Virus record (IMG/VR): IMGVR_UViG_3300012920_000040
Coordinates: 1 to 61,804 of that record
Length of the DNA: 61,804 bases
Strand: one strand, 5' to 3'
From: a virus
Part shown: positions 1 to 61,804 of the stretch, piece after piece
Position numbering within the stretch: position 1 is the first letter of the stretch
Layout of the letters: each line of letters opens with the position of its first letter
Made by a program: the position numbers and the translations under genes
Notes under the pieces: model-generated
Told to the model about the DNA's origin: nothing
Databases searched by the model: none
The model's input: only the letters and a program-made list of their open reading frames with translations

Positions 1-1
1 A

Positions 2-73
2 ACACGCCTCACCAGGACTAAACAGCGTGTCTAAACAACAGTCCTTCATACCTGCCTCTGAGGGTGAGACAGG
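2..73 (+). promoter_or_regulatory. Predicted structured RNA leader of psbA (PhotoRC-like)
   Basis: Two helices interleave as an H-type pseudoknot: bases 2-6 (ACACG) pair with 26-30 (CGTGT), and 14-19 (AGGACT) pair with 40-45 (AGTCCT). A separate hairpin follows, 51-58 with 66-73 (CCTG/CAGG and CTC/GAG around one mismatch). It ends about 50 bases before the psbA start. PhotoRC RNAs are known conserved structures upstream of psbA in cyanophages and marine cyanobacteria; membership is inferred from position and fold, not from an alignment. The element may start before the window. Confidence 0.45.
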
Positions 74-122
74 AATATCATAACCAGTGTTCCCCGCACT
101 AATACTTAACCCTTTTGTTCAA

Positions 123-1202
123 ATGACTACAACACTTACAAGACAACAATCACAATCCACCTGGGAACAGTTTTGCCAGTGGGTTACTTCAACCAACAAC
201 CGTCTGTACGTTGGTTGGTTTGGTGTGCTGATGATCCCAACTCTGTTGGCAGCCACTGTATGCTTCATCACTGCTTTCGTCGCTGCTCCCCCTGTGGACA
301 TTGATGGAATCAGAGAACCTGTTGCTGGTTCACTTATGTATGGTAACAACATCATTTCTGGTGCTGTTGTTCCTTCTTCCAACGCAATTGGTCTTCACTT
401 CTACCCCATTTGGGAAGCTGCCTCACTTGATGAGTGGCTCTACAATGGTGGTCCTTACCAACTGGTAGTTTTCCACTTCCTCATTGGCATTTTCTGCTAC
501 ATGGGTCGTGAGTGGGAACTGTCCTACAGACTGGGTATGCGCCCCTGGATCTGTGTTGCTTACTCTGCTCCTGTAGCAGCAGCATCTGCAGTCTTCCTGG
601 TATATCCCTTTGGTCAAGGTTCTTTCTCTGATGGTATGCCCCTTGGCATCTCAGGTACATTTAACTTCATGCTTGTATTCCAGGCTGAGCACAACATCCT
701 GATGCACCCCTTCCACATGCTGGGAGTTGCTGGTGTCTTTGGTGGTTCACTGTTCTCTGCTATGCATGGTTCACTGGTTACATCTTCACTGGTTCGTGAA
801 ACCACTGAAACTGAGTCCCAGAACTATGGTTACAAGTTTGGTCAAGAAGAAGAGACCTACAACATTGTTGCTGCTCATGGATACTTTGGTCGCCTGATCT
901 TCCAGTATGCATCCTTCAACAATTCACGTTCACTTCACTTCTTCCTGGCAGCATGGCCTGTTGTTGGAATCTGGTTCACTGCACTTGGTGTCAGCACCAT
1001 GGCATTCAACCTTAATGGTTTCAACTTCAACCAGTCCATCATCTCCAATCAGGGACAAGTCCTGAACACCTGGGCAGATGTTCTTAACAGAGCAAACCTG
1101 GGTATGGAAGTTATGCATGAAAGAAATGCTCACAACTTCCCCCTGGACCTGGCAGCTGCTGAGTCCACTCCTGTTGCACTGACTGCACCTGCTGTTGGTT
1201 GA
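123..1202 (+). CDS. psbA: Photosystem II D1 reaction-centre protein
   Basis: Encodes the D1 core subunit of photosystem II, which binds P680 chlorophylls, pheophytin, QB and most Mn-cluster ligands in the thylakoid membrane. Read from the ATG at 123 it is 359 residues, the usual D1 length, beginning [18 protein letters not shown]; an upstream in-frame start at 87 would add a non-D1 extension. Visible D1 hallmarks are [14 protein letters not shown], the [19 protein letters not shown] helix and the C-terminal [16 protein letters not shown] site where CtpA cleaves after Ala344. No intron interrupts it. A strong terminator follows, so it is a separate transcription unit from zwf. Phage D1 replaces photodamaged host D1 during infection (established for cyanophages). 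Confidence 0.98.
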
Positions 1203-1226
1203 TAGGACACACAACTGAATAAAAAG

Positions 1227-1252
1227 AAAGGGACCCATGAGGTCCCTTTTTT
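1227..1252 (+). terminator. Rho-independent terminator after psbA
   Basis: AAAGGGACC (1227-1235) pairs with GGTCCCTTT (1241-1249) around loop CATGA, and the stem runs into a T tract. It lies 25 bases after the psbA stop. Confidence 0.9.
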
Positions 1253-1345
1253 AATGTCTTTATATCAAAACAAAGTTGAAATAATACTTAAAAAATTTGA
1301 ATAGATAGGGTGATGCAAGTATCATATAGAGAGCATCCAATACAC

Positions 1346-2677
1346 ATGGCAACCATAATTATATTTGGTGCAACAGGTGACCTTTGTAGAAGGAAACTTA
1401 TACCTGCTTTGCATACACTCTTCCAATCTAATCTTCTTCCAGAAGAGTTTGCAATTGTAGGAGCTTCAAGATCAAAGAAAACAACTAAGCAGTGGATTAA
1501 ATCCCTTGGTAATTATCCACAAGAGTTTCAAGAGCGTTTATCATATGTGTCTGCTGATCTCTCAGACCAGAAGACATTGAAGAAACTCCAGAGAGATGGT
1601 GATGTTACATACTTCCTTTCAGTACCACCTGAAAGATATGGGGATGCAATTGTCAACCTTAAAGAGGCAGGACTAGTAAATGACCCAGAAAGAACCCGTG
1701 TTGTTATTGAGAAACCCTTTGGGCACAACTTTAAATCTGCTAGTGATCTACAGTCAGTGGTGGAGCGACATCTACGCGAAAAACAAGTCTATCGCATTGA
1801 CCATTATCTCGGTAAAGATACTGTTAATAACATCCTTGCCACCCGCTTTAGCAATATTCTATTGGAACCACTTTGGAGCAGGCAGTATGTAGAAGAGGTT
1901 CAGATCTTTGCTACTGAAACAATAGGGTGTGAAGGACGCTCTCAATATTATGACAATGCTGGAGCAGTCAGAGACATGCTTCAGAACCATATGCTTCAAG
2001 TGTTAGCACTGATTGCAATGGAGGCACCATGTAAGAATAATGCTAGGGAAATTAGAAGAGAGAAAACAAAAGTTCTTGCTGCCACAAGATTGGGTAACAG
2101 ATTCCTCACTGGTCAATACCTTGGATACAAAGAAGAGGAAGGTGTAGATGAGTTTAGTATGACACCTACATTTGTGGCAGGTGATATGTACATTGACAAC
2201 TGGAGATGGATGGGTGTTCCATTTCATTTCATGACAGGAAAATGTTGTCCAGTTGATTGTGTAGAGGTGGTTATTAAATTCAAGGCACCACCTCAAACAC
2301 TATTTGAAGGTCATGTATGTGATGATAGAATTGTATTGAGGTTACAACCAGACCCTCATCTTGATATGAGAATTGATATAAAAGCACCTGGTCTTGGTGA
2401 TATGGTTGAACCTGCTACACTTCAGTACCACTATCCAAAAGACAGAGCAGTTGATGGTTATGTTAGACTTTTAAAAGATGCCATCAGTGGTGACCAATCA
2501 CACTTTGTTCATGCAGAGGAAGTGCTTGAGTCCTGGAGAATTGTTGATGACTTACTATGTGTAGGTGAGCATTGTCCAGTCAGAACTGCACCCTATGTTT
2601 ATCACAAAGGACTGTGGGGACCACATCACAAAACAGAACAAATTACCAAGTGGGACTTTCCACTCAAATTAATTTAG
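1346..2677 (+). CDS. zwf: Glucose-6-phosphate 1-dehydrogenase
   Basis: Oxidises glucose-6-phosphate to 6-phosphogluconolactone with NADP+, the entry step of the oxidative pentose phosphate pathway. The N-terminus carries the dinucleotide-binding motif FGATGDLCRRKL, and the substrate-binding/catalytic signature RIDHYLGKDTVNN lies about one third in; an EKPFG motif is also present. At 443 residues it is a little shorter than bacterial enzymes (about 480-510). The ATG at 1346 starts right at the Rossmann strand; in-frame GTG 1310 and ATG 1313 would add 11-12 residues, so the start is uncertain. It is followed after 7 bases by the plastoquinol oxidase and then gnd, so the two oxidative pentose phosphate enzymes are co-transcribed. 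Likely role in infection: NADPH and ribose for nucleotide synthesis. Confidence 0.95.
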   Translation: MATIIIFGATGDLCRRKLIPALHTLFQSNLLPEEFAIVGASRSKKTTKQWIKSLGNYPQEFQERLSYVSADLSDQKTLKKLQRDGDVTYFLSVPPERYGDAIVNLKEAGLVNDPERTRVVIEKPFGHNFKSASDLQSVVERHLREKQVYRIDHYLGKDTVNNILATRFSNILLEPLWSRQYVEEVQIFATETIGCEGRSQYYDNAGAVRDMLQNHMLQVLALIAMEAPCKNNAREIRREKTKVLAATRLGNRFLTGQYLGYKEEEGVDEFSMTPTFVAGDMYIDNWRWMGVPFHFMTGKCCPVDCVEVVIKFKAPPQTLFEGHVCDDRIVLRLQPDPHLDMRIDIKAPGLGDMVEPATLQYHYPKDRAVDGYVRLLKDAISGDQSHFVHAEEVLESWRIVDDLLCVGEHCPVRTAPYVYHKGLWGPHHKTEQITKWDFPLKLI

Positions 2678-2684
2678 AGAATAT

Positions 2685-3191
2685 ATGAAACATTTTAATT
2701 TATTTGTTTTAAATATTACAGTTTCAATTATTGATTATCTTTATAGAGGAAGACACTTCCAAAGATTTTGGGTTCTTGAAGAGGTTGCAAGAGCACCTTA
2801 CTTTGCTTTCTTAAGTGTGCTTCATTTACGTGAGTCATTAGGTTTACGTGGTGAGTGGCACATTTACTTAATGAAAGAACACTTTGAGCAATCAGTAAAT
2901 GAAACAGAGCATTTAGAATTTATGGAAAGTAAGGGTGGGAACAAGTATTGGATTGATAGATTTGTAGCTAGACATCTTGTGCTATTGTACTACTGGATTA
3001 ATGTTTTCTATTATATTGTGTCTCCAAGATCTGCTTACCACCTCTCTTATGAAATAGAATTACATGCAGCAGATACATATGCACATTATCTTGCATATGA
3101 AGATAGGAATGATGAGGATATCATAAGAATTATGAATGATGAGATTCAGCATTTTCAAGAACTACAACACGCAATGGAGTTAATCAAATGA
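2685..3191 (+). CDS. Plastoquinol terminal oxidase (PTOX, alternative oxidase family)
   Basis: A di-iron oxidase that passes electrons from plastoquinol to oxygen, making water. The 168 residues match the alternative oxidase/PTOX fold: FWVLEEVARAPYFAF near residue 30, NETEHLEFM (Glu73, His76), WIDRFVARHLVLLYYW, SPRSAYHLSYEIELHA (Glu125) and DEIQHFQEL (Glu153, His156). These supply the four Glu and two His iron ligands, so the enzyme looks intact. It is close to minimal length with almost no N-terminal extension. Its stop overlaps the gnd start in ATGA, pointing to translational coupling. In infected cells it probably acts as an electron valve when host carbon fixation is reduced (inference from known cyanophage PTOX). 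Confidence 0.93.
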   Translation: MKHFNLFVLNITVSIIDYLYRGRHFQRFWVLEEVARAPYFAFLSVLHLRESLGLRGEWHIYLMKEHFEQSVNETEHLEFMESKGGNKYWIDRFVARHLVLLYYWINVFYYIVSPRSAYHLSYEIELHAADTYAHYLAYEDRNDEDIIRIMNDEIQHFQELQHAMELIK

Positions 3192-4222
3192 AAGTAGGTT
3201 TAATTGGTCTTGGAAGAATGGGCGAGGGTATGTCTCGTCGTATGATGGCACAAGAGATTAAGGTGTGGGGTTATAGAAGGAACTATGAAAAAGCACAGGA
3301 AGCATATGAGAATGGATATGTAGATGGTGTTACCACAACCATTGAGCACTTAGTAAAAACAGTTCACTCTGACAACATGTGTGGGAGTGTGCCTGGTATT
3401 TTTATGATGGTAGTACCAGCAGAGAATGTTGAGGATACAATCAATGAACTTCTACAACATTGTCATGAAGGAGATATTATTATTGATCATGGCAATAGCA
3501 ACTTTAAAGATACTCGCAGGAGAGCAGAAAGGTTATCTAAGTTGGGCATCCACTATGTTGACTGTGGCACTAGTGGTGGAGTTTATGGTCTTGAGCGTGG
3601 ATATTGTCTTATGGTTGGTGGTACAACTGGGGCAGTATCAGTATGCTCCCCCATTTTCAGGGCTCTTGCACCAGGTATTGGAGCAGCAGAAAGAACAGAT
3701 CCATATACACATGCCACAAGTGCTGAGTATGGTTGGTTACACTGTGGTGGACCTGGGGCTGGTCACTTTGTGAAAATGGTACACAATGGCATTGAATATG
3801 GGATGATGCAGGCATATGCAGAAGGGTTTAACATCTTACAGGAAGCTAATGCAGGATCTAAATACATCTCCACAGGAGACGCAGAGGTTGCCCCTATGGA
3901 CAATCCAGAGGACTACTGCTATGATATTAATGTTGCTGAGGTTGCTGAGTTATGGCGTAGGGGCAGCGTCGTTGGCAGTTGGTTACTTGATCTTACTGCA
4001 GACGTCATGCGAAATGATCCTGAGTTATGCAAATTCAATGGAGGGGTTTCAGACAGTGGTGAGGGTAGGTGGACTGTCCACGCTGCTGTTGATCTCGGTG
4101 TTCCTGCCCCTGTCATTAGCAGTGCTCTGTATGAAAGGTTTAACTCAAGAGGACTAGGCAACTTTGCAAACAGAGTTCTAAATGGTATGAGATCTATGTT
4201 TGGAGGTCATGATGTTAGGTAA
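3188..4222 (+). CDS. gnd: 6-phosphogluconate dehydrogenase, decarboxylating
   Basis: Converts 6-phosphogluconate to ribulose-5-phosphate, CO2 and NADPH. The protein opens with the Rossmann motif MKVGLIGLGRMGEGMSRRM, has a DHGNSN motif followed by the HYVDCGTSGGVYGLERGYC segment, and the catalytic helix segment GPGAGHFVKMVHNGIEYG. At 344 residues it belongs to the shorter Gnd type rather than the 470-residue E. coli form. Its ATG lies inside the stop of the plastoquinol oxidase gene (4-base overlap), and its end overlaps a small membrane ORF. With zwf and talC it makes a phage-encoded pentose phosphate module. Confidence 0.95.
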   Translation: MKVGLIGLGRMGEGMSRRMMAQEIKVWGYRRNYEKAQEAYENGYVDGVTTTIEHLVKTVHSDNMCGSVPGIFMMVVPAENVEDTINELLQHCHEGDIIIDHGNSNFKDTRRRAERLSKLGIHYVDCGTSGGVYGLERGYCLMVGGTTGAVSVCSPIFRALAPGIGAAERTDPYTHATSAEYGWLHCGGPGAGHFVKMVHNGIEYGMMQAYAEGFNILQEANAGSKYISTGDAEVAPMDNPEDYCYDINVAEVAELWRRGSVVGSWLLDLTADVMRNDPELCKFNGGVSDSGEGRWTVHAAVDLGVPAPVISSALYERFNSRGLGNFANRVLNGMRSMFGGHDVR

Positions 4223-4343
4223 AATTTTACTCTTCACATGTATTCCCTTTTCTCTCATCACTCTTTACTTTGGGACTAAAGGAGGTTATTATGATACTGA
4301 TCTCTATGATGGAGATGGAACAGCACACAAGGTACTAAAATGA
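4212..4343 (+). CDS. Small predicted membrane protein between gnd and talC
   Basis: A 43-residue ORF that overlaps gnd by 11 bases and reaches 4 bases into talC (ATGA arrangement). It starts MLGKILLFTCIPFSLITLYF, one clear hydrophobic helix, and continues with a polar tail rich in Tyr, Asp and Gly containing YYDTDLYDGDGTAHK. No family was recognised. The tight coupling on both sides and the clean membrane-helix-plus-tail layout suggest a real gene; the location among electron-flow and carbon genes suggests a thylakoid or cytoplasmic-membrane accessory role, which is inference only. Confidence 0.65.
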   Translation: MLGKILLFTCIPFSLITLYFGTKGGYYDTDLYDGDGTAHKVLK

Positions 4344-5029
4344 AAATCTTTCTAGACACAGCAGACACATCTATTATTGCTGAGCACTTTGAAACAGGAT
4401 TGGTTGATGGTGTTACCACTAACCCATCTTTAATTAAGAAGTCAGGGCGTGATCCAGAAGATGTATATCAAGAGATCAAAGATATTGGTGTAAGAGACAT
4501 CAGTATGGAAGTGATGGGTGATGCTAATGAGATGTATCAAGAAGGAATGCGTCTCAGAGATAAGTTTGGTGAGGTGTCTACCATCAAACTCCCTATGACA
4601 AGAGATGGTCTGAGAGTCTGTAAGGAGTTGAACAGAGAACTGATCAGGACTAATGTCACACTGATCTTCTGTGCCTCTCAGGCAGTCCTGGCTGCCAAGG
4701 CAGGGGCAACCTATGTCAGTCCCTTTGTAGGCAGGTTGGATGACCAGTCAGTGGCAGGTCTGGAGGTTGTCAGGAGCATCAGTGGACTGTATCAAGTCCA
4801 TAACATCAGAACTCAGGTGCTTGCTGCTTCCATCAGAAGTGTTCAACGTGCAGTAAGGTCATGGTATAATGGTGCAGAGATTGTCACTATGCCACCCAGT
4901 GTCCTTGATCAAATGTATGATCACATTCTGACTGACAAGGGTCTTGAAATTTTTGAGGCAGATGCTAAAAAAATCTATCACAATGAAGACCCTGCTGATA
5001 TGTACAAATCACAAGAGTATAGGAAGTGA
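4340..5029 (+). CDS. talC: Transaldolase (TalC type)
   Basis: Moves a dihydroxyacetone unit between sugar phosphates in the non-oxidative pentose phosphate pathway. The 229 residues begin MKIFLDTADTSIIAEHF, contain DGVTTNPSLIKKSG, the Schiff-base lysine in STIKLPMTRDGLR, and NVTLIFCASQAVLAAKAGA, all typical of the short TalC/fructose-6-phosphate-aldolase-like subfamily that cyanophages carry in place of the long host TalB. It follows the small membrane ORF with a 4-base overlap, and its stop overlaps a GTG start (GTGA) of the next ORF, so translation is coupled through the cluster. Confidence 0.95.
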   Translation: MKIFLDTADTSIIAEHFETGLVDGVTTNPSLIKKSGRDPEDVYQEIKDIGVRDISMEVMGDANEMYQEGMRLRDKFGEVSTIKLPMTRDGLRVCKELNRELIRTNVTLIFCASQAVLAAKAGATYVSPFVGRLDDQSVAGLEVVRSISGLYQVHNIRTQVLAASIRSVQRAVRSWYNGAEIVTMPPSVLDQMYDHILTDKGLEIFEADAKKIYHNEDPADMYKSQEYRK

Positions 5030-5238
5030 CACAATGCATTGATCCATCAGACCCCAGATACTTTACTGAGACATCTAATGGGATATATGATAGGCACCAT
5101 TACAGAATTGTAAATAGTGATGGTCAATCTGTAGTGGTTGACAACTGGGAGGAAGTCAGATCTATCTGGTGGAACAATAAGTTCCTCTCCCATGTTGATG
5201 TCCTAGACATCAGAAAGAAAGCAGGCAAGGGGTTTTGA
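5026..5238 (+). CDS. Hypothetical small cyanophage protein
   Basis: 70 residues from a GTG start sharing GTGA with the talC stop. The sequence is polar and aromatic (YFTETSNGIYDRHHYRIVN, then VVVDNWEEVRSIWWNN) with a basic tail. There is no signal peptide or membrane segment and no recognised domain. It sits between talC and psbD and is probably co-translated with talC. Confidence 0.75.
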   Translation: MTQCIDPSDPRYFTETSNGIYDRHHYRIVNSDGQSVVVDNWEEVRSIWWNNKFLSHVDVLDIRKKAGKGF

Positions 5239-5239
5239 G

Positions 5240-5247
5240 TATAAATA
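5240..5247 (+). promoter_or_regulatory. Candidate late promoter TATAAATA upstream of psbD
   Basis: Exact match to the T4 late promoter core, 65 bases before the psbD GTG, and placed inside a short inverted repeat GAGTA-TAAA-TACTC. The repeat plus a following T-rich run (5256-5262) could instead be a weak terminator. A -10-like TATACT at 5273-5278 lacks a convincing -35. Confidence 0.45.
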
Positions 5248-5311
5248 CTCTTCCCCTTTTTTCATTTCCTGCTATACTAAATATTAAGAACTATTAAGGA
5301 GGATTCATGTC

Positions 5312-6370
5312 GTGACAACGACCTTATCACCACCACGTACTAATGGGAGTTGGTTTGATGTCCTGGATGACTGGCTTAAACGAGATCGCTTTGTTTTTGT
5401 GGGTTGGTCTGGACTATTACTTTTTCCCACTGCTTATCTTGCCATTGGTGGGTGGCTTACTGGCACAACTTTTGTTACGTCTTGGTACACCCATGGGCTT
5501 GCTAGTTCCTATCTTGAAGGTGCTAACTTTCTTACAGCAGCTGTCTCGACTCCTGCTGATGCTATGGGTCATTCTCTTCTTCTACTTTGGGGTCCTGAAG
5601 CTCAGGGCAGTCTCGTCAGGTGGTTCCAACTTGGGGGACTCTGGAATTTTGTGGCTCTCCATGGTGCATTTGCCCTAATTGGATTCATGCTTCGCCAGTT
5701 TGAACTGGCACGTCTCATTGGAATTAGACCCTACAATGCTATTGCTTTCTCTGGTCCTATTGCTGTTTTTGTCAGCGTTTTTCTCCTATATCCTCTGGGA
5801 CAGTCGTCCTGGTTCTTCGCGCCATCGTTTGGGGTTGCCGCTATTTTCAGGTTCCTACTTTTCCTCCAAGGTTTCCACAACTGGACGCTCAACCCCTTCC
5901 ACATGATGGGTGTTGCAGGAATTCTGGGAGGAGCATTGCTTTCTGCAATCCATGGTGTTACAGTTGAGAACACTCTGTATCAAGATGGTGAACAGGCAAA
6001 TACTTTTAAGGCATTTGACTCCACACAGGAGGAAGAGACTTACAGTATGGTTACTGCGAACAGATTCTGGTCTCAAATTTTTGGTGTTGCTTTTAGTAAC
6101 AAGCGCTGGTTGCATTTCTTTATGCTATTCGTTCCCGTCATGGGTCTATGGGTTAGCTCTATCGGCATTATTGGTCTGGCTCTCAACCTAAGAGCATATG
6201 ACTTTGTGTCACAAGAAATCAGAGCAGCAGAAGATCCAGAGTTTGAAACCTTCTATACCAAAAACATTCTTCTGAATGAAGGTCTCAGGGCATGGTTGGC
6301 ACCTGCTGATCAACCTCATGAGAACTTTGTATTCCCAGAAGAAGTACTACCAAGAGGTAATGCACTGTGA
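5312..6370 (+). CDS. psbD: Photosystem II D2 reaction-centre protein
   Basis: Second core subunit of photosystem II, partner of D1 and binder of QA. The 352 residues include [35 protein letters not shown], the [20 protein letters not shown] iron/quinone helix and the C-terminus [14 protein letters not shown], all standard D2. The GTG start at 5312 is chosen because the nearby ATG at 5307 hits TGA after one codon; a strong AGGAGG lies just upstream. GTG is common for cyanobacterial psbD. Much of the gene is richer in CpG than its phage neighbours, suggesting host ancestry or recombination. It overlaps a 36-residue ORF by GTGA. Confidence 0.97.
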
Positions 6371-6477
6371 TACAATTTGCAATTGGATTAGTGGTGGGGT
6401 ATTTTCTTACCAAACTTATAATCACAGCAGCTAGAACATCAAGAATCTTATATGAAAACTTTAAACATATGGGGTAA
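6367..6477 (+). CDS. Small predicted membrane protein after psbD
   Basis: 36 residues from a GTG that overlaps the psbD stop (GTGA), ending three bases before the next ATG. It begins [20 protein letters not shown], one hydrophobic helix with a small Gly-containing core, and ends with a short basic tail. No family recognised. Coupling to psbD and the single helix make a photosystem-associated role conceivable; this is unproven. Confidence 0.6.
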
Positions 6478-6480
6478 AAA

Positions 6481-6687
6481 ATGTTTGCACTAATTTATTT
6501 TGCATTCTTATTTGCTATTGGTGGTGCCTCCTTTGCTTTGATGTATCACAACATCAAAGGAATCTCAGAGTTGAATAGGAGAAGATCTTCTATTCATCCA
6601 GAGGCACCTGACCCTGGAGAAGAGGTCATGTATGTTGACCTATCCAGAGAGAAACTGGAGAGTCTTTACAAGCAGGGTAATGAGTGA
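6481..6687 (+). CDS. Hypothetical membrane protein
   Basis: 68 residues with an N-terminal hydrophobic helix (MFALIYFAFLFAIGGASFAL) followed by a basic loop and an acidic tail. It is third in a psbD-led run and ends just before a strong terminator, so it likely shares the psbD transcript. Its layout (N-terminal helix, short soluble tail) resembles the ORF at 8416, but no clear sequence identity is seen. Confidence 0.8.
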   Translation: MFALIYFAFLFAIGGASFALMYHNIKGISELNRRRSSIHPEAPDPGEEVMYVDLSREKLESLYKQGNE

Positions 6688-6693
6688 TATGCT
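6665..6693 (+). promoter_or_regulatory. Sigma-70-like promoter abutting a terminator
   Basis: -35 TTTACA (6665-6670), 17-base spacer, -10 TATGCT (6688-6693). Transcription would begin near 6700, inside the terminator hairpin, so the downstream gene can be started while read-through from psbD is stopped. Same layout as at 10249-10304. Confidence 0.5.
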
Positions 6694-6694
6694 A

Positions 6695-6717
6695 GGGGGG
6701 TATGACCCCCCTTTTTT
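6695..6717 (+). terminator. Rho-independent terminator ending the psbD unit
   Basis: GGGGGG (6695-6700) pairs with CCCCCC (6706-6711) around TATGA, followed by six T. The ATG of the next gene begins on the very next base. Confidence 0.85.
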
Positions 6718-7020
6718 ATGGCTGCTAAAAAGAAAGAGCATATAGAAGCTGTCCAACCTGTGTCAGGTAATGGTGTAGATTATGAGGTGATCAGTCGTGT
6801 AGTGACTGAGAATGCACACAGACAATGGCCTGATGTTGAACAAGATCCTTATGATGAGATTGTTGAAGTCAGGAAGAAAACCTGCTATGGTAATCCTGAA
6901 GAAACTTTTGAAACATTTGAGACTGCAAGATACCGTAAGTATCATCCAATCCCTGAACCTATTGTTGATGTTAAGAAAGAAGCAAAGCAAACTGTAAAAA
7001 ATGATTCCAAAAATAGTTGA
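6718..7020 (+). CDS. Hypothetical soluble protein
   Basis: 100 residues, charged throughout, starting MAAKKKEHIEAVQPV and ending in a Lys-rich tail. No domain recognised. The ATG directly follows the T tract of a terminator, with no room for a Shine-Dalgarno site outside the hairpin, so initiation may be near-leaderless. It overlaps the next ORF by 20 bases. Confidence 0.75.
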   Translation: MAAKKKEHIEAVQPVSGNGVDYEVISRVVTENAHRQWPDVEQDPYDEIVEVRKKTCYGNPEETFETFETARYRKYHPIPEPIVDVKKEAKQTVKNDSKNS

Positions 7021-7477
7021 TAATTTTTTAACCAAGCAAGAACTTTCTCGCATTCAAGATGATGTGAAGAAGGGTAAATGGGGATTGCAATCAAGTGTTC
7101 ATAACTCAATCAAATTTCTTATGCTTAATTTGAGTGATGATTTTTATGTGAAAAAATTATTCTCTAAAGTTCAAGATGAGATTGAGGATGAGGTTGAACT
7201 TGAAAGAGTGTATCTCAATGGACAATTTTGTGGAAGAGAGGGTCAGTTGCATACAGATGGATGTGACTTGACTGCTCTCATCTACATCTCTGATTATAAT
7301 CCTGACTGGGGTGGGTTTACACAGATAGTACATTCAGTATCAGACCAAACTATTGTCCCACCTGTACAAAAGAGACTTCTTATTATGAGTGGAAGGGAGT
7401 ACCATAAGGGTTACTCTTATGTTTATCAAACTAATCCTATGAGGGTTACTTTAGCTTACAAGTTGAATCTAAAATGA
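7001..7477 (+). CDS. 2-oxoglutarate/Fe(II)-dependent oxygenase family protein
   Basis: 158 residues with the double-stranded beta-helix oxygenase layout: GQLHTDGCDLTALIYIS supplies the HxD iron pair, DWGGFTQI is the usual strand after it, and REYHKGYS...MRVTLAYKL gives the distal His and the Arg expected to bind 2-oxoglutarate. Related genes are frequent in T4-like cyanophages, where substrates are mostly unknown. It shares an ATGA overlap with the next ORF. This entry is distinct from the second oxygenase-like gene in the tail region at 32890. Confidence 0.85.
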   Translation: MIPKIVDNFLTKQELSRIQDDVKKGKWGLQSSVHNSIKFLMLNLSDDFYVKKLFSKVQDEIEDEVELERVYLNGQFCGREGQLHTDGCDLTALIYISDYNPDWGGFTQIVHSVSDQTIVPPVQKRLLIMSGREYHKGYSYVYQTNPMRVTLAYKLNLK

Positions 7478-7638
7478 TTGAGCATGTTGTTATTCATGAA
7501 AAGAAAGAGGTGTGGTTCAAAGGAGACTACCCTACCTGCATGGGATACTCATCCATTGTAGACAAACATTATCCTGGATACAAAGTTTGTATTACTAGTT
7601 GGGATAATTTTTATAAATTAAAAGAGGAACAAAAATGA
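7474..7638 (+). CDS. Hypothetical small protein
   Basis: 54 residues starting MIEHVVIHEKKEVWFKG, linked to the oxygenase upstream and to the glutaredoxin downstream by ATGA overlaps on both sides. It has a YPTCMGYSSIVDKHYPG segment and no membrane helix. No family recognised; the perfect chaining to its neighbours is the main reason to call it. Confidence 0.7.
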   Translation: MIEHVVIHEKKEVWFKGDYPTCMGYSSIVDKHYPGYKVCITSWDNFYKLKEEQK

Positions 7639-7880
7639 GCATGAACAATTTTACAGTCTACACAAAAATTGGTTGTCCATATTGCACAAAGGTTACTGGT
7701 GCTTTACAACTTGCAGAGCAGAGATTTGTAGAGTATAAACTGGGAAGAGACTATGAGAAACCAGAGTTCTATTCAAAATTTGGTAAGGGTGCCACCTTCC
7801 CACAAGTTACAGTTGATGGTAAAAATGTAGGTGGATGTGCTGAAACTGTTAAATATCTCAGAGAGAATAAGTTGGTCTGA
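7635..7880 (+). CDS. Glutaredoxin
   Basis: 81 residues with the redox-active CPYC (YTKIGCPYCTKVTGAL), the cis-proline segment TFPQVTVDG and the GGCAET glutathione-binding turn. Glutaredoxins reduce disulfides with glutathione; in T4-like phages they feed electrons to ribonucleotide reductase. The gene is coupled to the ORF before it (ATGA) and by one base to the ORF after it. Confidence 0.95.
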   Translation: MSMNNFTVYTKIGCPYCTKVTGALQLAEQRFVEYKLGRDYEKPEFYSKFGKGATFPQVTVDGKNVGGCAETVKYLRENKLV

Positions 7881-8230
7881 TGGAAGAGGAGTTGTATGAT
7901 ATTGCGGAACATGCAATAGACTATGCCTTTAAGGGCAAATTCTTATTGAACATGTATGGATACCTTACATCTATCAAAGCAACCAAGAAGATGGTTGAGA
8001 GGTTCATTGACAGTTCAACTGCCAAAGAGATTAACAGTCTCATCCTTGACCTTGAGGACTACCTTGAGGGTGGGTCAGACAATGCTCACAGACAGTTGAG
8101 AGAAGGGTATGGTCACCTAGGTAAACCAGAGGCAAGAAAAATCAAGGATTATCTTTATGGTATCCTTGAAGATGCATGGAGGTATGAAAGTGAAAAAAGA
8201 CCAGGAAGAAAAAGAAAGTCCACTAAATAA
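7880..8230 (+). CDS. Hypothetical soluble protein
   Basis: 116 residues, predicted mostly helical and charged, with LEDYLEGGSDNAHRQLREGY in the middle and a basic C-terminal tail (RPGRKRKSTK). No named family recognised, though proteins of this type are common beside glutaredoxin in cyanophages. Start ATG shares its A with the glutaredoxin stop. Confidence 0.8.
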   Translation: MEEELYDIAEHAIDYAFKGKFLLNMYGYLTSIKATKKMVERFIDSSTAKEINSLILDLEDYLEGGSDNAHRQLREGYGHLGKPEARKIKDYLYGILEDAWRYESEKRPGRKRKSTK

Positions 8231-8414
8231 AGAAGATTTAGAAGATGACTCTCCCAGAATGAATAGGGGGTTTGAATTGCTTCTAAGAAACAAAAAAAGG
8301 AGGGAACCACCTAAAACTTTAGAGTTAAAGTTTAGGAAAGCTCTCTCCATTTTTGGAAGGAGAGTTGAATTTTTCCTAGACACACACATAGATGTAAGGA
8401 AAAAGGAGGACTAA
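8184..8414 (+). CDS. Hypothetical charged protein
   Basis: 76 residues from the ATG at 8184, chosen over 8157 because GGAGG lies right before it. Acidic N-terminal half, basic C-terminal half. It contains FRKALSIFGRRVEFF, which resembles FERALQHFGTRVEFA in the ORF at 10676, so the two may share a small domain. It overlaps the preceding gene by 47 bases. Confidence 0.7.
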   Translation: MKVKKDQEEKESPLNKEDLEDDSPRMNRGFELLLRNKKRREPPKTLELKFRKALSIFGRRVEFFLDTHIDVRKKED

Positions 8415-8415
8415 C

Positions 8416-8637
8416 ATGTTAGCAGTCACGCTCACCTTTGCTACACTTATTTCAGTCATGTTTTTGATTGTTGGAGGTGTAGTAGGATACCTTCTAAAAG
8501 AGTATGCAATTGACAGAACATCACAATACATTCCCATGCATCCTGAGATGTTTGATGAAAATGGACAAATCATTGCAGATGATGTGTTGGCAGTGAGATT
8601 TGAAAATTCTATTGAAGATCTCCCTGAGGAGGATTGA
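8416..8637 (+). CDS. Hypothetical membrane protein
   Basis: 73 residues preceded by AGGAGG. The N-terminal 28 residues form one hydrophobic helix (LTFATLISVMFLIVGGVVGY), then a soluble tail with YIPMHPEMFDENG and an acidic end. Family not recognised by name. A sigma-70-like promoter begins right at its stop codon. Confidence 0.85.
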   Translation: MLAVTLTFATLISVMFLIVGGVVGYLLKEYAIDRTSQYIPMHPEMFDENGQIIADDVLAVRFENSIEDLPEED

Positions 8638-8662
8638 CACCCTCTAATAAATATCCTATATT
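8634..8662 (+). promoter_or_regulatory. Sigma-70-like promoter with embedded late core
   Basis: -35 TTGACA (8634-8639), 17-base spacer, -10 TATATT (8657-8662), 21 bases before the ATG at 8684. The spacer holds ATAAATA (8647-8653), the T4 late core, so the site may work both early and late. Confidence 0.75.
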
Positions 8663-8683
8663 AAATTGAAATCTTGTAAACCA

Positions 8684-9145
8684 ATGGCTAAATCAACAAC
8701 AAAGCTTCCACCTAATCCTTTTGTGCATGAAATTCTTGAGCAGGTCTCAAAGCAGAGGAGTGCTGCAAAAAAGGTGGAAGCATTGAAAGAGTATAGGTCT
8801 GATGCTATTGTGTCACTCCTTATCTGGAACTTTGATGACACTGTTATCTCCATGCTTCCAGAGGGGGAGGTTCCTTATAATAAAAGTGAGGCACCTCTTG
8901 GCACAGACCACACCTCATTGCGTAAAGAGTGGAGAAACCTTTATCACTTTGTGAAAGGTGGTAATGATAGTCTCTCTAAGACTCGCAGAGAAAGCATGTT
9001 CATTCAAATGCTTGAAGGTCTTCACCCTGAGGAAGCAGACATTGTATGTCTTGTGAAAGATAAAGCACTTGGTTCTAAATTTAAAATTACCAAAGCAAAT
9101 GTAGAGGCAGCATACCCTGACATCACATGGGGAGGTAGGTCTTGA
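8684..9145 (+). CDS. Conserved T4-like phage protein (DUF6433-like)
   Basis: 153 residues from the ATG at 8684; an in-frame TTG at 8666 is less likely and would lie only 3 bases past the -10 box. It shows a pattern seen across T4-like phages: EILEQVSKQRSAAKKVEAL, MLPEGEVPYNKSEAPLGTDH, LYHFVKGGNDSLSKTRRE and MLEGLHPEEADIVCLVKDK. The family name is from memory; function is unknown. Its own sigma-70-like promoter lies directly upstream, and it is coupled to the next ORF through a TTGA overlap. Confidence 0.85.
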   Translation: MAKSTTKLPPNPFVHEILEQVSKQRSAAKKVEALKEYRSDAIVSLLIWNFDDTVISMLPEGEVPYNKSEAPLGTDHTSLRKEWRNLYHFVKGGNDSLSKTRRESMFIQMLEGLHPEEADIVCLVKDKALGSKFKITKANVEAAYPDITWGGRS

Positions 9146-9405
9146 GAATTTTAAATGAAGCATGTGACCCTGAGGTTGCAACAGATAAGTCACTACCTAA
9201 CAATGCTTTTCTTGTCAGTTATGTGGAGAAGGATGAGCAAAAGTATGACCTTGTTATGTCCAGTAAAAAGGTAGACATTTTTGACTACTACTGGGATAAG
9301 TACAAGGAAGGTTTGCTTGATATCAAACAAGCAGAGGGTACTATCAATCCTAAACTGTGGAAGTCACAGGAAGAGATGAAGAAAGAAGCAGCAAAAAAGA
9401 AATGA
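9142..9405 (+). CDS. Hypothetical soluble protein
   Basis: 87 residues from a TTG start (TTGA overlap with the previous stop; GGAGG 7-8 bases upstream supports it). It has a DYYWDKYKEGLLDIKQAEGT segment and a Lys/Ala-rich basic tail. No domain recognised. Confidence 0.75.
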   Translation: MRILNEACDPEVATDKSLPNNAFLVSYVEKDEQKYDLVMSSKKVDIFDYYWDKYKEGLLDIKQAEGTINPKLWKSQEEMKKEAAKKK

Positions 9406-9593
9406 ATATTGATAAGGATAAGGGATTTGATGTTGACTTTGACATTCCAAAGGATCAAGTCCAAGAACTTCTTAAGAAGTATAAGAAGATCAAGAAGTAT
9501 CAGAAGTCTTCACTCTTTGCTGTGAAGACCATGGATGGTACTGAGAAGGTTGTCTCCAAGATGATTGAGGAGGCAGAGGAGGAGGGATTTTGA
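9402..9593 (+). CDS. Hypothetical Lys-rich small protein
   Basis: 63 residues from the ATG at 9402 (ATGA overlap); an upstream in-frame ATG at 9357 would lie deep in the previous gene. It has an acidic start, a KKYKKIKKYQK basic stretch and an acidic EEAEEEGF end. Followed by another coupled ORF. Confidence 0.7.
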   Translation: MNIDKDKGFDVDFDIPKDQVQELLKKYKKIKKYQKSSLFAVKTMDGTEKVVSKMIEEAEEEGF

Positions 9594-9793
9594 GAGTCCC
9601 TCTTGAGCACTATGAGGAGGGTGGTAGACCCAGAGACCCTGAGTACATCCTCATGCTCATCTCAGAACTAGAAGGGTCCTATCAGTCCCTGAAGTTCATG
9701 GGTTTCAAAGAAGATGCTGAGATCATCAATGAGATGAAGAAACCATACTACAAACTTTACTTCAAGACCAAGAAAGAAAGGGGCTTGACATAA
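9590..9793 (+). CDS. Hypothetical soluble protein
   Basis: 67 residues from a TTG start overlapping the previous stop (TTGA), with GGAGGG upstream. The sequence suggests a small helical protein (DPEYILMLISELEGSYQSLK). No family recognised. The TTGACA -35 box of the next promoter overlaps its last codons. Confidence 0.7.
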   Translation: MRVPLEHYEEGGRPRDPEYILMLISELEGSYQSLKFMGFKEDAEIINEMKKPYYKLYFKTKKERGLT

Positions 9794-9814
9794 ATAGCTA
9801 CAATGGTCTATACT
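9785..9814 (+). promoter_or_regulatory. Sigma-70-like promoter of the riboswitch transcript
   Basis: -35 TTGACA (9785-9790), 18-base spacer, -10 TATACT (9809-9814). The predicted transcription start near 9821 places the riboswitch right at the 5' end of the RNA. ATAAATA-like bases (9790-9796) overlap the spacer. Confidence 0.75.
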
Positions 9815-9822
9815 AGACCTGT

Positions 9823-9878
9823 CGTTCATCAGACCTTAGGTCTGACGCAAGTAAGTCGCGGAACGGAGCGTTCATCCC
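9823..9878 (+). promoter_or_regulatory. Predicted glutamine-II (Downstream-peptide) riboswitch
   Basis: CGTTC (9823-9827) pairs with GAACG (9861-9865) as P1; CAGACC/GGTCTG (9830-9835 with 9839-9844) forms a hairpin; ACGCAAGTAAGTCGCGGAACG between them matches the conserved core of the glutamine-binding glnA/Downstream-peptide RNAs of marine cyanobacteria and their phages, as I recall it. A second CGTTCATC (9869-9876) can pair with the same GAACG, closing a hairpin over GGAG, the likely Shine-Dalgarno site of the 53-residue peptide at 9879. Confidence 0.8.
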
Positions 9879-10040
9879 ATGGCAGAGTTCCTGTTGTACA
9901 CTAGCCTTCTATGTGAAGATGCTGATGCTATCATGCTCAGGATCGAAAAACATGACAGGTTGGAATCCAATATTAAATTGGAACTTGTTAAAACAATTAA
10001 GGAGTCTACTCCTCATTGTCCTTGGGACGCACACGACTAA
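9879..10040 (+). CDS. Riboswitch-controlled small peptide (Downstream-peptide type)
   Basis: 53 residues beginning MAEFLLYTSLLCEDADAIML and ending CPWDAHD, the kind of short conserved protein found behind Downstream-peptide RNAs in marine cyanobacteria and cyanophages. Start is supported by GGAG ten bases upstream. No enzymatic motif. By analogy with small proteins under glutamine aptamers in cyanobacteria that inhibit glutamine synthetase, it may touch nitrogen metabolism, but the sequence itself does not show this. Confidence 0.85.
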   Translation: MAEFLLYTSLLCEDADAIMLRIEKHDRLESNIKLELVKTIKESTPHCPWDAHD

Positions 10041-10080
10041 AGGAACGGATTAAAAACCCAACTACTTTAGGAGTAAACTA

Positions 10081-10248
10081 ATGAACACACTCAACCTCAT
10101 TAGAAAGCAGATCAAAAAGGCAGCTGCCCTTCATGATGCTCAGATCAGTCACACCTCATATCGTGGTGTTGAGTATGATACTCGTTGTGTAGAGTCTAAA
10201 GAGACTCATGGCACCTTCTGCTACCGTGGAAAGACTTATTCAAAGTGA
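10081..10248 (+). CDS. DUF4278-like small protein
   Basis: 55 residues with two YRG-containing segments (SYRGVEYDTRCVE and FCYRGKTYSK), the pattern of a small cyanobacterial/cyanophage family I place tentatively in DUF4278. Good AGGAG 8 bases before the ATG. Function unknown. It probably lies on the same transcript as the riboswitch peptide 40 bases upstream. Confidence 0.8.
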   Translation: MNTLNLIRKQIKKAAALHDAQISHTSYRGVEYDTRCVESKETHGTFCYRGKTYSK

Positions 10249-10277
10249 TTGACAATCACAACTGAATAGTTTATACT
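10249..10277 (+). promoter_or_regulatory. Sigma-70-like promoter abutting a terminator
   Basis: -35 TTGACA (10249-10254), 17-base spacer, -10 TATACT (10272-10277). The terminator stem starts at 10278, so a transcript starting around 10284 would lack most of the 5' arm and escape termination. Confidence 0.7.
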
Positions 10278-10304
10278 GGGAGGACTTATATCCTCCCTTT
10301 TTTT
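10278..10304 (+). terminator. Rho-independent terminator
   Basis: GGGAGGA (10278-10284) pairs with TCCTCCC (10291-10297) around CTTATA, followed by seven T. The next ATG starts at 10305, immediately after the T tract. Confidence 0.88.
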
Positions 10305-10463
10305 ATGGAGAAAGACAATCTTAAAGCCATTCTCAGACAATTAAAAATGATTGTTGACGCCCTTGAGTCAGAGGTGTATTCTGATGTCAGTGCTTACACT
10401 AAGAATGAGGATTACCTTCCTCCCCTAGCAGACTATGATGAGGTATTTGAAGATGACGAATGA
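10305..10463 (+). CDS. Hypothetical acidic small protein
   Basis: 52 residues starting MEKDNLKAILRQLKMIVDAL, a probable amphipathic helix, with an acidic C-terminus (YDEVFEDDE). Its ATG directly follows a terminator T tract, so it depends on the promoter overlapping that terminator. It overlaps the next ORF by 11 bases. Confidence 0.7.
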   Translation: MEKDNLKAILRQLKMIVDALESEVYSDVSAYTKNEDYLPPLADYDEVFEDDE

Positions 10464-10683
10464 AGACTGGAGGTACACTGATGATCGTCTTGCCTTGAGG
10501 GGACAATGCCTCTTGGTTCTGATGAATAAATATGGAGGTCCTAGGATTGAGGAGCAAAACTATACCACACAAGACATCTATGAGTGTGCTGACACATGGA
10601 TATCACAGGGCAACAAATCAACAAGTGGAATAGTTGCTTACTTCAATGCCTACTTCAACAAAGGTTACACATCAAATGTATGA
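10453..10683 (+). CDS. Hypothetical small protein
   Basis: 76 residues from the ATG at 10453 (MTNEDWRYTDDRLALRG); in-frame ATG codons at 10435 and 10438 would add 5-6 residues. It contains YECADTWISQGN. No family recognised. Overlaps genes on both sides. Confidence 0.7.
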   Translation: MTNEDWRYTDDRLALRGQCLLVLMNKYGGPRIEEQNYTTQDIYECADTWISQGNKSTSGIVAYFNAYFNKGYTSNV

Positions 10684-10852
10684 AGAACTAGACTCCTTTG
10701 AAAGAGCTTTACAACATTTTGGTACAAGAGTAGAATTTGCAATTGCCATGGAGATGGGTAGAAAGATTACTCCAGAAGAGGCATACCAACTCATCAAGTC
10801 AGAAGTAAAAGATCTTAAAAAGATTCGCAAACAGGAAAAAACAGTAGAATGA
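10676..10852 (+). CDS. Hypothetical small protein with FGxRVEF motif
   Basis: 58 residues from ATG 10676, overlapping the previous gene by 8 bases and thyX by 4 (ATGA). The segment FERALQHFGTRVEFAIAM resembles the ORF at 8184. The C-terminal half is Lys/Glu rich and probably helical. Unknown function. Confidence 0.7.
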   Translation: MYEELDSFERALQHFGTRVEFAIAMEMGRKITPEEAYQLIKSEVKDLKKIRKQEKTVE

Positions 10853-11484
10853 ATACAGCTAAACTTATCTCAGTTACCCCTGATGCTGAGCAGCACATAG
10901 CATATTGTGCACGTGTTTCTAATCCAAACAATCAGGACAGTGAAAAGTTTGCAGGACTTTTAAAGTATTGCATCAAGCACCAGCACTGGTCTATCTTTGA
11001 GCAGGCATTTATGTCCCTTGAGATTACCACTACAAGAGGACTGGCAGCTCAAGTGTTGCGTCATAGGTCATTCACATTTCAAGAATTCTCTCAGAGATAT
11101 GCGAGCACCAATCTCTTGAGCACTAATATTGATCTTCCTGAACTTAGACGCCAGGATGATAAGAACAGACAGAATAGTATTGATGATCTTGACCCTGAGA
11201 TTGTTGACAAACTCAACAGACAGATGATCACCCTATTCAGTTCTGCATCTAATCTCTACAATCAAATGCTGGATGCTGGCGTGGCAAAGGAGTGTGCTCG
11301 TTTTGTTCTCCCTTTGGCAGTTCCAACAAAAATGTACATGTCAGGTTCAATTCGATCTTGGATTCATTACATAGAATTGAGGTCAGCACATGGCACACAG
11401 AAAGAACATATGGATCTTGCTAACTCCTGTAAGGAGATTTTCAAGGAACAGTTCCCAGTCATTGCTGAAGCTCTGGATTGGTAA
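10849..11484 (+). CDS. thyX: Flavin-dependent thymidylate synthase
   Basis: Makes dTMP from dUMP with methylenetetrahydrofolate, FAD and NADPH. The signature RHRx7S is present as LRHRSFTFQEFSQRYA, and the C-terminal half contains CARFVLPLAVPTKMYMSGSI and SWIHYIELRSAHGTQKEH. At 211 residues it has the normal ThyX length. It would consume NADPH produced by the phage zwf/gnd pair. Start overlaps the previous stop by 4 bases. Confidence 0.97.
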   Translation: MNTAKLISVTPDAEQHIAYCARVSNPNNQDSEKFAGLLKYCIKHQHWSIFEQAFMSLEITTTRGLAAQVLRHRSFTFQEFSQRYASTNLLSTNIDLPELRRQDDKNRQNSIDDLDPEIVDKLNRQMITLFSSASNLYNQMLDAGVAKECARFVLPLAVPTKMYMSGSIRSWIHYIELRSAHGTQKEHMDLANSCKEIFKEQFPVIAEALDW

Positions 11485-11490
11485 TAAATA
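11484..11490 (+). promoter_or_regulatory. Candidate late promoter core
   Basis: ATAAATA overlaps the thyX stop and lies 19 bases before the ORF at 11509. It is one mismatch from the full TATAAATA. Confidence 0.4.
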
Positions 11491-11508
11491 TACACACACT
11501 ATGGAGAA

Positions 11509-11757
11509 ATGATGGCACAGTTTGATGTAGTCAACACAAAGACAGGAGAAACCAAAGTCATTGATGTAAGTGTTCATGACATTACACAATGGTATGAAGA
11601 CAATCCTGAATGGAAAAGGGATTGGTCTCAAGGTGCAGCAAGTTCTGTTGGTATGGTTGGTGAAGTGTATGATGTTCTCAAGAGAACTCATCCAGGTTGG
11701 AATGATGTACTAGCCAAAGCATCAAAAGCACCAGGTTCAAACGTAAAACCAATTTAA
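11509..11757 (+). CDS. Hypothetical soluble protein
   Basis: 82 residues (or 81 from the second ATG), preceded by GGAG. Contains ITQWYEDNPEWKRDWSQGA and a VYDVLKRTHPGWND segment. Lies between thyX and phoH. No family recognised. Confidence 0.8.
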   Translation: MMAQFDVVNTKTGETKVIDVSVHDITQWYEDNPEWKRDWSQGAASSVGMVGEVYDVLKRTHPGWNDVLAKASKAPGSNVKPI

Positions 11758-11761
11758 TTTT

Positions 11762-12526
11762 ATGCCAGCAAAGAAAAAGTCAGGAATTGGAAGCACCAAT
11801 CCAGTGCCATTTGGTATGAGCAACAGAGTTATGAAGAGAAAGAAACCAATCAACCTTGATTTCATCAAGAAGATTGAACCTCTTACAGAAAATCAAACAA
11901 CCTTTTTTGAAAGGTACAAGCAGCAACAAAACCTTGTTGCTTATGGGTGTGCAGGTACAGGTAAGACCTTTATCACCCTCTACAATGCCCTTCTGGATGT
12001 CTTAGACCCTAAGACACCCTATGAGAAGATCTACATTGTCAGGTCCCTTGTACCCACCAGAGAGATTGGTTTCCTTCCAGGTGACCATGAAGACAAGTCA
12101 TCCTTGTACCAGATCCCGTACAAGAACATGGTCAAGTACATGTTTGAGATGCCTGATGACCCTTCATTTGATATGCTCTATGCTAATTTGAAGGCACAAG
12201 GCACCATCTCTTTCTGGTCTACATCATTCATCAGGGGTACAACTCTTGATAATGTGATTGTAATTGTTGATGAGTTCCAGAACCTGAACTTCCATGAACT
12301 TGACTCAATGATTACTAGGGTGGGTGAGAATTCTAAGATTCATTTCTGTGGTGATGCTACTCAGTCTGACTTGACAAAACAGAATGAAAGGAATGGTATT
12401 GCAGACTTTATGAGAATCTTGCAGAATATGCCTTCCTTTGATACAATTGAGTTCTGTGCTGAAGACATCTGCAGAAGTGGTCTTGTCAAGGAGTACATTG
12501 TAGCTAAACTAGAACTAGGTATGTAA
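11762..12526 (+). CDS. phoH: PhoH-like P-loop ATPase
   Basis: 254 residues with Walker A GCAGTGKT about 60 residues in, Walker B VIVIVDEFQNL and the downstream FCGDATQSDL sensor-like motif, the layout of PhoH proteins (helicase-like P-loop ATPases). A PhoH gene is a hallmark of marine phages; its role, perhaps in RNA metabolism or phosphate stress, is unresolved. Its stop shares a base with the next start. Confidence 0.95.
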   Translation: MPAKKKSGIGSTNPVPFGMSNRVMKRKKPINLDFIKKIEPLTENQTTFFERYKQQQNLVAYGCAGTGKTFITLYNALLDVLDPKTPYEKIYIVRSLVPTREIGFLPGDHEDKSSLYQIPYKNMVKYMFEMPDDPSFDMLYANLKAQGTISFWSTSFIRGTTLDNVIVIVDEFQNLNFHELDSMITRVGENSKIHFCGDATQSDLTKQNERNGIADFMRILQNMPSFDTIEFCAEDICRSGLVKEYIVAKLELGM

Positions 12527-13212
12527 TGTTTAATCATGTTGAAATAGATTACCCATCTCTCACAAGGGAGATGGTTGATGGTGTTAGGTATTATGATACT
12601 CCTGATGGTGAGAAGTTAGTTTCTATTACATCTGTCATCAGTCATTATAACCGTGAGACATTCAGAGAGTGGAGAGCAAGGGTTGGTAATGATGAGGCAA
12701 ACAGAGTTACCAAACAAGCGACCAGTCGTGGCACAGACATGCACACACTGACTGAACATCATCTGTTGAATAAAAAACTTCCCACTGTTCAACCACTCTC
12801 TGAGTTTTTATTCAAACAATCCAAACCTTACCTTGATAATATTGATAACATCCATGCTATTGAGCAGTCCTTATACAGTAAGGAACTAGGAATTGCTGGG
12901 AGTGTTGACTGTATTGCTGAGTACACTGGTGAGTCAGGTGAACCTGAACTTGCTGTCATTGATTTCAAGACCAGTAAGAAACCTAAGCCTGAGGCATGGG
13001 TTCAAGGTTATTATGTACAATGTGCTGCCTACGCTTGCATGTTATATGAGATGACTGGTATAATGGTAAAGAAATTTGTAATTATTATGTCCTGTGAGGA
13101 TGGGCAGGTTGAAATTTATGAACAGTATAACAAAAGAAAGTACATCAACTTACTCTCAGAATATATTAGAGAATTTGTTGAATTCAAACTACAGGAATAT
13201 GGAAAAACCTGA
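12526..13212 (+). CDS. RecB/Cas4-like PD-(D/E)XK exonuclease
   Basis: 228 residues with the nuclease signature split as usual: RGTDMHTLTEHHLL (His), GIAGSVDCIAEY (Asp) and LAVIDFKTSKKPK (DxK), then a Q-containing helix GYYVQCAAYACML. This is the PD-(D/E)XK fold of RecB-family exonucleases, which fits DNA repair/recombination or host DNA breakdown. It sits directly upstream of gp33 and gp59 among DNA-metabolism genes. Confidence 0.88.
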   Translation: MFNHVEIDYPSLTREMVDGVRYYDTPDGEKLVSITSVISHYNRETFREWRARVGNDEANRVTKQATSRGTDMHTLTEHHLLNKKLPTVQPLSEFLFKQSKPYLDNIDNIHAIEQSLYSKELGIAGSVDCIAEYTGESGEPELAVIDFKTSKKPKPEAWVQGYYVQCAAYACMLYEMTGIMVKKFVIIMSCEDGQVEIYEQYNKRKYINLLSEYIREFVEFKLQEYGKT

Positions 13213-13468
13213 TGAACTCAATGTTGACAAGATCATAGAGAACAAGTTCTACTGCACACGTAGATTCTCTGAGGAGATTGAAAAGATCGCCAAAGAGAAT
13301 AAAGATATGAAGTACATGGACTCAATTGTTCTTTTCTGTGAAAGAAACAACATTGACATAGAATCAATCCCTAAATTGATTTCAAAACCATTGAAAGATA
13401 AATTGAGAGCAGAAGCAACTGAACTCAATCTGCTGAAGAAAACTTCTCATGCTAAACTACCTTTATGA
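13199..13468 (+). CDS. gp33: Late transcription coactivator gp33
   Basis: 89 residues from the ATG at 13199, overlapping the nuclease gene by 14 bases. The C-terminus NIDIESIPKLISKPLKDKLR followed by KKTSHAKLPL matches the conserved end of cyanophage gp33 proteins as I recall them. In T4, gp33 links RNA polymerase with gp55 and the sliding clamp to activate late promoters; the ATAAATA sites listed here are the expected targets. Coupled to gp59 by ATGA. Confidence 0.8.
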   Translation: MEKPDELNVDKIIENKFYCTRRFSEEIEKIAKENKDMKYMDSIVLFCERNNIDIESIPKLISKPLKDKLRAEATELNLLKKTSHAKLPL

Positions 13469-14076
13469 TTCCTAAAGTGAAACCCTTTGATGTGTACAAG
13501 AGTTATCTTGGATTGAAAAATCACTTTACAAAAGAGAAGTATGACTACCAAAAGTATGGTGGAAAGTCTAGAGCATCACTAGAGTCTTTTTATAAAAGGC
13601 GTGATAGATTTTTCTTTGAGAAACTTAGTAGACAAAAGAATGACAGTGAAGTAGTAGAATTCTTTGTCTCAAACTTTGTCACCTGTGATGATCCACAGTC
13701 CCTTTGGATTGGTGAGATTGTCAGGAATGGTGAGCAGAATTACACTGACTGGAAGAGGAGACTACAGTCTCTGTCATACACTTTCAAGTCAGAGATTGAA
13801 GATGTCTTTACAGGTAAAGACTTTGATGCTATGTTTAGGATTGAGGGGACCAAGCACCCTCAAATCATAAAGGAATTCCTGGGAAAGAATCTTTCTCTTG
13901 AAACTTTTGTCATCCTAAACAAGGTGATTGGGTTCAAAGATAACTTTGATAAGAAGTTGTCAGACCCTGTTTGGAAGTTCTTGTCTATGAGAATTAGCAA
14001 GTATGATTCCTTTATACATATTGATGTATTCAAATTTAAAAAGATCCTGAAGGAGGTTATTGTCCATGGCACTTGA
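13465..14076 (+). CDS. gp59: DNA helicase loader gp59
   Basis: 203 residues (T4 gp59 has 217) with shared landmarks: YKSYLGLKNHF, KRRDRFFFEKLSRQ, FFVSNFVTC, and the C-terminal SLETFVILNKVIGF. It loads the gp41 replicative helicase onto gp32-coated single-stranded DNA at forks. It lies near gp32, as in T4. The start overlaps the gp33 stop. Confidence 0.88.
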   Translation: MIPKVKPFDVYKSYLGLKNHFTKEKYDYQKYGGKSRASLESFYKRRDRFFFEKLSRQKNDSEVVEFFVSNFVTCDDPQSLWIGEIVRNGEQNYTDWKRRLQSLSYTFKSEIEDVFTGKDFDAMFRIEGTKHPQIIKEFLGKNLSLETFVILNKVIGFKDNFDKKLSDPVWKFLSMRISKYDSFIHIDVFKFKKILKEVIVHGT

Positions 14077-14251
14077 TAATGCAACTGTGCTTGAAAATTT
14101 GGTGGCACAAAAGTCAGAACTTGAGAAGTCTCTTGAAAGCAATAGAGAAATGTATCTCAAAGTTTGTGGTGCAATTGAAGTTCTCCAACAAATTGAAGAA
14201 GCAAATGCTGCACCTGAGGTATCAGAGACAGAGGTAGTAGGAGAGGAATGA
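14066..14251 (+). CDS. Hypothetical coiled-coil small protein
   Basis: 61 residues from the ATG at 14066, supported by AGGAGG at 14051-14056. Predicted helical (VLENLVAQKSELEKSLESN, then MYLKVCGAIEVLQQIEEAN) with an acidic tail. Similar short proteins are common next to gp59/gp32 in cyanophages; function unknown. Confidence 0.75.
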   Translation: MALDNATVLENLVAQKSELEKSLESNREMYLKVCGAIEVLQQIEEANAAPEVSETEVVGEE

Positions 14252-14580
14252 GTTTCTTTGAGTCAGATATAGTTCAAGCTGAGATGAAGGAGATTGCTGA
14301 ACTCCAGGAGCAAATTTACATGAAAGTGTTTGAGTTTGCTTCAATGACTAATGAGGATAAGATTGAGCATGTTGAAATGCTTGAGAATCTTCTTAAGAAG
14401 CAGCAGGTTCTTTACACCAGACTGAAATTATCTGATGACCCAGAGGCAAAGGTTATGAGGGATAATATCCTTCAGTCTGCCAAGGCACTGGGGTTCCCTG
14501 CTGATGTTGACCTGGCATATGTGTTCAATAATATGACACACATTGTGGACAACATGAAAAAGTCCTTGGGTGAGGGTTGA
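14248..14580 (+). CDS. DUF1825-like protein
   Basis: 110 residues starting MSFFESDIVQAEMKEIAELQ, close in pattern to cyanobacterial DUF1825 proteins (FFDSEIVQ..., then a helical middle with LEDSxxxx-type segment, here KLSDDPEAKVMRDN). Function unknown in both host and phage. Shares ATGA with the previous gene; the gp32 promoter -35 box overlaps its stop. Confidence 0.78.
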   Translation: MSFFESDIVQAEMKEIAELQEQIYMKVFEFASMTNEDKIEHVEMLENLLKKQQVLYTRLKLSDDPEAKVMRDNILQSAKALGFPADVDLAYVFNNMTHIVDNMKKSLGEG

Positions 14581-14605
14581 CACCCCACCCCATCCATCCT
14601 ATATT
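14577..14605 (+). promoter_or_regulatory. Sigma-70-like promoter of gp32
   Basis: -35 TTGACA (14577-14582), 17-base spacer, -10 TATATT (14600-14605). The leader to the gp32 ATG is about 60 bases. Confidence 0.8.
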
Positions 14606-14670
14606 AGAGGCTGCCTGATCCTCCACCAAGCTAAAGGGCACAGACCAAATACATTTAATACGAGGTACAA

Positions 14671-15612
14671 ATGGGTTTTTCAGACCTTAAAAAACAGTCT
14701 TCTCTTGGTTCCCTGACAGCTAAGCTGGTCAAGGAAGTAGAAAAATCAAATAAAGGGGGAGGTGGTACAGATGACCGCCTCTGGAAACCAGAGATGGACA
14801 AAAGTGGTAATGGATATGCTGTTATTCGTTTCCTGCCTGCACCTGAAGGGGAAGATCTTCCTTGGGTGAAACTGTTCTCCCACGCCTTCCAGGGTCCTGG
14901 TGGTTGGTACATTGAGATCTCTTTGACTACCATTGGTGGCAAAGATCCTATTGGTGAACTCAACCGTGAGTTGTGGAACAGTGGCAGTGATGCTAACAAA
15001 GAGATTGTGCGCAAGCAGAAGCGCAAACTGTCCTTCTATGCCAACATCTATGTTGTGCAGGACAAAGCAAACCCACAGAATGAAGGCAAAGTCTTCCTGT
15101 ATAAGTTTGGTAAGAAGATCTTTGACAAGATCATGGAAGCAATGCAACCTGAGTTTGAGGATGAGACTCCCATCAACCCCTTTGACTTCTGGCAGGGTGC
15201 TAACTTCAAACTGAAGTTGAAGAAAGTTGCAGGTTACTGGAACTATGATGCTTCTGAATTTGCACCAACAAGTCCACTGCTGGATGATGATGATGCAATG
15301 GAAGCCATCTGGAAGAAGCAGTATTCACTCACTGCTTTCACAGCACCTGATCAGTTCAAGTCCTATGATGAACTGAAGAAGCGTCTTGATTATGTACTGG
15401 GCACTAAGCCCCAACGCAGCAATCCAGTAGAGGAAGAGACAGAGTATGACAACTATGCAGCCACTGAACGTAAATCAGTTAGTGAAGAGGAGGTCATGCA
15501 AAAGCTTGAAGACTCTTACAAGGCAGCAAAGGAACCAACTCTCCCAGACACATCCTCTTCTGATGACGACGATGATCCTATGTCTTACTTTGCAAAACTT
15601 GCTGACAGTTGA
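14671..15612 (+). CDS. gp32: Single-stranded DNA-binding protein gp32
   Basis: 313 residues (T4 has 301). N-terminal LAST-like basic start, central OB-fold core with YAVIRFLPAPEGEDLPWVKL, YANIYVVQDKANPQNEGKVF and YKFGKKIFDKIMEAM, and an acidic C-terminal tail (SSSDDDDDPMSYFAKLADS) for partner binding. It coats ssDNA in replication, repair and recombination. The protein contains no cysteine at all, so the zinc site of T4 gp32 is absent. It has its own sigma-70-like promoter and ends at a bidirectional terminator. Confidence 0.95.
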   Translation: MGFSDLKKQSSLGSLTAKLVKEVEKSNKGGGGTDDRLWKPEMDKSGNGYAVIRFLPAPEGEDLPWVKLFSHAFQGPGGWYIEISLTTIGGKDPIGELNRELWNSGSDANKEIVRKQKRKLSFYANIYVVQDKANPQNEGKVFLYKFGKKIFDKIMEAMQPEFEDETPINPFDFWQGANFKLKLKKVAGYWNYDASEFAPTSPLLDDDDAMEAIWKKQYSLTAFTAPDQFKSYDELKKRLDYVLGTKPQRSNPVEEETEYDNYAATERKSVSEEEVMQKLEDSYKAAKEPTLPDTSSSDDDDDPMSYFAKLADS

Positions 15613-15633
15613 GGAAATTCAATAATTGATTTC

Positions 15634-15668
15634 AAAATCCTGGGAAAAATTTTTCCAGGATTTTTTTT
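15634..15668. terminator. Bidirectional terminator between gp32 and gp53
   Basis: AAAATCCTGG (15634-15643) pairs with CCAGGATTTT (15655-15664) around GAAAAATTTTT; T tract on the plus strand and four T on the minus strand. It separates convergent genes. Confidence 0.9.
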
Positions 15669-15682
15669 GTCTATTAGATTTT

Positions 15683-16351
15683 TTATTCAAACATTCTAAT
15701 GTTCTCACCCCTTACCAAACTGCGTGAGACATATTGTGATGATCCCTCTAGGTAGGGCATTTTTTGCTCTAACTCATCAATAACTAAACCAACATAAAAA
15801 TCTTTGAGTAAGTATATATTTCTCTTGCTATCTTCTAACTTACTTTCATACTCAAAATTAGTTACAGGTAATACTCTACTGATAGTTTGTTGTTGCTGTA
15901 ATCCTTCATCATAAAATGTTATTGAGAAATTCTCTGGAACCTCAAGACCACCAGGCATAATGACATCACCTGTGCTATCAAGAATTCTTACTGACTCATA
16001 GTGATGCACTTGTACAAACTCTGACTCAGTGCCATACTTGTCAAGCATATAGTTTTGGAAACTCTCATTTGTAAGAGGCCATTCAGTTTCAATGTTGACT
16101 ATGTTATTGGTCAACAATATAATCCAATCTAAGTTTGCATCCTTATAGAATTTCCTTGCTACATTATCTGGTCTGTCATCACCCTCAATTTTATACTGAG
16201 AAAAGTTTGCAATGTTATTAAGCAATGCAGAATTAATTTCACCTCTCTTGAAGAGGTTTTTTGTTGTAGTGTACTCACCAATAATCCTGGCATCAGGTGT
16301 TCTACTGACATAATCAAAATTAGGTATATAACTAAAATATTTTTGTGCCAT
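15683..16351 (-). CDS. gp53: Baseplate wedge protein gp53
   Basis: 222 residues. Landmarks of gp53: YFSYIPNFDYVSRTPDARII near the start, then YKIEGDDRPDNVARKFYKDA and the LDWIILLTNNIVN stretch after it. In T4 gp53 clamps adjacent wedges into the baseplate. It is last in a minus-strand block and ends at the terminator shared with gp32. Confidence 0.9.
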   Translation of the reverse strand: MAQKYFSYIPNFDYVSRTPDARIIGEYTTTKNLFKRGEINSALLNNIANFSQYKIEGDDRPDNVARKFYKDANLDWIILLTNNIVNIETEWPLTNESFQNYMLDKYGTESEFVQVHHYESVRILDSTGDVIMPGGLEVPENFSITFYDEGLQQQQTISRVLPVTNFEYESKLEDSKRNIYLLKDFYVGLVIDELEQKMPYLEGSSQYVSRSLVRGENIRMFE

Positions 16352-16353
16352 TT

Positions 16354-17925
16354 TTAGAATCCCATGTCTGTTGCAGAATCACCATACTCATCAGCATATA
16401 TTGGATTGAGTTCAGTAAATGATAATGTAATTTCATATGCTGTAAGTGAACCTGTGGAACCAAACACCATGTATGAACCATCTGGTGTATAGTTTACATT
16501 GAAAGATGTCAAGGCACAGGGTTTAATCTTATTTAGATAGGGATGTTGACCCCCACCTTTATATTGATACTGAATATCAAATACCCTTGGACTCATAAGG
16601 AATAGTTCTTTACCCCTTTGAACAGCACTGTTTCTTTTAAATGCCCTAATCATTTTTCTAATTGATTGTGACTCATCTTTATTTCTAGGTGTCAGTCTAA
16701 AGTTAAAGTTAAATGATCTAAGTGATGGACCACTGAATAGCAACTCAAGGTTAGGATTAATGATAGCACCAGTAGATCTTCCAAGTATATTTGCACCTAC
16801 TGCTTGACCTGCAAAAAATGCCACCAATGCTGCTTTAGTTGTGTCATTTTTATTAATTAAATTATTAATAGCATCTTTTCCCTGTTGGATTGCACCTTTC
16901 AATCTCAGATTACTACCCTCACCTATAAGTTCAATTATTCCACCAGAAAGGTCAGCAAAACCTTTTTGAATATCATTGAGTTGGTCTGAAGTCCAACTCA
17001 CTGAATTTGTTTCAGAAATTGTTGGTTGTATAGGTAAAATTATTGTTTCATATTTTGTACCAGCATGTGTATATGTTTTTGTTGTTAAACTTACACCACT
17101 AGGATTGTAATCATATGCAGTGAATGAAACAAAATCATACTCAAGACCTGCTGGTGGTTCTATTGAGGGATAAGTTATAAGAGCACCCTCATCTCCACCT
17201 GTGTTTGTGCTTCCATCAAATGCATCTATATTTACATCATTAACAGTAATAGGTTCACTGCTTTCATCATCTCTAGTATCATCACCTGTGGTGCCACCAC
17301 CACCATTATTGCCATCTAAACTTCCTGTTCCTGTGGAAGAATCAGTTCCAGTGCCAATATTGTCACCTCCTGATCCATCTCCAGCACCACCATCACCAGA
17401 ATTAGACCCATTGCCACCACCACTTAGTGGAACTGTTGCTAATGAATCATTATCTGGATCAGGTAAAGCAGTTGGATTAACAACTCTTGTATTAGTTACA
17501 GTCCCATCAGAATTTACTCTTTCCTGATTTCCTGTTGGGTTTGATGTAAATGGTACTCTGTTATCATAGAATCCCTGTCTTTCATTTAAACTTGATGTAC
17601 CTGGTTTGTTTAGAACAGCTGCTCTATCATTGTTAAATTTTCTTGCTCCATCACCAAAGAATTGATTCTCAAATTGCGCTTCAGTGTAAGGGAGTTGACC
17701 ATTATCATCTCTTTCATTATTAATTTCTCTTCTATATCTTGCACTATCTACTAGACGCCAATCACTCTTACCATCTTTTGGCACAGATTCTGCTATTAGC
17801 ACACCACCAAGTCCACCCAATGGTCCAAATCCTTTACTATAGATTTGAATTCTACCAGTGGTTGTATTAGTATAGGTGTCTACTGCTACTCCATTCCAAG
17901 TACTTTCTTGAAAAATTTCTGCCAT
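16354..17925 (-). CDS. gp48: Baseplate tail-tube cap protein gp48
   Basis: 523 residues from the ATG at 17925 (MAEIFQESTWNGVAVDTYTN); the longer open frame to 18090 overlaps the neighbouring gene and is unlikely to be used. The C-terminal ~170 residues, with LFSGPSLRSFNFNFRLTPRN and FNVNYTPDGSYMVFGSTGS, show the tail-tube fold of gp48. A long insert at about residues 130-260 is rich in Gly, Asp, Thr and Ser with many GGDG/GSGDGG runs, probably a flexible linker. It tops the baseplate to start tube polymerisation. Confidence 0.85.
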   Translation of the reverse strand: MAEIFQESTWNGVAVDTYTNTTTGRIQIYSKGFGPLGGLGGVLIAESVPKDGKSDWRLVDSARYRREINNERDDNGQLPYTEAQFENQFFGDGARKFNNDRAAVLNKPGTSSLNERQGFYDNRVPFTSNPTGNQERVNSDGTVTNTRVVNPTALPDPDNDSLATVPLSGGGNGSNSGDGGAGDGSGGDNIGTGTDSSTGTGSLDGNNGGGGTTGDDTRDDESSEPITVNDVNIDAFDGSTNTGGDEGALITYPSIEPPAGLEYDFVSFTAYDYNPSGVSLTTKTYTHAGTKYETIILPIQPTISETNSVSWTSDQLNDIQKGFADLSGGIIELIGEGSNLRLKGAIQQGKDAINNLINKNDTTKAALVAFFAGQAVGANILGRSTGAIINPNLELLFSGPSLRSFNFNFRLTPRNKDESQSIRKMIRAFKRNSAVQRGKELFLMSPRVFDIQYQYKGGGQHPYLNKIKPCALTSFNVNYTPDGSYMVFGSTGSLTAYEITLSFTELNPIYADEYGDSATDMGF

Positions 17926-17942
17926 TGTTACAAGACGTCCAT

Positions 17943-18347
17943 TTAGATATTTAGTTTGAATTTTTGATATGGAATTTGTCTCATAGTTTGTATCTCTGAA
18001 GGGTAGATGATGTAAGGATACCCTACAATCTCCTCCCAAGAATAGTTCCTCACTGAACCCCAATGATAATTTAATCCCTTGAATCCCCAAGTCTCAACAC
18101 CCAGACAAGCAATCAGAGGGTGCTCATCATACTCAATTCTTTGTGTCTTTGGTTTATACACATAGGTATAGAACTTGCCAGGAAGAGGCACAGTATCTAT
18201 TGACATATCTCTGTCACCACTCTCAAGCACCCCAATAATCTCTGTCATCATGTCATCTACATCTGTATTAAGCAGGATGTCATTGACTGTTGACTCTGAG
18301 AATCTATCAATGGTGCTATTCTGATATAGTTCTAGTTCTTCATCCAC
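17943..18347 (-). CDS. Hypothetical virion-region protein
   Basis: 134 residues, acidic N-terminus (MDEELELYQNSTIDRFSEST), then KFYTYVYKPKTQRIEYDEHP and a Trp/Tyr-rich end (YHWGSVRNYSWEEIVGYPYI). Sits between gp48 and the basic protein on the minus strand; T4 has no counterpart that I recognise. Likely structural from context. Confidence 0.8.
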   Translation of the reverse strand: MDEELELYQNSTIDRFSESTVNDILLNTDVDDMMTEIIGVLESGDRDMSIDTVPLPGKFYTYVYKPKTQRIEYDEHPLIACLGVETWGFKGLNYHWGSVRNYSWEEIVGYPYIIYPSEIQTMRQIPYQKFKLNI

Positions 18348-18882
18348 TTGGCAATGCTTTCCTTGCTGCCTGTGGATTTATCTGTGGTCTGGCAGGAGTA
18401 CCAGAGATTGCCTTCCTTTCAGGTGCTGGTTTGATTGCAGGTTTCTTTTTAGCACCAGCCATAGCAGTTGATGCTGGTCTAGCAGCAATTTGTTTGTGCT
18501 GTGGTGGTTGCTTAGAGGCAGCAGTTTTCTTAGCAACCATTGAATCCTGAGCAGGTTTCTTCTGAGGTTGTGATGCCTTTGTGATAGCACCACCTTTCTC
18601 ACGCTTAGGTGTTGCTGTCTTGTTTGCCTGTCTATACTTCTGTGGTTTTCTATCCTTCTGCTTACCAGGACCATCAGGTTTAGTTGCTAATGGTTTCTTC
18701 TTAATGTCTTTTTCTCTTTTTTCTTTTGCTTTCTTTCTCTTACCAATCCAATCAATAGATTTATGCTCTTTATCTTGAGGATAATCCTGAGCACTGGAAC
18801 CACCTTTGAATGATCCAGACGCAGAGATTGCTTTCTGAGTTGCCCCAGCAGCATCTTCTTGGAATTGATAGAAAGATTTCAT
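18340..18882 (-). CDS. Lys/Ala/Pro-rich basic protein
   Basis: 180 residues. A 20-residue start MKSFYQFQEDAAGATQKAIS of the kind seen on several cyanophage virion proteins is followed by a long, low-complexity basic region (KKKPLATKPDGPGKQKDRKP and similar), like histone H1 tails, predicted disordered. It could bind DNA or serve as a scaffold, and proteolytic processing is possible; none of this is shown. It overlaps the next minus-strand gene by 8 bases. Confidence 0.75.
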   Translation of the reverse strand: MKSFYQFQEDAAGATQKAISASGSFKGGSSAQDYPQDKEHKSIDWIGKRKKAKEKREKDIKKKPLATKPDGPGKQKDRKPQKYRQANKTATPKREKGGAITKASQPQKKPAQDSMVAKKTAASKQPPQHKQIAARPASTAMAGAKKKPAIKPAPERKAISGTPARPQINPQAARKALPSG

Positions 18883-18886
18883 TATC

Positions 18887-18902
18887 TTTTTTAGTTATTT
18901 AT
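18887..18902 (-). promoter_or_regulatory. Late promoter on the minus strand
   Basis: Read on the minus strand it is ATAAATAACTAAAAAAG, nearly identical to the module between fibre genes (53466 onward), overlapping the stop of the upstream gene and ending 4 bases before the ATG at 18882. Confidence 0.7.
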
Positions 18903-19573
18903 TAAGTGGTAGTTACTCTTCTCTTGACATATCTAGAGTAACCCATGGTAACATCCATGTTCAAAAACTCACCTGCAGGACCATAACTCAATTCAATTGG
19001 TGCTATCAATTTAGGATACGCTTTAAGAAGATTAACTTCTATCTCAGGTTTTTGTTTCCTGTTTGATTTAATATCTGTTCCTGTGTCTTTTTCAAATTTT
19101 GTAATAAAAATGTCAGCAATGTAATCATCATAATAATTTGGTCTATATGTTGCTCCAACATTATAGTATGCTGCTAAATTATCAGCACCATCATCAGCCA
19201 TACCAGACATAAAATCTTGCCATGACTCAAAGAAAGATACAACTTTATAATCAGGATCTACAATAAAAGACATTGTAATTTCTGTATCATAACCTCTTCT
19301 GTATGGAATCTCTTCTACTTGACCTTGAATATCAGAACTCACAGAATGAGTCAGGAAAGATGTTCCAGGCAGGGATGTTCTGTGACATCTAAACTCAATA
19401 TTCTGACCATCAATTGAATATATAATGCCTCTGCTTGCCAGTAAAGCATTCACCAGTGGAGGTGGTTGCAACCTAACAATGTAACTATTAGGCGTTGCAA
19501 TATTTAAGATCTTTGACTTTAGAGCAGTTGTCTTTACTGGACCAGGTGCTGGTCCACCACCAGGGAAAGGCAT
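18902..19573 (-). CDS. Tail-tube-fold baseplate protein (gp54-like)
   Basis: 223 residues with a Pro/Gly start, then NSYIVRLQPPPLVNALLASR, FRCHRTSLPGTSFLTHSVSS and EIPYRRGYDTEITMSFIVDP, a layout like the gp19/gp54 tail-tube fold. Position next to gp48 suggests the tail-tube initiator; gp54 of T4 is longer (320). First gene of the minus-strand block, divergent from gp4. Confidence 0.65.
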   Translation of the reverse strand: MPFPGGGPAPGPVKTTALKSKILNIATPNSYIVRLQPPPLVNALLASRGIIYSIDGQNIEFRCHRTSLPGTSFLTHSVSSDIQGQVEEIPYRRGYDTEITMSFIVDPDYKVVSFFESWQDFMSGMADDGADNLAAYYNVGATYRPNYYDDYIADIFITKFEKDTGTDIKSNRKQKPEIEVNLLKAYPKLIAPIELSYGPAGEFLNMDVTMGYSRYVKRRVTTT

Positions 19574-19606
19574 CTAAATACTTTACTACTATCATTACTA
19601 TGTATA
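19574..19606. promoter_or_regulatory. Divergent late promoter region
   Basis: Plus-strand CTAAATA (19574-19580) lies 30 bases before gp4; minus-strand TATACATA (19599-19606) lies 25 bases before the gene ending at 18902. Both are one mismatch from the late core. Confidence 0.4.
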
Positions 19607-19610
19607 ACTG

Positions 19611-20090
19611 ATGCCAAGGAGAAACAAATGGCACCAAGGTAGGTTTCACCCACAATTCCCAGAGAAGTATATGGGAGATACTTCTAACATTGTGTATAGA
19701 AGTAGTTGGGAACTTCACTTCCTTAGATGGTGTGACAGGAATGATGCTGTGTTGAAGTATGCAGCAGAAGAATTTTCAATACCTTATGTGAGTCCTGTTG
19801 ACAACAGAACACATAGGTATTATCCTGATGGTATCGTGCAAATCAAGCACAGAAATGGTGAGATCAAGAGATATATAATTGAGATTAAACCTGCTAGACA
19901 GTGTGTTGAACCAAAAAAACCTGCTAGGATGACAAAGACATTCATTGCTGAGGCAAAAACCTATGCTGTGAACCAAGCAAAGTGGCAAGCAGCATCTGAG
20001 TTTGCCAAGGACAATGGTATAGAATTCAAAGTTCTTACAGAGAATGACTTAGGTATTCCACCACCAAAAAAGTCTAGAAAACGCAAATAA
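19611..20090 (+). CDS. gp4: Head completion protein gp4
   Basis: 159 residues. It matches T4 gp4 (also called gp50/65 in older maps) through FHPQFPEKYMGDTSNIVYRS, SSWELHFLRWCD, VDNRTHRYYPDGIVQIK and YIIEIKPARQ. The Glu...Asp...ExK spacing is that of a PD-(D/E)XK nuclease fold. In T4 this protein finishes heads before tail joining. First gene of the plus-strand hub block. Confidence 0.88.
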   Translation: MPRRNKWHQGRFHPQFPEKYMGDTSNIVYRSSWELHFLRWCDRNDAVLKYAAEEFSIPYVSPVDNRTHRYYPDGIVQIKHRNGEIKRYIIEIKPARQCVEPKKPARMTKTFIAEAKTYAVNQAKWQAASEFAKDNGIEFKVLTENDLGIPPPKKSRKRK

Positions 20091-20093
20091 ATA
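20087..20093 (+). promoter_or_regulatory. Late promoter of gp26
   Basis: ATAAATA overlapping the gp4 stop, 20 bases before the gp26 ATG. Confidence 0.6.
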
Positions 20094-20112
20094 TAACGAC
20101 TGAAGTGATATT

Positions 20113-20832
20113 ATGCCTTTACCTAAAATTGCTACACCAACATATGACTTGGAGTTGCCTTCTACAAAACAAAAAATTAAGTTTAGACCTTTCTTAGTTA
20201 AGGAAGAGAAGTTACTTGTTCTTGCATTGGAAAGTGAAGATACAAAACAAATTACTAATGCTATCAAAACAGTCATCAAATCTTGCATCTCCACAAGAGG
20301 TGTGAAGGTTGAGGATCTTCCTACTTTTGATATTGAATTTTTATTCCTGAACATCAGAGGTAAGTCTGTTGGTGAGGAGGTTGAACTTAGTATTATTGCA
20401 CCTGATGATGGTGCTACTCCTATTCCAGTTAGTATTAATCTTGATGACATCAAGGTTATTGAGAATGAAAACCACAACAAACAAATCAAACTTGATGATG
20501 AACTTATGATGGACATGAAGTATCCATCACTGGATCAATTCATTAGGAATAACTTTGATCAAGTTGATACAACTGATGTTGAAAAATCATTTGAACTTAT
20601 TGCCACTTGTATTGACAAAATTTATAATGCAGAAGAGGTCTGGTCAACTGCTGACTGCACAAAGAAAGAGGTTGTAGAGTTTCTTAATCAGATGAGTTCT
20701 ACTCAGTTTAAGGATGTTGAGAAATTTTTTGACACCATGCCTAAACTATCACACACATTGGATGTTACCAATCCAGTCACTAAGGTCACTAGCACTGTCA
20801 CATTAGAAGGGTTGTCAAGTTTTTTCGGATAG
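20113..20832 (+). CDS. gp26: Baseplate hub subunit gp26
   Basis: 239 residues beginning MPLPKIATPTYDLELPSTKQ, with KFRPFLVKEEKLLVLALES and a long helical C-terminal half, matching gp26 (T4 208 residues). It is a hub assembly protein. The gene ends with TTTTTTC followed two codons later by TAG. This is an X XXY YYZ slippery heptamer in the correct frame to shift ribosomes by -1 into the small gp51-like ORF, as tail-assembly chaperones do in other long-tailed phages. Confidence 0.82.
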   Translation: MPLPKIATPTYDLELPSTKQKIKFRPFLVKEEKLLVLALESEDTKQITNAIKTVIKSCISTRGVKVEDLPTFDIEFLFLNIRGKSVGEEVELSIIAPDDGATPIPVSINLDDIKVIENENHNKQIKLDDELMMDMKYPSLDQFIRNNFDQVDTTDVEKSFELIATCIDKIYNAEEVWSTADCTKKEVVEFLNQMSSTQFKDVEKFFDTMPKLSHTLDVTNPVTKVTSTVTLEGLSSFFG

Positions 20833-20851
20833 GTCTTTCCCATATGGACCT
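20820..20851 (+). other. Candidate -1 programmed ribosomal frameshift site
   Basis: T TTT TTC at 20820-20826 in the gp26 frame, stop TAG at 20830-20832. A short stem AGGTC/GACCT (20831-20835 with 20847-20851) starts 4 bases after the heptamer. The -1 frame is open from the slip through the ATG at 20844 to 21011. Confidence 0.55.
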
Positions 20852-21011
20852 TGAAAGTTATTTTAGATTAAATTTTGCCTTGATGCAGTACCATAAATAT
20901 TCATTAACTGAGATTGAAAACATGATGCCATGGGAGCGTGATGTTTATGTTGGACTTCTACAGCAACACCTAGAGGAAGAAGAACAAAAAGCAAAGGCAC
21001 GTAATGGATAG
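20844..21011 (+). CDS. gp51: gp51-position small hub-assembly ORF
   Basis: 55 residues, MDLESYFRLNFALMQYHKYS then MMPWERDVYVGLLQQHLEEE. It sits between gp26 and the hub proteins, the position of gene 51 in T4 (26-51-27), but is far shorter than T4 gp51 (about 250). Its aromatic/Leu start and PWERxVY end recall the C-terminal extension of frameshifted tail chaperones. It may be made from its own ATG, by -1 frameshift as a gp26 fusion, or both. The next gene starts inside its last codons. Confidence 0.7.
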   Translation: MDLESYFRLNFALMQYHKYSLTEIENMMPWERDVYVGLLQQHLEEEEQKAKARNG

Positions 21012-23661
21012 TAAGGTAGTAAAACTACTTAAAATATATGAGAACGAGACTGGGAAGGATTTACTTTCCAAACTTAATGCAGATCGTCTCAAAAAATTAG
21101 GGTTCTACTACGAAAATTTATCTGAGGATGAGCAGCAGGATATAGATCTAAAGATCATAACTGGGGAAGACAATGACTTTATTGATGTATGCCTGGGACT
21201 TGCAGGATACTTTGATGAAGTAGAATATGATCAAGGACTAAGGGATTTAACAGAGGATGTCATAGAGGAGGAGGGTGGTGGTTCAACTGCTCTCGCAGTA
21301 ATTCCTAGGACAGAAGAACCAGCAAGTGATGAAGACCTAGTAAGTGAGGATATTGATCCCAGAATATTAAGATTACTTGGTCTTGAGGATGTATTTGATA
21401 TTGATTATGATACTTATAAGACTCTTCTAAAAGAGAAGATGGCTGCTGGCAGGATGACTGACAGTCAGATGCCTACTGAGGAAGTAGAACTTCTTACAGA
21501 TGAATTCAAGAGAGTAAAGTCAAAGACAGGTAGGTTCTCAGTCAAGAAGAAAACTGTCAGTGTAGATAGTTTCTTTGATAGAGGTGGGGCAGCAGAGACA
21601 GACAGCACTTCTGATAAACCTGTTGTAACTCCTGCTGGTCTCTTGCCATCAGCACAAAAAATTAGTAAGACTGTTGAGGATGAGCAGGAGGAAGCACAGG
21701 TTGAGGACAAAGATAACTTCAACCAGAAAGTATTGGCGCCTTCTCTTCAGAAAATTGATGACAATATTCAGAGCATACTTGACACACTCAAGAAACAGTA
21801 TGATCTTGAAAAGAAAGAGGCAAAAAGAGATGAGAGAATCGCTGATAAAGAGAGAGCAGATAAGAGAGAAGCAAAACTTGAGAGTGGTTCAAAATCAAAA
21901 GGTATAAATTTTTCTAGTCTTAAAAATGTAGCCAAACCAGTCACTGATTTGTTTGGCATGATGCAGAAGTTCCTCATCAACACATTGCTTGGTGGGATCT
22001 TAATGAGAGTGATGGATATCATCAATGATCCTCACAAATATCTTAACCCAATCAAACAATTCTTTATCAATATCATTGAGTGGGTAGAAGATACAGTACA
22101 ATTTATAGTTGATATACCATATAACATATACAATAGTATTGCTACCAATCTAAATGCTGGTATAGATGCAATTGAATCAGCAATCAATAATGCTCTTGCA
22201 TTTTTTAAACAAGGTCCATTAGACCCTGGTCCTAGATTACCAAAGTTAGATCCTCCTGTGATAGACATTCCAATCCCAGATTTCTTACAACTTCAACCCA
22301 CCAATGCACAGACACAAGCACAGTCGCAGAAGGAAGGTGGTGAAGTAGAATCTAATCCTGCTACAATGGTGATGAATAATATTCTTGTTGGTTCACCTGC
22401 AATGTCATCAGACACACCTCAAGGAAATACAACTCTTCAGGTGTCACCAACTTTAACAACAGGTGGTGTAAATGTTGCACCATCTGGACCTACCCCTATT
22501 GATGTCAGCATGGGAGGAAGGATTGAGAATAGATCAATCAATAAGGTTAAGGGTATGGGTGTGGATACACAACTTGTTGCTGCACAACCTGGTGAAATTA
22601 TGATGAGTGTCCCAGCAGTTCAAGCAATTGGTGCTGAGAATTTACTTGCTGCTAATGCTGCTGCTGGTGGAACAAACAAACCCAAGTTTGGTAAGTTCAT
22701 GGGTATGCAGGGTGGTGGTATGATTGGTAGACAGGGTTCTGCACCCATCAGAGACTTTGGTATGGGTGGTGGTGCTGGTAGGAAGGGATATATTCTTGTG
22801 CCTGGTCATGCTGCTGGTGGTGGAGCACCTGGTGAGATGGAGATGGTTGTTGATTTGACTCAAAATGTTGTTGATAATTTGAAGAATAGATTTGGTAATG
22901 ATATACCCATCAAAATTATGAATATGCACGCTGAAACTCCTAATACTTATGCTGCATTTAGCAAACAACAGGACAAACTAAAGGAACTTGAGAAGCAGGG
23001 TTATGAGGTTATTGAGATTCATATGGATGCTTCCCTTGAATCAGGACAGGGGACAGGAAGAGGTTTGATTGCTCCTATGCCAGGAACTGATGCTATTAAT
23101 CCTGTTGAGGCAGACTTTGCAAGAACTGCTGGTGCATTTACAAGGGAACATAGAGGTGGTCTTGCTGCTACCAATAGAGGTGTAAGCATTATTGAACTAG
23201 GTAATATGTCTCCTGAATTACAGAAAAGATATGCTCCTAATCAAGTGCAAGGCACTCCTGGTATTGCTAAGGATCAACTTGATATTATTACCAAACCCCT
23301 TGAGGATTCACTGATTAGGGGAATGAAACTTAAAACTTCTGCTAATGTTGTTGCTTCAGACTTTACTATGGGAGCAGGTGCTATAGATGCTTTTGATTCT
23401 GCTGGAACATCACCAGCACCAAGAGTTGTTCCTACAATTACTAGCACTCCTGCTGCACAAGTTACTGCCACTCAGGTTTATTCACAGACACCTAATAGAG
23501 AGACTAATGTTCAAATAGTTCCTGTACCAAGTGGAAATGAAAAGAGACCAGCATCAAGTTCTGCTGAGGCATCACAAAAACTTGTTCCTCCATTAAATGC
23601 AGAGGATGCAAACAACTTTGACATGATTGTTATTAAATCTATCTATAACATAGTGAGTTAA
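21004..23661 (+). CDS. Large hub-region protein with amidase-3-like domain
   Basis: 885 residues. Order: acidic N-terminus (1-190), Lys/Glu coiled coil (~235-300), hydrophobic segment with FLINTLLGGILMRVMDIIND (~320-400), a Pro/Thr linker, then a zinc amidase-like domain: GYILVPGHAAGG (~594), EMEMVVDL, VIEIHMDASLESG (~670) and GVSIIELGNMS (~728), giving His, Glu, His and the catalytic Glu of N-acetylmuramoyl-L-alanine amidases. It probably cuts host peptidoglycan at DNA entry. No clear T4 homologue; by position between 51 and 27 it and the next gene may replace gp28/gp29. It overlaps the gp51-like ORF by 8 bases. Confidence 0.85.
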   Translation: MDSKVVKLLKIYENETGKDLLSKLNADRLKKLGFYYENLSEDEQQDIDLKIITGEDNDFIDVCLGLAGYFDEVEYDQGLRDLTEDVIEEEGGGSTALAVIPRTEEPASDEDLVSEDIDPRILRLLGLEDVFDIDYDTYKTLLKEKMAAGRMTDSQMPTEEVELLTDEFKRVKSKTGRFSVKKKTVSVDSFFDRGGAAETDSTSDKPVVTPAGLLPSAQKISKTVEDEQEEAQVEDKDNFNQKVLAPSLQKIDDNIQSILDTLKKQYDLEKKEAKRDERIADKERADKREAKLESGSKSKGINFSSLKNVAKPVTDLFGMMQKFLINTLLGGILMRVMDIINDPHKYLNPIKQFFINIIEWVEDTVQFIVDIPYNIYNSIATNLNAGIDAIESAINNALAFFKQGPLDPGPRLPKLDPPVIDIPIPDFLQLQPTNAQTQAQSQKEGGEVESNPATMVMNNILVGSPAMSSDTPQGNTTLQVSPTLTTGGVNVAPSGPTPIDVSMGGRIENRSINKVKGMGVDTQLVAAQPGEIMMSVPAVQAIGAENLLAANAAAGGTNKPKFGKFMGMQGGGMIGRQGSAPIRDFGMGGGAGRKGYILVPGHAAGGGAPGEMEMVVDLTQNVVDNLKNRFGNDIPIKIMNMHAETPNTYAAFSKQQDKLKELEKQGYEVIEIHMDASLESGQGTGRGLIAPMPGTDAINPVEADFARTAGAFTREHRGGLAATNRGVSIIELGNMSPELQKRYAPNQVQGTPGIAKDQLDIITKPLEDSLIRGMKLKTSANVVASDFTMGAGAIDAFDSAGTSPAPRVVPTITSTPAAQVTATQVYSQTPNRETNVQIVPVPSGNEKRPASSSAEASQKLVPPLNAEDANNFDMIVIKSIYNIVS

Positions 23662-23664
23662 GAC

Positions 23665-26600
23665 ATGGCACTTCCTATGTTAGCTGGTAGTTTAGTAAAG
23701 GGTTTGCTTGGTGGTGCTGGCAAGAAAGTTGGTGGCGCTTTAGTTAAAACTAAGGATAAAAAAATTAAAAAGGTTGTTAAAGAGCAGGTCAAAACTGAGA
23801 ACAAACCCAGTTTTACTAGTGTATCTGAGTCTGTTTACAAGACAGTTGCTCAACAGAAAAAAATAACTGCAGGAACATTTAAACCTGAGACTGATGAGGC
23901 AAAAGTAGACAGTAAAGTATCTAATGAATCTCTTAAAACTCAATTAGATAATCTTATTGAGAATACATCAAAACTAGACAATGTATTCAAGCAGCAACTG
24001 AAAGAGGATACTCAGAATGCTAAGAAGAAAGATGCTGCACTGGCAAAACAAAGAGCAGAAAGAAGAGAGAGAAAACTAGAGACCACGCCAAAGAAAAAAC
24101 TGATTGGTGGTGTGGGACTAGGTTCAGGACCAATGAACCTCATGGATATGATTGGCAAGTTCTTACTCAACACATTGTTGGGTGGACTTGCTCTGCTGAC
24201 TTTAAATAACCTACCTAAGATTACAAATTTCTTAGATAAGTATGGTCAAAATCTATATCTTATCTTTAATGGTATAAGGTTAGGATTATATGGACTGAAG
24301 TCTTTCTTTGGTGGTGTCCTTAAACTATCTGGAAAAATATTTAAGTCAGGTCTTAAACTGGTTGGAAAACTTATAAGAAGTTCAGCAAGATTACTTGGTA
24401 GAGGAATCAAGAGTGGATTCCTGAAACTGGGTGATGCTATTGTTGATTTTGCAAGAGGAACTGTAAATCTTATTAGAAGATTAGCAGGTAAACCTCCCCT
24501 TCCACCAAGAAGAGGAAAACCTGGTGGTAGAAATGCTGCAAAACCTGGAACAAGATTAAAACCAAAGCAAAGAACTGCCACTGCATCCAAAGCAGCAAGG
24601 AAAAGATATGCTCAGAGATATGGTCCTGAGGCAGCAAAGAGAAGATTTCAAGGTAATGTTCAGAGACCTACTGGACAAACTACAAGGTTACCTAAACCTA
24701 GGAATAGATTTTTAACAAAGTTATTTGGTCCTAAAACAGCAGGTGAAATTAAGAAAGCATCACCTGTACTTAAGAAAGTTTCAAAGGCAGCAAAAGGTGT
24801 AAGGATTCCTATTATTGGACCCATACTTGTTGCCATCAGCTCAATGCTGGCTGATGATCCAGTTAAAAAAACCATGTTCAAAGCAGTTGGTACTGGTTTG
24901 GGTGAGGCACTTGGCACACTCATTCCAATTCCTGTTATTGGAACAATTGTTGGTGGATTAATAGGTGAGTATGGTGGTGATTTACTTTACACTTTCTTAG
25001 AGGGTGGTGGTATATCTGGTGTCCAGAATAAAATGGCACAGGATTGGAACAATACTCTAAAGACTGGTGCAAAGTTTAAAGATTATATTGGTCAATCTTT
25101 TAATAGATATAGTGAATCACTACCCAAAGTAGAGATTCCTGAGTTACCTGGTTGGTTGAAACGTGCTGACTTCTTGGGTTGGCTTCAGAAGATTCCCTTC
25201 TGGGGTCAAGAGATACCTGATCCAAAATTCTTCCTTGACCCAAGAAATATACCTAAGAATATTGGTCTGATGAAGGATGCATTGTTCCCTCCTAAGGGAA
25301 TGGTTCCAGAGACAGGTAAGGTAGAAGATCTTGACCTTGATTTAAGTGATGCCCCACCACCACCTGTACTTCCTCCTCCACCTGGTGCTGCTTCTTCACC
25401 TGCTGCAGTCACTACTGCTGGTAGAGTAACTGGTGGCAATGCAGATTTCTGGACACTGGTAGCAGTTGCATCATTGGAAGATAGTGATGCCCAAGGTAGA
25501 GCAGATGTAGCACAATCAATCTACAACAGAGCAGCATCAGGTGCTTATGGTGGTGGTCAAAAAAATATAAGGAAACTTATCATTGCTGATAAACAATATC
25601 AACCCACCTGGGACTATCCAAGGAAGAATCCTGCTGGTGAGAAAGCAAATCCTGAGTGGCTTTCTATTGTAGATGCTCAGACTGCTGCTGCAGCAGCAGG
25701 AAAGTCTGTTGCATTTATGGAGCAAGCAGCAAAAGATATTATGAATCCAACCCTTCAAAAGAGGGCAAAGGAATTTGTAGGAGGAAGAACTGACTTCACA
25801 AACTACTCTAAAACTAACAGAAGAGGTCAGATTTATAGACAAACAGGTGGCAGAAACAATTACTTTGGGTGGGATTGGAACTATTCAGGTAATGTTGTTG
25901 GTAGGATTCCAACATTTGATGCTGCTCAACCATCTCAACAATCCACACAAGCAAGAGCAGCTGAAATTGTAAGCAGAGTTCCTGCTGGACAAAGATCATT
26001 GGTTACCAAAGTTCCATTTGCAGACTTCTCACGTACAGCAGCAGAGGGTGGAAGAGGAAGAGTTGGTTTGACTGATGTTTATGATCCTGCAGGCACAATT
26101 AATAGCAGAGGAAGACCACATTATGGAGTTGACATTGGAACCAATTATCAAAAAGGTTTTGGATTCAGTTTCAAACTATCAGGAACAGTGGGTCAGCGTG
26201 AGAATACATCAGTTGGTGGATATGGTGTCACTATTAAGTGTGGAAATATTGAATTCCGTTGTATTCATTTAGCAGGACCATCATTTGTATCACCAGGTGC
26301 AGCATATAATGGTGAAGTTGTTGGTGAGATTGGAAATACAGGTACTAGTTCAAGAGGTGAACATCTTCACTTAGAGGTGTATGTAAATGGTGATATGACA
26401 GATCCACGTCCTTACCTTAAGTATCTTGAGATAGGTAAAATTGGAGCATCAGATGGCACTGCAACCAGGGCAACAATTGCTCCTTCAAGAGCAAGCACAA
26501 CCACTGCTGCTGCCTCTAGAGTATCAAGAACTGCATCATATGATTCAGGTGGCGCAATTTCAATCCCTATGCCTGTTGCCTCTGGAGGAAGACAAGGACA

Positions 26601-26709
26601 AGCTATTGTAAAAGAAAAGGTTATTGACTCTGCAGAATCAAGTTTAATTGATGTAGTAAATAGTTACCATACTGCTCAGTTAATGGCTAATTTATATAAG
26701 CAAGGATAA
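23665..26709 (+). CDS. Large hub-region protein with SleB-like and M23 peptidase domains
   Basis: 1014 residues. N-terminal coiled coil (~90-145), FLLNTLLGGLALLTLNNLPK (~165), a basic Arg/Lys region, a glycine-rich hydrophobic stretch (~375-445), a Pro-rich linker, then a SleB/hydrolase-2-like domain (~590-735: SLEDSDAQGRADVAQSIYNR). An M23 LytM-type metallopeptidase follows (~795-925) with zinc ligands His819 and Asp823 in HYGVDIG and His900/His902 in GEHLHLEV. It shares the FLxNTLLGG segment and coiled coil with the preceding protein, so the two are partial paralogues. Likely both tape-measure-like and lytic; that dual role is inference. Confidence 0.85.
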   Translation: MALPMLAGSLVKGLLGGAGKKVGGALVKTKDKKIKKVVKEQVKTENKPSFTSVSESVYKTVAQQKKITAGTFKPETDEAKVDSKVSNESLKTQLDNLIENTSKLDNVFKQQLKEDTQNAKKKDAALAKQRAERRERKLETTPKKKLIGGVGLGSGPMNLMDMIGKFLLNTLLGGLALLTLNNLPKITNFLDKYGQNLYLIFNGIRLGLYGLKSFFGGVLKLSGKIFKSGLKLVGKLIRSSARLLGRGIKSGFLKLGDAIVDFARGTVNLIRRLAGKPPLPPRRGKPGGRNAAKPGTRLKPKQRTATASKAARKRYAQRYGPEAAKRRFQGNVQRPTGQTTRLPKPRNRFLTKLFGPKTAGEIKKASPVLKKVSKAAKGVRIPIIGPILVAISSMLADDPVKKTMFKAVGTGLGEALGTLIPIPVIGTIVGGLIGEYGGDLLYTFLEGGGISGVQNKMAQDWNNTLKTGAKFKDYIGQSFNRYSESLPKVEIPELPGWLKRADFLGWLQKIPFWGQEIPDPKFFLDPRNIPKNIGLMKDALFPPKGMVPETGKVEDLDLDLSDAPPPPVLPPPPGAASSPAAVTTAGRVTGGNADFWTLVAVASLEDSDAQGRADVAQSIYNRAASGAYGGGQKNIRKLIIADKQYQPTWDYPRKNPAGEKANPEWLSIVDAQTAAAAAGKSVAFMEQAAKDIMNPTLQKRAKEFVGGRTDFTNYSKTNRRGQIYRQTGGRNNYFGWDWNYSGNVVGRIPTFDAAQPSQQSTQARAAEIVSRVPAGQRSLVTKVPFADFSRTAAEGGRGRVGLTDVYDPAGTINSRGRPHYGVDIGTNYQKGFGFSFKLSGTVGQRENTSVGGYGVTIKCGNIEFRCIHLAGPSFVSPGAAYNGEVVGEIGNTGTSSRGEHLHLEVYVNGDMTDPRPYLKYLEIGKIGASDGTATRATIAPSRASTTTAAASRVSRTASYDSGGAISIPMPVASGGRQGQAIVKEKVIDSAESSLIDVVNSYHTAQLMANLYKQG

Positions 26710-28013
26710 TGGCATTACAAAACGCACCTGCAGGTGCAGGTAACATTTCTAAATTTAAAATATCCTCTAATGTCAGTGGAGATGCAGTTGACTTAGGTGG
26801 AGGTGTTGTTGACTTTAAATATTATGAGAGTGTGCTGTCAAATGTTATCACTGCAACTGCTACAGTAGTTGAGACTGGATTCAAAGCAGAGGGAGATAAG
26901 GTACAATCTACAAAAGGTATTCTTGACAACCTCCCAATTAGAGGTGGTGAAAGATCTGATATTGTTATAGAAGATAATGTTGGTGGCAAGATTAGGTTTG
27001 ATGTCAATGGTTTGTATGTAAACAGAGTAAGAAATGCAGCACCTGGTACATCTCAGGACTTATACTTCTTAGACTTTGCTCCAAAGGAACACTTTGCTAA
27101 TGAGCAAACCAGAGTCATGGCAAGATATGAGGGTAAGATATCTGATCATGTTGCAGAGGTTCTAGGTTTGGTTGGTGCTAAGATTGAGAAGATTGATAGC
27201 ACTGCCTCTGTATATAATTTTGTAGGTAATGATAGGAAGCCTTTTTATACTTGCACTTGGTTAGCATCTAAAGCTTACCCTGATGAAGGTGTTGGTAACA
27301 GAGCAGCATACTTATTCTATCAAACTAGAGATGGATATAATTTTAGATCTATTGATAAATTGTTTGAGCAATCACCAGTAAGAAAATTTATCTACAACAA
27401 CACTGGTCTTACACCAGAAGGTTATGATGGCAACATCATTAAGTATAGTATTGATAAAGATATTGAACTTAGAAAAAATCTTACACTTGGAACCTATAAT
27501 AATAGGTGTGTGTACTTTGATTTTATGGCAATGAATTATTTTGTCAAAGAATTTAAGTATGACCCAGGTGAATTAGGCACTGCTGGAAAATTGTTTGCTG
27601 CTGATACAGTTGCTAAAGAGTTCACAGAGTCACCCTCCAGACTGATGTCACATGTATTTGACATTGGAGTTAATCCAAAAGGAACAGGTGATGAGCAGTT
27701 AGAAAACTGGAAGGCAGCACCACAAGAACCAAACTATGATGCTGAAAATACATTTGTGCAATCTCCTATGAGATACAACCAGATGTTTACAATTAGAATT
27801 AACATCATGCTTCCTCTTGACCTGAGGATTAAAGCAGGTGATGTTCTTATGTGTGATTTTCCACAGGTTGAGGGTGAAAGAAATAAGGACACAAATAAAG
27901 AATCAGCAGGCATATATATGGTAGCAAGTGTGTGTCACAATCTCTCTGCAACTGAGAGTTTCACAAGTCTCTCACTTGTAAGAGACTCATATCAGAAGAA
28001 ACAAGGACTGTAA
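26709..28013 (+). CDS. gp27: Baseplate hub protein gp27
   Basis: 434 residues (T4 gp27 391), directly before gp5 and overlapping neighbours by single bases. Landmarks: GDAVDLGGGVVDFKYYESVL, RFDVNGLYVNRVRNAAPGTS and the C-terminal INIMLPLDLRIKAGDVLMCD with GIYMVASVCHNLSATESF, typical of gp27/VgrG-like hub cylinders. It connects the tube to the spike. Confidence 0.85.
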   Translation: MALQNAPAGAGNISKFKISSNVSGDAVDLGGGVVDFKYYESVLSNVITATATVVETGFKAEGDKVQSTKGILDNLPIRGGERSDIVIEDNVGGKIRFDVNGLYVNRVRNAAPGTSQDLYFLDFAPKEHFANEQTRVMARYEGKISDHVAEVLGLVGAKIEKIDSTASVYNFVGNDRKPFYTCTWLASKAYPDEGVGNRAAYLFYQTRDGYNFRSIDKLFEQSPVRKFIYNNTGLTPEGYDGNIIKYSIDKDIELRKNLTLGTYNNRCVYFDFMAMNYFVKEFKYDPGELGTAGKLFAADTVAKEFTESPSRLMSHVFDIGVNPKGTGDEQLENWKAAPQEPNYDAENTFVQSPMRYNQMFTIRINIMLPLDLRIKAGDVLMCDFPQVEGERNKDTNKESAGIYMVASVCHNLSATESFTSLSLVRDSYQKKQGL

Positions 28014-30775
28014 TGTTTGATCAAGGACTATTCCAATCACATTTTGTAGGAAGAGATGGATTTATCTGGTGGATAGGTCAAGTTGCTAGCGAGGAATCCT
28101 GGAAAAACAATATTCCTGGCACTCCTTTAGATGATAACAGTGAGATTCAGGGATTTGGTGAGAGATATAGAGTCAGGATTATGGGTTACCATACTGCTGA
28201 CATCTCAGCAATACCTGATGAAGAATTGCCTTGGGCATATGTAATGTATCCTGTGACAGCAGGTAGTGGTGCTAGATCATCAACACAATCTGCTAATTTA
28301 GCACAGGGTTCTTTTGTCACTGGATTTTTTATTGATGGTGAGAATGCTCAACTCCCAATTATTATGGGATGTATTGGATACAATGATTTACAAGCAGTCA
28401 ATAAGAACCTACCCCCTACAAGATTCTTACCCTTCAGTGGTTACACAGAGAATGATTATGTTTCATATTCTGCTCAAAAGGCAGAGTCAGGTGGAGAACA
28501 AGTAGAACAGAATGCATCACAGGTTGATGGAGTTGGAAAAGTTGTAGAGGCAGCAGCATCAGGAGCTGGTGCTAGTATCAATGCTACTCTTAGTGAGAGT
28601 GTTCAGGCAGGTAAGAGTGTAAAAGATGCAGCATCTGCAATATCAGCACAAGAATCAGCAGCACCACTTGCTTCAGCTGAGGACTGTGAACCTATTCCAC
28701 TTGGAAGAATCCAAAAACAAATGGCAAATGCCATTGTAGAAGTTCAAAAAGCACAGGCATCAATCTACAAATATCAAGCAGCAGTACAAAATAATATAGC
28801 TGACATTCAAAAATTTATTAATGAGAAAATACAAATAGCATCTGAGAAAATTGCTGAATCATTGAAGTGGGTCTTTGTTCAAGCACAGAAGTTTGTAATT
28901 GAAAAAACAAGTGAGGTAATGAAGAACACATACTATTTGTTGTTCCCTAATGAGAGACCAGGATTGAAGACAGCAGTTGATAGTGTTCTTGACTTGATTG
29001 CTTGTCTGTTCAGAAAATTAATTGCTGGACTGTTAGGAATGGTCAAAGCATTTATGGAAGAGGCAGCAGGTAAAGTAATCAATGCTGCTCAATGTCTTGT
29101 AGAAAACTTTGTTGCCTCAACTCTTGGTCAAATCATTGCTAAGGTAAGCAATGCTGTCAATCAAGCACTCAGTTCTATTACTTCACTTGTAGGACAAGCA
29201 GCATCTCTTGCTGGTGATGTCCTGGGTTTGATTGTTGACCTTCTCTCATTCCTCTCCTGTGATGAGAAACCAGAATGCTCATCAATTAATGAGTGGAATA
29301 TTTTAAGTGGTGGAAATCAAATTGACTTTGGTGACATTGAATCATTGATTGGCAAAGCAAAGAATTTTGCCTCAGGATTTGATAATGCCACTGACCTTGA
29401 CAACTTTGATTTTGATTTAAACTTTGATAATATTTTTGCTGAGGGGAGTTGTGACATTGGACCTATCTTATGTGGTCCACCTGTAGCCTCATTTACTGGT
29501 GGGTTTGGAGCAGCAGGTAATTTAATTATTGGTGCTGCTGGTGAGGTGTTGGGTGTAGATATGCTCTCATTTGGTGTAGGATATGAAGGAACATCATATG
29601 GTAGCGTAGTTGATGCTTGTGGTAAAGGTTCAGGCGCAGTTATCAAACCAGTATTTGGTGAGGTTGAGGTAGTTGATCCTGATGACCCACAACCTACAAC
29701 AGATTTGCCAACTACAACTGACCCAAGACCTGATGATCAAAAACTACCACCTGGTAGCACCACTATTGGAATTATTGACATCACTATTGATGAACCAGGT
29801 AGTGGTTACTTACCTGCCCCTGATGGTAGCAAAGGAGGAAATGAAAATACTTGGGCAGAACCTGATGATACAATTGTAAAAGGACCAGATGGAACATATC
29901 TTGTGCCTGCTCCTCCTGGTGAGGTCATCACTGTGAATCCAGGTGATGTAGTTACCTTGCCCCCATCAACAACTGTTATTACTGAACCACAACCTGGTGG
30001 TGGTTTTGTTCCTACAAATCCTGGCACTGGATTACCTGGTGGTGGGACTCAACCAGTCCCTGGCACTCCTGGTGGTGGTCCTGGTACAATCACCCCTGTC
30101 ACTCCTGGCACTCCATTCACCCCTGGTCCTGGTGGTGGTACAACTCCTGGCATCCCTGGTGGTGGAGGAGGCACCCCTGGTGTTCCTGGCACTCCTGGTG
30201 GTGGAAGCACTCCTGGTGGTCCTGGTGGTGGAGGAGGCACCCCTGGTGTTCCTGGCACTCCTGGTGGTGGAAGCACTCCTGGTGGTCCTGGTGGAACTCC
30301 TGGTGGACCTGGTGATGGTGGTCAAGGTGGTGGAGAGGAAATTCCTGGTGGTATAGATTATGTTGTTCAACTTCCTGGTGTTTTCACAACACCCAAACCT
30401 GACCTTGAAAATGTCTCTCAACTATACCCCTCTTCAGGAAGTGGTTCTTATCCAGTCATCCTATACCTTTGTGAAGTTAGAGTTATTGAGTCTGGAATTA
30501 GATACAAATCTACTGATGAACTTATAATTGAACCTGATATTGGTGCCAAGGGTGCATTCACCGTTGATAAACAAGGAAGGATTACATCAGTCAAAATAAC
30601 TGAGAGTGGTGAGGGATTCACTGAGTATCCTAGAATTATTATTAGATCAGAGACAGGTTATAATGCTGTATTGAGACCAAAACTTTGTATAGATAGAATT
30701 GGTGAGGATAGATTCAAATCACCTGGAATTCAAGATCAGATTGTAACAGTTATTGATTGTGTAGGTAAGTTCTGA
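28013..30775 (+). CDS. gp5: Baseplate hub spike protein gp5 with collagen-like region
   Basis: 920 residues. The first ~150 form the OB-fold of gp5 (RYRVRIMGYHTADISAIPDE, LPWAYVMYPVTAGSG, GSFVTGFFIDGENAQLPIIM). No T4-type lysozyme domain follows. Instead there is an Ala/Gln helical region (~170-400), an acidic region, a Pro/Thr/Asp linker, then a Gly/Pro collagen-like stretch (~650-785, GTPGVPGTPGGGSTPGGPGG units) and a C-terminal globular domain. Cell-wall hydrolysis appears moved to the two proteins upstream. The collagen-like part contains a near-perfect 66-base duplication. Confidence 0.83.
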   Translation: MFDQGLFQSHFVGRDGFIWWIGQVASEESWKNNIPGTPLDDNSEIQGFGERYRVRIMGYHTADISAIPDEELPWAYVMYPVTAGSGARSSTQSANLAQGSFVTGFFIDGENAQLPIIMGCIGYNDLQAVNKNLPPTRFLPFSGYTENDYVSYSAQKAESGGEQVEQNASQVDGVGKVVEAAASGAGASINATLSESVQAGKSVKDAASAISAQESAAPLASAEDCEPIPLGRIQKQMANAIVEVQKAQASIYKYQAAVQNNIADIQKFINEKIQIASEKIAESLKWVFVQAQKFVIEKTSEVMKNTYYLLFPNERPGLKTAVDSVLDLIACLFRKLIAGLLGMVKAFMEEAAGKVINAAQCLVENFVASTLGQIIAKVSNAVNQALSSITSLVGQAASLAGDVLGLIVDLLSFLSCDEKPECSSINEWNILSGGNQIDFGDIESLIGKAKNFASGFDNATDLDNFDFDLNFDNIFAEGSCDIGPILCGPPVASFTGGFGAAGNLIIGAAGEVLGVDMLSFGVGYEGTSYGSVVDACGKGSGAVIKPVFGEVEVVDPDDPQPTTDLPTTTDPRPDDQKLPPGSTTIGIIDITIDEPGSGYLPAPDGSKGGNENTWAEPDDTIVKGPDGTYLVPAPPGEVITVNPGDVVTLPPSTTVITEPQPGGGFVPTNPGTGLPGGGTQPVPGTPGGGPGTITPVTPGTPFTPGPGGGTTPGIPGGGGGTPGVPGTPGGGSTPGGPGGGGGTPGVPGTPGGGSTPGGPGGTPGGPGDGGQGGGEEIPGGIDYVVQLPGVFTTPKPDLENVSQLYPSSGSGSYPVILYLCEVRVIESGIRYKSTDELIIEPDIGAKGAFTVDKQGRITSVKITESGEGFTEYPRIIIRSETGYNAVLRPKLCIDRIGEDRFKSPGIQDQIVTVIDCVGKF
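30155..30293 (+). repeat. 66-bp tandem duplication in gp5 collagen-like region
   Basis: Two copies of a 66-base unit (22 residues, GTPGVPGTPGGGSTPGGPGG plus two Gly); the period is seen from the repeated GCACCCCTGG at 30171 and 30237. Copies are almost identical at DNA level, so recent. Confidence 0.9.
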
Positions 30776-31359
30776 TGGCAGAATTAAAAAACTATCATAC
30801 TATTAGGTATGGTCAGGCTGATGGTGAACTTAGATTTGGTCACATCACTGGTGATAATGTTCAATCAGCAGTGATGCTGAGATCAGGAAGATCTGGCAAT
30901 CATTACATCACATTGGATGTATCAGGTGAAGACCACAGAAAACATGGAACTCTGTGTAGGTCTACTGGATCATTCCAAATAAAAGCAGGTGACAATGTAG
31001 AGAAGGACAAACCTGGTGTTTACATTGAGGCAAATAGTGGTGACCTTATTTTAAGAGCACCAAGTGGAAGAGTGAGGATTGAGGGAGTTGATATTGATAT
31101 GGTTGCCAGTGGTCCCAATGGGGAGAGAGGTAACATTACCATGAGTGCCAATGAAAAAATCATTGCTAAAGCACAGATCATTAACATAAGTAGCAAAGTT
31201 AGTACAACAGTATTTTCTGAGAAAACTGTTGAGGTCATTGGTAATGGTATCCTAAATTGTTATGGTGGTATGTTTGAGTGTATTGATGGTGCCACAAAAT
31301 TAAATGAGTCTAAGGGTGGCAGTTCAGATTTTGAAAACCAAAGGAGGAAAATTATCTAA
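30775..31359 (+). CDS. Putative spike/beta-helix protein
   Basis: 194 residues, starting at the last base of gp5. The middle, VYIEANSGDLILRAPSGRVR then GERGNITMSANEKIIAKAQI, has the alternating pattern of gp5 C-terminal or VgrG triple beta-helices. It may be a spike domain encoded as a separate chain that completes the shortened gp5. No T4 gene matches directly. Confidence 0.75.
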   Translation: MAELKNYHTIRYGQADGELRFGHITGDNVQSAVMLRSGRSGNHYITLDVSGEDHRKHGTLCRSTGSFQIKAGDNVEKDKPGVYIEANSGDLILRAPSGRVRIEGVDIDMVASGPNGERGNITMSANEKIIAKAQIINISSKVSTTVFSEKTVEVIGNGILNCYGGMFECIDGATKLNESKGGSSDFENQRRKII

Positions 31360-32027
31360 TGGATGTACCTGATTTAAATATACGCAAAAGATTATTTGTT
31401 GGAGAAGGTAAACCAGAAATTTTGGGTAGAGGACCCTTGGAAGTTAGGGGTTCTGCTTATACTGAAGGTCCAAGCATCACAGGCAACCCCACTGAGTTTA
31501 ATAATGTAAATCCATTTGAACTTGGTGCCACAATGGCAGGGCAAAATGCCAACATTGAGATGAAACCTTTCCCTTTCTATGCATTCATTGCTAAGACATT
31601 TGCTAGGGTAAAGGGGTTCTTAAAATCTGATAAACTTTTTATCTCTGAGGGAATAAGATGTAAAGTTTTATTTGCTGAGGTCATTTTATCTAAGACTAAA
31701 AACTTTTGTATTCCTCACCCTCAAAAGAAAGGTTACAACTTAGTCTACTCCTGTCTTGAGGGACCAGAGAATGGTGTCTATGTAAGAGGAAGACTGAGAG
31801 GTGATGATGTTATTAGATTGCCTGAGGTGTGGAAAGGTTTTGTAACTGAAGACTCAATTACTGTGTCACTGACACCAGTTGGCATGGATCAAGGTCTTTA
31901 TGTAAAAGGAATGCAACAGTATCAAATTCTTGTTGCTGCCAAACCAGGAGTACCAATTGATTGTTTCTATCATGTGTATGCTGAGAGAAATGATGTACCT
32001 AAATTAGTAACAGAGAGGCCACAATAA
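31359..32027 (+). CDS. Virion protein with C-terminal fibre-type domain
   Basis: 222 residues. The C-terminal ~110, KNFCIPHPQKKGYNLVYSCL, EGPENGVYVRGRLRG and DSITVSLTPVGMDQGLYVKG, is a conserved domain seen at the ends of cyanophage fibres and baseplate proteins. The next gene carries a diverged copy. Probably tail or fibre associated. Confidence 0.82.
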   Translation: MDVPDLNIRKRLFVGEGKPEILGRGPLEVRGSAYTEGPSITGNPTEFNNVNPFELGATMAGQNANIEMKPFPFYAFIAKTFARVKGFLKSDKLFISEGIRCKVLFAEVILSKTKNFCIPHPQKKGYNLVYSCLEGPENGVYVRGRLRGDDVIRLPEVWKGFVTEDSITVSLTPVGMDQGLYVKGMQQYQILVAAKPGVPIDCFYHVYAERNDVPKLVTERPQ

Positions 32028-32893
32028 TGCTTGGAGATTTTGACATTGCTACAGTCCCACAACCATTTAAGTTTAAACACTTTGGAACTTTTGCTGGACC
32101 ACAATACTTAGATAAGTCTGCCTTTGATTATGATTTGACATCAAAAGAAGGGGTATGGCATACATTACTACCACAAGATACCTCATTCAAAAGATTAGAC
32201 CTTGGTGCTTATCTGTTTAATAACGAGGCAGACTATATTGGTTTCCACTGTGACTTTGTAAGCACAGCACAGATGACACTGGAAGCATCTTATGGTAACA
32301 TTCCAGTCTTCAATGTCTTCTGCACTCAAACCAATATCACAGGAAATATTTACGCCCTTGGAGATATTGTTGCTGTTGGTAACATCAATGCCAATGGTAA
32401 TTTCTCATACACAGGTGCAATGACCTTCAATGGAGGATTTAACTTGAGTGGTGTTGGTGATGTAGCATCAAGAATCAATGCAAACACATCAATTGCTAAC
32501 TCTAAAAAGGGTTTTGACATTACTCATCCAACAAAGGATGGGCATAGACTGAGATACATTTGTATTGAGGGACCAGAGGCAGAAGTTTATATGAGAGGTA
32601 AGTTGATAGGAGCTAGCACCATTCAATTACCTGATGTCTGGAAGGATTTAGTTGACCCTGATAGTATTGGTGTCACACTCACACCCATGGGTTCATACCA
32701 AGAGTTGTTTGTAGAGTCAATCAACTGGGGTTCAAAAATCAATGTAAAGAATGCCTCTTCTGGTCCTATTAATTGCACATATGTTGTGTATGGAACAAGA
32801 AAAGATGTTGAGAGGAACATTCCTGAGTATAAGGGCTTGACAATGGCAGACTATCCAGGAGATAATAGTGAATATAATATCAATGGATTATGA
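32027..32893 (+). CDS. Virion protein, paralogue of the preceding gene
   Basis: 288 residues. N-terminal ~170 unique, with a YGNIPVFNVFCTQTNITGNI beta-rich segment; C-terminal ~115 repeats the domain of the previous protein (KKGFDITHPTKDGHRLRYIC, EGPEAEVYMRGKL, DSIGVTLTPMGSYQELFVES). Overlaps both neighbours by 1-4 bases. Confidence 0.82.
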   Translation: MLGDFDIATVPQPFKFKHFGTFAGPQYLDKSAFDYDLTSKEGVWHTLLPQDTSFKRLDLGAYLFNNEADYIGFHCDFVSTAQMTLEASYGNIPVFNVFCTQTNITGNIYALGDIVAVGNINANGNFSYTGAMTFNGGFNLSGVGDVASRINANTSIANSKKGFDITHPTKDGHRLRYICIEGPEAEVYMRGKLIGASTIQLPDVWKDLVDPDSIGVTLTPMGSYQELFVESINWGSKINVKNASSGPINCTYVVYGTRKDVERNIPEYKGLTMADYPGDNSEYNINGL

Positions 32894-33546
32894 TTCATGA
32901 AGTTTTTCCTCTAGCAATATACCAGGGGAAAGTTGAAGGTCATGATAAATTCAAAGATAATGTAGATGATTTGCGTGAGTATTGGTTTGATGGATATGAG
33001 AATGAGAGTCCAGAGTATTCAGGAAAAATATTTGTACATTTAAAGTATAAATCACTCTTCAATTCTATTAAGAAAAATATTGATGAATACTTTTCTGAAA
33101 TGAATGTTGATACATCATATCTCTCCTATCACATCATCAAATCTTGGGTTGGGTGCCACTTCAAAGACACTCCAGAATTAAAACCTCATCATCACAATGA
33201 ATCTAACATTAGTTTTGTCTATTATCTAAAGAGTAATAGTACCTCTGATAAATTTGTTATCTCACAAAGAGATAATAGAAATGAAGCAGTGGGTGGTTTG
33301 TTTGAGACTGGTCAAAGAAATTTAATTACATCATATAATAAGTACAACTGCAATTACTACACAGTAACACCAAAGGAGGGAACCATCCTTCTTTTCCCAA
33401 GTGATACATTACATCATACCTGGAAGTTTACTGAAAGATATGATGAAAGGATTGTCATTGCTGGTGATATTAGAATTACACTAAAGCAAAACAACCCTGA
33501 GTATCATCAAGGTTGCACACACCCAACACAGTGGTTGGAGTTATGA
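32890..33546 (+). CDS. 2OG-Fe(II) oxygenase-like protein in the tail operon
   Basis: 218 residues starting MIHEVFPLAIYQGKVEG. Iron ligands can be placed at PHHHNESNISFVYYLK (His region) and PSDTLHHTWKFTE (distal His), with DERIVIAGDIRIT giving the Arg. This is the pattern of cyanophage oxygenases of the TIGR02466/2OG-FeII_Oxy_5 type. It is embedded by ATGA overlaps in the hub/fibre operon, so it is expressed late with structural proteins and may modify one of them. Confidence 0.8.
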   Translation: MIHEVFPLAIYQGKVEGHDKFKDNVDDLREYWFDGYENESPEYSGKIFVHLKYKSLFNSIKKNIDEYFSEMNVDTSYLSYHIIKSWVGCHFKDTPELKPHHHNESNISFVYYLKSNSTSDKFVISQRDNRNEAVGGLFETGQRNLITSYNKYNCNYYTVTPKEGTILLFPSDTLHHTWKFTERYDERIVIAGDIRITLKQNNPEYHQGCTHPTQWLEL

Positions 33547-33854
33547 CCTGTTATAAATTTGTCACTGATGATAGAGTACCAATTCTTATTGAGCACTCTA
33601 AAATCTGTAGTCCTCCACCAAACCCAGAATATGTGGACAAGGTTGACACATCATATCCTGGTATTATCATTGAATATGATGGGGGATATCTATTGGAAGA
33701 TGGTCTTCACAGAATGGCTAAACTTCAGAAACAGGGTATCTTTGAATCATTGTTTTATGTTGTGACCATTGAAGAATATAAAAAAGGTGTGGTCCATATG
33801 ATGTTCCAGGGAGAACCAATTTCCTTGGGTGAATGGAATCATAATCAACTCTAA
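33543..33854 (+). CDS. Small ParB-like/DGxHR protein
   Basis: 103 residues from the ATG overlapping the previous stop (ATGA); the longer ORF from 33513 would lie inside the oxygenase gene. It contains YDGGYLLEDGLHRMAKLQKQG, the DGxHRxxA signature of ParB/Srx-type nucleotide-binding folds. Function here unknown. Last gene before a late promoter. Confidence 0.72.
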   Translation: MTCYKFVTDDRVPILIEHSKICSPPPNPEYVDKVDTSYPGIIIEYDGGYLLEDGLHRMAKLQKQGIFESLFYVVTIEEYKKGVVHMMFQGEPISLGEWNHNQL

Positions 33855-33857
33855 ATA
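33851..33857 (+). promoter_or_regulatory. Candidate late promoter
   Basis: CTAAATA right at the stop of the previous gene, 19 bases before the ATG at 33876, followed by an A-rich leader. Confidence 0.45.
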
Positions 33858-33875
33858 TCTAAAAAAATAATTGAA

Positions 33876-34925
33876 ATGTCATCAGGATTTGCAGTTACAT
33901 CTTATGAGGGCAAGACACCAGCAGTTGGTATTCTTTCTGCCCAAACAATAGCAATTGATGAATTGAATAACCCATCCATTGCTGCTCCTCAAACTACGCT
34001 TGAGATCAACCAAGACAGATACGCCATGCTCTTGGAACCATGTGAAAATATTGATACTCAAATTATTAGTAGATTGGATCAGATTACAACAGACAAGACT
34101 AGTCTAGTTAATAACAGCAGTCATCCAAATTGGGTGGCAAATAGGCAGACTTATCCCTCAGAAAGTGCTGCTAGAAGTGCAGCAGAGAGTGCCTTTGGTG
34201 ATACTCTTACTGAGTCAGAGGGTATGACCAGACTACTGATGATTGCTCCTCCTGTGAGTGGAAGTATCAGTGCTGGTGCTGGAGTTACACAAGCAAATGG
34301 TGCTGCAGGAACAGTTCAAATTACTCAAAGTTACTCACCTGGTAGCACATTTGAGATTATTGTCAGAGGTGTTACTGGTTCCTTTGGTATTGGGTCTGTG
34401 TTTGGTCCTTCTGGTGTAATCACTGATTGTTCAGGGACAGATTTTGTTGGTACAGGTAGAGTCTATCCTGACAATGTAATCCTTACATTCTATCCTAGTC
34501 TTGAACCTCCCACTAGTGGTGTAGATAATCCATTTGACCCAGAGGAACTGCCACCTCTGAATAGTGGCAATAATGGAGTTGGTGTAGCAAATACATTCTA
34601 TAGGAATTCACTGACTAACCCTGGTAGTGGTCCAAATTCTGGTCTTGTTTACAGCACTAGTTCTTTAAATGATATTGGATATGTCTATTTAAATGCTGCT
34701 GGTCAGACACCCACTATCAGTGCCCTTATCTCAAATGTTGGGGCAGAAAGAACAGCACTTGCTGACCCTAATAATGCTGTTGATGTTATTAAGCGTGATA
34801 AGAGAGCACTAGCACAGAATGTTCATGCGCTTGTTAGAACAGGTAATTTATTAACAACTAGACAAGCAAATCTAAGGACAGCAGTGGGAATCCTTGAGGA
34901 CCCACAGTATGGTGGACCATATTAA
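33876..34925 (+). CDS. Hypothetical virion structural protein
   Basis: 349 residues, low in Cys, with a Gly/Ser/Thr-rich middle (VSGSISAGAGVTQANGAAGT) and an Asn/Pro linker (FDPEELPPLNSGNNGVG), then a helical C-terminus. Looks like a virion protein; no family recognised. Ends the hub/fibre block; a new early-type promoter follows. Confidence 0.8.
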   Translation: MSSGFAVTSYEGKTPAVGILSAQTIAIDELNNPSIAAPQTTLEINQDRYAMLLEPCENIDTQIISRLDQITTDKTSLVNNSSHPNWVANRQTYPSESAARSAAESAFGDTLTESEGMTRLLMIAPPVSGSISAGAGVTQANGAAGTVQITQSYSPGSTFEIIVRGVTGSFGIGSVFGPSGVITDCSGTDFVGTGRVYPDNVILTFYPSLEPPTSGVDNPFDPEELPPLNSGNNGVGVANTFYRNSLTNPGSGPNSGLVYSTSSLNDIGYVYLNAAGQTPTISALISNVGAERTALADPNNAVDVIKRDKRALAQNVHALVRTGNLLTTRQANLRTAVGILEDPQYGGPY

Positions 34926-34941
34926 AACTGGCACATTGCCC

Positions 34942-34970
34942 TTGACACTGCCCATTCACTGCCCTATAAT
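34942..34970 (+). promoter_or_regulatory. Consensus sigma-70 promoter
   Basis: TTGACA (34942-34947), 17-base spacer, TATAAT (34965-34970), both boxes perfect. It lies 22 bases before the ORF at 34993 and would serve the small-ORF/tRNA island inside the late region. Confidence 0.88.
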
Positions 34971-34992
34971 TACAAGGTAACATAGAGGTTTT

Positions 34993-35226
34993 ATGACCAT
35001 CCCATCCCCTGATGACTACCTTATTGACAATGAAGGTGATGAGTATTTGATGAGGGTTGTCATTGATACCAGTCTCAGCAAGTTTTATCTTTACTCTAAT
35101 GAAGGTGAAACCAGAACTGTTGACTGTGATAACACTGACCAGTTTATGAATGTCCTTGAGTTAATCAATGCAGTGGTTCCTGATGAATGCATTGCATATG
35201 CTGAACCAGTTGTGTCAAAAGTCTAA
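34993..35226 (+). CDS. Hypothetical acidic protein
   Basis: 77 residues, MTIPSPDDYLIDNEGDEYLM start, beta-rich and acidic (YLYSNEGETRTVDCDNTDQF). First gene after the consensus promoter, so probably early. Unknown function. Confidence 0.8.
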   Translation: MTIPSPDDYLIDNEGDEYLMRVVIDTSLSKFYLYSNEGETRTVDCDNTDQFMNVLELINAVVPDECIAYAEPVVSKV

Positions 35227-35286
35227 GCCATATATTATTTCAACTTTCAATTCAAAAAAAGTCCAAAAAAATATCCTGGGTAAAAA

Positions 35287-35469
35287 ATGCCCTATTACTT
35301 TTTTATGAATAACTATAATGATGCCCTATACCAAGCAATCTTGGAATGTTACCAGTATGAGAAGAGAAACCAGACAATCTATGGAAATGTTATTTGCTGC
35401 GAAATGGAACTTACCCAAAGCGGCAAACAACTGCAATTTAACCTTAAAGGAGATGAAAATCACATTTAA
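35287..35469 (+). CDS. Hypothetical small protein
   Basis: 60 residues, MPYYFFMNNYNDALYQAILE then NVICCEMELTQSGKQLQFNL. Chosen over an overlapping +1-frame ORF (35318-35539) that runs into the tRNA. No strong Shine-Dalgarno site seen. Confidence 0.55.
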   Translation: MPYYFFMNNYNDALYQAILECYQYEKRNQTIYGNVICCEMELTQSGKQLQFNLKGDENHI

Positions 35470-35521
35470 TGAATATTGCAATTTAAACCCTCCTACCTAT
35501 AATGAGAAAGGTGAATATATT

Positions 35522-35606
35522 GGGAGTGTGGCGGAATAGGTAGACGCACCAGACTTAAAATCTGTTGAGCATTATGCTCGTGGGGGTTCAATTCCCCCCA
35601 CTCCTA
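35522..35606 (+). tRNA. tRNA-Leu (anticodon UAA)
   Basis: 85 bases. Acceptor GGGAGTG (35522-35528) pairs with CACTCCT (35599-35605) with one G-U pair; anticodon loop CTTAAAA with TAA at 35556-35558; long class-II variable arm GAGCATTATGCTC; T arm GGGGG-TTCAATT-CCCCC. CCA is not encoded. UUA/UUG codons are common in AT-rich phage genes, which fits a role in matching phage codon use. Confidence 0.95.
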
Positions 35607-35664
35607 TTTTGATGTGAATTTTGCATTATTCAAGATGATATAATACTTCTAATACTAACCTAAT

Positions 35665-35985
35665 ATGTCTACACTAGCATTACACAAATATGACAAAATA
35701 TATGCAAAATCAAGAAACCCATACAAAACACAAGAACATGTTAAATACAAGGAGGAGAAGGAAATACAGTTAAGACTGTATTTTAGATGCGAGTCCAGTC
35801 ATTACACTAAGCACATGAAAGTCAATTTCTGGTATTCCAATGATATGGAAGAATGGAGGTGGACACTCACCTCAGATGAAGATATCACTCTTCAAGAGAG
35901 TGGTAACAGAGAAGAACTTCGTGATGCTATGAATGATGTTGCCAATACAGTAGAGTATCTACTTGACAATGATATGATAAAGTGA
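35665..35985 (+). CDS. Hypothetical soluble protein
   Basis: 106 residues, MSTLALHKYDKIYAKSRNPY, then KVNFWYSNDMEEWRWTLTSD and an acidic helical end. A TATAAT at 35639-35644 lies upstream but lacks a clear -35. No family recognised. Confidence 0.75.
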   Translation: MSTLALHKYDKIYAKSRNPYKTQEHVKYKEEKEIQLRLYFRCESSHYTKHMKVNFWYSNDMEEWRWTLTSDEDITLQESGNREELRDAMNDVANTVEYLLDNDMIK

Positions 35986-36027
35986 TATAATTCACAAGTG
36001 TGAAGGAAGTTGCACTTAGTGCTAATC

Positions 36028-36052
36028 AAGGGGACTTAGGTCCCCTTTTTTT
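36028..36052 (+). terminator. Rho-independent terminator ending the tRNA island
   Basis: AAGGGGAC (36028-36035) pairs with GTCCCCTT (36040-36047) around TTAG, then a T tract to 36052. Confidence 0.9.
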
Positions 36053-36056
36053 ATGA

Positions 36057-36063
36057 ATAAATA
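36057..36063 (+). promoter_or_regulatory. Late promoter of the first giant fibre gene
   Basis: ATAAATA (context GAATAAATAACTC), just after the terminator and 30 bases before the ATG at 36094. Confidence 0.7.
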
Positions 36064-36093
36064 ACTCATAACGGATTATAGTGCGTAAGAAAG

Positions 36094-39000
36094 ATGCCTC
36101 TTAGCAGACTTGATAATTTCCTTAAAAACGTACGTGGCAATATTCTGTATGTTGACCCCAACAACTTGGATGCTACAGACGGTATTGAGAATCAGGGAAA
36201 TTCCATTGCTCGTCCATTCAAAACCCTGCAAAGGGCATTAATTGAAGCAGCTAGATTCTCCTATCAGAGGGGACAAGATAATGACAGGTTTGAGAAGACA
36301 ACAGTTATGCTTCTCCCTGGTGAACATGCCATTGATAATAGACCTGGTTGGATTCCCACAGGAACAACTGCAACCCCAAACACATTTTTGCTGAGAAATG
36401 GTCAGACTGCTACTGACTTTCCTGCGCTGAGCAACACTAGTGATTTTAATGTTTTTGCTGAAAACAATATTCTCTACAAGTTCAATAGTATTCATGGTGG
36501 CATCATCATCCCCAGAGGTGTGTCAATTGTTGGTTCTGATTTAAGAAAAACCAAAATTAGACCACTTTATGTTCCAAACCCCAAAAATGATGATATTGAA
36601 AGGTCTGCAATTTTCAGGGTAACTGGTGCTTGTTATTTCTTCCAGTTCTCTATTTTTGATGCTAAACCCACAAGAGGTGTATATAGAGATTATACAACAA
36701 ATAAAGCAGCACCCACATTCTCACACCACAAACTAACCTGTTTTGAATATGCTGATGGCATCAATCCAGTTAGTATTAATGATGAATTCAACACCTACAC
36801 AACAAGTCGCACTGACTTGGAGATGTATTATGAGAAAATAGGTAGAGCTTATGGTCCTGCTAGTGGTAGAGAAATCTCACCAAACTTCCCTGACCCTGGT
36901 GTAGATATTCAACCCAGAATTGATGAATTTAGGATTGTTGGTCCTATTGGTGGTGGTGTTGGTATCAGCAGTATTAAGGCAGGTGATGGCAACAACCCAT
37001 CTACTCTTATCAATGTTAAGACCTCAGCAGGTATTGAGGGTCTTAATGTAGATACAAATGTCATTATCAATAATGTAACTGACCCCAGATACAATGGAAC
37101 CTTCCTTGTTAAGGAAGTTTTGGATACTAATGCTAATGGTGTAACTGAATTTTCCTATGAAGTTCCTGTAACACCAGCAAATGCTCTCCCCAATCCACTG
37201 GGTTCAAGTATTGACCTTTCTACTGATACAGTATCCAGTGCATCACCCTATGTCTTTAATATCTCACTGAGATCAATCTTTGGCATGTGTGGTATGCACG
37301 CTGATGGATCTAAAGCAACTGGATTCAAGTCAATGGTTGTGGCTCAATTCACTGGAATCAGCCTTCAGGTTGATGACAATGCATTTGTGAAGTATAACTC
37401 ATCAAGTGGCACATTTGATGACTCCACTACTGTTCCTAATCTGCATACAGACATTAATGCAGTTTATAAACCATCATATGAGAACTTCCACATCAAGGCA
37501 TCTAATAATGGTTTGATGCAGTTGGTATCCATCTTTGCTATTGGATTCTCTGACCAGTTTGTTGTAGATAGTGGTGGTGATTTTTCAGTCACCAACTCAA
37601 ACTCCAACTTTGGTCAAATCGCTCTTAAATCCACTGGTTTTAGAAGAGATGCATTTTCACAGGATGATGTTGGATACATTACTCAAATTATTCCTCCTAA
37701 GACCCTTAAACCAGGTTTCTCAACAATTGAATTCCCATCAATTGATATTACCAAAACAGTAGGTGTTGGTAATGCATCAAGAATGTATCTGTATCAGTAT
37801 GAGAGTAGGGATGTAAAACCACCCTCAATTGTTCAAGGATATAGATTTGGTGCTAATCATGGTGAGAATCTATTTGCTGTGATTCCAACTAATGGTCAAC
37901 CAGTTGCTTTCTCAGCAAGAGTCATCATGGATGACACTGCAACTGATAATAGCAGACCAACAGGATATAAGAGGTCTGTTGTTGGTAGAAATGTATCAAG
38001 TGGAAATAGTATCACAAGTTCCACACTTACATTCCTTGAAAATCACCAGTTCAAACAGGGTGAGTCAATCAGAGTTATTGCAAATAATGGTAGACTGCCT
38101 GATGGTCTTAAGGCAAATAGACTTTACTATGCAATTGTTGATGGTCTGAACCCTGACCAACTGCGTATTGCACAGTCTATTAATGACTCACAAACTGCCT
38201 CTAATGTACAAATCAATAATTTGGGTGGTACATTGTATGTTGAGAGTAGAGTAAGTGACAAGACACCTGGAGACCCTGGACATCCCATTCAGTATGATGA
38301 TGCTGAAACACAATGGTTTGTAAATGTTTCCTCAGCATCTACTGAGAACAACCTGTATAACAAACTTGTATTGGGTGGTTTGGGTCCATCTTCACCTAGA
38401 ACATTTATTGTCAGAACTAATGATGTAAGACAATCAGATGATAGAATTCATAAGTTTAGATATGTAATTCCTGCTAACACAGGTATCACATCAGCAAGAC
38501 CTCCCCTTGATGGATTTACTATTCAGGAGTCAGGAGATGTTTCTGGTGCAAATGATACAGAAGTAGCACTTGCCTTCAACCCAGCATCAGTTGAGATGAA
38601 CAATGATGCTCAGATGAGAAACTTCAGTTTCATTGCTAAGACATCATATACAAATGGAATTGCATTCTATGATTGTGAAAGACCTCATGGTTTATCAATT
38701 GGTTCTAGTGTAGAAATTAATAATGTTAGAAGTACAAACTTCCCAACTGTTGGTGCTGGTCAGTCAGGATATAATGGTGTATATGAGGTAGCAGGTATTA
38801 CCAGTGAGAAGACATTCTTTGTAACTGACATCCCTTCATCACCTGGTTCATTCATCAACAATACATCTCAGAGAAACACTTCTCTCCCCACATTTAGGAG
38901 AAAGAAATTTAATGAAGATTACTATGTTTATGATGTAGAAACAATCAATGAGTATGTTAATGGAGAGCAGGATGGTATCTATTATATCAGTGTGTTGAAT

Positions 39001-41019
39001 GCCTCTAACACTCCTGATGTTTCACCATTCAATATTAATGAGTATAGTCTTTCACAACCACTCCAGCAATATTATCCTCAGATTGACAGAGACAATCCAA
39101 AGTCATCTGTACAATCAACTAAGACTTATGCTCTTCCAACTAATATTGGTGAGACTGTTGTTAATGATCCTAAGTTTAGTGTCACACAAGAAACATTGTT
39201 TGACTTCTTCAAGGATTCTGGAGTTGGTGTTGCACTAACTGATATTGTTTCAAACCCAGTTGGTACTGCTTACACTATCTTTACACAGTATGACCATGGA
39301 TTGAACAAAATCTCAGTTGCTAATGTTGATAATGGTGGTTCAGGATATGGTGATGGAACTGCTACAATTCAATATTACTACAATGCTAAACTTGAGAATA
39401 CTCAACCTGGTTCAATTGGTAGATTTGCAACTGCAAGAGTAACAGTTGATGGAACATCTGCTGGTGAAATTATTGATTGTGAAATTATGGATGGTGGTTC
39501 AGCATTTGTTGCTGGTGACACATGTAGAATTACTGGTATCACCACTACAGCAGGATTTACCTTTGCTACAGTCAATGTAAGTCAAATTAGAGAGAATAGA
39601 GGTGATACTATTCAGGTAACTGGTATTGGTGATTATAATGGAAGAATGTACAATAAGTTGTACAGAATTGCTGCTATCTCTGGAACTAAACAAATTGATG
39701 TATTGCCCATCAATGAGTCACCTGGTATCTCTACTTTAGGATTAGGTCTTGATGTAGCAAAAGATGGATCCATGAGTCTTATTGGACCAACATATAATGC
39801 TCTTAGAATTGTAGATAATGGATTTATGTATGACCAGGTTTCTGGCATTGCTACCTTAACTACACAACAAAATAATGATATTAGAGTTAATAACACAGTA
39901 ACAGTCAGCAGAGCAGATGCTGACCTGTACAATGGTAATTTTGTTTGCATTGACAAAATTGGTCTTACTACTGTTGTTTTGGATGTAGGTATTGCAACAG
40001 TTACACCTGCTGCTAATGATGGTATTCTTATCCATCCAGGTGGTTATGATACAAACTTTGGTGACCTGGTTGTTGAGAATGGTAGACTACATGGCAGAGA
40101 AACACAAATCTATGCTGGTATCTCCACTGTATTGTTCCAACCAATTACAAGTTCAACTACTGATACCATCAGTATTGAGAACATGCCAAGATTTGACCTT
40201 AAAATTGGTGACTATCTGAGAGTTAATGATGAGTTGATGAGAATTAAGCAAACAGTAAGTAGAGTTGCCACTGATACCACAGTTAAGGTATTCAGAGGTG
40301 TTTATGGTAGTGTTGCTGACACTCACCCAGTTGGTTCTGTTATTAAAAAAGTTAAGTTCTATCCTCTTGAGTTTAGAAGAAACTCTATTATCAGAGCATC
40401 TGGTCACACATTTGAATATATTGGATATGGACCTGGTAACTACTCCACAGCATTCCCAGATAGACAGACTAGACAGTTATCTTTGTCAGAACAAATTAAC
40501 GTTCAGTCAATGAAAATCTCTGGTGGTGTTGTAAACTACACTGGCATGAATGACAGAGGTGACTTCTTCATTGGTAACAAGAGAATTGCTTCTAACACTG
40601 GTAGAGAGCAAGTCTATGACACACCAGTACAAACAGTTTGTGGTGAAGACCCATACTCTGGTGGTTCAGTTTCTGATACCTCTGACTTCAACTATGTTGA
40701 CTCCTCTATTCTCAAGGTTGAGAGAAACATGGTTATTGATGGTGGTGACAAAGGAGACATCCTTTCAGAGTTCAATGGACCTGTTTCATTCTCCAAGAAG
40801 ATTGTAAGCACATCACCAGAGGGTGTTGAGGCAAATAGTCTGTTTATCCAGGGTAATGCCCAAGTTTCAAGAAAAGTTACTGTTGGTATTGCTACTCCTA
40901 CAGAAGCAGGAACACCTGGTGACATTGTATTTGCTGCTAACCCAACAAATGGTGGCACTGTTGGTTGGGTTTACACAACAGGTAACAATTGGAAGACATT
41001 TGGAGCCATTGAGAGCTGA
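36094..41019 (+). CDS. Giant virion/tail-fibre protein with beta-helix N-terminus
   Basis: 1641 residues. After MPLSRLDNFLKNVRGNILYV comes a pectate-lyase-like start (DPNNLDATDGIENQGNSIAR, FKTLQRALIEAARFSY, VMLLPGEH), and later QLVSIFAIGFSDQFVVDSGG and SNSNFGQIALKSTG, features of right-handed parallel beta-helices. The rest is Ser/Thr/Asn/Gly-rich beta sequence ending in AFGAIES-type fibre sequence. A similar beta-helix block lies inside the protein at 45190. Probably a long tail fibre or baseplate-attached fibre; no T4 gene number can be assigned from sequence alone. Confidence 0.85.
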   Translation: MPLSRLDNFLKNVRGNILYVDPNNLDATDGIENQGNSIARPFKTLQRALIEAARFSYQRGQDNDRFEKTTVMLLPGEHAIDNRPGWIPTGTTATPNTFLLRNGQTATDFPALSNTSDFNVFAENNILYKFNSIHGGIIIPRGVSIVGSDLRKTKIRPLYVPNPKNDDIERSAIFRVTGACYFFQFSIFDAKPTRGVYRDYTTNKAAPTFSHHKLTCFEYADGINPVSINDEFNTYTTSRTDLEMYYEKIGRAYGPASGREISPNFPDPGVDIQPRIDEFRIVGPIGGGVGISSIKAGDGNNPSTLINVKTSAGIEGLNVDTNVIINNVTDPRYNGTFLVKEVLDTNANGVTEFSYEVPVTPANALPNPLGSSIDLSTDTVSSASPYVFNISLRSIFGMCGMHADGSKATGFKSMVVAQFTGISLQVDDNAFVKYNSSSGTFDDSTTVPNLHTDINAVYKPSYENFHIKASNNGLMQLVSIFAIGFSDQFVVDSGGDFSVTNSNSNFGQIALKSTGFRRDAFSQDDVGYITQIIPPKTLKPGFSTIEFPSIDITKTVGVGNASRMYLYQYESRDVKPPSIVQGYRFGANHGENLFAVIPTNGQPVAFSARVIMDDTATDNSRPTGYKRSVVGRNVSSGNSITSSTLTFLENHQFKQGESIRVIANNGRLPDGLKANRLYYAIVDGLNPDQLRIAQSINDSQTASNVQINNLGGTLYVESRVSDKTPGDPGHPIQYDDAETQWFVNVSSASTENNLYNKLVLGGLGPSSPRTFIVRTNDVRQSDDRIHKFRYVIPANTGITSARPPLDGFTIQESGDVSGANDTEVALAFNPASVEMNNDAQMRNFSFIAKTSYTNGIAFYDCERPHGLSIGSSVEINNVRSTNFPTVGAGQSGYNGVYEVAGITSEKTFFVTDIPSSPGSFINNTSQRNTSLPTFRRKKFNEDYYVYDVETINEYVNGEQDGIYYISVLNASNTPDVSPFNINEYSLSQPLQQYYPQIDRDNPKSSVQSTKTYALPTNIGETVVNDPKFSVTQETLFDFFKDSGVGVALTDIVSNPVGTAYTIFTQYDHGLNKISVANVDNGGSGYGDGTATIQYYYNAKLENTQPGSIGRFATARVTVDGTSAGEIIDCEIMDGGSAFVAGDTCRITGITTTAGFTFATVNVSQIRENRGDTIQVTGIGDYNGRMYNKLYRIAAISGTKQIDVLPINESPGISTLGLGLDVAKDGSMSLIGPTYNALRIVDNGFMYDQVSGIATLTTQQNNDIRVNNTVTVSRADADLYNGNFVCIDKIGLTTVVLDVGIATVTPAANDGILIHPGGYDTNFGDLVVENGRLHGRETQIYAGISTVLFQPITSSTTDTISIENMPRFDLKIGDYLRVNDELMRIKQTVSRVATDTTVKVFRGVYGSVADTHPVGSVIKKVKFYPLEFRRNSIIRASGHTFEYIGYGPGNYSTAFPDRQTRQLSLSEQINVQSMKISGGVVNYTGMNDRGDFFIGNKRIASNTGREQVYDTPVQTVCGEDPYSGGSVSDTSDFNYVDSSILKVERNMVIDGGDKGDILSEFNGPVSFSKKIVSTSPEGVEANSLFIQGNAQVSRKVTVGIATPTEAGTPGDIVFAANPTNGGTVGWVYTTGNNWKTFGAIES

Positions 41020-41034
41020 TAAATAAAACTAACG
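41019..41034 (+). promoter_or_regulatory. Late promoter module of the second giant fibre gene
   Basis: ATAAATAAAACTAACG overlaps the previous stop (TGA) and lies 15 bases before the ATG; the same 16 bases recur at 45156-45171. Confidence 0.75.
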
Positions 41035-41048
41035 TTGACCTTAGATAA

Positions 41049-44000
41049 ATGGGTATCGATAAGGATTTTGTCATACGCAATGGCATAGAAGTAAACGAGG
41101 ATCTACTATATGCTGACGCTGTTAATGACAGGGTTGGCATTGGTACATCAGTTCCAGAGTGTACATTAGATGTTGTAGGTAATATTTGTGGTAGTGCTCA
41201 GATATCTGCTGCCACAACTGTTGTTTCCCAAAACCTTTCAGTTTCTGGTTTTGCCACAGTATTTGAGCAACTAGATGTTGGAGTTGGTGGTACAGTTTTA
41301 ACTGTAAGTGTTGTTAACCAAAATGTTGGTGTTAATTCAACACAACCATTCTATACTCATGAAATTATTGGTCCTGTATCAACTGGTCAGACTGCAGGTT
41401 ATATTTTTGGTGACCTATTAGTAACTGGTGACATTACAGCAACAAATCTGAATGGTCAGATTACTGCTGGTGGTACTGTTACCTTCAATGATGTTACTGT
41501 CACCAATGTTCTAGATGCTAATGATAGCAAAATCTATAGTAGATTTGATGTAGAGAGAGTTGGAAATCTATTCAACTTTGTGACAGATGGTGACCCACCT
41601 GGTATTGGTTTTACTCAAAACACTACAAACCCTGAACTATTTTTGCTCAGAGGTAAGAGATACCAGTTCCATGCAAATACTCCTGGTTTCCCATTCTACA
41701 TTAAGACGCAACCAACTGCAAATCTAGATGATTTGTATGATGGAGGTGTCTTCAATAATGGTGCTCAGGTGGGTATTGTCACATTTGAGATTCCATTTAA
41801 TGCTCCTAATATACTATACTACCAGGCATCAAACGTTGCAGGTATGGGTGGAACAATCTACCTGAACAATGACTATAAGACACTAAATGTTGCTATTGCA
41901 ACTGTAACTAATTTCCTTGATGCCTCAAATGCAGACTTTGAATACATCAATGTAACTGGATTTGGTACAATTGCCAACTTTGCTGATACTGGTGGCACAA
42001 CAATCAGTGCTGGTATTGTTACTGCCAATAAGTTTGTAGGTGTTACTACAGGTGGTGATGCTGTTAGTATTCATCAAAAGAATGATGATGTAGCATATCA
42101 GGTTACTTTTACTGATGTAATTCCAGGATTTTCTGGTTTAGGTTCTAACTATCAATTATTGAATATTGATTCTGATGACACTGACCTTACTTATAATCCA
42201 TCAAACAAAACTCTCACTGCCAGAAACTTTGCTGGTATTGCCACTGGTGGAGAGAGAATTAAGGTAAGAAAAGAATCATCAAATAATAACTTCCAGATTC
42301 ATTTCAGTGATAATTCAGCAACTGGATATGAATTAGTAAGAATTGATAGTGACTCATCTGAACTCACTTATAATCCCTCATCAAACACTTTAAATGTCTC
42401 AAATATTTCAGTAGACAAGTTTGTTGGTGATATCTATGCTGATAATGGCACATCACAGATTCTAGAGAATGGCACTGATGGCACAAATGCTACCTTTACT
42501 GGTCAGGCATCAAATGCCACCAATGTAAATATTCTGAATGATGAGAGCACAAATGCTGGTCATTTTGTCAACTTCTCCAATACAACCTCTGGTAACCAGA
42601 GAATTCAAGCAGATAGTCAATTTGTTTACAATCCTAGCACTGGTCATCTGACAGTTCCTGAGGTATTTGCATTCTTGGCAGGCACTGCTGATGATGCCTT
42701 AAATATTGATATTGATCAAAGAAATAATAATCAGAACTATCAGGTAGGATTTACTACTGCTAATGGAACAGGTTTCCAGAGAATGTATATTGACTCAGAT
42801 ACTGGTCAATTTACTTATAACCCCTCTACTGGAAGACTGACTGTTACCTCATTTGCTGGTGATGGCAATAACATTACCAATGTTAGTGTAACAAATATTA
42901 CTGGTGGTTTAGGTGATGTTATTAACATTGACCTCATTCAGGATGCATCAACAACACAACAGGGTGTTGTTCAATTAAGTAATGCCATTGATGGTACTAG
43001 ACAGAATATTGCTGCTTCTGAGAAGGCAGTAGGTGACCTTAAGATTCATGCTAACAATGCATCCAATCTTTCTAATGGTACTGTCAACAATGATAGATTA
43101 CTTAAGGCATCACTGACTCAGCAGGGTATTGTCTCACTGAGTGATAGTATTGATGGCACTAGTCAAACTATTGCTGCTTCTGAAAGAGCAGTTGGTTTGC
43201 TGAATGCTCATGCTGGAAATGCATCTAACCTTACTGAAGGTTTGGTAAATATTAACTTGATTCAAGATGCATCAACTACAGTGCAGGGTGTTGTTCAATT
43301 AAGTAACGCCATTGATGGTGATAGACAAAATATTGCTGCTACTGAAAAAGCTGTTGGTGACTTAAAGAATTATGTTGACACCACACCTGTCAACCCTGAT
43401 AACCTTCCAAAAGCATCCTATACTTTACAAGGTATTGTTCAATTAAGTCAAAAATTTGACTCTGAGTCAACTAATGCAGCTAATTTAGCATTTACTGAGC
43501 AAGGTGCTGTAAAACTAAGAGCACATGCAAATAATGCTTCTAATTTAACTTCTGGTATTGTTGACAATGCCAGATTAAATGTGGCATCTTATACTCAACA
43601 AGGTATCACTGATTATACTAAAAACTTTAAGACAGATGATGATGGTTCTGCACTTAGTGGTACAGGTGCTAATGATCTCAGGAAACATGCTGCTAATGCT
43701 AGTAACTTAACTTCTGGCACTGTATCTAATGATAGACTGAATAAAGCAAGCACTACTGCTCAAGGTATTGTTCAATTAAGTAATGCTATTGATAGCACAT
43801 CTCAGACTGTTGCTGCTTCTTCAAAAGCTGTAAATGATTTGAGATTAGCAACTCAAAATGGTGGCAATATTACTGAGGGTACAATTAATTCAGATAGAAT
43901 TAATAGAGCAACTTACACTGTGGTTGGTGTTACCAAACTAAGTAAGACTTTCACAGGTGATGCTGATAGTGATTCTGATGATTTGGCATTCAGTGAAGAG

Positions 44001-44777
44001 GGTGCTATCAACCTCAGAAAACATGCCAATAATGCCTCTAATTTATCATCTGGAACTGTTAATAATGACAGACTGAATAAAGCAAGCACCACAACACAAG
44101 GTATTGTTTTACTTGATAATACTTTCCCACCAGATAGCACTTCTACATCTGAGACATTTACATCTAATGTAATAACTCAAATTTATAATGCAGCAATTAA
44201 TGCAACTCTGCCAGCTGGCACAGTCATGGTATTTGTGCAGAAAAACGCTCCAACTGGTTGGACAAGGCAGACAGGTAATGCTGGTAGAGCAATGAGAATT
44301 GTTGGTGGAGGTTCTTCACCTTTTGGTGGATCAACAAATAATACTGGTAGTAGCTTCACTTCTGTCTTCAAACAACACACTGTTCCACTACCAAGTCATA
44401 ATCATAGCACTCAGGTTGGAGACGAGCAGGGTAATCACAAACATGGTGGTTCTGCTGACACAGGTGGTCAACATAATCATGAATTTGCTGATAATGGACA
44501 TGCTCATGGTTTTGAGAATGCTTTTGAGGAAGAGGGTGAATCTGCTTCAGGTGATGGTTCAGAAAACCAAGATGGTAGAGCAAAAGAAAGCACTACTAAT
44601 AAGAAGCAGGCAGGTATCCAATTCAATATGGATAATGGTCACAAACACCAGATTGACACTGGAAACCAGCAAGGTTCACACGCCCACAATGTACAAATAG
44701 ATAGTGAAGGAGAAAGTAGTCCTAATATTGACTTTAGAATTAAGTATGTTAATGTAATTCTTTGTTCTAAGGACTAA
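41049..44777 (+). CDS. Tail fibre with phage-fibre repeats and HxH collar domain
   Basis: 1242 residues. N-terminal VGIGTSVPECTLDVVGN-type fibre start; the middle (~620-1030) holds tandem fibre repeats with a QDASTTQQGVVQLSNAIDG core followed by QNIAASEKAVGDL. The C-terminal ~190 starts GTVMVFVQKNAPTGWTRQTG, the tail-collar fold, and carries six HxH motifs (SHNHS, NHKHG, QHNHE, GHAHG, GHKHQ, SHAHN), then ends with FRIKYVNVILCSKD. In T4 gp12/gp37 tips such HxH pairs bind iron along a trimeric needle. Likely a receptor-binding fibre. Confidence 0.88.
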   Translation: MGIDKDFVIRNGIEVNEDLLYADAVNDRVGIGTSVPECTLDVVGNICGSAQISAATTVVSQNLSVSGFATVFEQLDVGVGGTVLTVSVVNQNVGVNSTQPFYTHEIIGPVSTGQTAGYIFGDLLVTGDITATNLNGQITAGGTVTFNDVTVTNVLDANDSKIYSRFDVERVGNLFNFVTDGDPPGIGFTQNTTNPELFLLRGKRYQFHANTPGFPFYIKTQPTANLDDLYDGGVFNNGAQVGIVTFEIPFNAPNILYYQASNVAGMGGTIYLNNDYKTLNVAIATVTNFLDASNADFEYINVTGFGTIANFADTGGTTISAGIVTANKFVGVTTGGDAVSIHQKNDDVAYQVTFTDVIPGFSGLGSNYQLLNIDSDDTDLTYNPSNKTLTARNFAGIATGGERIKVRKESSNNNFQIHFSDNSATGYELVRIDSDSSELTYNPSSNTLNVSNISVDKFVGDIYADNGTSQILENGTDGTNATFTGQASNATNVNILNDESTNAGHFVNFSNTTSGNQRIQADSQFVYNPSTGHLTVPEVFAFLAGTADDALNIDIDQRNNNQNYQVGFTTANGTGFQRMYIDSDTGQFTYNPSTGRLTVTSFAGDGNNITNVSVTNITGGLGDVINIDLIQDASTTQQGVVQLSNAIDGTRQNIAASEKAVGDLKIHANNASNLSNGTVNNDRLLKASLTQQGIVSLSDSIDGTSQTIAASERAVGLLNAHAGNASNLTEGLVNINLIQDASTTVQGVVQLSNAIDGDRQNIAATEKAVGDLKNYVDTTPVNPDNLPKASYTLQGIVQLSQKFDSESTNAANLAFTEQGAVKLRAHANNASNLTSGIVDNARLNVASYTQQGITDYTKNFKTDDDGSALSGTGANDLRKHAANASNLTSGTVSNDRLNKASTTAQGIVQLSNAIDSTSQTVAASSKAVNDLRLATQNGGNITEGTINSDRINRATYTVVGVTKLSKTFTGDADSDSDDLAFSEEGAINLRKHANNASNLSSGTVNNDRLNKASTTTQGIVLLDNTFPPDSTSTSETFTSNVITQIYNAAINATLPAGTVMVFVQKNAPTGWTRQTGNAGRAMRIVGGGSSPFGGSTNNTGSSFTSVFKQHTVPLPSHNHSTQVGDEQGNHKHGGSADTGGQHNHEFADNGHAHGFENAFEEEGESASGDGSENQDGRAKESTTNKKQAGIQFNMDNGHKHQIDTGNQQGSHAHNVQIDSEGESSPNIDFRIKYVNVILCSKD
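42940..44110 (+). repeat. Tandem phage tail-fibre repeats
   Basis: About eight imperfect repeats of roughly 45-55 codons built on AS[TY]TxQGIVQLSxxIDxTxQxxAAS plus NASNLxxGxVNNDRLxKAS (written as a pattern), inside the fibre at 41049. Confidence 0.8.
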
Positions 44778-45111
44778 TTTCTGGAGGATGAGGAGGAATC
44801 ATTGGTGGGTTCAGAGGGGTTACCTGAGCAGGAATAACCCCTTGCTGCTCAAGACCAGCAATATATAATTGTTGATTTACTTCATTTGCTTTTACAACTT
44901 CATTTCTAAAACTTTCCACAGCTGCACCAGTTTGATTTGCCTTAGACGCAATCTCAATTGACATCATAGGCATCCAAGCTATTGCACATCTCCACTCAGA
45001 AAAATCTGCTCCAGTTTGAGGGTCTGTACCCTGAACTTGTATATACCATGCACACTTATGTTCCTTACAATTTTTCTGAATAAGGGGACACCATTCACCA
45101 CCTTTTGCCAT
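44767..45111 (-). CDS. Cys-rich hypothetical protein on the minus strand
   Basis: 114 residues, MAKGGEWCPLIQKNCKEHKC then AWYIQVQGTDPQTGADFSEW and RCAIAWMPMMSIEIA; Cys8, Cys15, Cys20 with His18 and a later Cys could bind a metal. A helical region and a Pro-rich end follow. Proteins with this CPLI..C..HKC start occur in other phages to my knowledge, function unknown. It converges with the fibre at 41049, overlapping its end by 11 bases. Confidence 0.78.
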   Translation of the reverse strand: MAKGGEWCPLIQKNCKEHKCAWYIQVQGTDPQTGADFSEWRCAIAWMPMMSIEIASKANQTGAAVESFRNEVVKANEVNQQLYIAGLEQQGVIPAQVTPLNPPMIPPHPPEISP

Positions 45112-45137
45112 GCTAAATATATCTCTCTTTTTGAAAT

Positions 45138-45144
45138 TATTTAT
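45138..45144 (-). promoter_or_regulatory. Minus-strand late promoter
   Basis: ATAAATA read on the minus strand (GATAAATAATTTC), 27 bases before the ATG at 45111; back to back with the plus-strand promoter at 45155. Confidence 0.55.
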
Positions 45145-45154
45145 CTGGGCATCT

Positions 45155-45171
45155 TATAAATAAAACTAACG
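45155..45171 (+). promoter_or_regulatory. Late promoter module of the third giant fibre gene
   Basis: Full TATAAATA core (45155-45162) within ATAAATAAAACTAACG, the same 16 bases as at 41019; 18 bases before the ATG at 45190. Confidence 0.8.
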
Positions 45172-45189
45172 GACACAGCAGTGTAGAGA

Positions 45190-48100
45190 ATGTCATTACT
45201 TAGGGCTGACAGAGTTGCCAATAGATTTAATAACACTGGCCCTATCATTGTAGGTCCTTCCACAGTCCATGGTGATTTTACAATTACTGGGGACCTAATT
45301 GTAGCTGGAATTGCAGTAACTAATAGCATTCAGATTGGTGCTGCACTCACTGTTAAAGACTTAATTGTACAGCAACAGACAAATTTAAACAACTTAAATG
45401 TAACAGGAGTTACAACTGCTGGCATCATCACAGGTGCAACTTTCTTTGGTGAAGGATCAAATATTTCTGGTATTGTTACTACAATAACCAGTTCAAGAGG
45501 CATTCAGATTACCCCTGGAAGTGGTAAGGGAACTGTAAATATTTTTGCTGTAGATGTAGTAGAAGCAGGATTTGCTAATGTTGCTGCTGGTGCTACAAAC
45601 TTAACTGGTGGTGACCAGGGTAGAATTCCTTATCAGATCAATCCTGGAGAGACAGGTTTCTCTGCTACTGGTAATGTAGGTGAGATTCTGTTGTCTGGTG
45701 GGACTGGCTCACCCACTTGGTCAAGTCTGGCAGCAATTAATGTTGCCTATGCTGATAGTGCAGGTATCTCAACAGATATATTTGGTGGTTCTGCTGGTAG
45801 AATTGTCTATCAAGCAGGTATTGACCAGACAGATTTTGTTCCAGTAGGTGCCACTGGCAGAATTTTACAAGCAAATGGATCAAGTTCTCCATCCTGGTTG
45901 GATGCTAGAGTAGGTTTAAGTGTATCCTTTGCTAAATTTGCTGGTGTATCAACTAATGTAACTGGTGGCATTGCATCAGTTACTCATCTTTCTGTTGGTG
46001 AGAATGGTAGTGGTATTGCTACATTCTTTGGACCAATTCAAGGTGTTGATATCAATCTAACTGGTGTTACAACCACCACTACCTTACAAGTTTCTTCTGC
46101 TGCCACTATTCCCAGTCTGACCTTATCAACTGGTCCTGGTGTAGGTGTAACTGCCATCCTTGATGAGGATGACCTTGCATCAGATAGAGCAGATGCCCTG
46201 GCAACACAACAATCAATCAAAAAATATGTTGATGACCAGGTAACAGCACAAGACCTTGATGGTACTACTGATGATGGCATTTTTGCTGTTGACCTTGATA
46301 GTCAAACACTTGACCTTCGTGGTGATGCAAATCAGGTCTATGTAACTGCTTCTGGTCAGCAAGTAAATATTGGTTTTACTACTGATGTCACCATTGCTAA
46401 TGACCTGACTGTAACAGGTAATGCTGGTATTGGTAGTCTGAGTGTTACTGGAATCTCTACAATCCAGACACTTGGTATCAATGGTGTTCTGACTACACCT
46501 TTTGCTAACATCACTGGTGTTGCCACAGTAACCAGATTAAATTCAACTCAGAATGAGTTTACTGATATTAATCTGACTGGCATTGCCACTGCTAGAATGC
46601 TTGATGTAACTGGTGTTACATCTACTGCTAACCTAAGAGTAACAGGACTCACAACTGTTACTAGATTTGAATCCACAGGTATTGCTACATTCAAGAATGA
46701 TATCTATCTTACCTCTGGTAATACTTTCTACAATGCTAACTTAAGCAATCCCAATTTTGTTGGTGTTGCCACTGCTCAAAGATTTGAGTTTGATGTTGCA
46801 GATGGTCCTTATGCCAATGTAACTGGCATTGCAACCATTGCAAATATTCAATCAACCACTGTCAATGTATCTGGTGTATCCACATTCAGTGACAATGTTG
46901 GTATAGCAAGTCTGAATGTAAGTGGCATTTCTACACTTCAGACTCTTGGTGTTACAGGTGTAACAACCACTCAGATGCTTCAGGTAACTGGCATCACATC
47001 AATCAATAACCTGAGTGTCACTGGTGTTGCCACATTCACTGGTGAACTTGATATCAGTGGTAACATTGGCATCAACTCTGCTGTTCTTACCGGTCTCACA
47101 ACAATCAGTGAACTGGATGTAAGTGGTGATGCATCAATCACAGGTAATGCTGGCATTGGCAGTCTTAATGTAACTGGCATTACAACATTATCCAGTGTCA
47201 CTGTAACAGGTAATGCTGGTATTGGTAGTCTTAATGTAACTGGTATTTCTACATTTAATGAGGATATTCAAGGAACAGACTTAACTCTCTCAGGAAATGC
47301 TGGTATTGGTAGTCTGAATGTGACAGGCATCACCACATTATCAAATGTTACTGTAACAGGTAATGCTGGAATTGGAAGTCTTAATGTTACAGGAATCTCA
47401 ACCTTCTCCAATACAACCACTACTGGTAATGCTGGAATTGGAAGTCTGAATGTAACTGGAGTATCCACATTTACTGGTCTTGTAGAAGTACAGAACAATC
47501 TGACAGTTGGTGGAAACCTTGGCATCTCAAGTCTTAATGTTACTGGCATATCTACATTCTCTGATATCACAGTAACAGGTAATGCTGGTATTGGTAGTCT
47601 GAATGTAACAGGTGTTTCTACCCTTGGAGTTACAACTGCTACCAGTCTTTCACTTAATGAATTAATTGTTGCTGGTCTCACCACAACTGCCACATTAAAT
47701 GTTGGTGATTTAGCAGGTATTGGTGCCACAATAGATGGAAATGGTGATGCAGTATTTGCTGGCATTATTACAGCAGCAGGTCTTAATATTACTGGCAGTA
47801 GTGGTAGTGCTTCATTTTCTGATATCACTGTTTCTGGTAATGCAGGTATTGGCAGTCTGAATGTCACTGGTATTTCAACCTTTACCAATACAGTCACCAC
47901 TGGTAATGCTGGCATTGGTAGTCTGAATGTTACTGGCATCTCTACATTCTCTAATATTACTGTTACAGGTAATGCAGGAATTGGCAGTCTCAATGTTACT
48001 GGTATCACAACTCTTGGAATTACAACAATCAGTGACTCACTTTATGTAAGTGGCATTGCTTCTGTTGGTACAATGATTACAATGTACCCAAGCAGTGGTA

Positions 48101-51100
48101 TTGTAAGTGCCACATCATTCTATGGTGATGGTTCTAACCTGACTGGTGTTGTTGGTCTGGTATCTGTTACCAACATTCTGTTTGTCACACCTGATGGTGA
48201 TGATAATAATGATGGTTATCTGGTATCAACTGCTAAGAGAACTGTTGGTTCTGCTCTGACAGTAGCAGAGGCATCCACAGTAATTAAAATTTCTGCTGGT
48301 GCTTATCTTGAGAACAACCCCATCATTCTGCCTGAGCAGGTTACTCTCCTTGGAGATAGTTTGAGAGAAGTATCCATTGTTCCACAGAATCCTGATGAAG
48401 ACCTCATCTATGTTGCTAATGGCAGTTATGTTGAGAACATTTCCTTCACTGGGGCATTAAATGAAGGCAAAGCAATTATTGCCTTTAATCCCAACAAACC
48501 ATCTTATGTGACACAGGGACCATACATTAGAAACTGCACAAACTTCATCTCCAACAGTATTGGTATGAAGATTGATGGTGCTCATGTAGTTGGTGACACC
48601 AGAGCAATGAATGTTGACTCCTACACTCAACTAAATCAGGGTGGTATTGGTGTTTCAATCTCAAATGAAGGTTATGCTCAGTTAGTTTCTATCTTTACCA
48701 TCTATAATGACCAGAGTATTGTTTGTACTTCTGGTGGTCAATGTGACCTGACTAACTCCAACTCTTCCTTTGGTAGATTAGGTCTGGTTGCTGATGGTAT
48801 TGGACCCACTAACTTCATTGGAACTATCACTGAGTTCCAAGCTGCTGGTCAAAATACCTTCCCAATTGATATTAGCACTGAAACAATCTCTGTATCAGAT
48901 GCAGCATATGAAAAAACTTCTGGTCTGACAACCATCACTACTCATAAGAATCATGGATTCCAAGTAGGGATGAGCATCAACCTTGCTGGTCTTGGTTTCA
49001 CCTGTCCTCCTTATCCACATACATTTAGCAGTGGTGTTGCTAATGCTATCATCAACTCTGATGTAGCAGGATACATCACTCCTCAGACTGGATCAACAGG
49101 AACATCATATGACCCAGCAACTGGTCTTCTTGTTATTGATGCTAACACAAATCATGGTTTGAGTGCTGATACCACATTCACTGCTACAACTGGAACTGGA
49201 TATGAGCCTTCAACTGGTATTCTGACTGTTGTTACCACTCTTGCTCATGGAATGTCAACTGGTGATTATGTCAAAATTGTTGAGGATTCATTGAGATTCA
49301 CTTGTGCTAAGGATGGCAATACTACAAACCATGACTATCCTAGAGCAAATGACCCAATCAATAATAAGTGGAAGCAAGTTATTGTTACCAATGCTACCAC
49401 ATTCACCATTAATGTTGGTAAGTCTTCTGACACCTCTCTTCATACTTGGGTAAGTGCTGTTGCAGATGGTATCCTGAGAGCAAATAGTCTCATTAGTATT
49501 GTTGATGGTGGCATCACATTTACATGTGCTCAGGATGGTAATACAACAAACCATGCTTATCCTAGATTTACTGACCCTGCATCAGGTAAAATCTTTGGTG
49601 TTGAGGCTGTAACAGCACAGACAATTACTGTTAATATTGGCAAGTCACCTTCTGGTGGATTGCATAATTTTGTAAGTGCTGTTGCTGATGCTGTAGTTGT
49701 AAGAAACAATCAGGCATCATATACTGCTGTTAATGGAACAACTTATGATGGTCCTACTGGTCAACTTGTCTTGGATGTTAATACAGCACATGGATTGACT
49801 GCTGCAACTTCACTGACTGCTGACAATGGCACAACATATATTCCTTCAACTGGTCTTCTGACTGTTGTTACTTCTGGTGCTCATGGATTAGCAACTGGTG
49901 ACCTGGTTAAGTTTGACAAGCAATCACTAACATTCACCTGCACATCTGATGGTAACACTGCTCAAATTGCTTATCCCAGAGCAACTGACCCAGTATTCAA
50001 TAAGTGGAAGCAAGTCACTGTAGTCAATGCCACTCAGTTCACTGTATTCATTGGTAAAACAGTAACAGGTGATTATGAACACACATTTGTTTCTGGTGCT
50101 GCTGGTGGTATTAAGAGAGCAAATAGCATGATTACTCTTACAGACAATTCTGTAAGTTTCACCTGCACCAAAGATGGTAACACTGTTGTTAAGTCATATC
50201 CTGCTTACACTGACCCTGCATCTTGCAGAATCTTAGGTGTAGAAGCAGTAACTGCTGATACTATCACAGTCAATGTTGGTCCTGCCAACTTGGCAACCTT
50301 CCCAGATAACTTTGGCAATATCTTTACTGTCAGTAAGATAAACAGTCTTACACAGTTTGAGACATTTGTTGGGTTCTCAACTATTACTCATGGTTATGAC
50401 AGTGGTGGTAATACCAACAACTTTGTCACCAGACCTTATGATGGTCAGGTTGTCTACTTTGACAGCATCTTTAACACTATCAGTGGTGTCACAATCACTA
50501 ATGGTGGCAGTGGATACACACAACCACCACAAGTTACATTCTCTGACCCATCTGAATCTTGGGGCATCAAAGCAACAGGAAATGCTGAAATTACCAATGG
50601 TAGAGTGACTGGAGTAACAATGATTTCTAATGGTAGAGGTTACACTGGAACACCTACTGTAACCATTGCTGGTGCTGCTACAGGCACACCTGATATCTTA
50701 CCTACATACTATGTGGTTAGTAGTGCTACTCCTATTTCCCAGGGTATATCTACTGTCACATTTACTGATAATGTGCCTTATGCACTTGGTGTTGGAAATA
50801 CAGTTCCATTCTTTAAGCAGAGTAGAGTATTAGCATCCAGCCAAGCATTTGAATACATTGGTTCTGGTAATACATTCCCTGATGCTCTCCCTGCTCGTGG
50901 TGGTGTTGCTATCCCAGAAAATGAAATTGTGAATAAGAATGGAGGTCTGGTCATCTTTACTTCAACTGACCAGGCAGGTAACTTCAAAATTGGTGAAGGT
51001 GTCATCATCAACCAACTTGAAGGTTCAATTACTGGTGATGCTTACAATAGAAGTCTCTTTGCCAACATTACACCTTACATTCTCGCATTAGGAGGAGATT

Positions 51101-51105
51101 CATAA
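45190..51105 (+). CDS. Giant repeat-rich fibre protein
   Basis: 1971 residues, the largest gene in the window. Fibre start (MSLLRADRVANRFNNTGPII), then about 15 short repeats TGNAGIGSLNVTGISTF (~410-945), a beta-helix domain (~995-1230: LFVTPDGDDNNDGYLVSTAK, ISAGAYLENNPIILPEQVTL, CTSGGQCDLTNSNSSFGRLG) like that in the gene at 36094, then four repeats with TCxxDGNT...YPRxTDP (~1365-1680), and a C-terminal beta domain. Probably a trimeric or solenoid fibre. The repeat blocks are prime spots for recombination and length change. Confidence 0.87.
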   Translation: MSLLRADRVANRFNNTGPIIVGPSTVHGDFTITGDLIVAGIAVTNSIQIGAALTVKDLIVQQQTNLNNLNVTGVTTAGIITGATFFGEGSNISGIVTTITSSRGIQITPGSGKGTVNIFAVDVVEAGFANVAAGATNLTGGDQGRIPYQINPGETGFSATGNVGEILLSGGTGSPTWSSLAAINVAYADSAGISTDIFGGSAGRIVYQAGIDQTDFVPVGATGRILQANGSSSPSWLDARVGLSVSFAKFAGVSTNVTGGIASVTHLSVGENGSGIATFFGPIQGVDINLTGVTTTTTLQVSSAATIPSLTLSTGPGVGVTAILDEDDLASDRADALATQQSIKKYVDDQVTAQDLDGTTDDGIFAVDLDSQTLDLRGDANQVYVTASGQQVNIGFTTDVTIANDLTVTGNAGIGSLSVTGISTIQTLGINGVLTTPFANITGVATVTRLNSTQNEFTDINLTGIATARMLDVTGVTSTANLRVTGLTTVTRFESTGIATFKNDIYLTSGNTFYNANLSNPNFVGVATAQRFEFDVADGPYANVTGIATIANIQSTTVNVSGVSTFSDNVGIASLNVSGISTLQTLGVTGVTTTQMLQVTGITSINNLSVTGVATFTGELDISGNIGINSAVLTGLTTISELDVSGDASITGNAGIGSLNVTGITTLSSVTVTGNAGIGSLNVTGISTFNEDIQGTDLTLSGNAGIGSLNVTGITTLSNVTVTGNAGIGSLNVTGISTFSNTTTTGNAGIGSLNVTGVSTFTGLVEVQNNLTVGGNLGISSLNVTGISTFSDITVTGNAGIGSLNVTGVSTLGVTTATSLSLNELIVAGLTTTATLNVGDLAGIGATIDGNGDAVFAGIITAAGLNITGSSGSASFSDITVSGNAGIGSLNVTGISTFTNTVTTGNAGIGSLNVTGISTFSNITVTGNAGIGSLNVTGITTLGITTISDSLYVSGIASVGTMITMYPSSGIVSATSFYGDGSNLTGVVGLVSVTNILFVTPDGDDNNDGYLVSTAKRTVGSALTVAEASTVIKISAGAYLENNPIILPEQVTLLGDSLREVSIVPQNPDEDLIYVANGSYVENISFTGALNEGKAIIAFNPNKPSYVTQGPYIRNCTNFISNSIGMKIDGAHVVGDTRAMNVDSYTQLNQGGIGVSISNEGYAQLVSIFTIYNDQSIVCTSGGQCDLTNSNSSFGRLGLVADGIGPTNFIGTITEFQAAGQNTFPIDISTETISVSDAAYEKTSGLTTITTHKNHGFQVGMSINLAGLGFTCPPYPHTFSSGVANAIINSDVAGYITPQTGSTGTSYDPATGLLVIDANTNHGLSADTTFTATTGTGYEPSTGILTVVTTLAHGMSTGDYVKIVEDSLRFTCAKDGNTTNHDYPRANDPINNKWKQVIVTNATTFTINVGKSSDTSLHTWVSAVADGILRANSLISIVDGGITFTCAQDGNTTNHAYPRFTDPASGKIFGVEAVTAQTITVNIGKSPSGGLHNFVSAVADAVVVRNNQASYTAVNGTTYDGPTGQLVLDVNTAHGLTAATSLTADNGTTYIPSTGLLTVVTSGAHGLATGDLVKFDKQSLTFTCTSDGNTAQIAYPRATDPVFNKWKQVTVVNATQFTVFIGKTVTGDYEHTFVSGAAGGIKRANSMITLTDNSVSFTCTKDGNTVVKSYPAYTDPASCRILGVEAVTADTITVNVGPANLATFPDNFGNIFTVSKINSLTQFETFVGFSTITHGYDSGGNTNNFVTRPYDGQVVYFDSIFNTISGVTITNGGSGYTQPPQVTFSDPSESWGIKATGNAEITNGRVTGVTMISNGRGYTGTPTVTIAGAATGTPDILPTYYVVSSATPISQGISTVTFTDNVPYALGVGNTVPFFKQSRVLASSQAFEYIGSGNTFPDALPARGGVAIPENEIVNKNGGLVIFTSTDQAGNFKIGEGVIINQLEGSITGDAYNRSLFANITPYILALGGDS
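46410..48010 (+). repeat. TGNAGIGSLNVTG repeat array
   Basis: The unit AATGCTGGTATTGGTAGTCT and close variants recurs about every 75-120 bases from 46420 to 47995. The densest part is 47143-47620. Units encode TGNAGIGSLNVTGISTFSNI. Confidence 0.9.
49190..50300 (+). repeat. Four-fold TCxxDGNT repeat
   Basis: Repeats at about 49300, 49525, 49940 and 50160, each encoding F-T-C-x-x-D-G-N-T and, about six residues on, YPR/YPA before a DP step. They come as two pairs about 640 bases apart. Confidence 0.8.
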
Positions 51106-51106
51106 A

Positions 51107-51457
51107 ATGGCACTAGCCCTTAACAATTATCAGACAATCACTGGTATTGTCACAGCAAACACTGAAAATGTTGGTATTTACACAGCACCAACTGGTTATA
51201 GTGCTATTGTCCTTTTAGCACAAGCAACCAATACTGGTAGTGACACTCAAACTGTTAATTTTTCACATGTAAGATCAAGAACAGGTACTGCTGTCACCAC
51301 TGAAATTTTATTGGGATTCCCAGTTCCTAAAAATGATGCTGCTAATCTCTTAGCAGGTAAACTGGTTTTAGAGACTGGTGATTCACTTGTTATAAAATCC
51401 AGTAGCAATACTGATGTGAAATTTATCTCATCTATCCTAGAGACACTTAATCAGTAA
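51107..51457 (+). CDS. Hypothetical virion protein
   Basis: 116 residues, beta-rich: ITGIVTANTENVGIYTAPTG, SAIVLLAQATNTGSDTQTVN, LVLETGDSLVIKSSSNTDVK. Begins two bases after the giant fibre gene. A small jelly-roll-like accessory fibre protein is plausible; no family named. Confidence 0.8.
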   Translation: MALALNNYQTITGIVTANTENVGIYTAPTGYSAIVLLAQATNTGSDTQTVNFSHVRSRTGTAVTTEILLGFPVPKNDAANLLAGKLVLETGDSLVIKSSSNTDVKFISSILETLNQ

Positions 51458-51465
51458 TAGAAAAA

Positions 51466-53466
51466 ATGACAAGGTACGCCAGCAAAGACTTTAAGGACCT
51501 TAAAGTAGGTATAGATAATTTTAGTGATGGCAAAACATCACTAGAAGTGGTTGGTCGTCTTGGGGTCAACACTGACTTTGCTCAACAAGAATTTCATGTT
51601 GAGGGTTCAGCATATTTTTCAAATAGCATTGGTATTGGAACAACAGCACCAGGTGATGTTGTAGATGTTGCTAATAGAGAAAAAATTAGTGTTGGTATTG
51701 TTACTGCTAATGAATATTATGGTTCTGGTCTAGGACTGACTGGAATTACTAGTGCAGGGTCTGCAGTTAATATATTTGGTGGAGGAGCAGGACAACTTTT
51801 ATATCAAGAAGCAACTGGTATAACAACATTCTTTGAGAATGGTTCAACAGGACAAGGTTTATATTCTAGAGGACCAGGACAACCTCCACAATGGTTGCCA
51901 GTGGCACCTGCTGGTGCTATTGAGGGTATTACTTTATTTGATGAAGGATCACTTGTAGCAACAGCAGGTAGTTTTGGTGCTCTTAACATTGTAGGTAATA
52001 ATCTAAGTGTAATTGGTGTTGTAACATCTGGAGAAGTAGGTGTTGCCACAATTACTTTAGATAGTAATGTTATATTTAATACTCTTACTATCAATGGGGT
52101 AGCAACTGCTAGCACAATTACTGGTGCTGATTACTTTGGTACTGGTGATAACATCACTGGAATTGTCACCAGTTTTGCTATTAGTGGTGCAGGATTAACA
52201 TTTGCTTCAACCCAAGTATTAGGTTCACAAGGTAAGGGTGTAGTCACACTGACTGCAATTGCAACCACAGAGAATGTAAGGTCAGATACTTTATTTGTCT
52301 CTGGCATCAGCACTCTCAACAATGCCAATATCACTGGCACTGTTCAGAATGGCACATTCAATAATACAAATCTGACTGGTGTTACATCAATTGCCAATCT
52401 AGATGCAAATGATATTGATGTTGAATTTTTAAGAGTTGGCACTGCCTCAACATTTGGTAATGTAAACATCACTGGCACTGTTCAGAATGGCACATTTAAT
52501 AATACAAATCTGACTGGTGTTACCACAATTGCCTCTCTTGATGCAACACATGTTGATGCTGAAACAATATTTGTAAGTGTTGGTGGTACAATTCAAGGTG
52601 ACTTAACAGTTACTGGAACACTTACATATGATGATGTAACAGAAATTGACTCCATTGGCATTATTACTGCTAGGGATGGCATTAATATTGGCGATCCTGC
52701 ATCACCAATTGGAATTGCTGCTACTCTTACAGCAGCAGGTGGTGCAGTATTTACAGGTATTGTTACTGCTCCAAGTTATGATGGTAGTGGTATTAACTTA
52801 ACAGGTATTGTTACCTCTATTACAGCAGGTGAAAATATTTCAATTGACCAGTCTACAGGCAATGTAACTGTCACTGGATTAGCAAAAACTGATAATATTA
52901 CTGCTGACCAACTGGTTGTCATTGGTGTTTCTACACTGAGTGGTGGTGTTAATGTTGGCGGCACTGACCCCAATGTTGCAATTGGTGTTACTATTGAGAA
53001 TACTGGTAATGCACAATTTGCTGGTATTATTACAGCAACCAATTTCTATGGTGAAGGTTCTAATATCAGTGGCATTGTTACATCACTTGTTGCTGGTGAA
53101 AATATTTCAATCTCAGGTGCAACAGGTCAAGTAACAATTACTGGACTTGCTAAAACTGATAACATCAATGCTGACCAACTAACAGTTATTGGTGTATCTA
53201 CCCTTGGTGGTGGTGTTAATATTGGTGGAACAACACCCAATGTTGCCATTGGTGCTACACTTGAGAATACTGGTGATGCTCAGTTTGCTGGTATTGTTAC
53301 ATCTAAGAATCTTGTAGTGACTGAAAATGTTGCTATTGGAACTGATGCCTTAAATCCAAGTTTTGCTCTTGAGGTTAAAGGTGATGTCAACATTGATGGT
53401 CAATTAAGCAGCAATAGCAACACTGTTCCATCATTGGCAATGGTTATTGCCCTTGGTGGTTTTTGA
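51466..53466 (+). CDS. Repeat-containing tail-fibre protein
   Basis: 666 residues. N-terminus MTRYASKDFKDLKVGIDNFS, then fibre shaft sequence. Two internal duplications: NITGTVQNGTFNNTNLTGVT (copies 46 residues apart) and a ~90-residue unit starting GIVTSxxAGENISI and ending NTGxAQFAGI. The GATFFGEGSNISGIVT-type step is shared with the gene at 45190. Ends at the first copy of the 16-base late promoter module. Confidence 0.85.
   Translation: MTRYASKDFKDLKVGIDNFSDGKTSLEVVGRLGVNTDFAQQEFHVEGSAYFSNSIGIGTTAPGDVVDVANREKISVGIVTANEYYGSGLGLTGITSAGSAVNIFGGGAGQLLYQEATGITTFFENGSTGQGLYSRGPGQPPQWLPVAPAGAIEGITLFDEGSLVATAGSFGALNIVGNNLSVIGVVTSGEVGVATITLDSNVIFNTLTINGVATASTITGADYFGTGDNITGIVTSFAISGAGLTFASTQVLGSQGKGVVTLTAIATTENVRSDTLFVSGISTLNNANITGTVQNGTFNNTNLTGVTSIANLDANDIDVEFLRVGTASTFGNVNITGTVQNGTFNNTNLTGVTTIASLDATHVDAETIFVSVGGTIQGDLTVTGTLTYDDVTEIDSIGIITARDGINIGDPASPIGIAATLTAAGGAVFTGIVTAPSYDGSGINLTGIVTSITAGENISIDQSTGNVTVTGLAKTDNITADQLVVIGVSTLSGGVNVGGTDPNVAIGVTIENTGNAQFAGIITATNFYGEGSNISGIVTSLVAGENISISGATGQVTITGLAKTDNINADQLTVIGVSTLGGGVNIGGTTPNVAIGATLENTGDAQFAGIVTSKNLVVTENVAIGTDALNPSFALEVKGDVNIDGQLSSNSNTVPSLAMVIALGGF
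52320..53300 (+). repeat. Internal duplications in the 666-residue fibre
   Basis: A 138-base spaced pair (GGCACTGTTCAGAATGGCAC at about 52336 and 52474) and a ~255-280-base pair beginning near 52800 and 53075. Confidence 0.8.
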
Positions 53467-53481
53467 TAAATAACTAAAAAG
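53466..53481 (+). promoter_or_regulatory. Late promoter module (copy 1)
   Basis: ATAAATAACTAAAAAG; its first A is the last base of the upstream TGA stop. Ends 10 bases before the ATG at 53492. Confidence 0.8.
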
Positions 53482-53491
53482 TATTGATACG

Positions 53492-54019
53492 ATGGCAGAG
53501 TCATTTACAAATTCATTAACAGCAGCAGCTGGTATAGTGACTAGCAGCACTTCTGGCAGTATTGGTGCTGGTGTTACAATCATTAGTGGTATCTCTACTG
53601 CTATGGTTCAGGTTGGAGATATGGTGAACACCCAACATTTTAGGGGTGGTGCAAAAGTTGCTTATATTGATGCTGGTCAAGTAAGATGTGATAAGACATC
53701 TACAAATACTGCTGCTGCCACTGGGCAGAGAGTAGAATTTCTTGGTCCCACAACTGCTTTTACAGCAACTCAAAAGTCTATTCTTGTTGGTGGCACATTT
53801 GCTAACCTAACAAACAATAGCATTAATCTTTTTGTTGAGATTGGTATTGGCAATACCTTTGCTAATATTGCTAATGACATCCCTGTTCCTACTGGGTCTT
53901 CATTTGTTATCAGTGATGCTGGTAAGACAATCTTGAGACAAAATGAGGAGATTAGAATTTATTGTGATGCAAATCAAGCTTTAGACGCTAGTCTCAGCAT
54001 TTTAGAGGGAGTATCTTGA
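53492..54019 (+). CDS. Hypothetical fibre-associated protein
   Basis: 175 residues: MAESFTNSLTAAAGIVTSST, HFRGGAKVAYIDAGQVRCDK, and a C-terminal beta region NEEIRIYCDANQALDASLSI. Its C-terminal half resembles the 116-residue protein at 51107 in overall pattern (virion beta protein). Co-transcribed with the next gene, one base away. Confidence 0.8.
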   Translation: MAESFTNSLTAAAGIVTSSTSGSIGAGVTIISGISTAMVQVGDMVNTQHFRGGAKVAYIDAGQVRCDKTSTNTAAATGQRVEFLGPTTAFTATQKSILVGGTFANLTNNSINLFVEIGIGNTFANIANDIPVPTGSSFVISDAGKTILRQNEEIRIYCDANQALDASLSILEGVS

Positions 54020-54020
54020 T

Positions 54021-54779
54021 ATGCTAGGTAACAATGGTTATATTGGACGTTCACCTAGTGATTCAACAGTAATCGTTGCTCGCCAGGTATATCAACCCTC
54101 TGCCCCACAAACAGTTTTTGCATTTGCTGCAAAGTATCAACCAGGATATTTTGAAGTATATCTTAATGGTACAAAATTAGTCACAGGTATTGACTATAAT
54201 GCAACTGATGGAAATAACTTTTCATTAGTTGTTCCTTGTATTGCTGGTGATGTCATTGAAACAATGGCATATAAAGCATTTAACATTGGTAATATTAGAG
54301 AGGCACTTGGCAACTTTACAGTTGGCGGTGATGTTGCAGTCACTGGCAGTCTAGATGTTGTTCAAGACCTTGAAGTTCAGGGTATTACAACCATCAGTGG
54401 TATATGCACCACTTTCATCTCTGCTGTAGGTATTGCATCAGAGGGTGTTCAGGTTGGTCAGGGCATCACCAACATCAACTTCATTGGTAGTGGTAACACT
54501 TTTGCTGTCAATGGTGGAACTGTAGATGTAAAGATTGAAGGTGGTGCTGGTGTTGGTACTGCTATCAAATATACAAGTGGTGTAAAGAGTCCATTCAGTT
54601 TCATTGATGCAACCACAAAGGTGACTGAAGATATTGTGCTTGATGCCAATAATGCTGGTGCTAATGACTCTTATATTGTAGTTCAGGAACCAACTATCAT
54701 TGTTGCCACTGGTGTAGGTATGACAGTTGGTTTGGGTAAGACCCTTGTCACTGATTTATATCAACTTGGTGACCTATAA
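54021..54779 (+). CDS. Fibre protein with N-terminal attachment-type domain
   Basis: 252 residues. Begins MLGNNGYIGRSPSDSTVIVA, with QTVFAFAAKYQPGYFEVYLN GTKL-type sequence typical of small fibre N-terminal domains, then shaft repeats (VTGSLDVVQDLEVQGITTIS). It ends in the late promoter of the next gene. Confidence 0.82.
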   Translation: MLGNNGYIGRSPSDSTVIVARQVYQPSAPQTVFAFAAKYQPGYFEVYLNGTKLVTGIDYNATDGNNFSLVVPCIAGDVIETMAYKAFNIGNIREALGNFTVGGDVAVTGSLDVVQDLEVQGITTISGICTTFISAVGIASEGVQVGQGITNINFIGSGNTFAVNGGTVDVKIEGGAGVGTAIKYTSGVKSPFSFIDATTKVTEDIVLDANNAGANDSYIVVQEPTIIVATGVGMTVGLGKTLVTDLYQLGDL

Positions 54780-54791
54780 ATACCTAAAAAG
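54775..54791 (+). promoter_or_regulatory. Late promoter module (variant)
   Basis: Full TATAAATA core in ATAAATACCTAAAAAG, overlapping the upstream stop and 8 bases before the ATG at 54800. Confidence 0.8.
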
Positions 54792-54799
54792 AAGTAGAA

Positions 54800-55501
54800 A
54801 TGTCTAAGATTAATGTAAGCACTATTACTAATAGGACTGGCACTTCTGGTCCAGTGCTTTCTGGTGTGACGACTGCTACTAATGGATTTCATGTTACTAG
54901 TGGTAATATTGGAGTAGGAACTGATAATCCAGGGGTCGAATTAGATGTAATAGGAACAGCAAGATTTACTGAACAATGTACAATTGTTGATGGTGATTTA
55001 GTTATTGGTACTAATGGTCACGGTATTGACTTCTCTGCTACTGATGATGCAAGTGGTTCTACATCTGAACTCCTTGATGATTATGAAGAAGGTACTTGGA
55101 CACCATCTTTAGGTAATACTGGATATACTTACACATATGACAGTCAAATTGGTACTTATAGAAAAATTGGTAATCAAGTAACACTTTGGTATAGAATAGC
55201 GGTAAGTGCTAGATCTGGAAGTGCTAGTGGTGGCACTCCTATTGTAGTGATACCATTTACTAGTGATAACTCGTTTAACCCTACTAATTTTTTAATCCCT
55301 ACACCTACACAATATTGTCAATGGAAAGATGATATTACCGCATCAGCTGGTACTAAAACACTTTTTTCACAAGGTTTTGGAAATAATGCCAACGGATATT
55401 TTTGGATAAATGATCCAAGTATAGACAGTGGTGCTTCTCCAGCCTCCAATATGGGATCTAGTTTTCAACTTTCTGGTGTGTTTACATATACATCGACTTA
55501 A
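54800..55501 (+). CDS. Short tail-fibre/adhesin protein
   Basis: 233 residues: tag MSKINVSTITNRTGTSGPVL, shaft NIGVGTDNPGVELDVIG, junction GIDFSATDDASGSTSELLDD YEEGTWTP, and a C-terminal domain with IGTYRKIGNQVTLWYRIAV. The junction and terminal domain are typical of cyanophage receptor-binding ends. Own late promoter. Confidence 0.83.
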   Translation: MSKINVSTITNRTGTSGPVLSGVTTATNGFHVTSGNIGVGTDNPGVELDVIGTARFTEQCTIVDGDLVIGTNGHGIDFSATDDASGSTSELLDDYEEGTWTPSLGNTGYTYTYDSQIGTYRKIGNQVTLWYRIAVSARSGSASGGTPIVVIPFTSDNSFNPTNFLIPTPTQYCQWKDDITASAGTKTLFSQGFGNNANGYFWINDPSIDSGASPASNMGSSFQLSGVFTYTST

Positions 55502-55515
55502 TATATAACCATTAG

Positions 55516-55531
55516 ATAAATAACTAAAAAG
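55516..55531 (+). promoter_or_regulatory. Late promoter module (copy 2)
   Basis: ATAAATAACTAAAAAG, 7 bases before the ATG at 55539; here 14 bases after the upstream stop rather than overlapping it. Confidence 0.8.
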
Positions 55532-55538
55532 TATTGAG

Positions 55539-57155
55539 ATGTCTAAGATTCAAGTCAATGATATAGTCAATCATTATGACACTGGAGCTCCTCAGTTTCC
55601 AAAAGGAGTTGCTGTGAGTGGAGGTTCTACCATTGGTGTGGATGTAGGCACTGGTGCTAGTGTTTATTCACCATCTAATAATGTATTGACATTAGGAACT
55701 AATAATACAGAAAAACTTCGTATAGATTCTTCTGGTTTGATCGCAAATAATGGTAGAGTATCATCAAGTTATGGTTCTCCAAATCTCTTAATTTCTGGAA
55801 CAGACTCTACATTAACCTTGATGGGTGACGGTAGCACTAATAGTTCAAGTTTTACTGGAATTAAATTCCGTGTTGCTGGTGAGTCCACAGGAGATTATAC
55901 AAAGGCAGGTATTTTTTCTAGAAGAGAAGGTAGTTATAATGATCTTTCTATAATATTTGCTCTTAATACTGATGCTAATGCTAATTCAGTTGCAATATCT
56001 GATGAAAAACTTCGTATAACTTCCACTGGTGATGTTGGCATAGGAACTGATAACCCTTATAGTGCAGCAAATTATAAAAGTCTAACCTTTGATGATACGA
56101 ATGGTGGTCAAATTAGATTTAGAAATGCTGGGACTGATAAGGGTCTAATTTTTAATAATGCATCTGAGTTTCAAATATACTCATTTGCTAATACGCCTAT
56201 GGTTTTTAAATCAGCGGCAACTGAAAGTTTTCGTTTAGACACCAGTCAAAGATTTTTATCAGGATGGGGTGCTACAGCATTTGATGGTCCTAGTAATAGT
56301 CAGGATATTTCTGTAGTTGGTACATCATCTAATAATGGTATTCAAGTAGGTAGATATAATTCTGACTATGGAGCCTATGCTCTTACGATCTTTAGAAGTA
56401 GGGGAGCTAGTGTAGGTACAAACCTTCCTACATTATCTAATGATGAAGTAGGACATATTACTTGGTGGGGAGATGATGGAACGAATTGGAGAGATATAGC
56501 TGAAATTACTGGTTCTTGTGACGGTAACACAGATTCAACGAGTTCTCCTGGTAAAATTATCTTCAAGACCACTAAAGAAAATGAGATTGATTCTACTCAG
56601 GCCATGACAATCAAGGCCAATCATAATGTAGAGATTCATGATGGTAATATTGTATTTGAAACTAGTGGCAATGGTATTGACTTCTCTGCCACTGGTAATA
56701 GTACAGGAACAGTGACTTCTGAACTTCTTGATGATTATGAAGAAGGCACATTTACTCCTAATGTGACTTTTGGGGGCAATAGTGTTGGATTAACATACAG
56801 TTCTCTAAGAGGAGGTTCCTATACTAAAGTTGGTAGGTTGGTCACCTGTTATATTGCATTTGAAATTTCTAATAAAGGTTCTTCTTCTGGTAATTTAATG
56901 ATTACTGGGTTACCATTTACCTCCCTTGACCTCGTGCCAAATACTTCTATTGAAGGTGGTGGAAGTTCAGTTTATATGGCCGGTGTAACTGGTACTATTA
57001 TTGGAAATGTTATGGCGGCAGTAGTTAATACTCAATCTTATTTTGATGTTTACTATAGACCTTCTACAACTGCATCTTCTGTGAGCAGTTTTTCTAATGC
57101 TAATGCAACAAATGCATTGTCAATGAGATTTCAAATTTCATACCCCGCAGCCTAA
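55539..57155 (+). CDS. Tail-fibre/adhesin protein
   Basis: 538 residues: tag MSKIQVNDIVNHYDTGAPQF, like the previous gene; repeated EKLRI(D/T)SSG shaft motifs (NTEKLRIDSSGLIANNGR); junction GNGIDFSATGNSTGTVTSEL then LLDDYEEGTFTPNVTFGG; C-terminal variable domain. The junction is shared with the previous gene while the ends differ, as expected of exchangeable receptor-binding tips. Confidence 0.84.
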   Translation: MSKIQVNDIVNHYDTGAPQFPKGVAVSGGSTIGVDVGTGASVYSPSNNVLTLGTNNTEKLRIDSSGLIANNGRVSSSYGSPNLLISGTDSTLTLMGDGSTNSSSFTGIKFRVAGESTGDYTKAGIFSRREGSYNDLSIIFALNTDANANSVAISDEKLRITSTGDVGIGTDNPYSAANYKSLTFDDTNGGQIRFRNAGTDKGLIFNNASEFQIYSFANTPMVFKSAATESFRLDTSQRFLSGWGATAFDGPSNSQDISVVGTSSNNGIQVGRYNSDYGAYALTIFRSRGASVGTNLPTLSNDEVGHITWWGDDGTNWRDIAEITGSCDGNTDSTSSPGKIIFKTTKENEIDSTQAMTIKANHNVEIHDGNIVFETSGNGIDFSATGNSTGTVTSELLDDYEEGTFTPNVTFGGNSVGLTYSSLRGGSYTKVGRLVTCYIAFEISNKGSSSGNLMITGLPFTSLDLVPNTSIEGGGSSVYMAGVTGTIIGNVMAAVVNTQSYFDVYYRPSTTASSVSSFSNANATNALSMRFQISYPAA

Positions 57156-57170
57156 TAAATAACTAAAAAG
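57155..57170 (+). promoter_or_regulatory. Late promoter module (copy 3)
   Basis: ATAAATAACTAAAAAG overlapping the last base of the upstream TAA; 8 bases before the ATG at 57179. Confidence 0.8.
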
Positions 57171-57178
57171 TAGATAAA

Positions 57179-58627
57179 ATGTCAAGAGCTCGCAAACTAG
57201 CTGGTTTTGGTTCTGCTATTGGACAGGAACAAAATCCTGTTAACATCCAAATTGGTGTAATGACTGCCACCAAATTGTTTGGTGATGGTTCAGAACTTAC
57301 TGGCACTCCTGGTGGTCTTGGCACTGCTTTAAGTTTGGACTTGAGTAGTCCATTAAATAAATTTTATTTTACTGACCAGAACCTATCAATTGGTGCCACA
57401 ATTACTGTAGACCCACCTGCATCTGCAAGGGTGGCATATACACAGTATGCAAATATCCTGATGTCAGGTGATGCTGACCTGATTGTAGGTGATGATGATG
57501 ACGTCATTGTTGATATTCTTGGCATCTCAACATTAGCTGATGCACCTGGAATTCTTCAGAATGGTAGTGGTAGAATCAGAGTAGATAATATTACTGACAA
57601 GCAAGGTTTTAGCTCACCTGCATTCCCTTATGGTCTGACTGTAAATGCTGGTGCTGCTGCTACATTCTCTGGCACTGCAGAATTTGGTGGAGCAGTTACA
57701 CTTTCTAGTGCAAGTGCCTCTGGTGCTATCACAGGCACTGGTTCAACTGCTGCTCCATTTATTTCAAGAACTGGTGATACAGATACAGGTCTATATTATC
57801 CAGCAAATGGTGTAATTGCTATTTCTAATGATGGAAATGAATCTCTAAGAATTTCTCAATCATCTAACTATCCAATTGTTGCTATTGGTACAGATAATCC
57901 TACTACTAGTGTATTGGGGTTACAAATTTATAGACAATCAGCAGCAAATATATTACTTACAAGTAATACAAGTGTATCTCAAGCAATTTTTAGATCTAAT
58001 ACTGGAAACACAGATAAAAAAATTATTGCTGTTAGAAACACAATTGATACTGGTGAAAGCAATCTCATAATTGGAACACAAAATGATTCATATGGTTCTT
58101 TTAGTGAGAAATTAAGAATTACCCATGGTGGTGAAGTTAGAGTTGCCACAGGAAGCACATTACAATTAGGCACTCAATCTTACTCTAATAATGTTATCTA
58201 TAACTATGAAAATGTTGCTGGTGGTGGTATTGGTAGATATTATGTTTCTGATAATTTAAATGCTGGTGAAAAAACTAGATTTAATTTTACAGGGACAAAT
58301 AGAAAGGGATGTATGATTACAATTAATGCTGTTGGTTCTTGGGCAGCATCTAACACAGGAAATAATCATCCTGCTGCACAGTTCATGGTAAGAGTCTTTA
58401 CTAATAGTGCAGGTACTGCTGCTGATAGTTCAACATTAACCTTACCATTTGCATATGTTTATGATGCTACTAACTACACATTCACTAACAATGGTGGTTT
58501 CAGTTATTCAATTGATATACAAAACCCAACTGCTGATGATGGAGTAATTTTCACATATGAAGTCATTATTAACAATGCTAGAATTGATTCAAAACATGTC
58601 TTAGTGTCATCAACCACTGTCTCATAA
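57179..58627 (+). CDS. Tail-fibre/adhesin protein
   Basis: 482 residues: N-terminal tag MSRARKLAGFGSAIGQEQNP (shared with the gene at 61338), then NIQIGVMTATKLFGDGSELT, shaft motifs including ISRTGDTDTGLYYPANGVIA and EKLRITHGGEV, and a C-terminal domain (VAGGGIGRYYVSDNLNAGEK onward) that differs from the neighbours. Confidence 0.84.
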   Translation: MSRARKLAGFGSAIGQEQNPVNIQIGVMTATKLFGDGSELTGTPGGLGTALSLDLSSPLNKFYFTDQNLSIGATITVDPPASARVAYTQYANILMSGDADLIVGDDDDVIVDILGISTLADAPGILQNGSGRIRVDNITDKQGFSSPAFPYGLTVNAGAAATFSGTAEFGGAVTLSSASASGAITGTGSTAAPFISRTGDTDTGLYYPANGVIAISNDGNESLRISQSSNYPIVAIGTDNPTTSVLGLQIYRQSAANILLTSNTSVSQAIFRSNTGNTDKKIIAVRNTIDTGESNLIIGTQNDSYGSFSEKLRITHGGEVRVATGSTLQLGTQSYSNNVIYNYENVAGGGIGRYYVSDNLNAGEKTRFNFTGTNRKGCMITINAVGSWAASNTGNNHPAAQFMVRVFTNSAGTAADSSTLTLPFAYVYDATNYTFTNNGGFSYSIDIQNPTADDGVIFTYEVIINNARIDSKHVLVSSTTVS

Positions 58628-58639
58628 ATAACTAAAAAG
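58624..58639 (+). promoter_or_regulatory. Late promoter module (copy 4)
   Basis: ATAAATAACTAAAAAG containing the upstream TAA stop; 9 bases before the ATG at 58649. Confidence 0.8.
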
Positions 58640-58648
58640 TATAAACCC

Positions 58649-59899
58649 ATGGGACTGAGTTTAAGAGGACAAACATCTGGTGCTATTGATATCAATGCAC
58701 CAAATGCTGCGGGTAACAATACTATCACATTGCCTGGCAGCAATGGTGCTGCAAACCAGTTCTATAAGAATAGTGCTACTGCTGGCACTTTAACTCATTC
58801 CACAATGGTTGAGTTGTCTACTGGTTTTGTTGGTATCAATGATAATAGTCCAGATACAAGACTATCAGTTAATTCTGGAGCAACAGACGTAGTTGCTAAA
58901 TTTACTTCGTCTGATTCTAATGCATGGATTCAATTAAGAGATAACACTACAACAGACACTGGTGTTATGGTGGGTGCTAATGGTGATAATCTTTTACTTC
59001 GTGCAGGATCAAATGAAAGAGTTCGTATAACTTCTACTGGCACTCTTGACTTTAGATCTGTAGATGGAGTTGGAATAAATTTTCTTGAGAGTGGATATAT
59101 CAATATTGATTCTGATAATAATGACTCAAATAGAAACTTTACTTTTTTTGATGCCAAAGATACTGGTAGTCAGAAGTATTTGATGATACTCACTGATAGT
59201 GGTAATATTGGCATCAACACTAACACTCCTGATAAAAAACTCACTGTATTTACAGATAGCAACACTGGATATAGCACTGAAACAAATAACACTCCTGGAA
59301 CAAATTCATTAATTAAACTTTTTAACAAGAATGGTAGTGATGGCACTGGTGTTAATAACTATGCTGCCATTGAATTTGCAGTTGCAAATGGTGCTACATC
59401 ATCTGGTTATTTAGGATATACAAGAACTGGTGATAATGCAGGTGCATTCTTTATGAAGCAGAGGAATACTTCTACTGCTTATCCTGAAACAATTAGATTC
59501 CCCTCCAGTGGTGGTATCACATTTGGTGGTGGTGCAAATGCTGCAAATACAATAGATGATTATGAAAAAGGTACTTATACAATAACTAGTTCTGGTATCT
59601 TAAACCAAGGAACTCTTCAAACTGATGATTATATCAAGATTGGTGACCAAGTAACATATTTGATAAACCTTTACGCATCAGGTAATAATATGTCATGGAG
59701 CACTGGAGCAACTATTTCATTTGGTGGATTCGCACCCATTGCTAATTTCCATACCACTGCATCCTTGGCCTGGTATAAGAGTGATGGAACTACTGATTTC
59801 CAACCTAATTATTTTAATTCAATTGGTGAAATTATTCTTCGTTCAGCACAGACTAGTGTCAGACATTTGTGGGGATTTGTTACCTTCGTGGCTCAATGA
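58649..59899 (+). CDS. Tail-fibre/adhesin protein
   Basis: 416 residues: start MGLSLRGQTSGAIDINAPNA with AAGNNTITLPGSNGAANQF, shaft (VRITSTGTLDFRSVDGVG), a junction AANTIDDYEKGTYTITSSG that corresponds to DDYEEGT of the genes at 54800 and 55539, and a beta-rich tip ending HLWGFVTFVAQ. Confidence 0.84.
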   Translation: MGLSLRGQTSGAIDINAPNAAGNNTITLPGSNGAANQFYKNSATAGTLTHSTMVELSTGFVGINDNSPDTRLSVNSGATDVVAKFTSSDSNAWIQLRDNTTTDTGVMVGANGDNLLLRAGSNERVRITSTGTLDFRSVDGVGINFLESGYINIDSDNNDSNRNFTFFDAKDTGSQKYLMILTDSGNIGINTNTPDKKLTVFTDSNTGYSTETNNTPGTNSLIKLFNKNGSDGTGVNNYAAIEFAVANGATSSGYLGYTRTGDNAGAFFMKQRNTSTAYPETIRFPSSGGITFGGGANAANTIDDYEKGTYTITSSGILNQGTLQTDDYIKIGDQVTYLINLYASGNNMSWSTGATISFGGFAPIANFHTTASLAWYKSDGTTDFQPNYFNSIGEIILRSAQTSVRHLWGFVTFVAQ

Positions 59900-59905
59900 T
59901 AAATA
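59899..59905 (+). promoter_or_regulatory. Late promoter
   Basis: ATAAATA (GATAAATACCTCTGCC) overlapping the upstream TGA, 38 bases before the ATG at 59944. A GGAGG (59931-59935) serves as Shine-Dalgarno. Confidence 0.7.
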
Positions 59906-59943
59906 CCTCTGCCTAAACCTGTTTAGTTCGGAGGACAATCCTA

Positions 59944-60231
59944 ATGGCACTTACTGAAAGATTTGAAAACGACAAAATTGAAGTCGTTGGTTCATACAAA
60001 GCTGTACAAGTACGTAGAGCAGAAGTTATTGAGAAAGATGGTGTAGAAATTGCACGTTCTTTTCACAGACATGCATTAGCATGTGGTTCACTTGATGAGA
60101 GTGATAACTTTGTAGATACAGACATCAGTGGAGAAGATGCTGATGTGCAAGCAATTTGTAATGCTGCATGGACTCAAGCAGTCAAAGATGCTTACAAAGC
60201 ATATCTGATTGCCAACAAACCTGCTGGATAA
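59944..60231 (+). CDS. Hypothetical small protein within the fibre array
   Basis: 95 residues, MALTERFENDKIEVVGSYKA then VQVRRAEVIEKDGVEIARSF HRHALACG-type beta sequence and a helical C-terminus ending KAYLIANKPAG. Unlike the fibres it is charged and globular; possibly a chaperone or adaptor, as short ORFs near fibre genes often are. Good Shine-Dalgarno site. Confidence 0.8.
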   Translation: MALTERFENDKIEVVGSYKAVQVRRAEVIEKDGVEIARSFHRHALACGSLDESDNFVDTDISGEDADVQAICNAAWTQAVKDAYKAYLIANKPAG

Positions 60232-60243
60232 ATAACTAAAAAG
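60228..60243 (+). promoter_or_regulatory. Late promoter module (copy 5)
   Basis: ATAAATAACTAAAAAG containing the upstream TAA stop; 10 bases before the ATG at 60254. Confidence 0.8.
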
Positions 60244-60253
60244 TTATATCAAG

Positions 60254-61312
60254 ATGAGCACTCTTAAAACCAATAATATTGAGCATCTTGATGCCACCAG
60301 TCCATCCATTGAGGTGAGTGCTGCTGGTGGCATTCAAGTTGGTGGTGCATTGACTGCTACAACTGGCACATTTTCTGGAAATGTGTCAATTGCTGGCGTT
60401 TTGTCTTATGAGGATGTAACCAATATTGATTCTGTTGGAATTATTACTGCACAAGCAGGTATTCATGTTACTGGTGGAAATGTTGGTGTTGGAACTGCAA
60501 GTCCAAGTGATAGATTAGAAGTTAGAGGTGACACTGCCACTGACTCTGCAGGTGTAATTATCATATCAAGTGGAGATGAAGCTCTAGTAGGTGGTGATGT
60601 AATTGGTCAAATTAATTTTAAAGACTATGATGCTAATGCTCATGCAGGTGGTGATCAAGATAACTTTGTTACAATAAAAGCAATTGCAAAACATGAAGTT
60701 AGTGATGGTGGTTCATTTGATGGTTCTGATGGTGAAGGATATGATTTAACATTCAATACCAGTATTAGAATTGGATCAAACTCACCATTTTCTGAAAGAG
60801 AAGGAATTCGTCTGACCAAAGATTTAAATGTTGGATTTGGTAATACAGTCCCTACCTCCAAACTTGAACTTAATTCAAGTGGTTCCTATGGACATAAAGG
60901 AACTGTTAGTGGTAGACCAATGGATAGAAAAACTTTCATCAGAAAGTTTAGTTCTAACACCACATCAACAGTTGCTGTTATAGATGGATTACAGGCAAAT
61001 GGTTTCTCAGGATCTCAGTTAAGTGGTTTCTTTATTAAATTCACATATCGCTCAATGCTTGGATTTAATGGTGCTGGTGGAGGTCATGGAGAGCGTATGA
61101 TAAGTGGAAGATATAATAGAACTGCTGATGAGTGGTTATTTGATAGTGAGACTACTGCTCTTGTTGGTGATGCGCAAGAACCAACTTTATCCTGCTCAGA
61201 TAATAGTGATGGAACTTGTAATGTAAGTGTTACAACTCCTGCCTCTACTCATGCTTTTGGAGAATTTTTGTTGGTGGCATGGGATTGTGGTATTGACTCT
61301 CCTACCACTTGA
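60254..61312 (+). CDS. Tail-fibre/adhesin protein
   Basis: 352 residues: tag MSTLKTNNIEHLDATSPSIE, shaft with IDSVGIITAQAGIHVTGGNV and GVGTASPSDRLEVRGDT, then a C-terminal domain (MDRKTFIRKFSSNTTSTVAV onward) that is distinct from the other tips. Confidence 0.84.
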   Translation: MSTLKTNNIEHLDATSPSIEVSAAGGIQVGGALTATTGTFSGNVSIAGVLSYEDVTNIDSVGIITAQAGIHVTGGNVGVGTASPSDRLEVRGDTATDSAGVIIISSGDEALVGGDVIGQINFKDYDANAHAGGDQDNFVTIKAIAKHEVSDGGSFDGSDGEGYDLTFNTSIRIGSNSPFSEREGIRLTKDLNVGFGNTVPTSKLELNSSGSYGHKGTVSGRPMDRKTFIRKFSSNTTSTVAVIDGLQANGFSGSQLSGFFIKFTYRSMLGFNGAGGGHGERMISGRYNRTADEWLFDSETTALVGDAQEPTLSCSDNSDGTCNVSVTTPASTHAFGEFLLVAWDCGIDSPTT

Positions 61313-61327
61313 TAAATAACTAAAAAG
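61312..61327 (+). promoter_or_regulatory. Late promoter module (copy 6)
   Basis: ATAAATAACTAAAAAG starting on the last base of the upstream TGA; 10 bases before the ATG at 61338. Confidence 0.8.
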
Positions 61328-61337
61328 TATTACCATA

Positions 61338-61804
61338 ATGTCTAGAGCAAGTAATCTAGCTGGATTTATTACTGCAATATCACCCACAATTGATTTAAGT
61401 GTGGGTGTTTTGACAGCTACCACCTTTGATTTGGGTGGAACTATTTCATTTGATAGTATTTCTGCTACTAGCAATATTGCTATTGGTGGTACTGTTGCTG
61501 GTGTTACCACTATCACTGGCACTGGTATTAATCAACCTCTGGGCATTAACACTTTAGGACAGACAGAATTTACAGGTGCTGTTGATTTTAATTCATCAGT
61601 AACCATTGCAGGTGTAACTACAATCAATTCAGATGGAGTTCAATCCACTGGAATTGGAACTTTTAGAAGTGTTGCAATTGGAACTGATAATCCAGGTAGT
61701 ACTCAAATTTATGCATCATCTAAAGGTTACACCACTGTATCAATTCGCACTGATGATGATGCAACAGGATGGCCTCTCTTACAATTTGTTGATGAAAGGG
61801 GAGG
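61338..61804 (+). CDS. Tail-fibre/adhesin protein, truncated by window end
   Basis: At least 155 residues, open to the window edge. The tag MSRASNLAGFITAISPTIDL matches the gene at 57179 (MSRARKLAGF), followed by IGVLTATTF-like and VAIGTDNPGS shaft motifs. The tip lies outside the window. Confidence 0.85.
   Translation, partial: MSRASNLAGFITAISPTIDLSVGVLTATTFDLGGTISFDSISATSNIAIGGTVAGVTTITGTGINQPLGINTLGQTEFTGAVDFNSSVTIAGVTTINSDGVQSTGIGTFRSVAIGTDNPGSTQIYASSKGYTTVSIRTDDDATGWPLLQFVDERG

Follow-up and report, generated by a model that had tools for sequence, protein, structure and literature searches.

Glutamine riboswitches of T4-like cyanophages are already in print as Rfam matches (PMC9964418, PMC9602691), and a cyanophage homolog is listed under RNA-Puzzle 14 (PMC6806525). 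For the host RNAs, passages of PMC6698751 and PMC6316151 describe an ON logic. According to PMC6316151, type 2 glutamine riboswitches in marine picocyanobacteria go together with DUF4278 genes, and the N-terminal part of IF17, the factor that inactivates glutamine synthetase in cyanobacteria, is covered by DUF4278. Tandem glnA RNAs are mentioned in PMC2864571.

How does the leader analyzed here compare with these systems? The window, by which we mean the whole stretch of DNA under study, is a complete IMG/VR virus record of 61,804 bases. A preliminary description of the locus took it for a glutamine-II riboswitch that starts at its own promoter and controls the translation of a 53-residue peptide. 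A glutamine-riboswitch-like cyanophage leader starting at its promoter is what we find as well; as to the class, relatives of the element support a three-way junction of the glutamine-I kind instead. We think it probable that the leader is a nested riboswitch of the glutamine-I kind, acting as a translational ON switch for a DUF4278 gene and enclosing a further ORF. The features of the locus, with helices as predicted, are the following.

9785-9814, plus strand: sigma-70-type promoter, TTGACA-18-TATACT (TTGACA 9785-9790, TATACT 9809-9814)
9823-9827, plus strand: 5' strand of P1 (first CGTTC), pairing with 10043-10047; canonical pairs in the window
9829-9845, plus strand: P2 hairpin (9829-9835/9839-9845), with two-sided changes
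9846-9853, plus strand: J2/3, CGCAAGTA, with G9847, the counterpart of a ligand-contact nucleotide, and the presumed 5' strand of loop E
9854-9858, plus strand: 5' strand of P3, AGTCG, pairing with 10034-10038; compensatory changes
9861-9873, plus strand: P1' hairpin GAACG-GAG-CGTTC, the hairpin of the preliminary description; in 48 of 48 peptide-found relatives and in the RNAalifold prediction
9865-9868, plus strand: GGAG, likely Shine-Dalgarno sequence of the enclosed ORF
9875-9879, plus strand: 5' strand of P2', TCCCA, its last base the A of the ATG, pairing with 10023-10027
9879-10040, plus strand: enclosed ORF, 53 aa, PHROG 504, within the P2' loop; stop codon TAA 10038-10040
10023-10047, plus strand: 3' half of the aptamer, with the 3' strand of P2' (10023-10027), J2'/3 (10028-10033), the 3' strand of P3 (10034-10038), J3/1 (10039-10042) and the 3' strand of P1 (10043-10047)
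10037-10042, plus strand: 5' strand of the platform helix, CTAAAG, containing the ORF stop codon; pairs with 10065-10070, exclusive with P3 and J3/1
10065-10070, plus strand: 3' strand of the platform helix, CTTTAG, overlapping the Shine-Dalgarno sequence AGGAG (10069-10073)
10081-10248, plus strand: gene of a DUF4278 protein, 55 aa, PHROG 545
10278-10304, plus strand: terminator-like hairpin and T run, likely end of the unit

The landmarks from which the preliminary description started, namely the TTGACA/TATACT promoter, the two copies of CGTTCATC (9823-9830 and 9869-9876), the first GAACG (9861-9865), GGAG and the ATG of the 53-aa ORF (9879), are all where it placed them. A second GAACG (10043-10047), together with the 3' half of the aptamer, is located where the ORF ends, and the element thus extends to about 10080, beyond the end at 10040 assigned to it before. 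The promoter upstream of the leader matches at 11 of 12 positions with an 18-nt spacer, and a promoter-like site precedes the first CGTTC in relatives as well. The −10 box sits inside a palindrome, GGTCTATACTAGACC (9807-9821), as it does in related loci. Over 143 upstream stretches from such loci the palindrome arms average 5.9 bp, against 3.9 when shuffled, and they differ widely in sequence among relatives (GGTGTTATAATAACACC, AGGGTATAATAACCCT, ATGGTATAATTACCAT), as if palindromy rather than sequence were kept there. Further downstream (10249-10304), a promoter-like TTGACA-17-TATACT ends where the terminator-like hairpin with its T run begins, so that transcription from it would begin inside the hairpin. 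Elsewhere in the record we noted a PhotoRC-II RNA ahead of a psbA-like reading frame at its start (1-86) and a tRNA gene at 35522-35606.

DNA like the element occurs in 430 phage records and the peptide was found in 318; in both cases the names are all Synechococcus, Prochlorococcus, cyanophage or marine. Viral pattern scans followed by a parser yielded at least 199 distinct phage elements, the window's own included. Because the scans demanded fixed aptamer strings, P1 and P1' are invariant partly by construction outside the peptide-found set, the 48 viral contigs retrieved by tblastn with the peptide alone as a control for this selection. In that set the second CGTTC copy is conserved in 48 of 48 contigs, as the preliminary description would have it, and lies at most 25 nt from the ORF start; the hairpin GAACG-GAG-CGTTC over the Shine-Dalgarno site of the ORF is likewise conserved in all 48. 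The first CGTTC copy and AAGTAAGTCG are present in 47 of the 47 contigs with 60 nt or more of upstream sequence; the ORF end has the block GACGCA.ACG.CT.AAGGAACG in 47 of 48, contig L049 stopping within the ORF. Judged from sequence comparison, the conserved repeats are more than chance. Among the matches listed, 167 of the 199 elements have a P2' loop of ORF length and 32 a short one. A window-type set of at least 147 elements comprises 142 ORF carriers and 5 elements without the ORF. A scan of host genome contigs gave 10 stretches, with the element in six (L278, L279, L284-L287) and absent from four (L280-L283). Of the two whose ORFs were inspected, L278 encodes proteins like the window's own and L287 reads phage-like; that the remaining four element-bearing contigs are phage contigs is our guess. 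L284, a 188-kb contig named for the non-cyanobacterium Nonlabens xiamenensis, contains the element, both CGTTC copies included, and this points to a cyanophage contig within the Nonlabens xiamenensis assembly.

What fold do the repeats build? Comparison of the elements supports one larger nested glutamine-I-like structure from 9823 to 10047. Its outer junction would consist of P1 (9823-27/10043-47), P2 (9829-45) and P3 (9854-58/10034-38), and an inner junction within P3 would consist of P1' (9861-73) and P2' (9875-79/10023-27), the P2' loop being the entire 53-codon ORF. Nesting pairs the first CGTTC with the second GAACG, and the hairpin GAACG-GAG-CGTTC is then a part of the fold and no rival to it. 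The proposal that GAACG chooses between the two CGTTC copies does not fare well: P3 covariation, RNAalifold and most above-threshold Rfam matches in ORF-less relatives favor nesting.

The P2 hairpin varies freely among relatives and its changes are compensated. Similarly, among the matches listed, the P3 strands differ yet stay paired (AGTCG/CGACT, AGTCA/TGACT), some forming longer P3 pairs with unpaired positions between (AGCCGACTC/AAGCCGACT, AGCCGACGC/ACGCCGACT, AGACAACTC/AAGTTGACT), and the 31 distinct strand pairs outscore 5000 of 5000 permutations. Among the matches listed, 166 of 167 elements close P2' over the ORF with 4 or more pairs in a row, L121 being the exception; in the window-type set its pairs are UCCC/GGGA, UCCU/AGGA, UCCU/GGGA, UCUC/GGGA, UCCG/CGGA and UCUA/UAGA, with one mismatch in the 147 elements (again among the matches listed). 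In the set X alignment (25 of 25 sequences), 99.8% of the cells are paired under the nested structure and 9 pairs are changed on both sides. The two-sided cells number 68 against a shuffled mean of 20.5, which 0 of 500 shuffles reach; two of the five measures are weaker, with pairs showing a two-sided change reached by 19 of 500 shuffles and further pair types by 53 of 500. In the set M alignment (28 of 45 distinct sequences) the corresponding values are 98.9% and 7 pairs, with 37 two-sided cells against a shuffled mean of 9.0 (0 of 500 shuffles). RNAalifold, given no structure, returned the spanning P1, P2, P1' and P2' from 27 natural ORF-less elements (27 of 30 extracted, with L205, L229 and L264 left out); P3 is absent from this prediction because its columns are gapped. 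P1 and P1' are invariant in all comparisons, and since they never vary, covariation cannot prove the spanning P1. In the three-way junction P1/P2/P3, two-sided changes speak for P2 and P3, and RNAalifold together with the Rfam matches of relatives speaks for the spanning P1. As for the window's own sequence, AGTA at 9850-9853 would be a loop E strand, AAA stands where many relatives have GAA, and J3/1 is AAAG where the consensus is GAAG.

To which class does the leader belong? RF01739 (Glutamine-I) matches the window at 9821-9869 with 22.6 bits, below the cut-off of 35 (E 0.015 in a 451-base search, 4.9e-4 in a single-record search), and RF01704 (Glutamine-II) has no match in the window at E≤10, nor in the single-record search. 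The covariance models that the preliminary description looked to for confirmation thus answer weakly or not at all, and a stand-alone glutamine-II aptamer was rejected because the window lacks an RF01704 match. Among the matches listed, 20 of the 32 ORF-less and 20 of the 167 ORF-carrying elements were scanned. RF01739 is passed by 8 of the 20 ORF-less sources, six of them spanning both repeats (for example, L138 with 46.4, L249 with 40.3 and L226 with 38.4 bits) and two local to the second copy (L190 with 35.3 and L252 with 37.7 bits), and by 0 of the 20 ORF carriers. RF01704 is passed locally in two ORF-less relatives, L226 (34.0 bits) and L259 (35.7 bits). Because the window lies under the RF01739 cut-off and no scanned ORF carrier passes it, we file the window as a divergent relative and not as a member by score. 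As ligand-contact nucleotides, PMC6698751 gives C1:G59, C58 and G22, and for published structures it gives the contacts C1:G40, G2:C39 and G18. Mapped by hand, the counterparts of the former are C9823:G10047, C10046 (paired with G9824) and G9847; those of the latter are C9823:G10047, G9824:C10046 and G9847 in the outer junction and C9869:G9865, G9870:C9864 and G10029 in the inner one. The counterparts of C1:G59, C58 and G22 are invariant in both alignments. We infer that glutamine is the ligand of the leader.

Other arrangements were also seen. In L205 (3340-3478) the P1' loop, between the inner GAACG and CGTTC, is enlarged by an extra hairpin of about 45 nt; L216 is one phage leader with two complete glutamine-I-like aptamers, head to tail; and L193, L196 and L213 have simple glutamine-I-like leaders that precede microproteins some 17 residues long, DUF4278-like by appearance (for example, MKEVTLVYRGVKYTKKV).

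Which gene would the leader control? The preliminary description named the peptide and missed the DUF4278 gene; the peptide ORF lies inside the aptamer, and it is the DUF4278 gene that bears a covarying platform and is likely the main regulated gene. In the window-type set, CTRAAG (the ORF stop TRA with parts of P3 and J3/1) is complementary to CTTYAG by the Shine-Dalgarno sequence of the next gene. Among the matches listed for this set, the stop codon TAA occurs with TTTAG in 51 of 52 elements (one is without the motif) and never with TTCAG; the stop codon TGA (n = 95) occurs with TTCAG in 63, with TTTAG in 27 and without the motif in 5; and the full platform motif is missing in 7 of the 147. 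When the five elements without the ORF and those without the platform motif are dropped, 135 remain, and removal of 6 with short downstream DNA leaves 129 loci. Trees of these 129, among the matches listed, have 20-21 stop-base changes and 29 platform-base changes; changes of both on the same branch number 9 or 14, depending on the tree, against about 2.3 expected, and all are toward pairing. None of the 129 has an A:C mismatch in the platform (shuffled mean 19.9). In the window, the helix 10037-42/10065-70 is exclusive with the aptamer and covers the start of AGGAG. The unconstrained minimum free energy fold of 9821-10090 (−78.3 kcal/mol) includes the platform helix and P1', and the aptamer-constrained fold (−72.7 kcal/mol) lies 5.6 above it, no ligand being considered. 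Since the ligand-free minimum contains the platform helix, the ligand-free state should hide the DUF4278 start and the ligand should free it. The window protein itself (10081-10248) matches DUF4278 (PF14105) with E 9.4e-5 and 23.1 bits, not reaching the cut-off of 25.3. Among the matches listed, a YRG motif is present in 171 of the 174 distinct downstream proteins of relatives, and all 24 diverse ones that were scanned, of those 174, match DUF4278 at E≤0.1 (best 1.8e-13). The phage DUF4278 protein may act on host nitrogen metabolism. At the level of sequence, these comparisons establish that P2, P3, P2' and the platform are paired, that an ORF is enclosed and that DUF4278 is the partner gene.

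Among the matches listed, an ORF of at least 30 aa that starts no more than 30 nt past CGTTCA is present in 167 of the 167 long-loop elements, with the ATG 3-5 nt after CGTTCA in 165. In 158 of these 167 carriers the stop codon has one fixed position, 7 nt ahead of the GAACG end, and the C-terminus is DAND in 122 and DAHD in 14, which fits a constraint of the RNA on the last codons of the ORF. GGAG precedes the second CGTTC in 142 of 142 window-type ORF carriers, and the five ORF-less window-type elements have GGAT (3), GGAG (1) or GGGTA (1), again among the matches listed; this fits GGAG being the Shine-Dalgarno sequence of the ORF. Other lineages include ORF carriers without GGAG (L177, L184, L188), with other linkers such as GGAT in L177 and L188. 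In the ORF-less window-type relatives (L138, L182, L226, L247, L249) a short hairpin joins the halves and a DUF4278-like gene follows directly. The enclosed proteins are of more than one family (phrog_504 in 15 and phrog_13397 in 3 of 21 scanned), and an alignment of 21 diverse relatives from 162 distinct proteins has two invariant cysteines. Family members are hydrophobic at their start and are predicted to form a helical hairpin; some seem to bear signal peptides. An AlphaFold model of the enclosed protein has two helices (mean pLDDT 79) and no PDB structure match at E≤0.001; Pfam and PDB sequence searches gave nothing on its function. The first hairpin can be large as well: among the matches listed, P2 is gene-sized in 39 of 199 elements, short in 159 and undetermined in 1. 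Each of the 39 has an ORF in its P2' loop in addition, and none of 2000 permutations scores as high as their long P2 helices. The P2-enclosed protein is usually a different small protein (phrog_6471 in both that were scanned); in L076 the frame in the gene-sized first hairpin is only 18 aa. The isolate S-SCSM2R has an element with a gene-sized P2.

We propose that the leader would work as follows. With glutamine bound, P3, J3/1 and P1 would hold the strand CTAAAGG in the aptamer; its pairing with CTTTAG (10065-70) would thereby be blocked, the DUF4278 Shine-Dalgarno sequence (10069-73) would be free, and DUF4278 would be translated (ON). In this ligand-bound fold the enclosed ORF should be silent, since its Shine-Dalgarno sequence would be confined to a loop of 3 nt and its start codon would stand at the base of P2'. 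When glutamine is lacking, the platform helix would form and DUF4278 would be off. A ribosome finishing the ORF would occupy the 3' half of the aptamer and the platform strand, so that translating the ORF should work against sensor folding, and vice versa. We infer an ON polarity and a reciprocal control of the ORF and DUF4278. In a fuller form, which we give an even chance, two glutamine sites placed back to back on one P3 would enclose one ORF (in P2') or two (in P2 too), binding would cap the ORF start and free DUF4278, the two proteins would be opposed by host glutamine, and the last codons (DAND-stop) would be set by the RNA. If the inner junction also binds glutamine, it would grip the stem whose loop is the Shine-Dalgarno sequence of the ORF.

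Could the halves instead be two small local glutamine aptamers, each CGTTC pairing with the next GAACG and no P1 spanning the element? This reading was taken first and became a rival because of the spanning Rfam matches and the P3 covariation, and we now regard it as unlikely. It draws on the presence in either half of CGTTCA, a P2-type helix, GACGCA and GAACG, on the local matches to RF01739 (L190, L252) and RF01704 (L226, L259) given above, and on a P1 pairing that is sequence-identical under tandem and nested models. However, the AGTA side of loop E is in the first half only and the GAAGG side in the second only, P3 joins both halves with compensatory changes, RNAalifold returns a spanning P1, and 6 of the 8 RF01739 matches above the cut-off span both halves. 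Under this unlikely arrangement the second aptamer would hold the ORF in its P2 loop, and the control of DUF4278 would be unchanged.

Translation of the ORF, and not a ligand, might open the platform helix, the RNA serving as a protein-independent scaffold or being a degenerate riboswitch. The window-type stop codon does lie within the platform helix and co-varies with it, the ORF end is fixed in 158 of 167 carriers among the matches listed, and ORF carriers score low in Rfam. We nonetheless consider such leader-peptide coupling quite improbable: among the matches listed, 32 of 199 elements have the RNA but no ORF, the five ORF-less window-type elements retain the platform too, the ligand-contact counterparts are invariant in both alignments, and conserved encoded proteins with two invariant cysteines go beyond a leader peptide's needs. 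Hardly credible by now is the model of the preliminary description, a glutamine-II riboswitch with GAACG switching between the CGTTC copies and the peptide alone controlled. Its hairpin is conserved and covers GGAG, with the start codon 10 nt downstream, and host glutamine-II elements, according to PMC2864571, likewise precede small ORFs; but RF01704 is unmatched in the window, the second CGTTC is present in ORF-less relatives too, mostly without GGAG, and the covarying platform is on the next gene. We retain the nested glutamine-I-like riboswitch with its enclosed ORF as the best explanation.

Among open-licence PMC papers, none that we found describes a glutamine aptamer enclosing an ORF or the control of DUF4278 in phages, and the DUF4278 literature found there does not mention phage. 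Cyanophage glutamine riboswitches are already known, and with respect to that literature the new point would be the enclosure of a gene within the aptamer; the tandem glnA RNAs of PMC2864571 may include some nested elements. If the proposal is true, this is a natural aptamer that stays closed around a gene, and riboswitch loops are able to host and control ORFs. It would explain a small conserved gene pair of T4-like cyanophages ('T4-like GC 430' and '937' in S-SM2). The virus may read the nitrogen state of its host; if so, phages would read it directly, via a type of gene that the hosts control likewise. Furthermore, Rfam-style searches miss ORF-carrying riboswitches, 0 of 20 ORF carriers passing against 8 of 20 ORF-less relatives.

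Finally, how does the element stand beside the known systems? The methylophage Melnitz glutamine riboswitch is likewise phage-encoded and resembles glnA; it is reported with a tmRNA gene, and the available portion of PMC9004378 does not mention an enclosed ORF or a DUF4278 gene. With glutamine-II (Downstream-peptide RNA, RF01704) the phage element shares CGTTCA, GGCGCA/GACGCA and GGAACG beside the ribosome site, and, as PMC6698751 and PMC6316151 describe the host RNAs, the proximity to small ORFs, the DUF4278 partner genes and the ON switch; however, a glutamine-II aptamer is a pseudoknot that the peptide follows, whereas the phage element has the ORF inside and a P3 helix. With glutamine-I (glnA RNA, RF01739) it shares P1 CGTTC/GAACG, P2 from CATCC, GACG(C/G)AAGTA, P3 closed beside GAAGG, the three-way junction and, as reported in PMC9964418, PMC9602691 and PMC6806525, the occurrence in cyanobacteria and cyanophages. 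It differs in that P3 carries an inner junction (P1', P2'), the window scores under the Rfam cut-off, P2' and sometimes P2 enclose a protein-coding ORF, and the stop codon belongs to the expression platform. Likewise, host gifB/IF17 and the picocyanobacterial DUF4278 genes, as presented in PMC6316151, have the same expected ligand class and the same controlled protein domain, whereas the phage DUF4278 proteins are very short with YRG repeats and are accompanied by an extra, enclosed ORF.

Follow-up and report, generated by a model that had tools for sequence, protein, structure and literature searches.

Does the gp26 gene of this virus end at its own stop codon, or do some ribosomes leave its frame at a run of T residues and read on into the short ORF annotated as gp51? 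The window, by which we mean the whole 61,804-nucleotide stretch analyzed here (IMG/VR record IMGVR_UViG_3300012920_000040), is cyanomyovirus-like, and its nearest annotated relatives are the Synechococcus phages S-B43, S-H68, and RB11-B (~75% DNA identity). The 0-frame product of gp26 (20113..20832, plus strand) is a 239-aa protein corresponding to the short tail assembly chaperone (TAC-N), with matches to PF12322 (T4_baseplate, E 5e-71) and, over residues 1–238, to phrog_150 (E 1.5e-76). The next gene (21004..23661, plus strand, 885 aa), whose start overlaps the end of the extension described below, has weak baseplate matches (phrog_30576, baseplate protein, E 4e-10), and it is followed by an ORF with tape-measure-like and peptidase matches (23665–26709, 1014 aa). 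In the Rhizobium phage RHph_I1_18, a tape-measure match occurs shortly downstream, one small ORF past the corresponding extension. Elsewhere in the window, on the minus strand, a 180-residue Lys/Ala/Pro-rich ORF (18340–18882) has a tail-tube-like gene on one side and the tail tube cap gene on the other, and comparison with PHROG gave no match for it. The tail tube cap (gp48-like) ORF (16354–18090, minus strand, 578 aa) has its family match only at 311–571, and its TTG start or its N-terminal half appears unusual.

The gp26 gene ends TCA AGT TTT TTC GGA TAG. A preliminary description of this DNA had placed a T TTT TTC heptamer here in the X XXY YYZ register of a -1 ribosomal frameshift site, and we find this predicted site at 20820..20826 on the plus strand. 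The 0-frame stop, TAG (20830..20832, plus strand), lies one codon past the heptamer, a spacing that is identical in 110 of 116 relatives. As that description also held, no stop interrupts the -1 frame between the slip and the stop at 21009–21011, and the 55-residue ORF (20844–21011) and its ATG lie in that frame, which we find open already upstream of the slip. The -1-frame extension, hereafter the T domain, comprises 63 aa from the slip (20820..21011, plus strand) and includes the ORF annotated as gp51. Added to the 236 residues that precede it, it gives a predicted fusion of 299 residues, in agreement with the earlier estimate of about 300. The 55-aa ORF matches phrog_634 (E 2e-27) and also the C-terminus of phrog_150 (positions 242–281); therefore, some phrog_150 members hold both parts in one protein. 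Among the peptides of the window, VTSTVTLEGLSSFFR and IGLSHMDLESYFR are predicted for the fusion, of which IGLSHMDLESYFR is not derivable from a start at 20844, and VTSTVTLEGLSSFFG belongs to the 0-frame end of gp26. Because TTTTTTC occurs 17 times in the whole window, where 16.2 occurrences are expected, the heptamer carries no weight as evidence on its own; what counts is that it is invariant across relatives. The window alone would not carry a claim of frameshifting, and it is the comparison with relatives that makes the case.

For this comparison, loci were pooled from 80 close relatives, 80 relatives of P-HM2 gp26, smaller sets, and annotated isolates; queries with KVP40, Rhizobium, and T4 gp51 sequences against viral contigs contributed few loci. 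A T TTT TTZ heptamer stands at the homologous place in 179 of the ~194 loci with a gp26 stop codon, and the ~15 loci that lack it are all T4-type or Ackermannviridae-type; it is absent from the T4-type loci and from most of the Ackermannviridae-type ones. From the pool we drew a dereplicated set of 116 loci, chosen for having the heptamer and counted without regard to kinship; T TTT TT[C/A/T] stands at the homologous place in 116/116 of them. The set spans the Kyanoviridae, KVP40, Aeh1/P19, phages of Stenotrophomonas, Acidovorax, Rhizobium, and Agrobacterium, and marine contigs. Isolates with the slip site include Aeromonas phages P19 and Aeh1, Stenotrophomonas phages DLP6 and Moby, Acidovorax phage ACP17, KVP40, Agrobacterium phage OLIVR5, and Vibrio phage Bakedbeans, as well as RHph_I1_18, in which the 0-frame stop lies several codons further downstream. 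Conservation of the heptamer and of the -1 register, which the preliminary description had set as a test, thus extends far beyond close relatives (116/116).

The codons that make up the heptamer are informative about what is being conserved. The codon before TTT ends in T in all 116 loci (AGT in 58, GAT in 30, TCT in 15, AAT in 12, and GCT in 1), while the amino acid it encodes varies among Ser, Asp, Asn, and Ala. The second slip codon is TTT throughout, and the last is TTC in 96 loci, TTA in 19, and TTT in 1. The run of six T residues stays intact despite switches between the AGT and TCT codons of Ser and despite a change from Phe to Leu. Only two of the 232 columns in the gp26 codon alignment have an invariant third base, and these are the first two codons of the heptamer; synonymous sites outside the slip site are highly variable among gp26 relatives. 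Elsewhere in gp26, Phe-Phe is written TTT TTC in only 6/116 instances. The heptamer and its frame relation are kept beyond protein constraint.

Downstream of the slip, the sequence is conserved as protein in the -1 frame. The peptide FF-R-I-(A/G)-(L/M)-x-H-x-x-(L/I)-x-x-(Y/F)-(Y/F) is conserved straight from the slip, with the -1 frame unbroken. Between the gp26 stop and the usual ATG, the entropies at -1-frame codon positions 1, 2, and 3 are 1.09, 0.70, and 1.58 bits, which is a coding pattern in a segment where a separately started gp51 would be untranslated. An ATG occurs between the slip and the T-domain core in 77/116 relatives, and in the cyanophages, where it has a poor to moderate Shine–Dalgarno (SD) sequence, it lies 24 nt past the slip start and may also give a separate short product. 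In 33/116 loci there is no ATG, GTG, or TTG ahead of the T-domain core, and in 5 more there is only a GTG or TTG, without a clear SD. Since start codons are absent in some loci, annotators have truncated gp51 (P-HM2, C48C1) or omitted it (ACG-2014d, P19, Aeh1). In the Aeh1 locus (L193, after 3217), the unannotated -1-frame gp51 domain has no start codon and stands behind T TTT TTC GAC TGA.

Sequences that could stimulate slippage differ among the loci. The 5-bp stem that the preliminary description had noted 4 bases past the heptamer is present in the window at that position, as a predicted hairpin pairing 20831–20836 with 20846–20851 on the plus strand (AGGTCT/GGACCT; five Watson–Crick pairs and one G–U). 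The 64-nt stretch that contains it folds no better than shuffled sequences (z = 0.5), so that for this window alone the stem lacks significance. Among relatives, stems of 10–11 bp begin a few nucleotides past the heptamer in P-SSM2, S-CAM9, and MA01, and the T TTT TTA clade carries an 8-bp hairpin in which 90.4% of pairs are kept and 8 double-sided changes occur, a number reached by 0/500 shuffles. Overall, 35% of loci have a strong stem, compared with 4–6% in controls, and the scan found some clades without a simple stem. A weak candidate upstream is the SD-like GAAGGG at 20806..20811 (plus strand), 8 nt before the heptamer. A GA[AG]GG motif recurs ~8 nt upstream in relatives, where it coincides with conserved Glu-Gly codons; its purine-rich codon choice is only mildly above the gene average, and we do not claim it as a stimulator.

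The T4 proteins offer another view of the same architecture. Both the short product and the extension match the T4 gp26/gp51 family (PF12322, phrog_150, phrog_634). In T4 gp51, residues 1–201 have a match to PF12322, which gp26 also matches, and the C-terminus has one to phrog_634; in a pairwise alignment, the -1-frame peptide of the window aligns with T4 gp51 residues 200–246 from the slip residue onward (E 3e-5). Judged by these matches, T4 gp51 is built like the fusion and T4 gp26 like the short form. A confident structural model of a T4-type gp51 (pLDDT 89.7) has a helix across the junction, followed by three further helices. Because T4 gp51 is colinear with the fusion, T4 holds in two genes, divergent and without the heptamer, what its relatives would make from one gene by predicted frameshifting. 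Genes 26 and 51 are divergent in T4, 44RR, and ZZ1 alike. In the locus of Acinetobacter phage ZZ1 (L195, 2501–3249), the match of gp51 to T4 gp51 falls into two pieces, and its annotation mentions a CDS with this name that overlaps it; either a sequencing error or a real frameshift is possible there.

Several other explanations of the locus deserve consideration. The 55-residue ORF could be a separate gene whose translation begins at the ATG at 20844, through translational coupling or reinitiation past the gp26 stop, with the heptamer incidental. In its favor, the ATG (20844..20846, plus strand) is in the -1 frame with AGGT 9 nt upstream, two-thirds of the relatives have an ATG in this place, and GenBank records annotate gp51 as its own gene. 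Yet the start codon is conserved neither in place nor in presence, whereas the heptamer is conserved, third bases of codons included; the stretch ahead of the ATG is kept as -1-frame protein, and T4 gp51 includes that stretch, fused. We regard a separate gene as very unlikely.

Even less likely is a fusion that arises from slippage of RNA polymerase, rather than of the ribosome, on the six-T run. The run is conserved, and that of C48C1 is longer (GAT TTT TTT TAA), but runs of six are short for polymerase slippage, and a Z base of C or A in 115/116 relatives means that the T-run rarely lengthens; the reading register and the downstream hairpins fit tandem tRNA slippage instead. That the T-rich end of an AT-rich gene merely resembles a slip site is the least probable of all. 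Although the number of heptamers in the window is what chance predicts, chance is contradicted by an invariance that holds across several phage families and among gp26 sequences whose synonymous sites mostly differ. We conclude that gp26 and the ‘gp51’ ORF are almost certainly one tail assembly chaperone gene, and that, to judge from the comparison, the long product is very probably made by -1 ribosomal frameshifting. The conserved slip site, its register, the open -1 frame, the coding signature between slip and ATG, the hairpins of relatives, and the colinear T4 protein all support this reading.

The slippage itself, its efficiency, and the mechanism of the chaperone we infer as follows. Most ribosomes would stop at 20830–20832 and release the short chaperone of 239 residues. 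A fraction would instead slip back by one base at T TTT TTC, with the two Phe tRNAs re-pairing, and these would pass the stop to yield the 299-residue long chaperone with its C-terminal helical T domain. The locus would thereby produce short and long isoforms with a common N-terminus, as in the lambda G/GT class. On the model of lambda gpG/gpGT, the role of the short form would be to coat the tape measure or hub proteins and that of the long form to recruit tail tube subunits, and both forms would leave before the virion is completed. Fold searches of the PDB gave no significant match: the HK97 chaperone 2OB9 was among the matches, weakly (E 1.3, probability 0.69), and was not among the matches listed for the gp51 model. 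A sequence search of the PDB with the gp26 profile returned four weak matches, none of them to a phage tail protein.

How the T4 arrangement came about is less clear from phylogeny. In a tree built on the shared domain, the T4-type proteins fall into two neighboring groups (91/83), one of gp26 and one of gp51, both apart from the frameshift genes. This topology fits a duplication in the T4 lineage, for which the long branches make it weak evidence. In a series of Ackermannviridae-type loci (L197 3290–3306, L199–L216, L095, L092, L198), the -1 relation and the T-domain ORF are kept, with NNT TTC NNN TAA in place of the heptamer; several of them (KN2-1, Kevin, Salmonella-type) have no nearby ATG, and their sister, Vibrio phage Bakedbeans, has T TTT TTC. 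Non-canonical slippage is possible in these loci. We tentatively propose, as a scenario that falls somewhat short of an even chance, that a frameshifted chaperone gene is ancestral to the T4 superfamily, that the T4 lineage replaced it through gene duplication and in-frame fusion of the T domain, yielding genes 26 and 51, and that in the Ackermannviridae the canonical heptamer gave way to a non-canonical slip (NNT TTC NNN TAA).

The lambda slip sequence is G GGA AAG; that of the present gene, which sits in a T4-type hub gene cluster, is T TTT TTC/A. Compared with lambda gpG/gpGT and its relatives in long-tailed phages (PMC5009743), the present gene also belongs to another protein family and has a larger short product. 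With T4 gp26/gp51 it shares the family: the short product corresponds to gp26, and the fusion is colinear with gp51. T4 gp26 and gp51 are hub assembly chaperones, and gp51 is required and absent from the particle (PMC3004832). In the chaperone locus of the Vandenendeviridae and Andersonviridae, a conserved GTTTTT site was inferred by comparative genomics (PMC12846349); the likeness is a poly-T -1 site at the end of TAC-N, in other phages.

The preliminary description had added that gp26/gp51 are not described as a frameshift pair, which is only partly right. According to papers that cite it (PMC10885494, PMC12846349), Vladimirov et al. (2022, Virology 566:9–15) identified the tail assembly chaperones of T4-like phages, T4 gp26/gp51. 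One of these reports, citing Vladimirov, Gautam, and Davidson (2022), that some T4-like phages, in place of frameshifting, carry two chaperone genes, a short one and a fused long one (PMC10885494, 2024), and the other, from 2025, credits the same work with slip signals of the poly-T type in the chaperone genes of T4-like phages (PMC12846349). Since citing papers credit the 2022 work in these terms, the general result has probably been published already. In the open literature we found no statement of a gp26/gp51 frameshift in cyanophages, nor any account of how widely the site is conserved, of start codons being lost, of hairpins that covary, or of the Ackermannviridae variant.

These observations bear on two statements in the earlier literature. 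A 2016 review described G–T frameshifting as conserved widely among long-tailed phages ‘except T4’ (PMC5009743), and a 2010 survey of cyanophages put gp51 at only ~20% of the length that it has in T4 and noted its absence from Aeh1 (PMC3037559). Both statements follow if what makes up the N-terminal 200 residues of gp51 is the gp26 ORF, read through a slip. In that case, gp51 would be misannotated in many public genomes, where it is given the wrong start, cut short, or left out. With its relatives, T4 also offers a natural case in which to compare frameshifting with gene duplication as means of setting the chaperone ratio, and if the ancestral scenario is true, three solutions to the problem of making a short and a long chaperone would coexist within one protein family.
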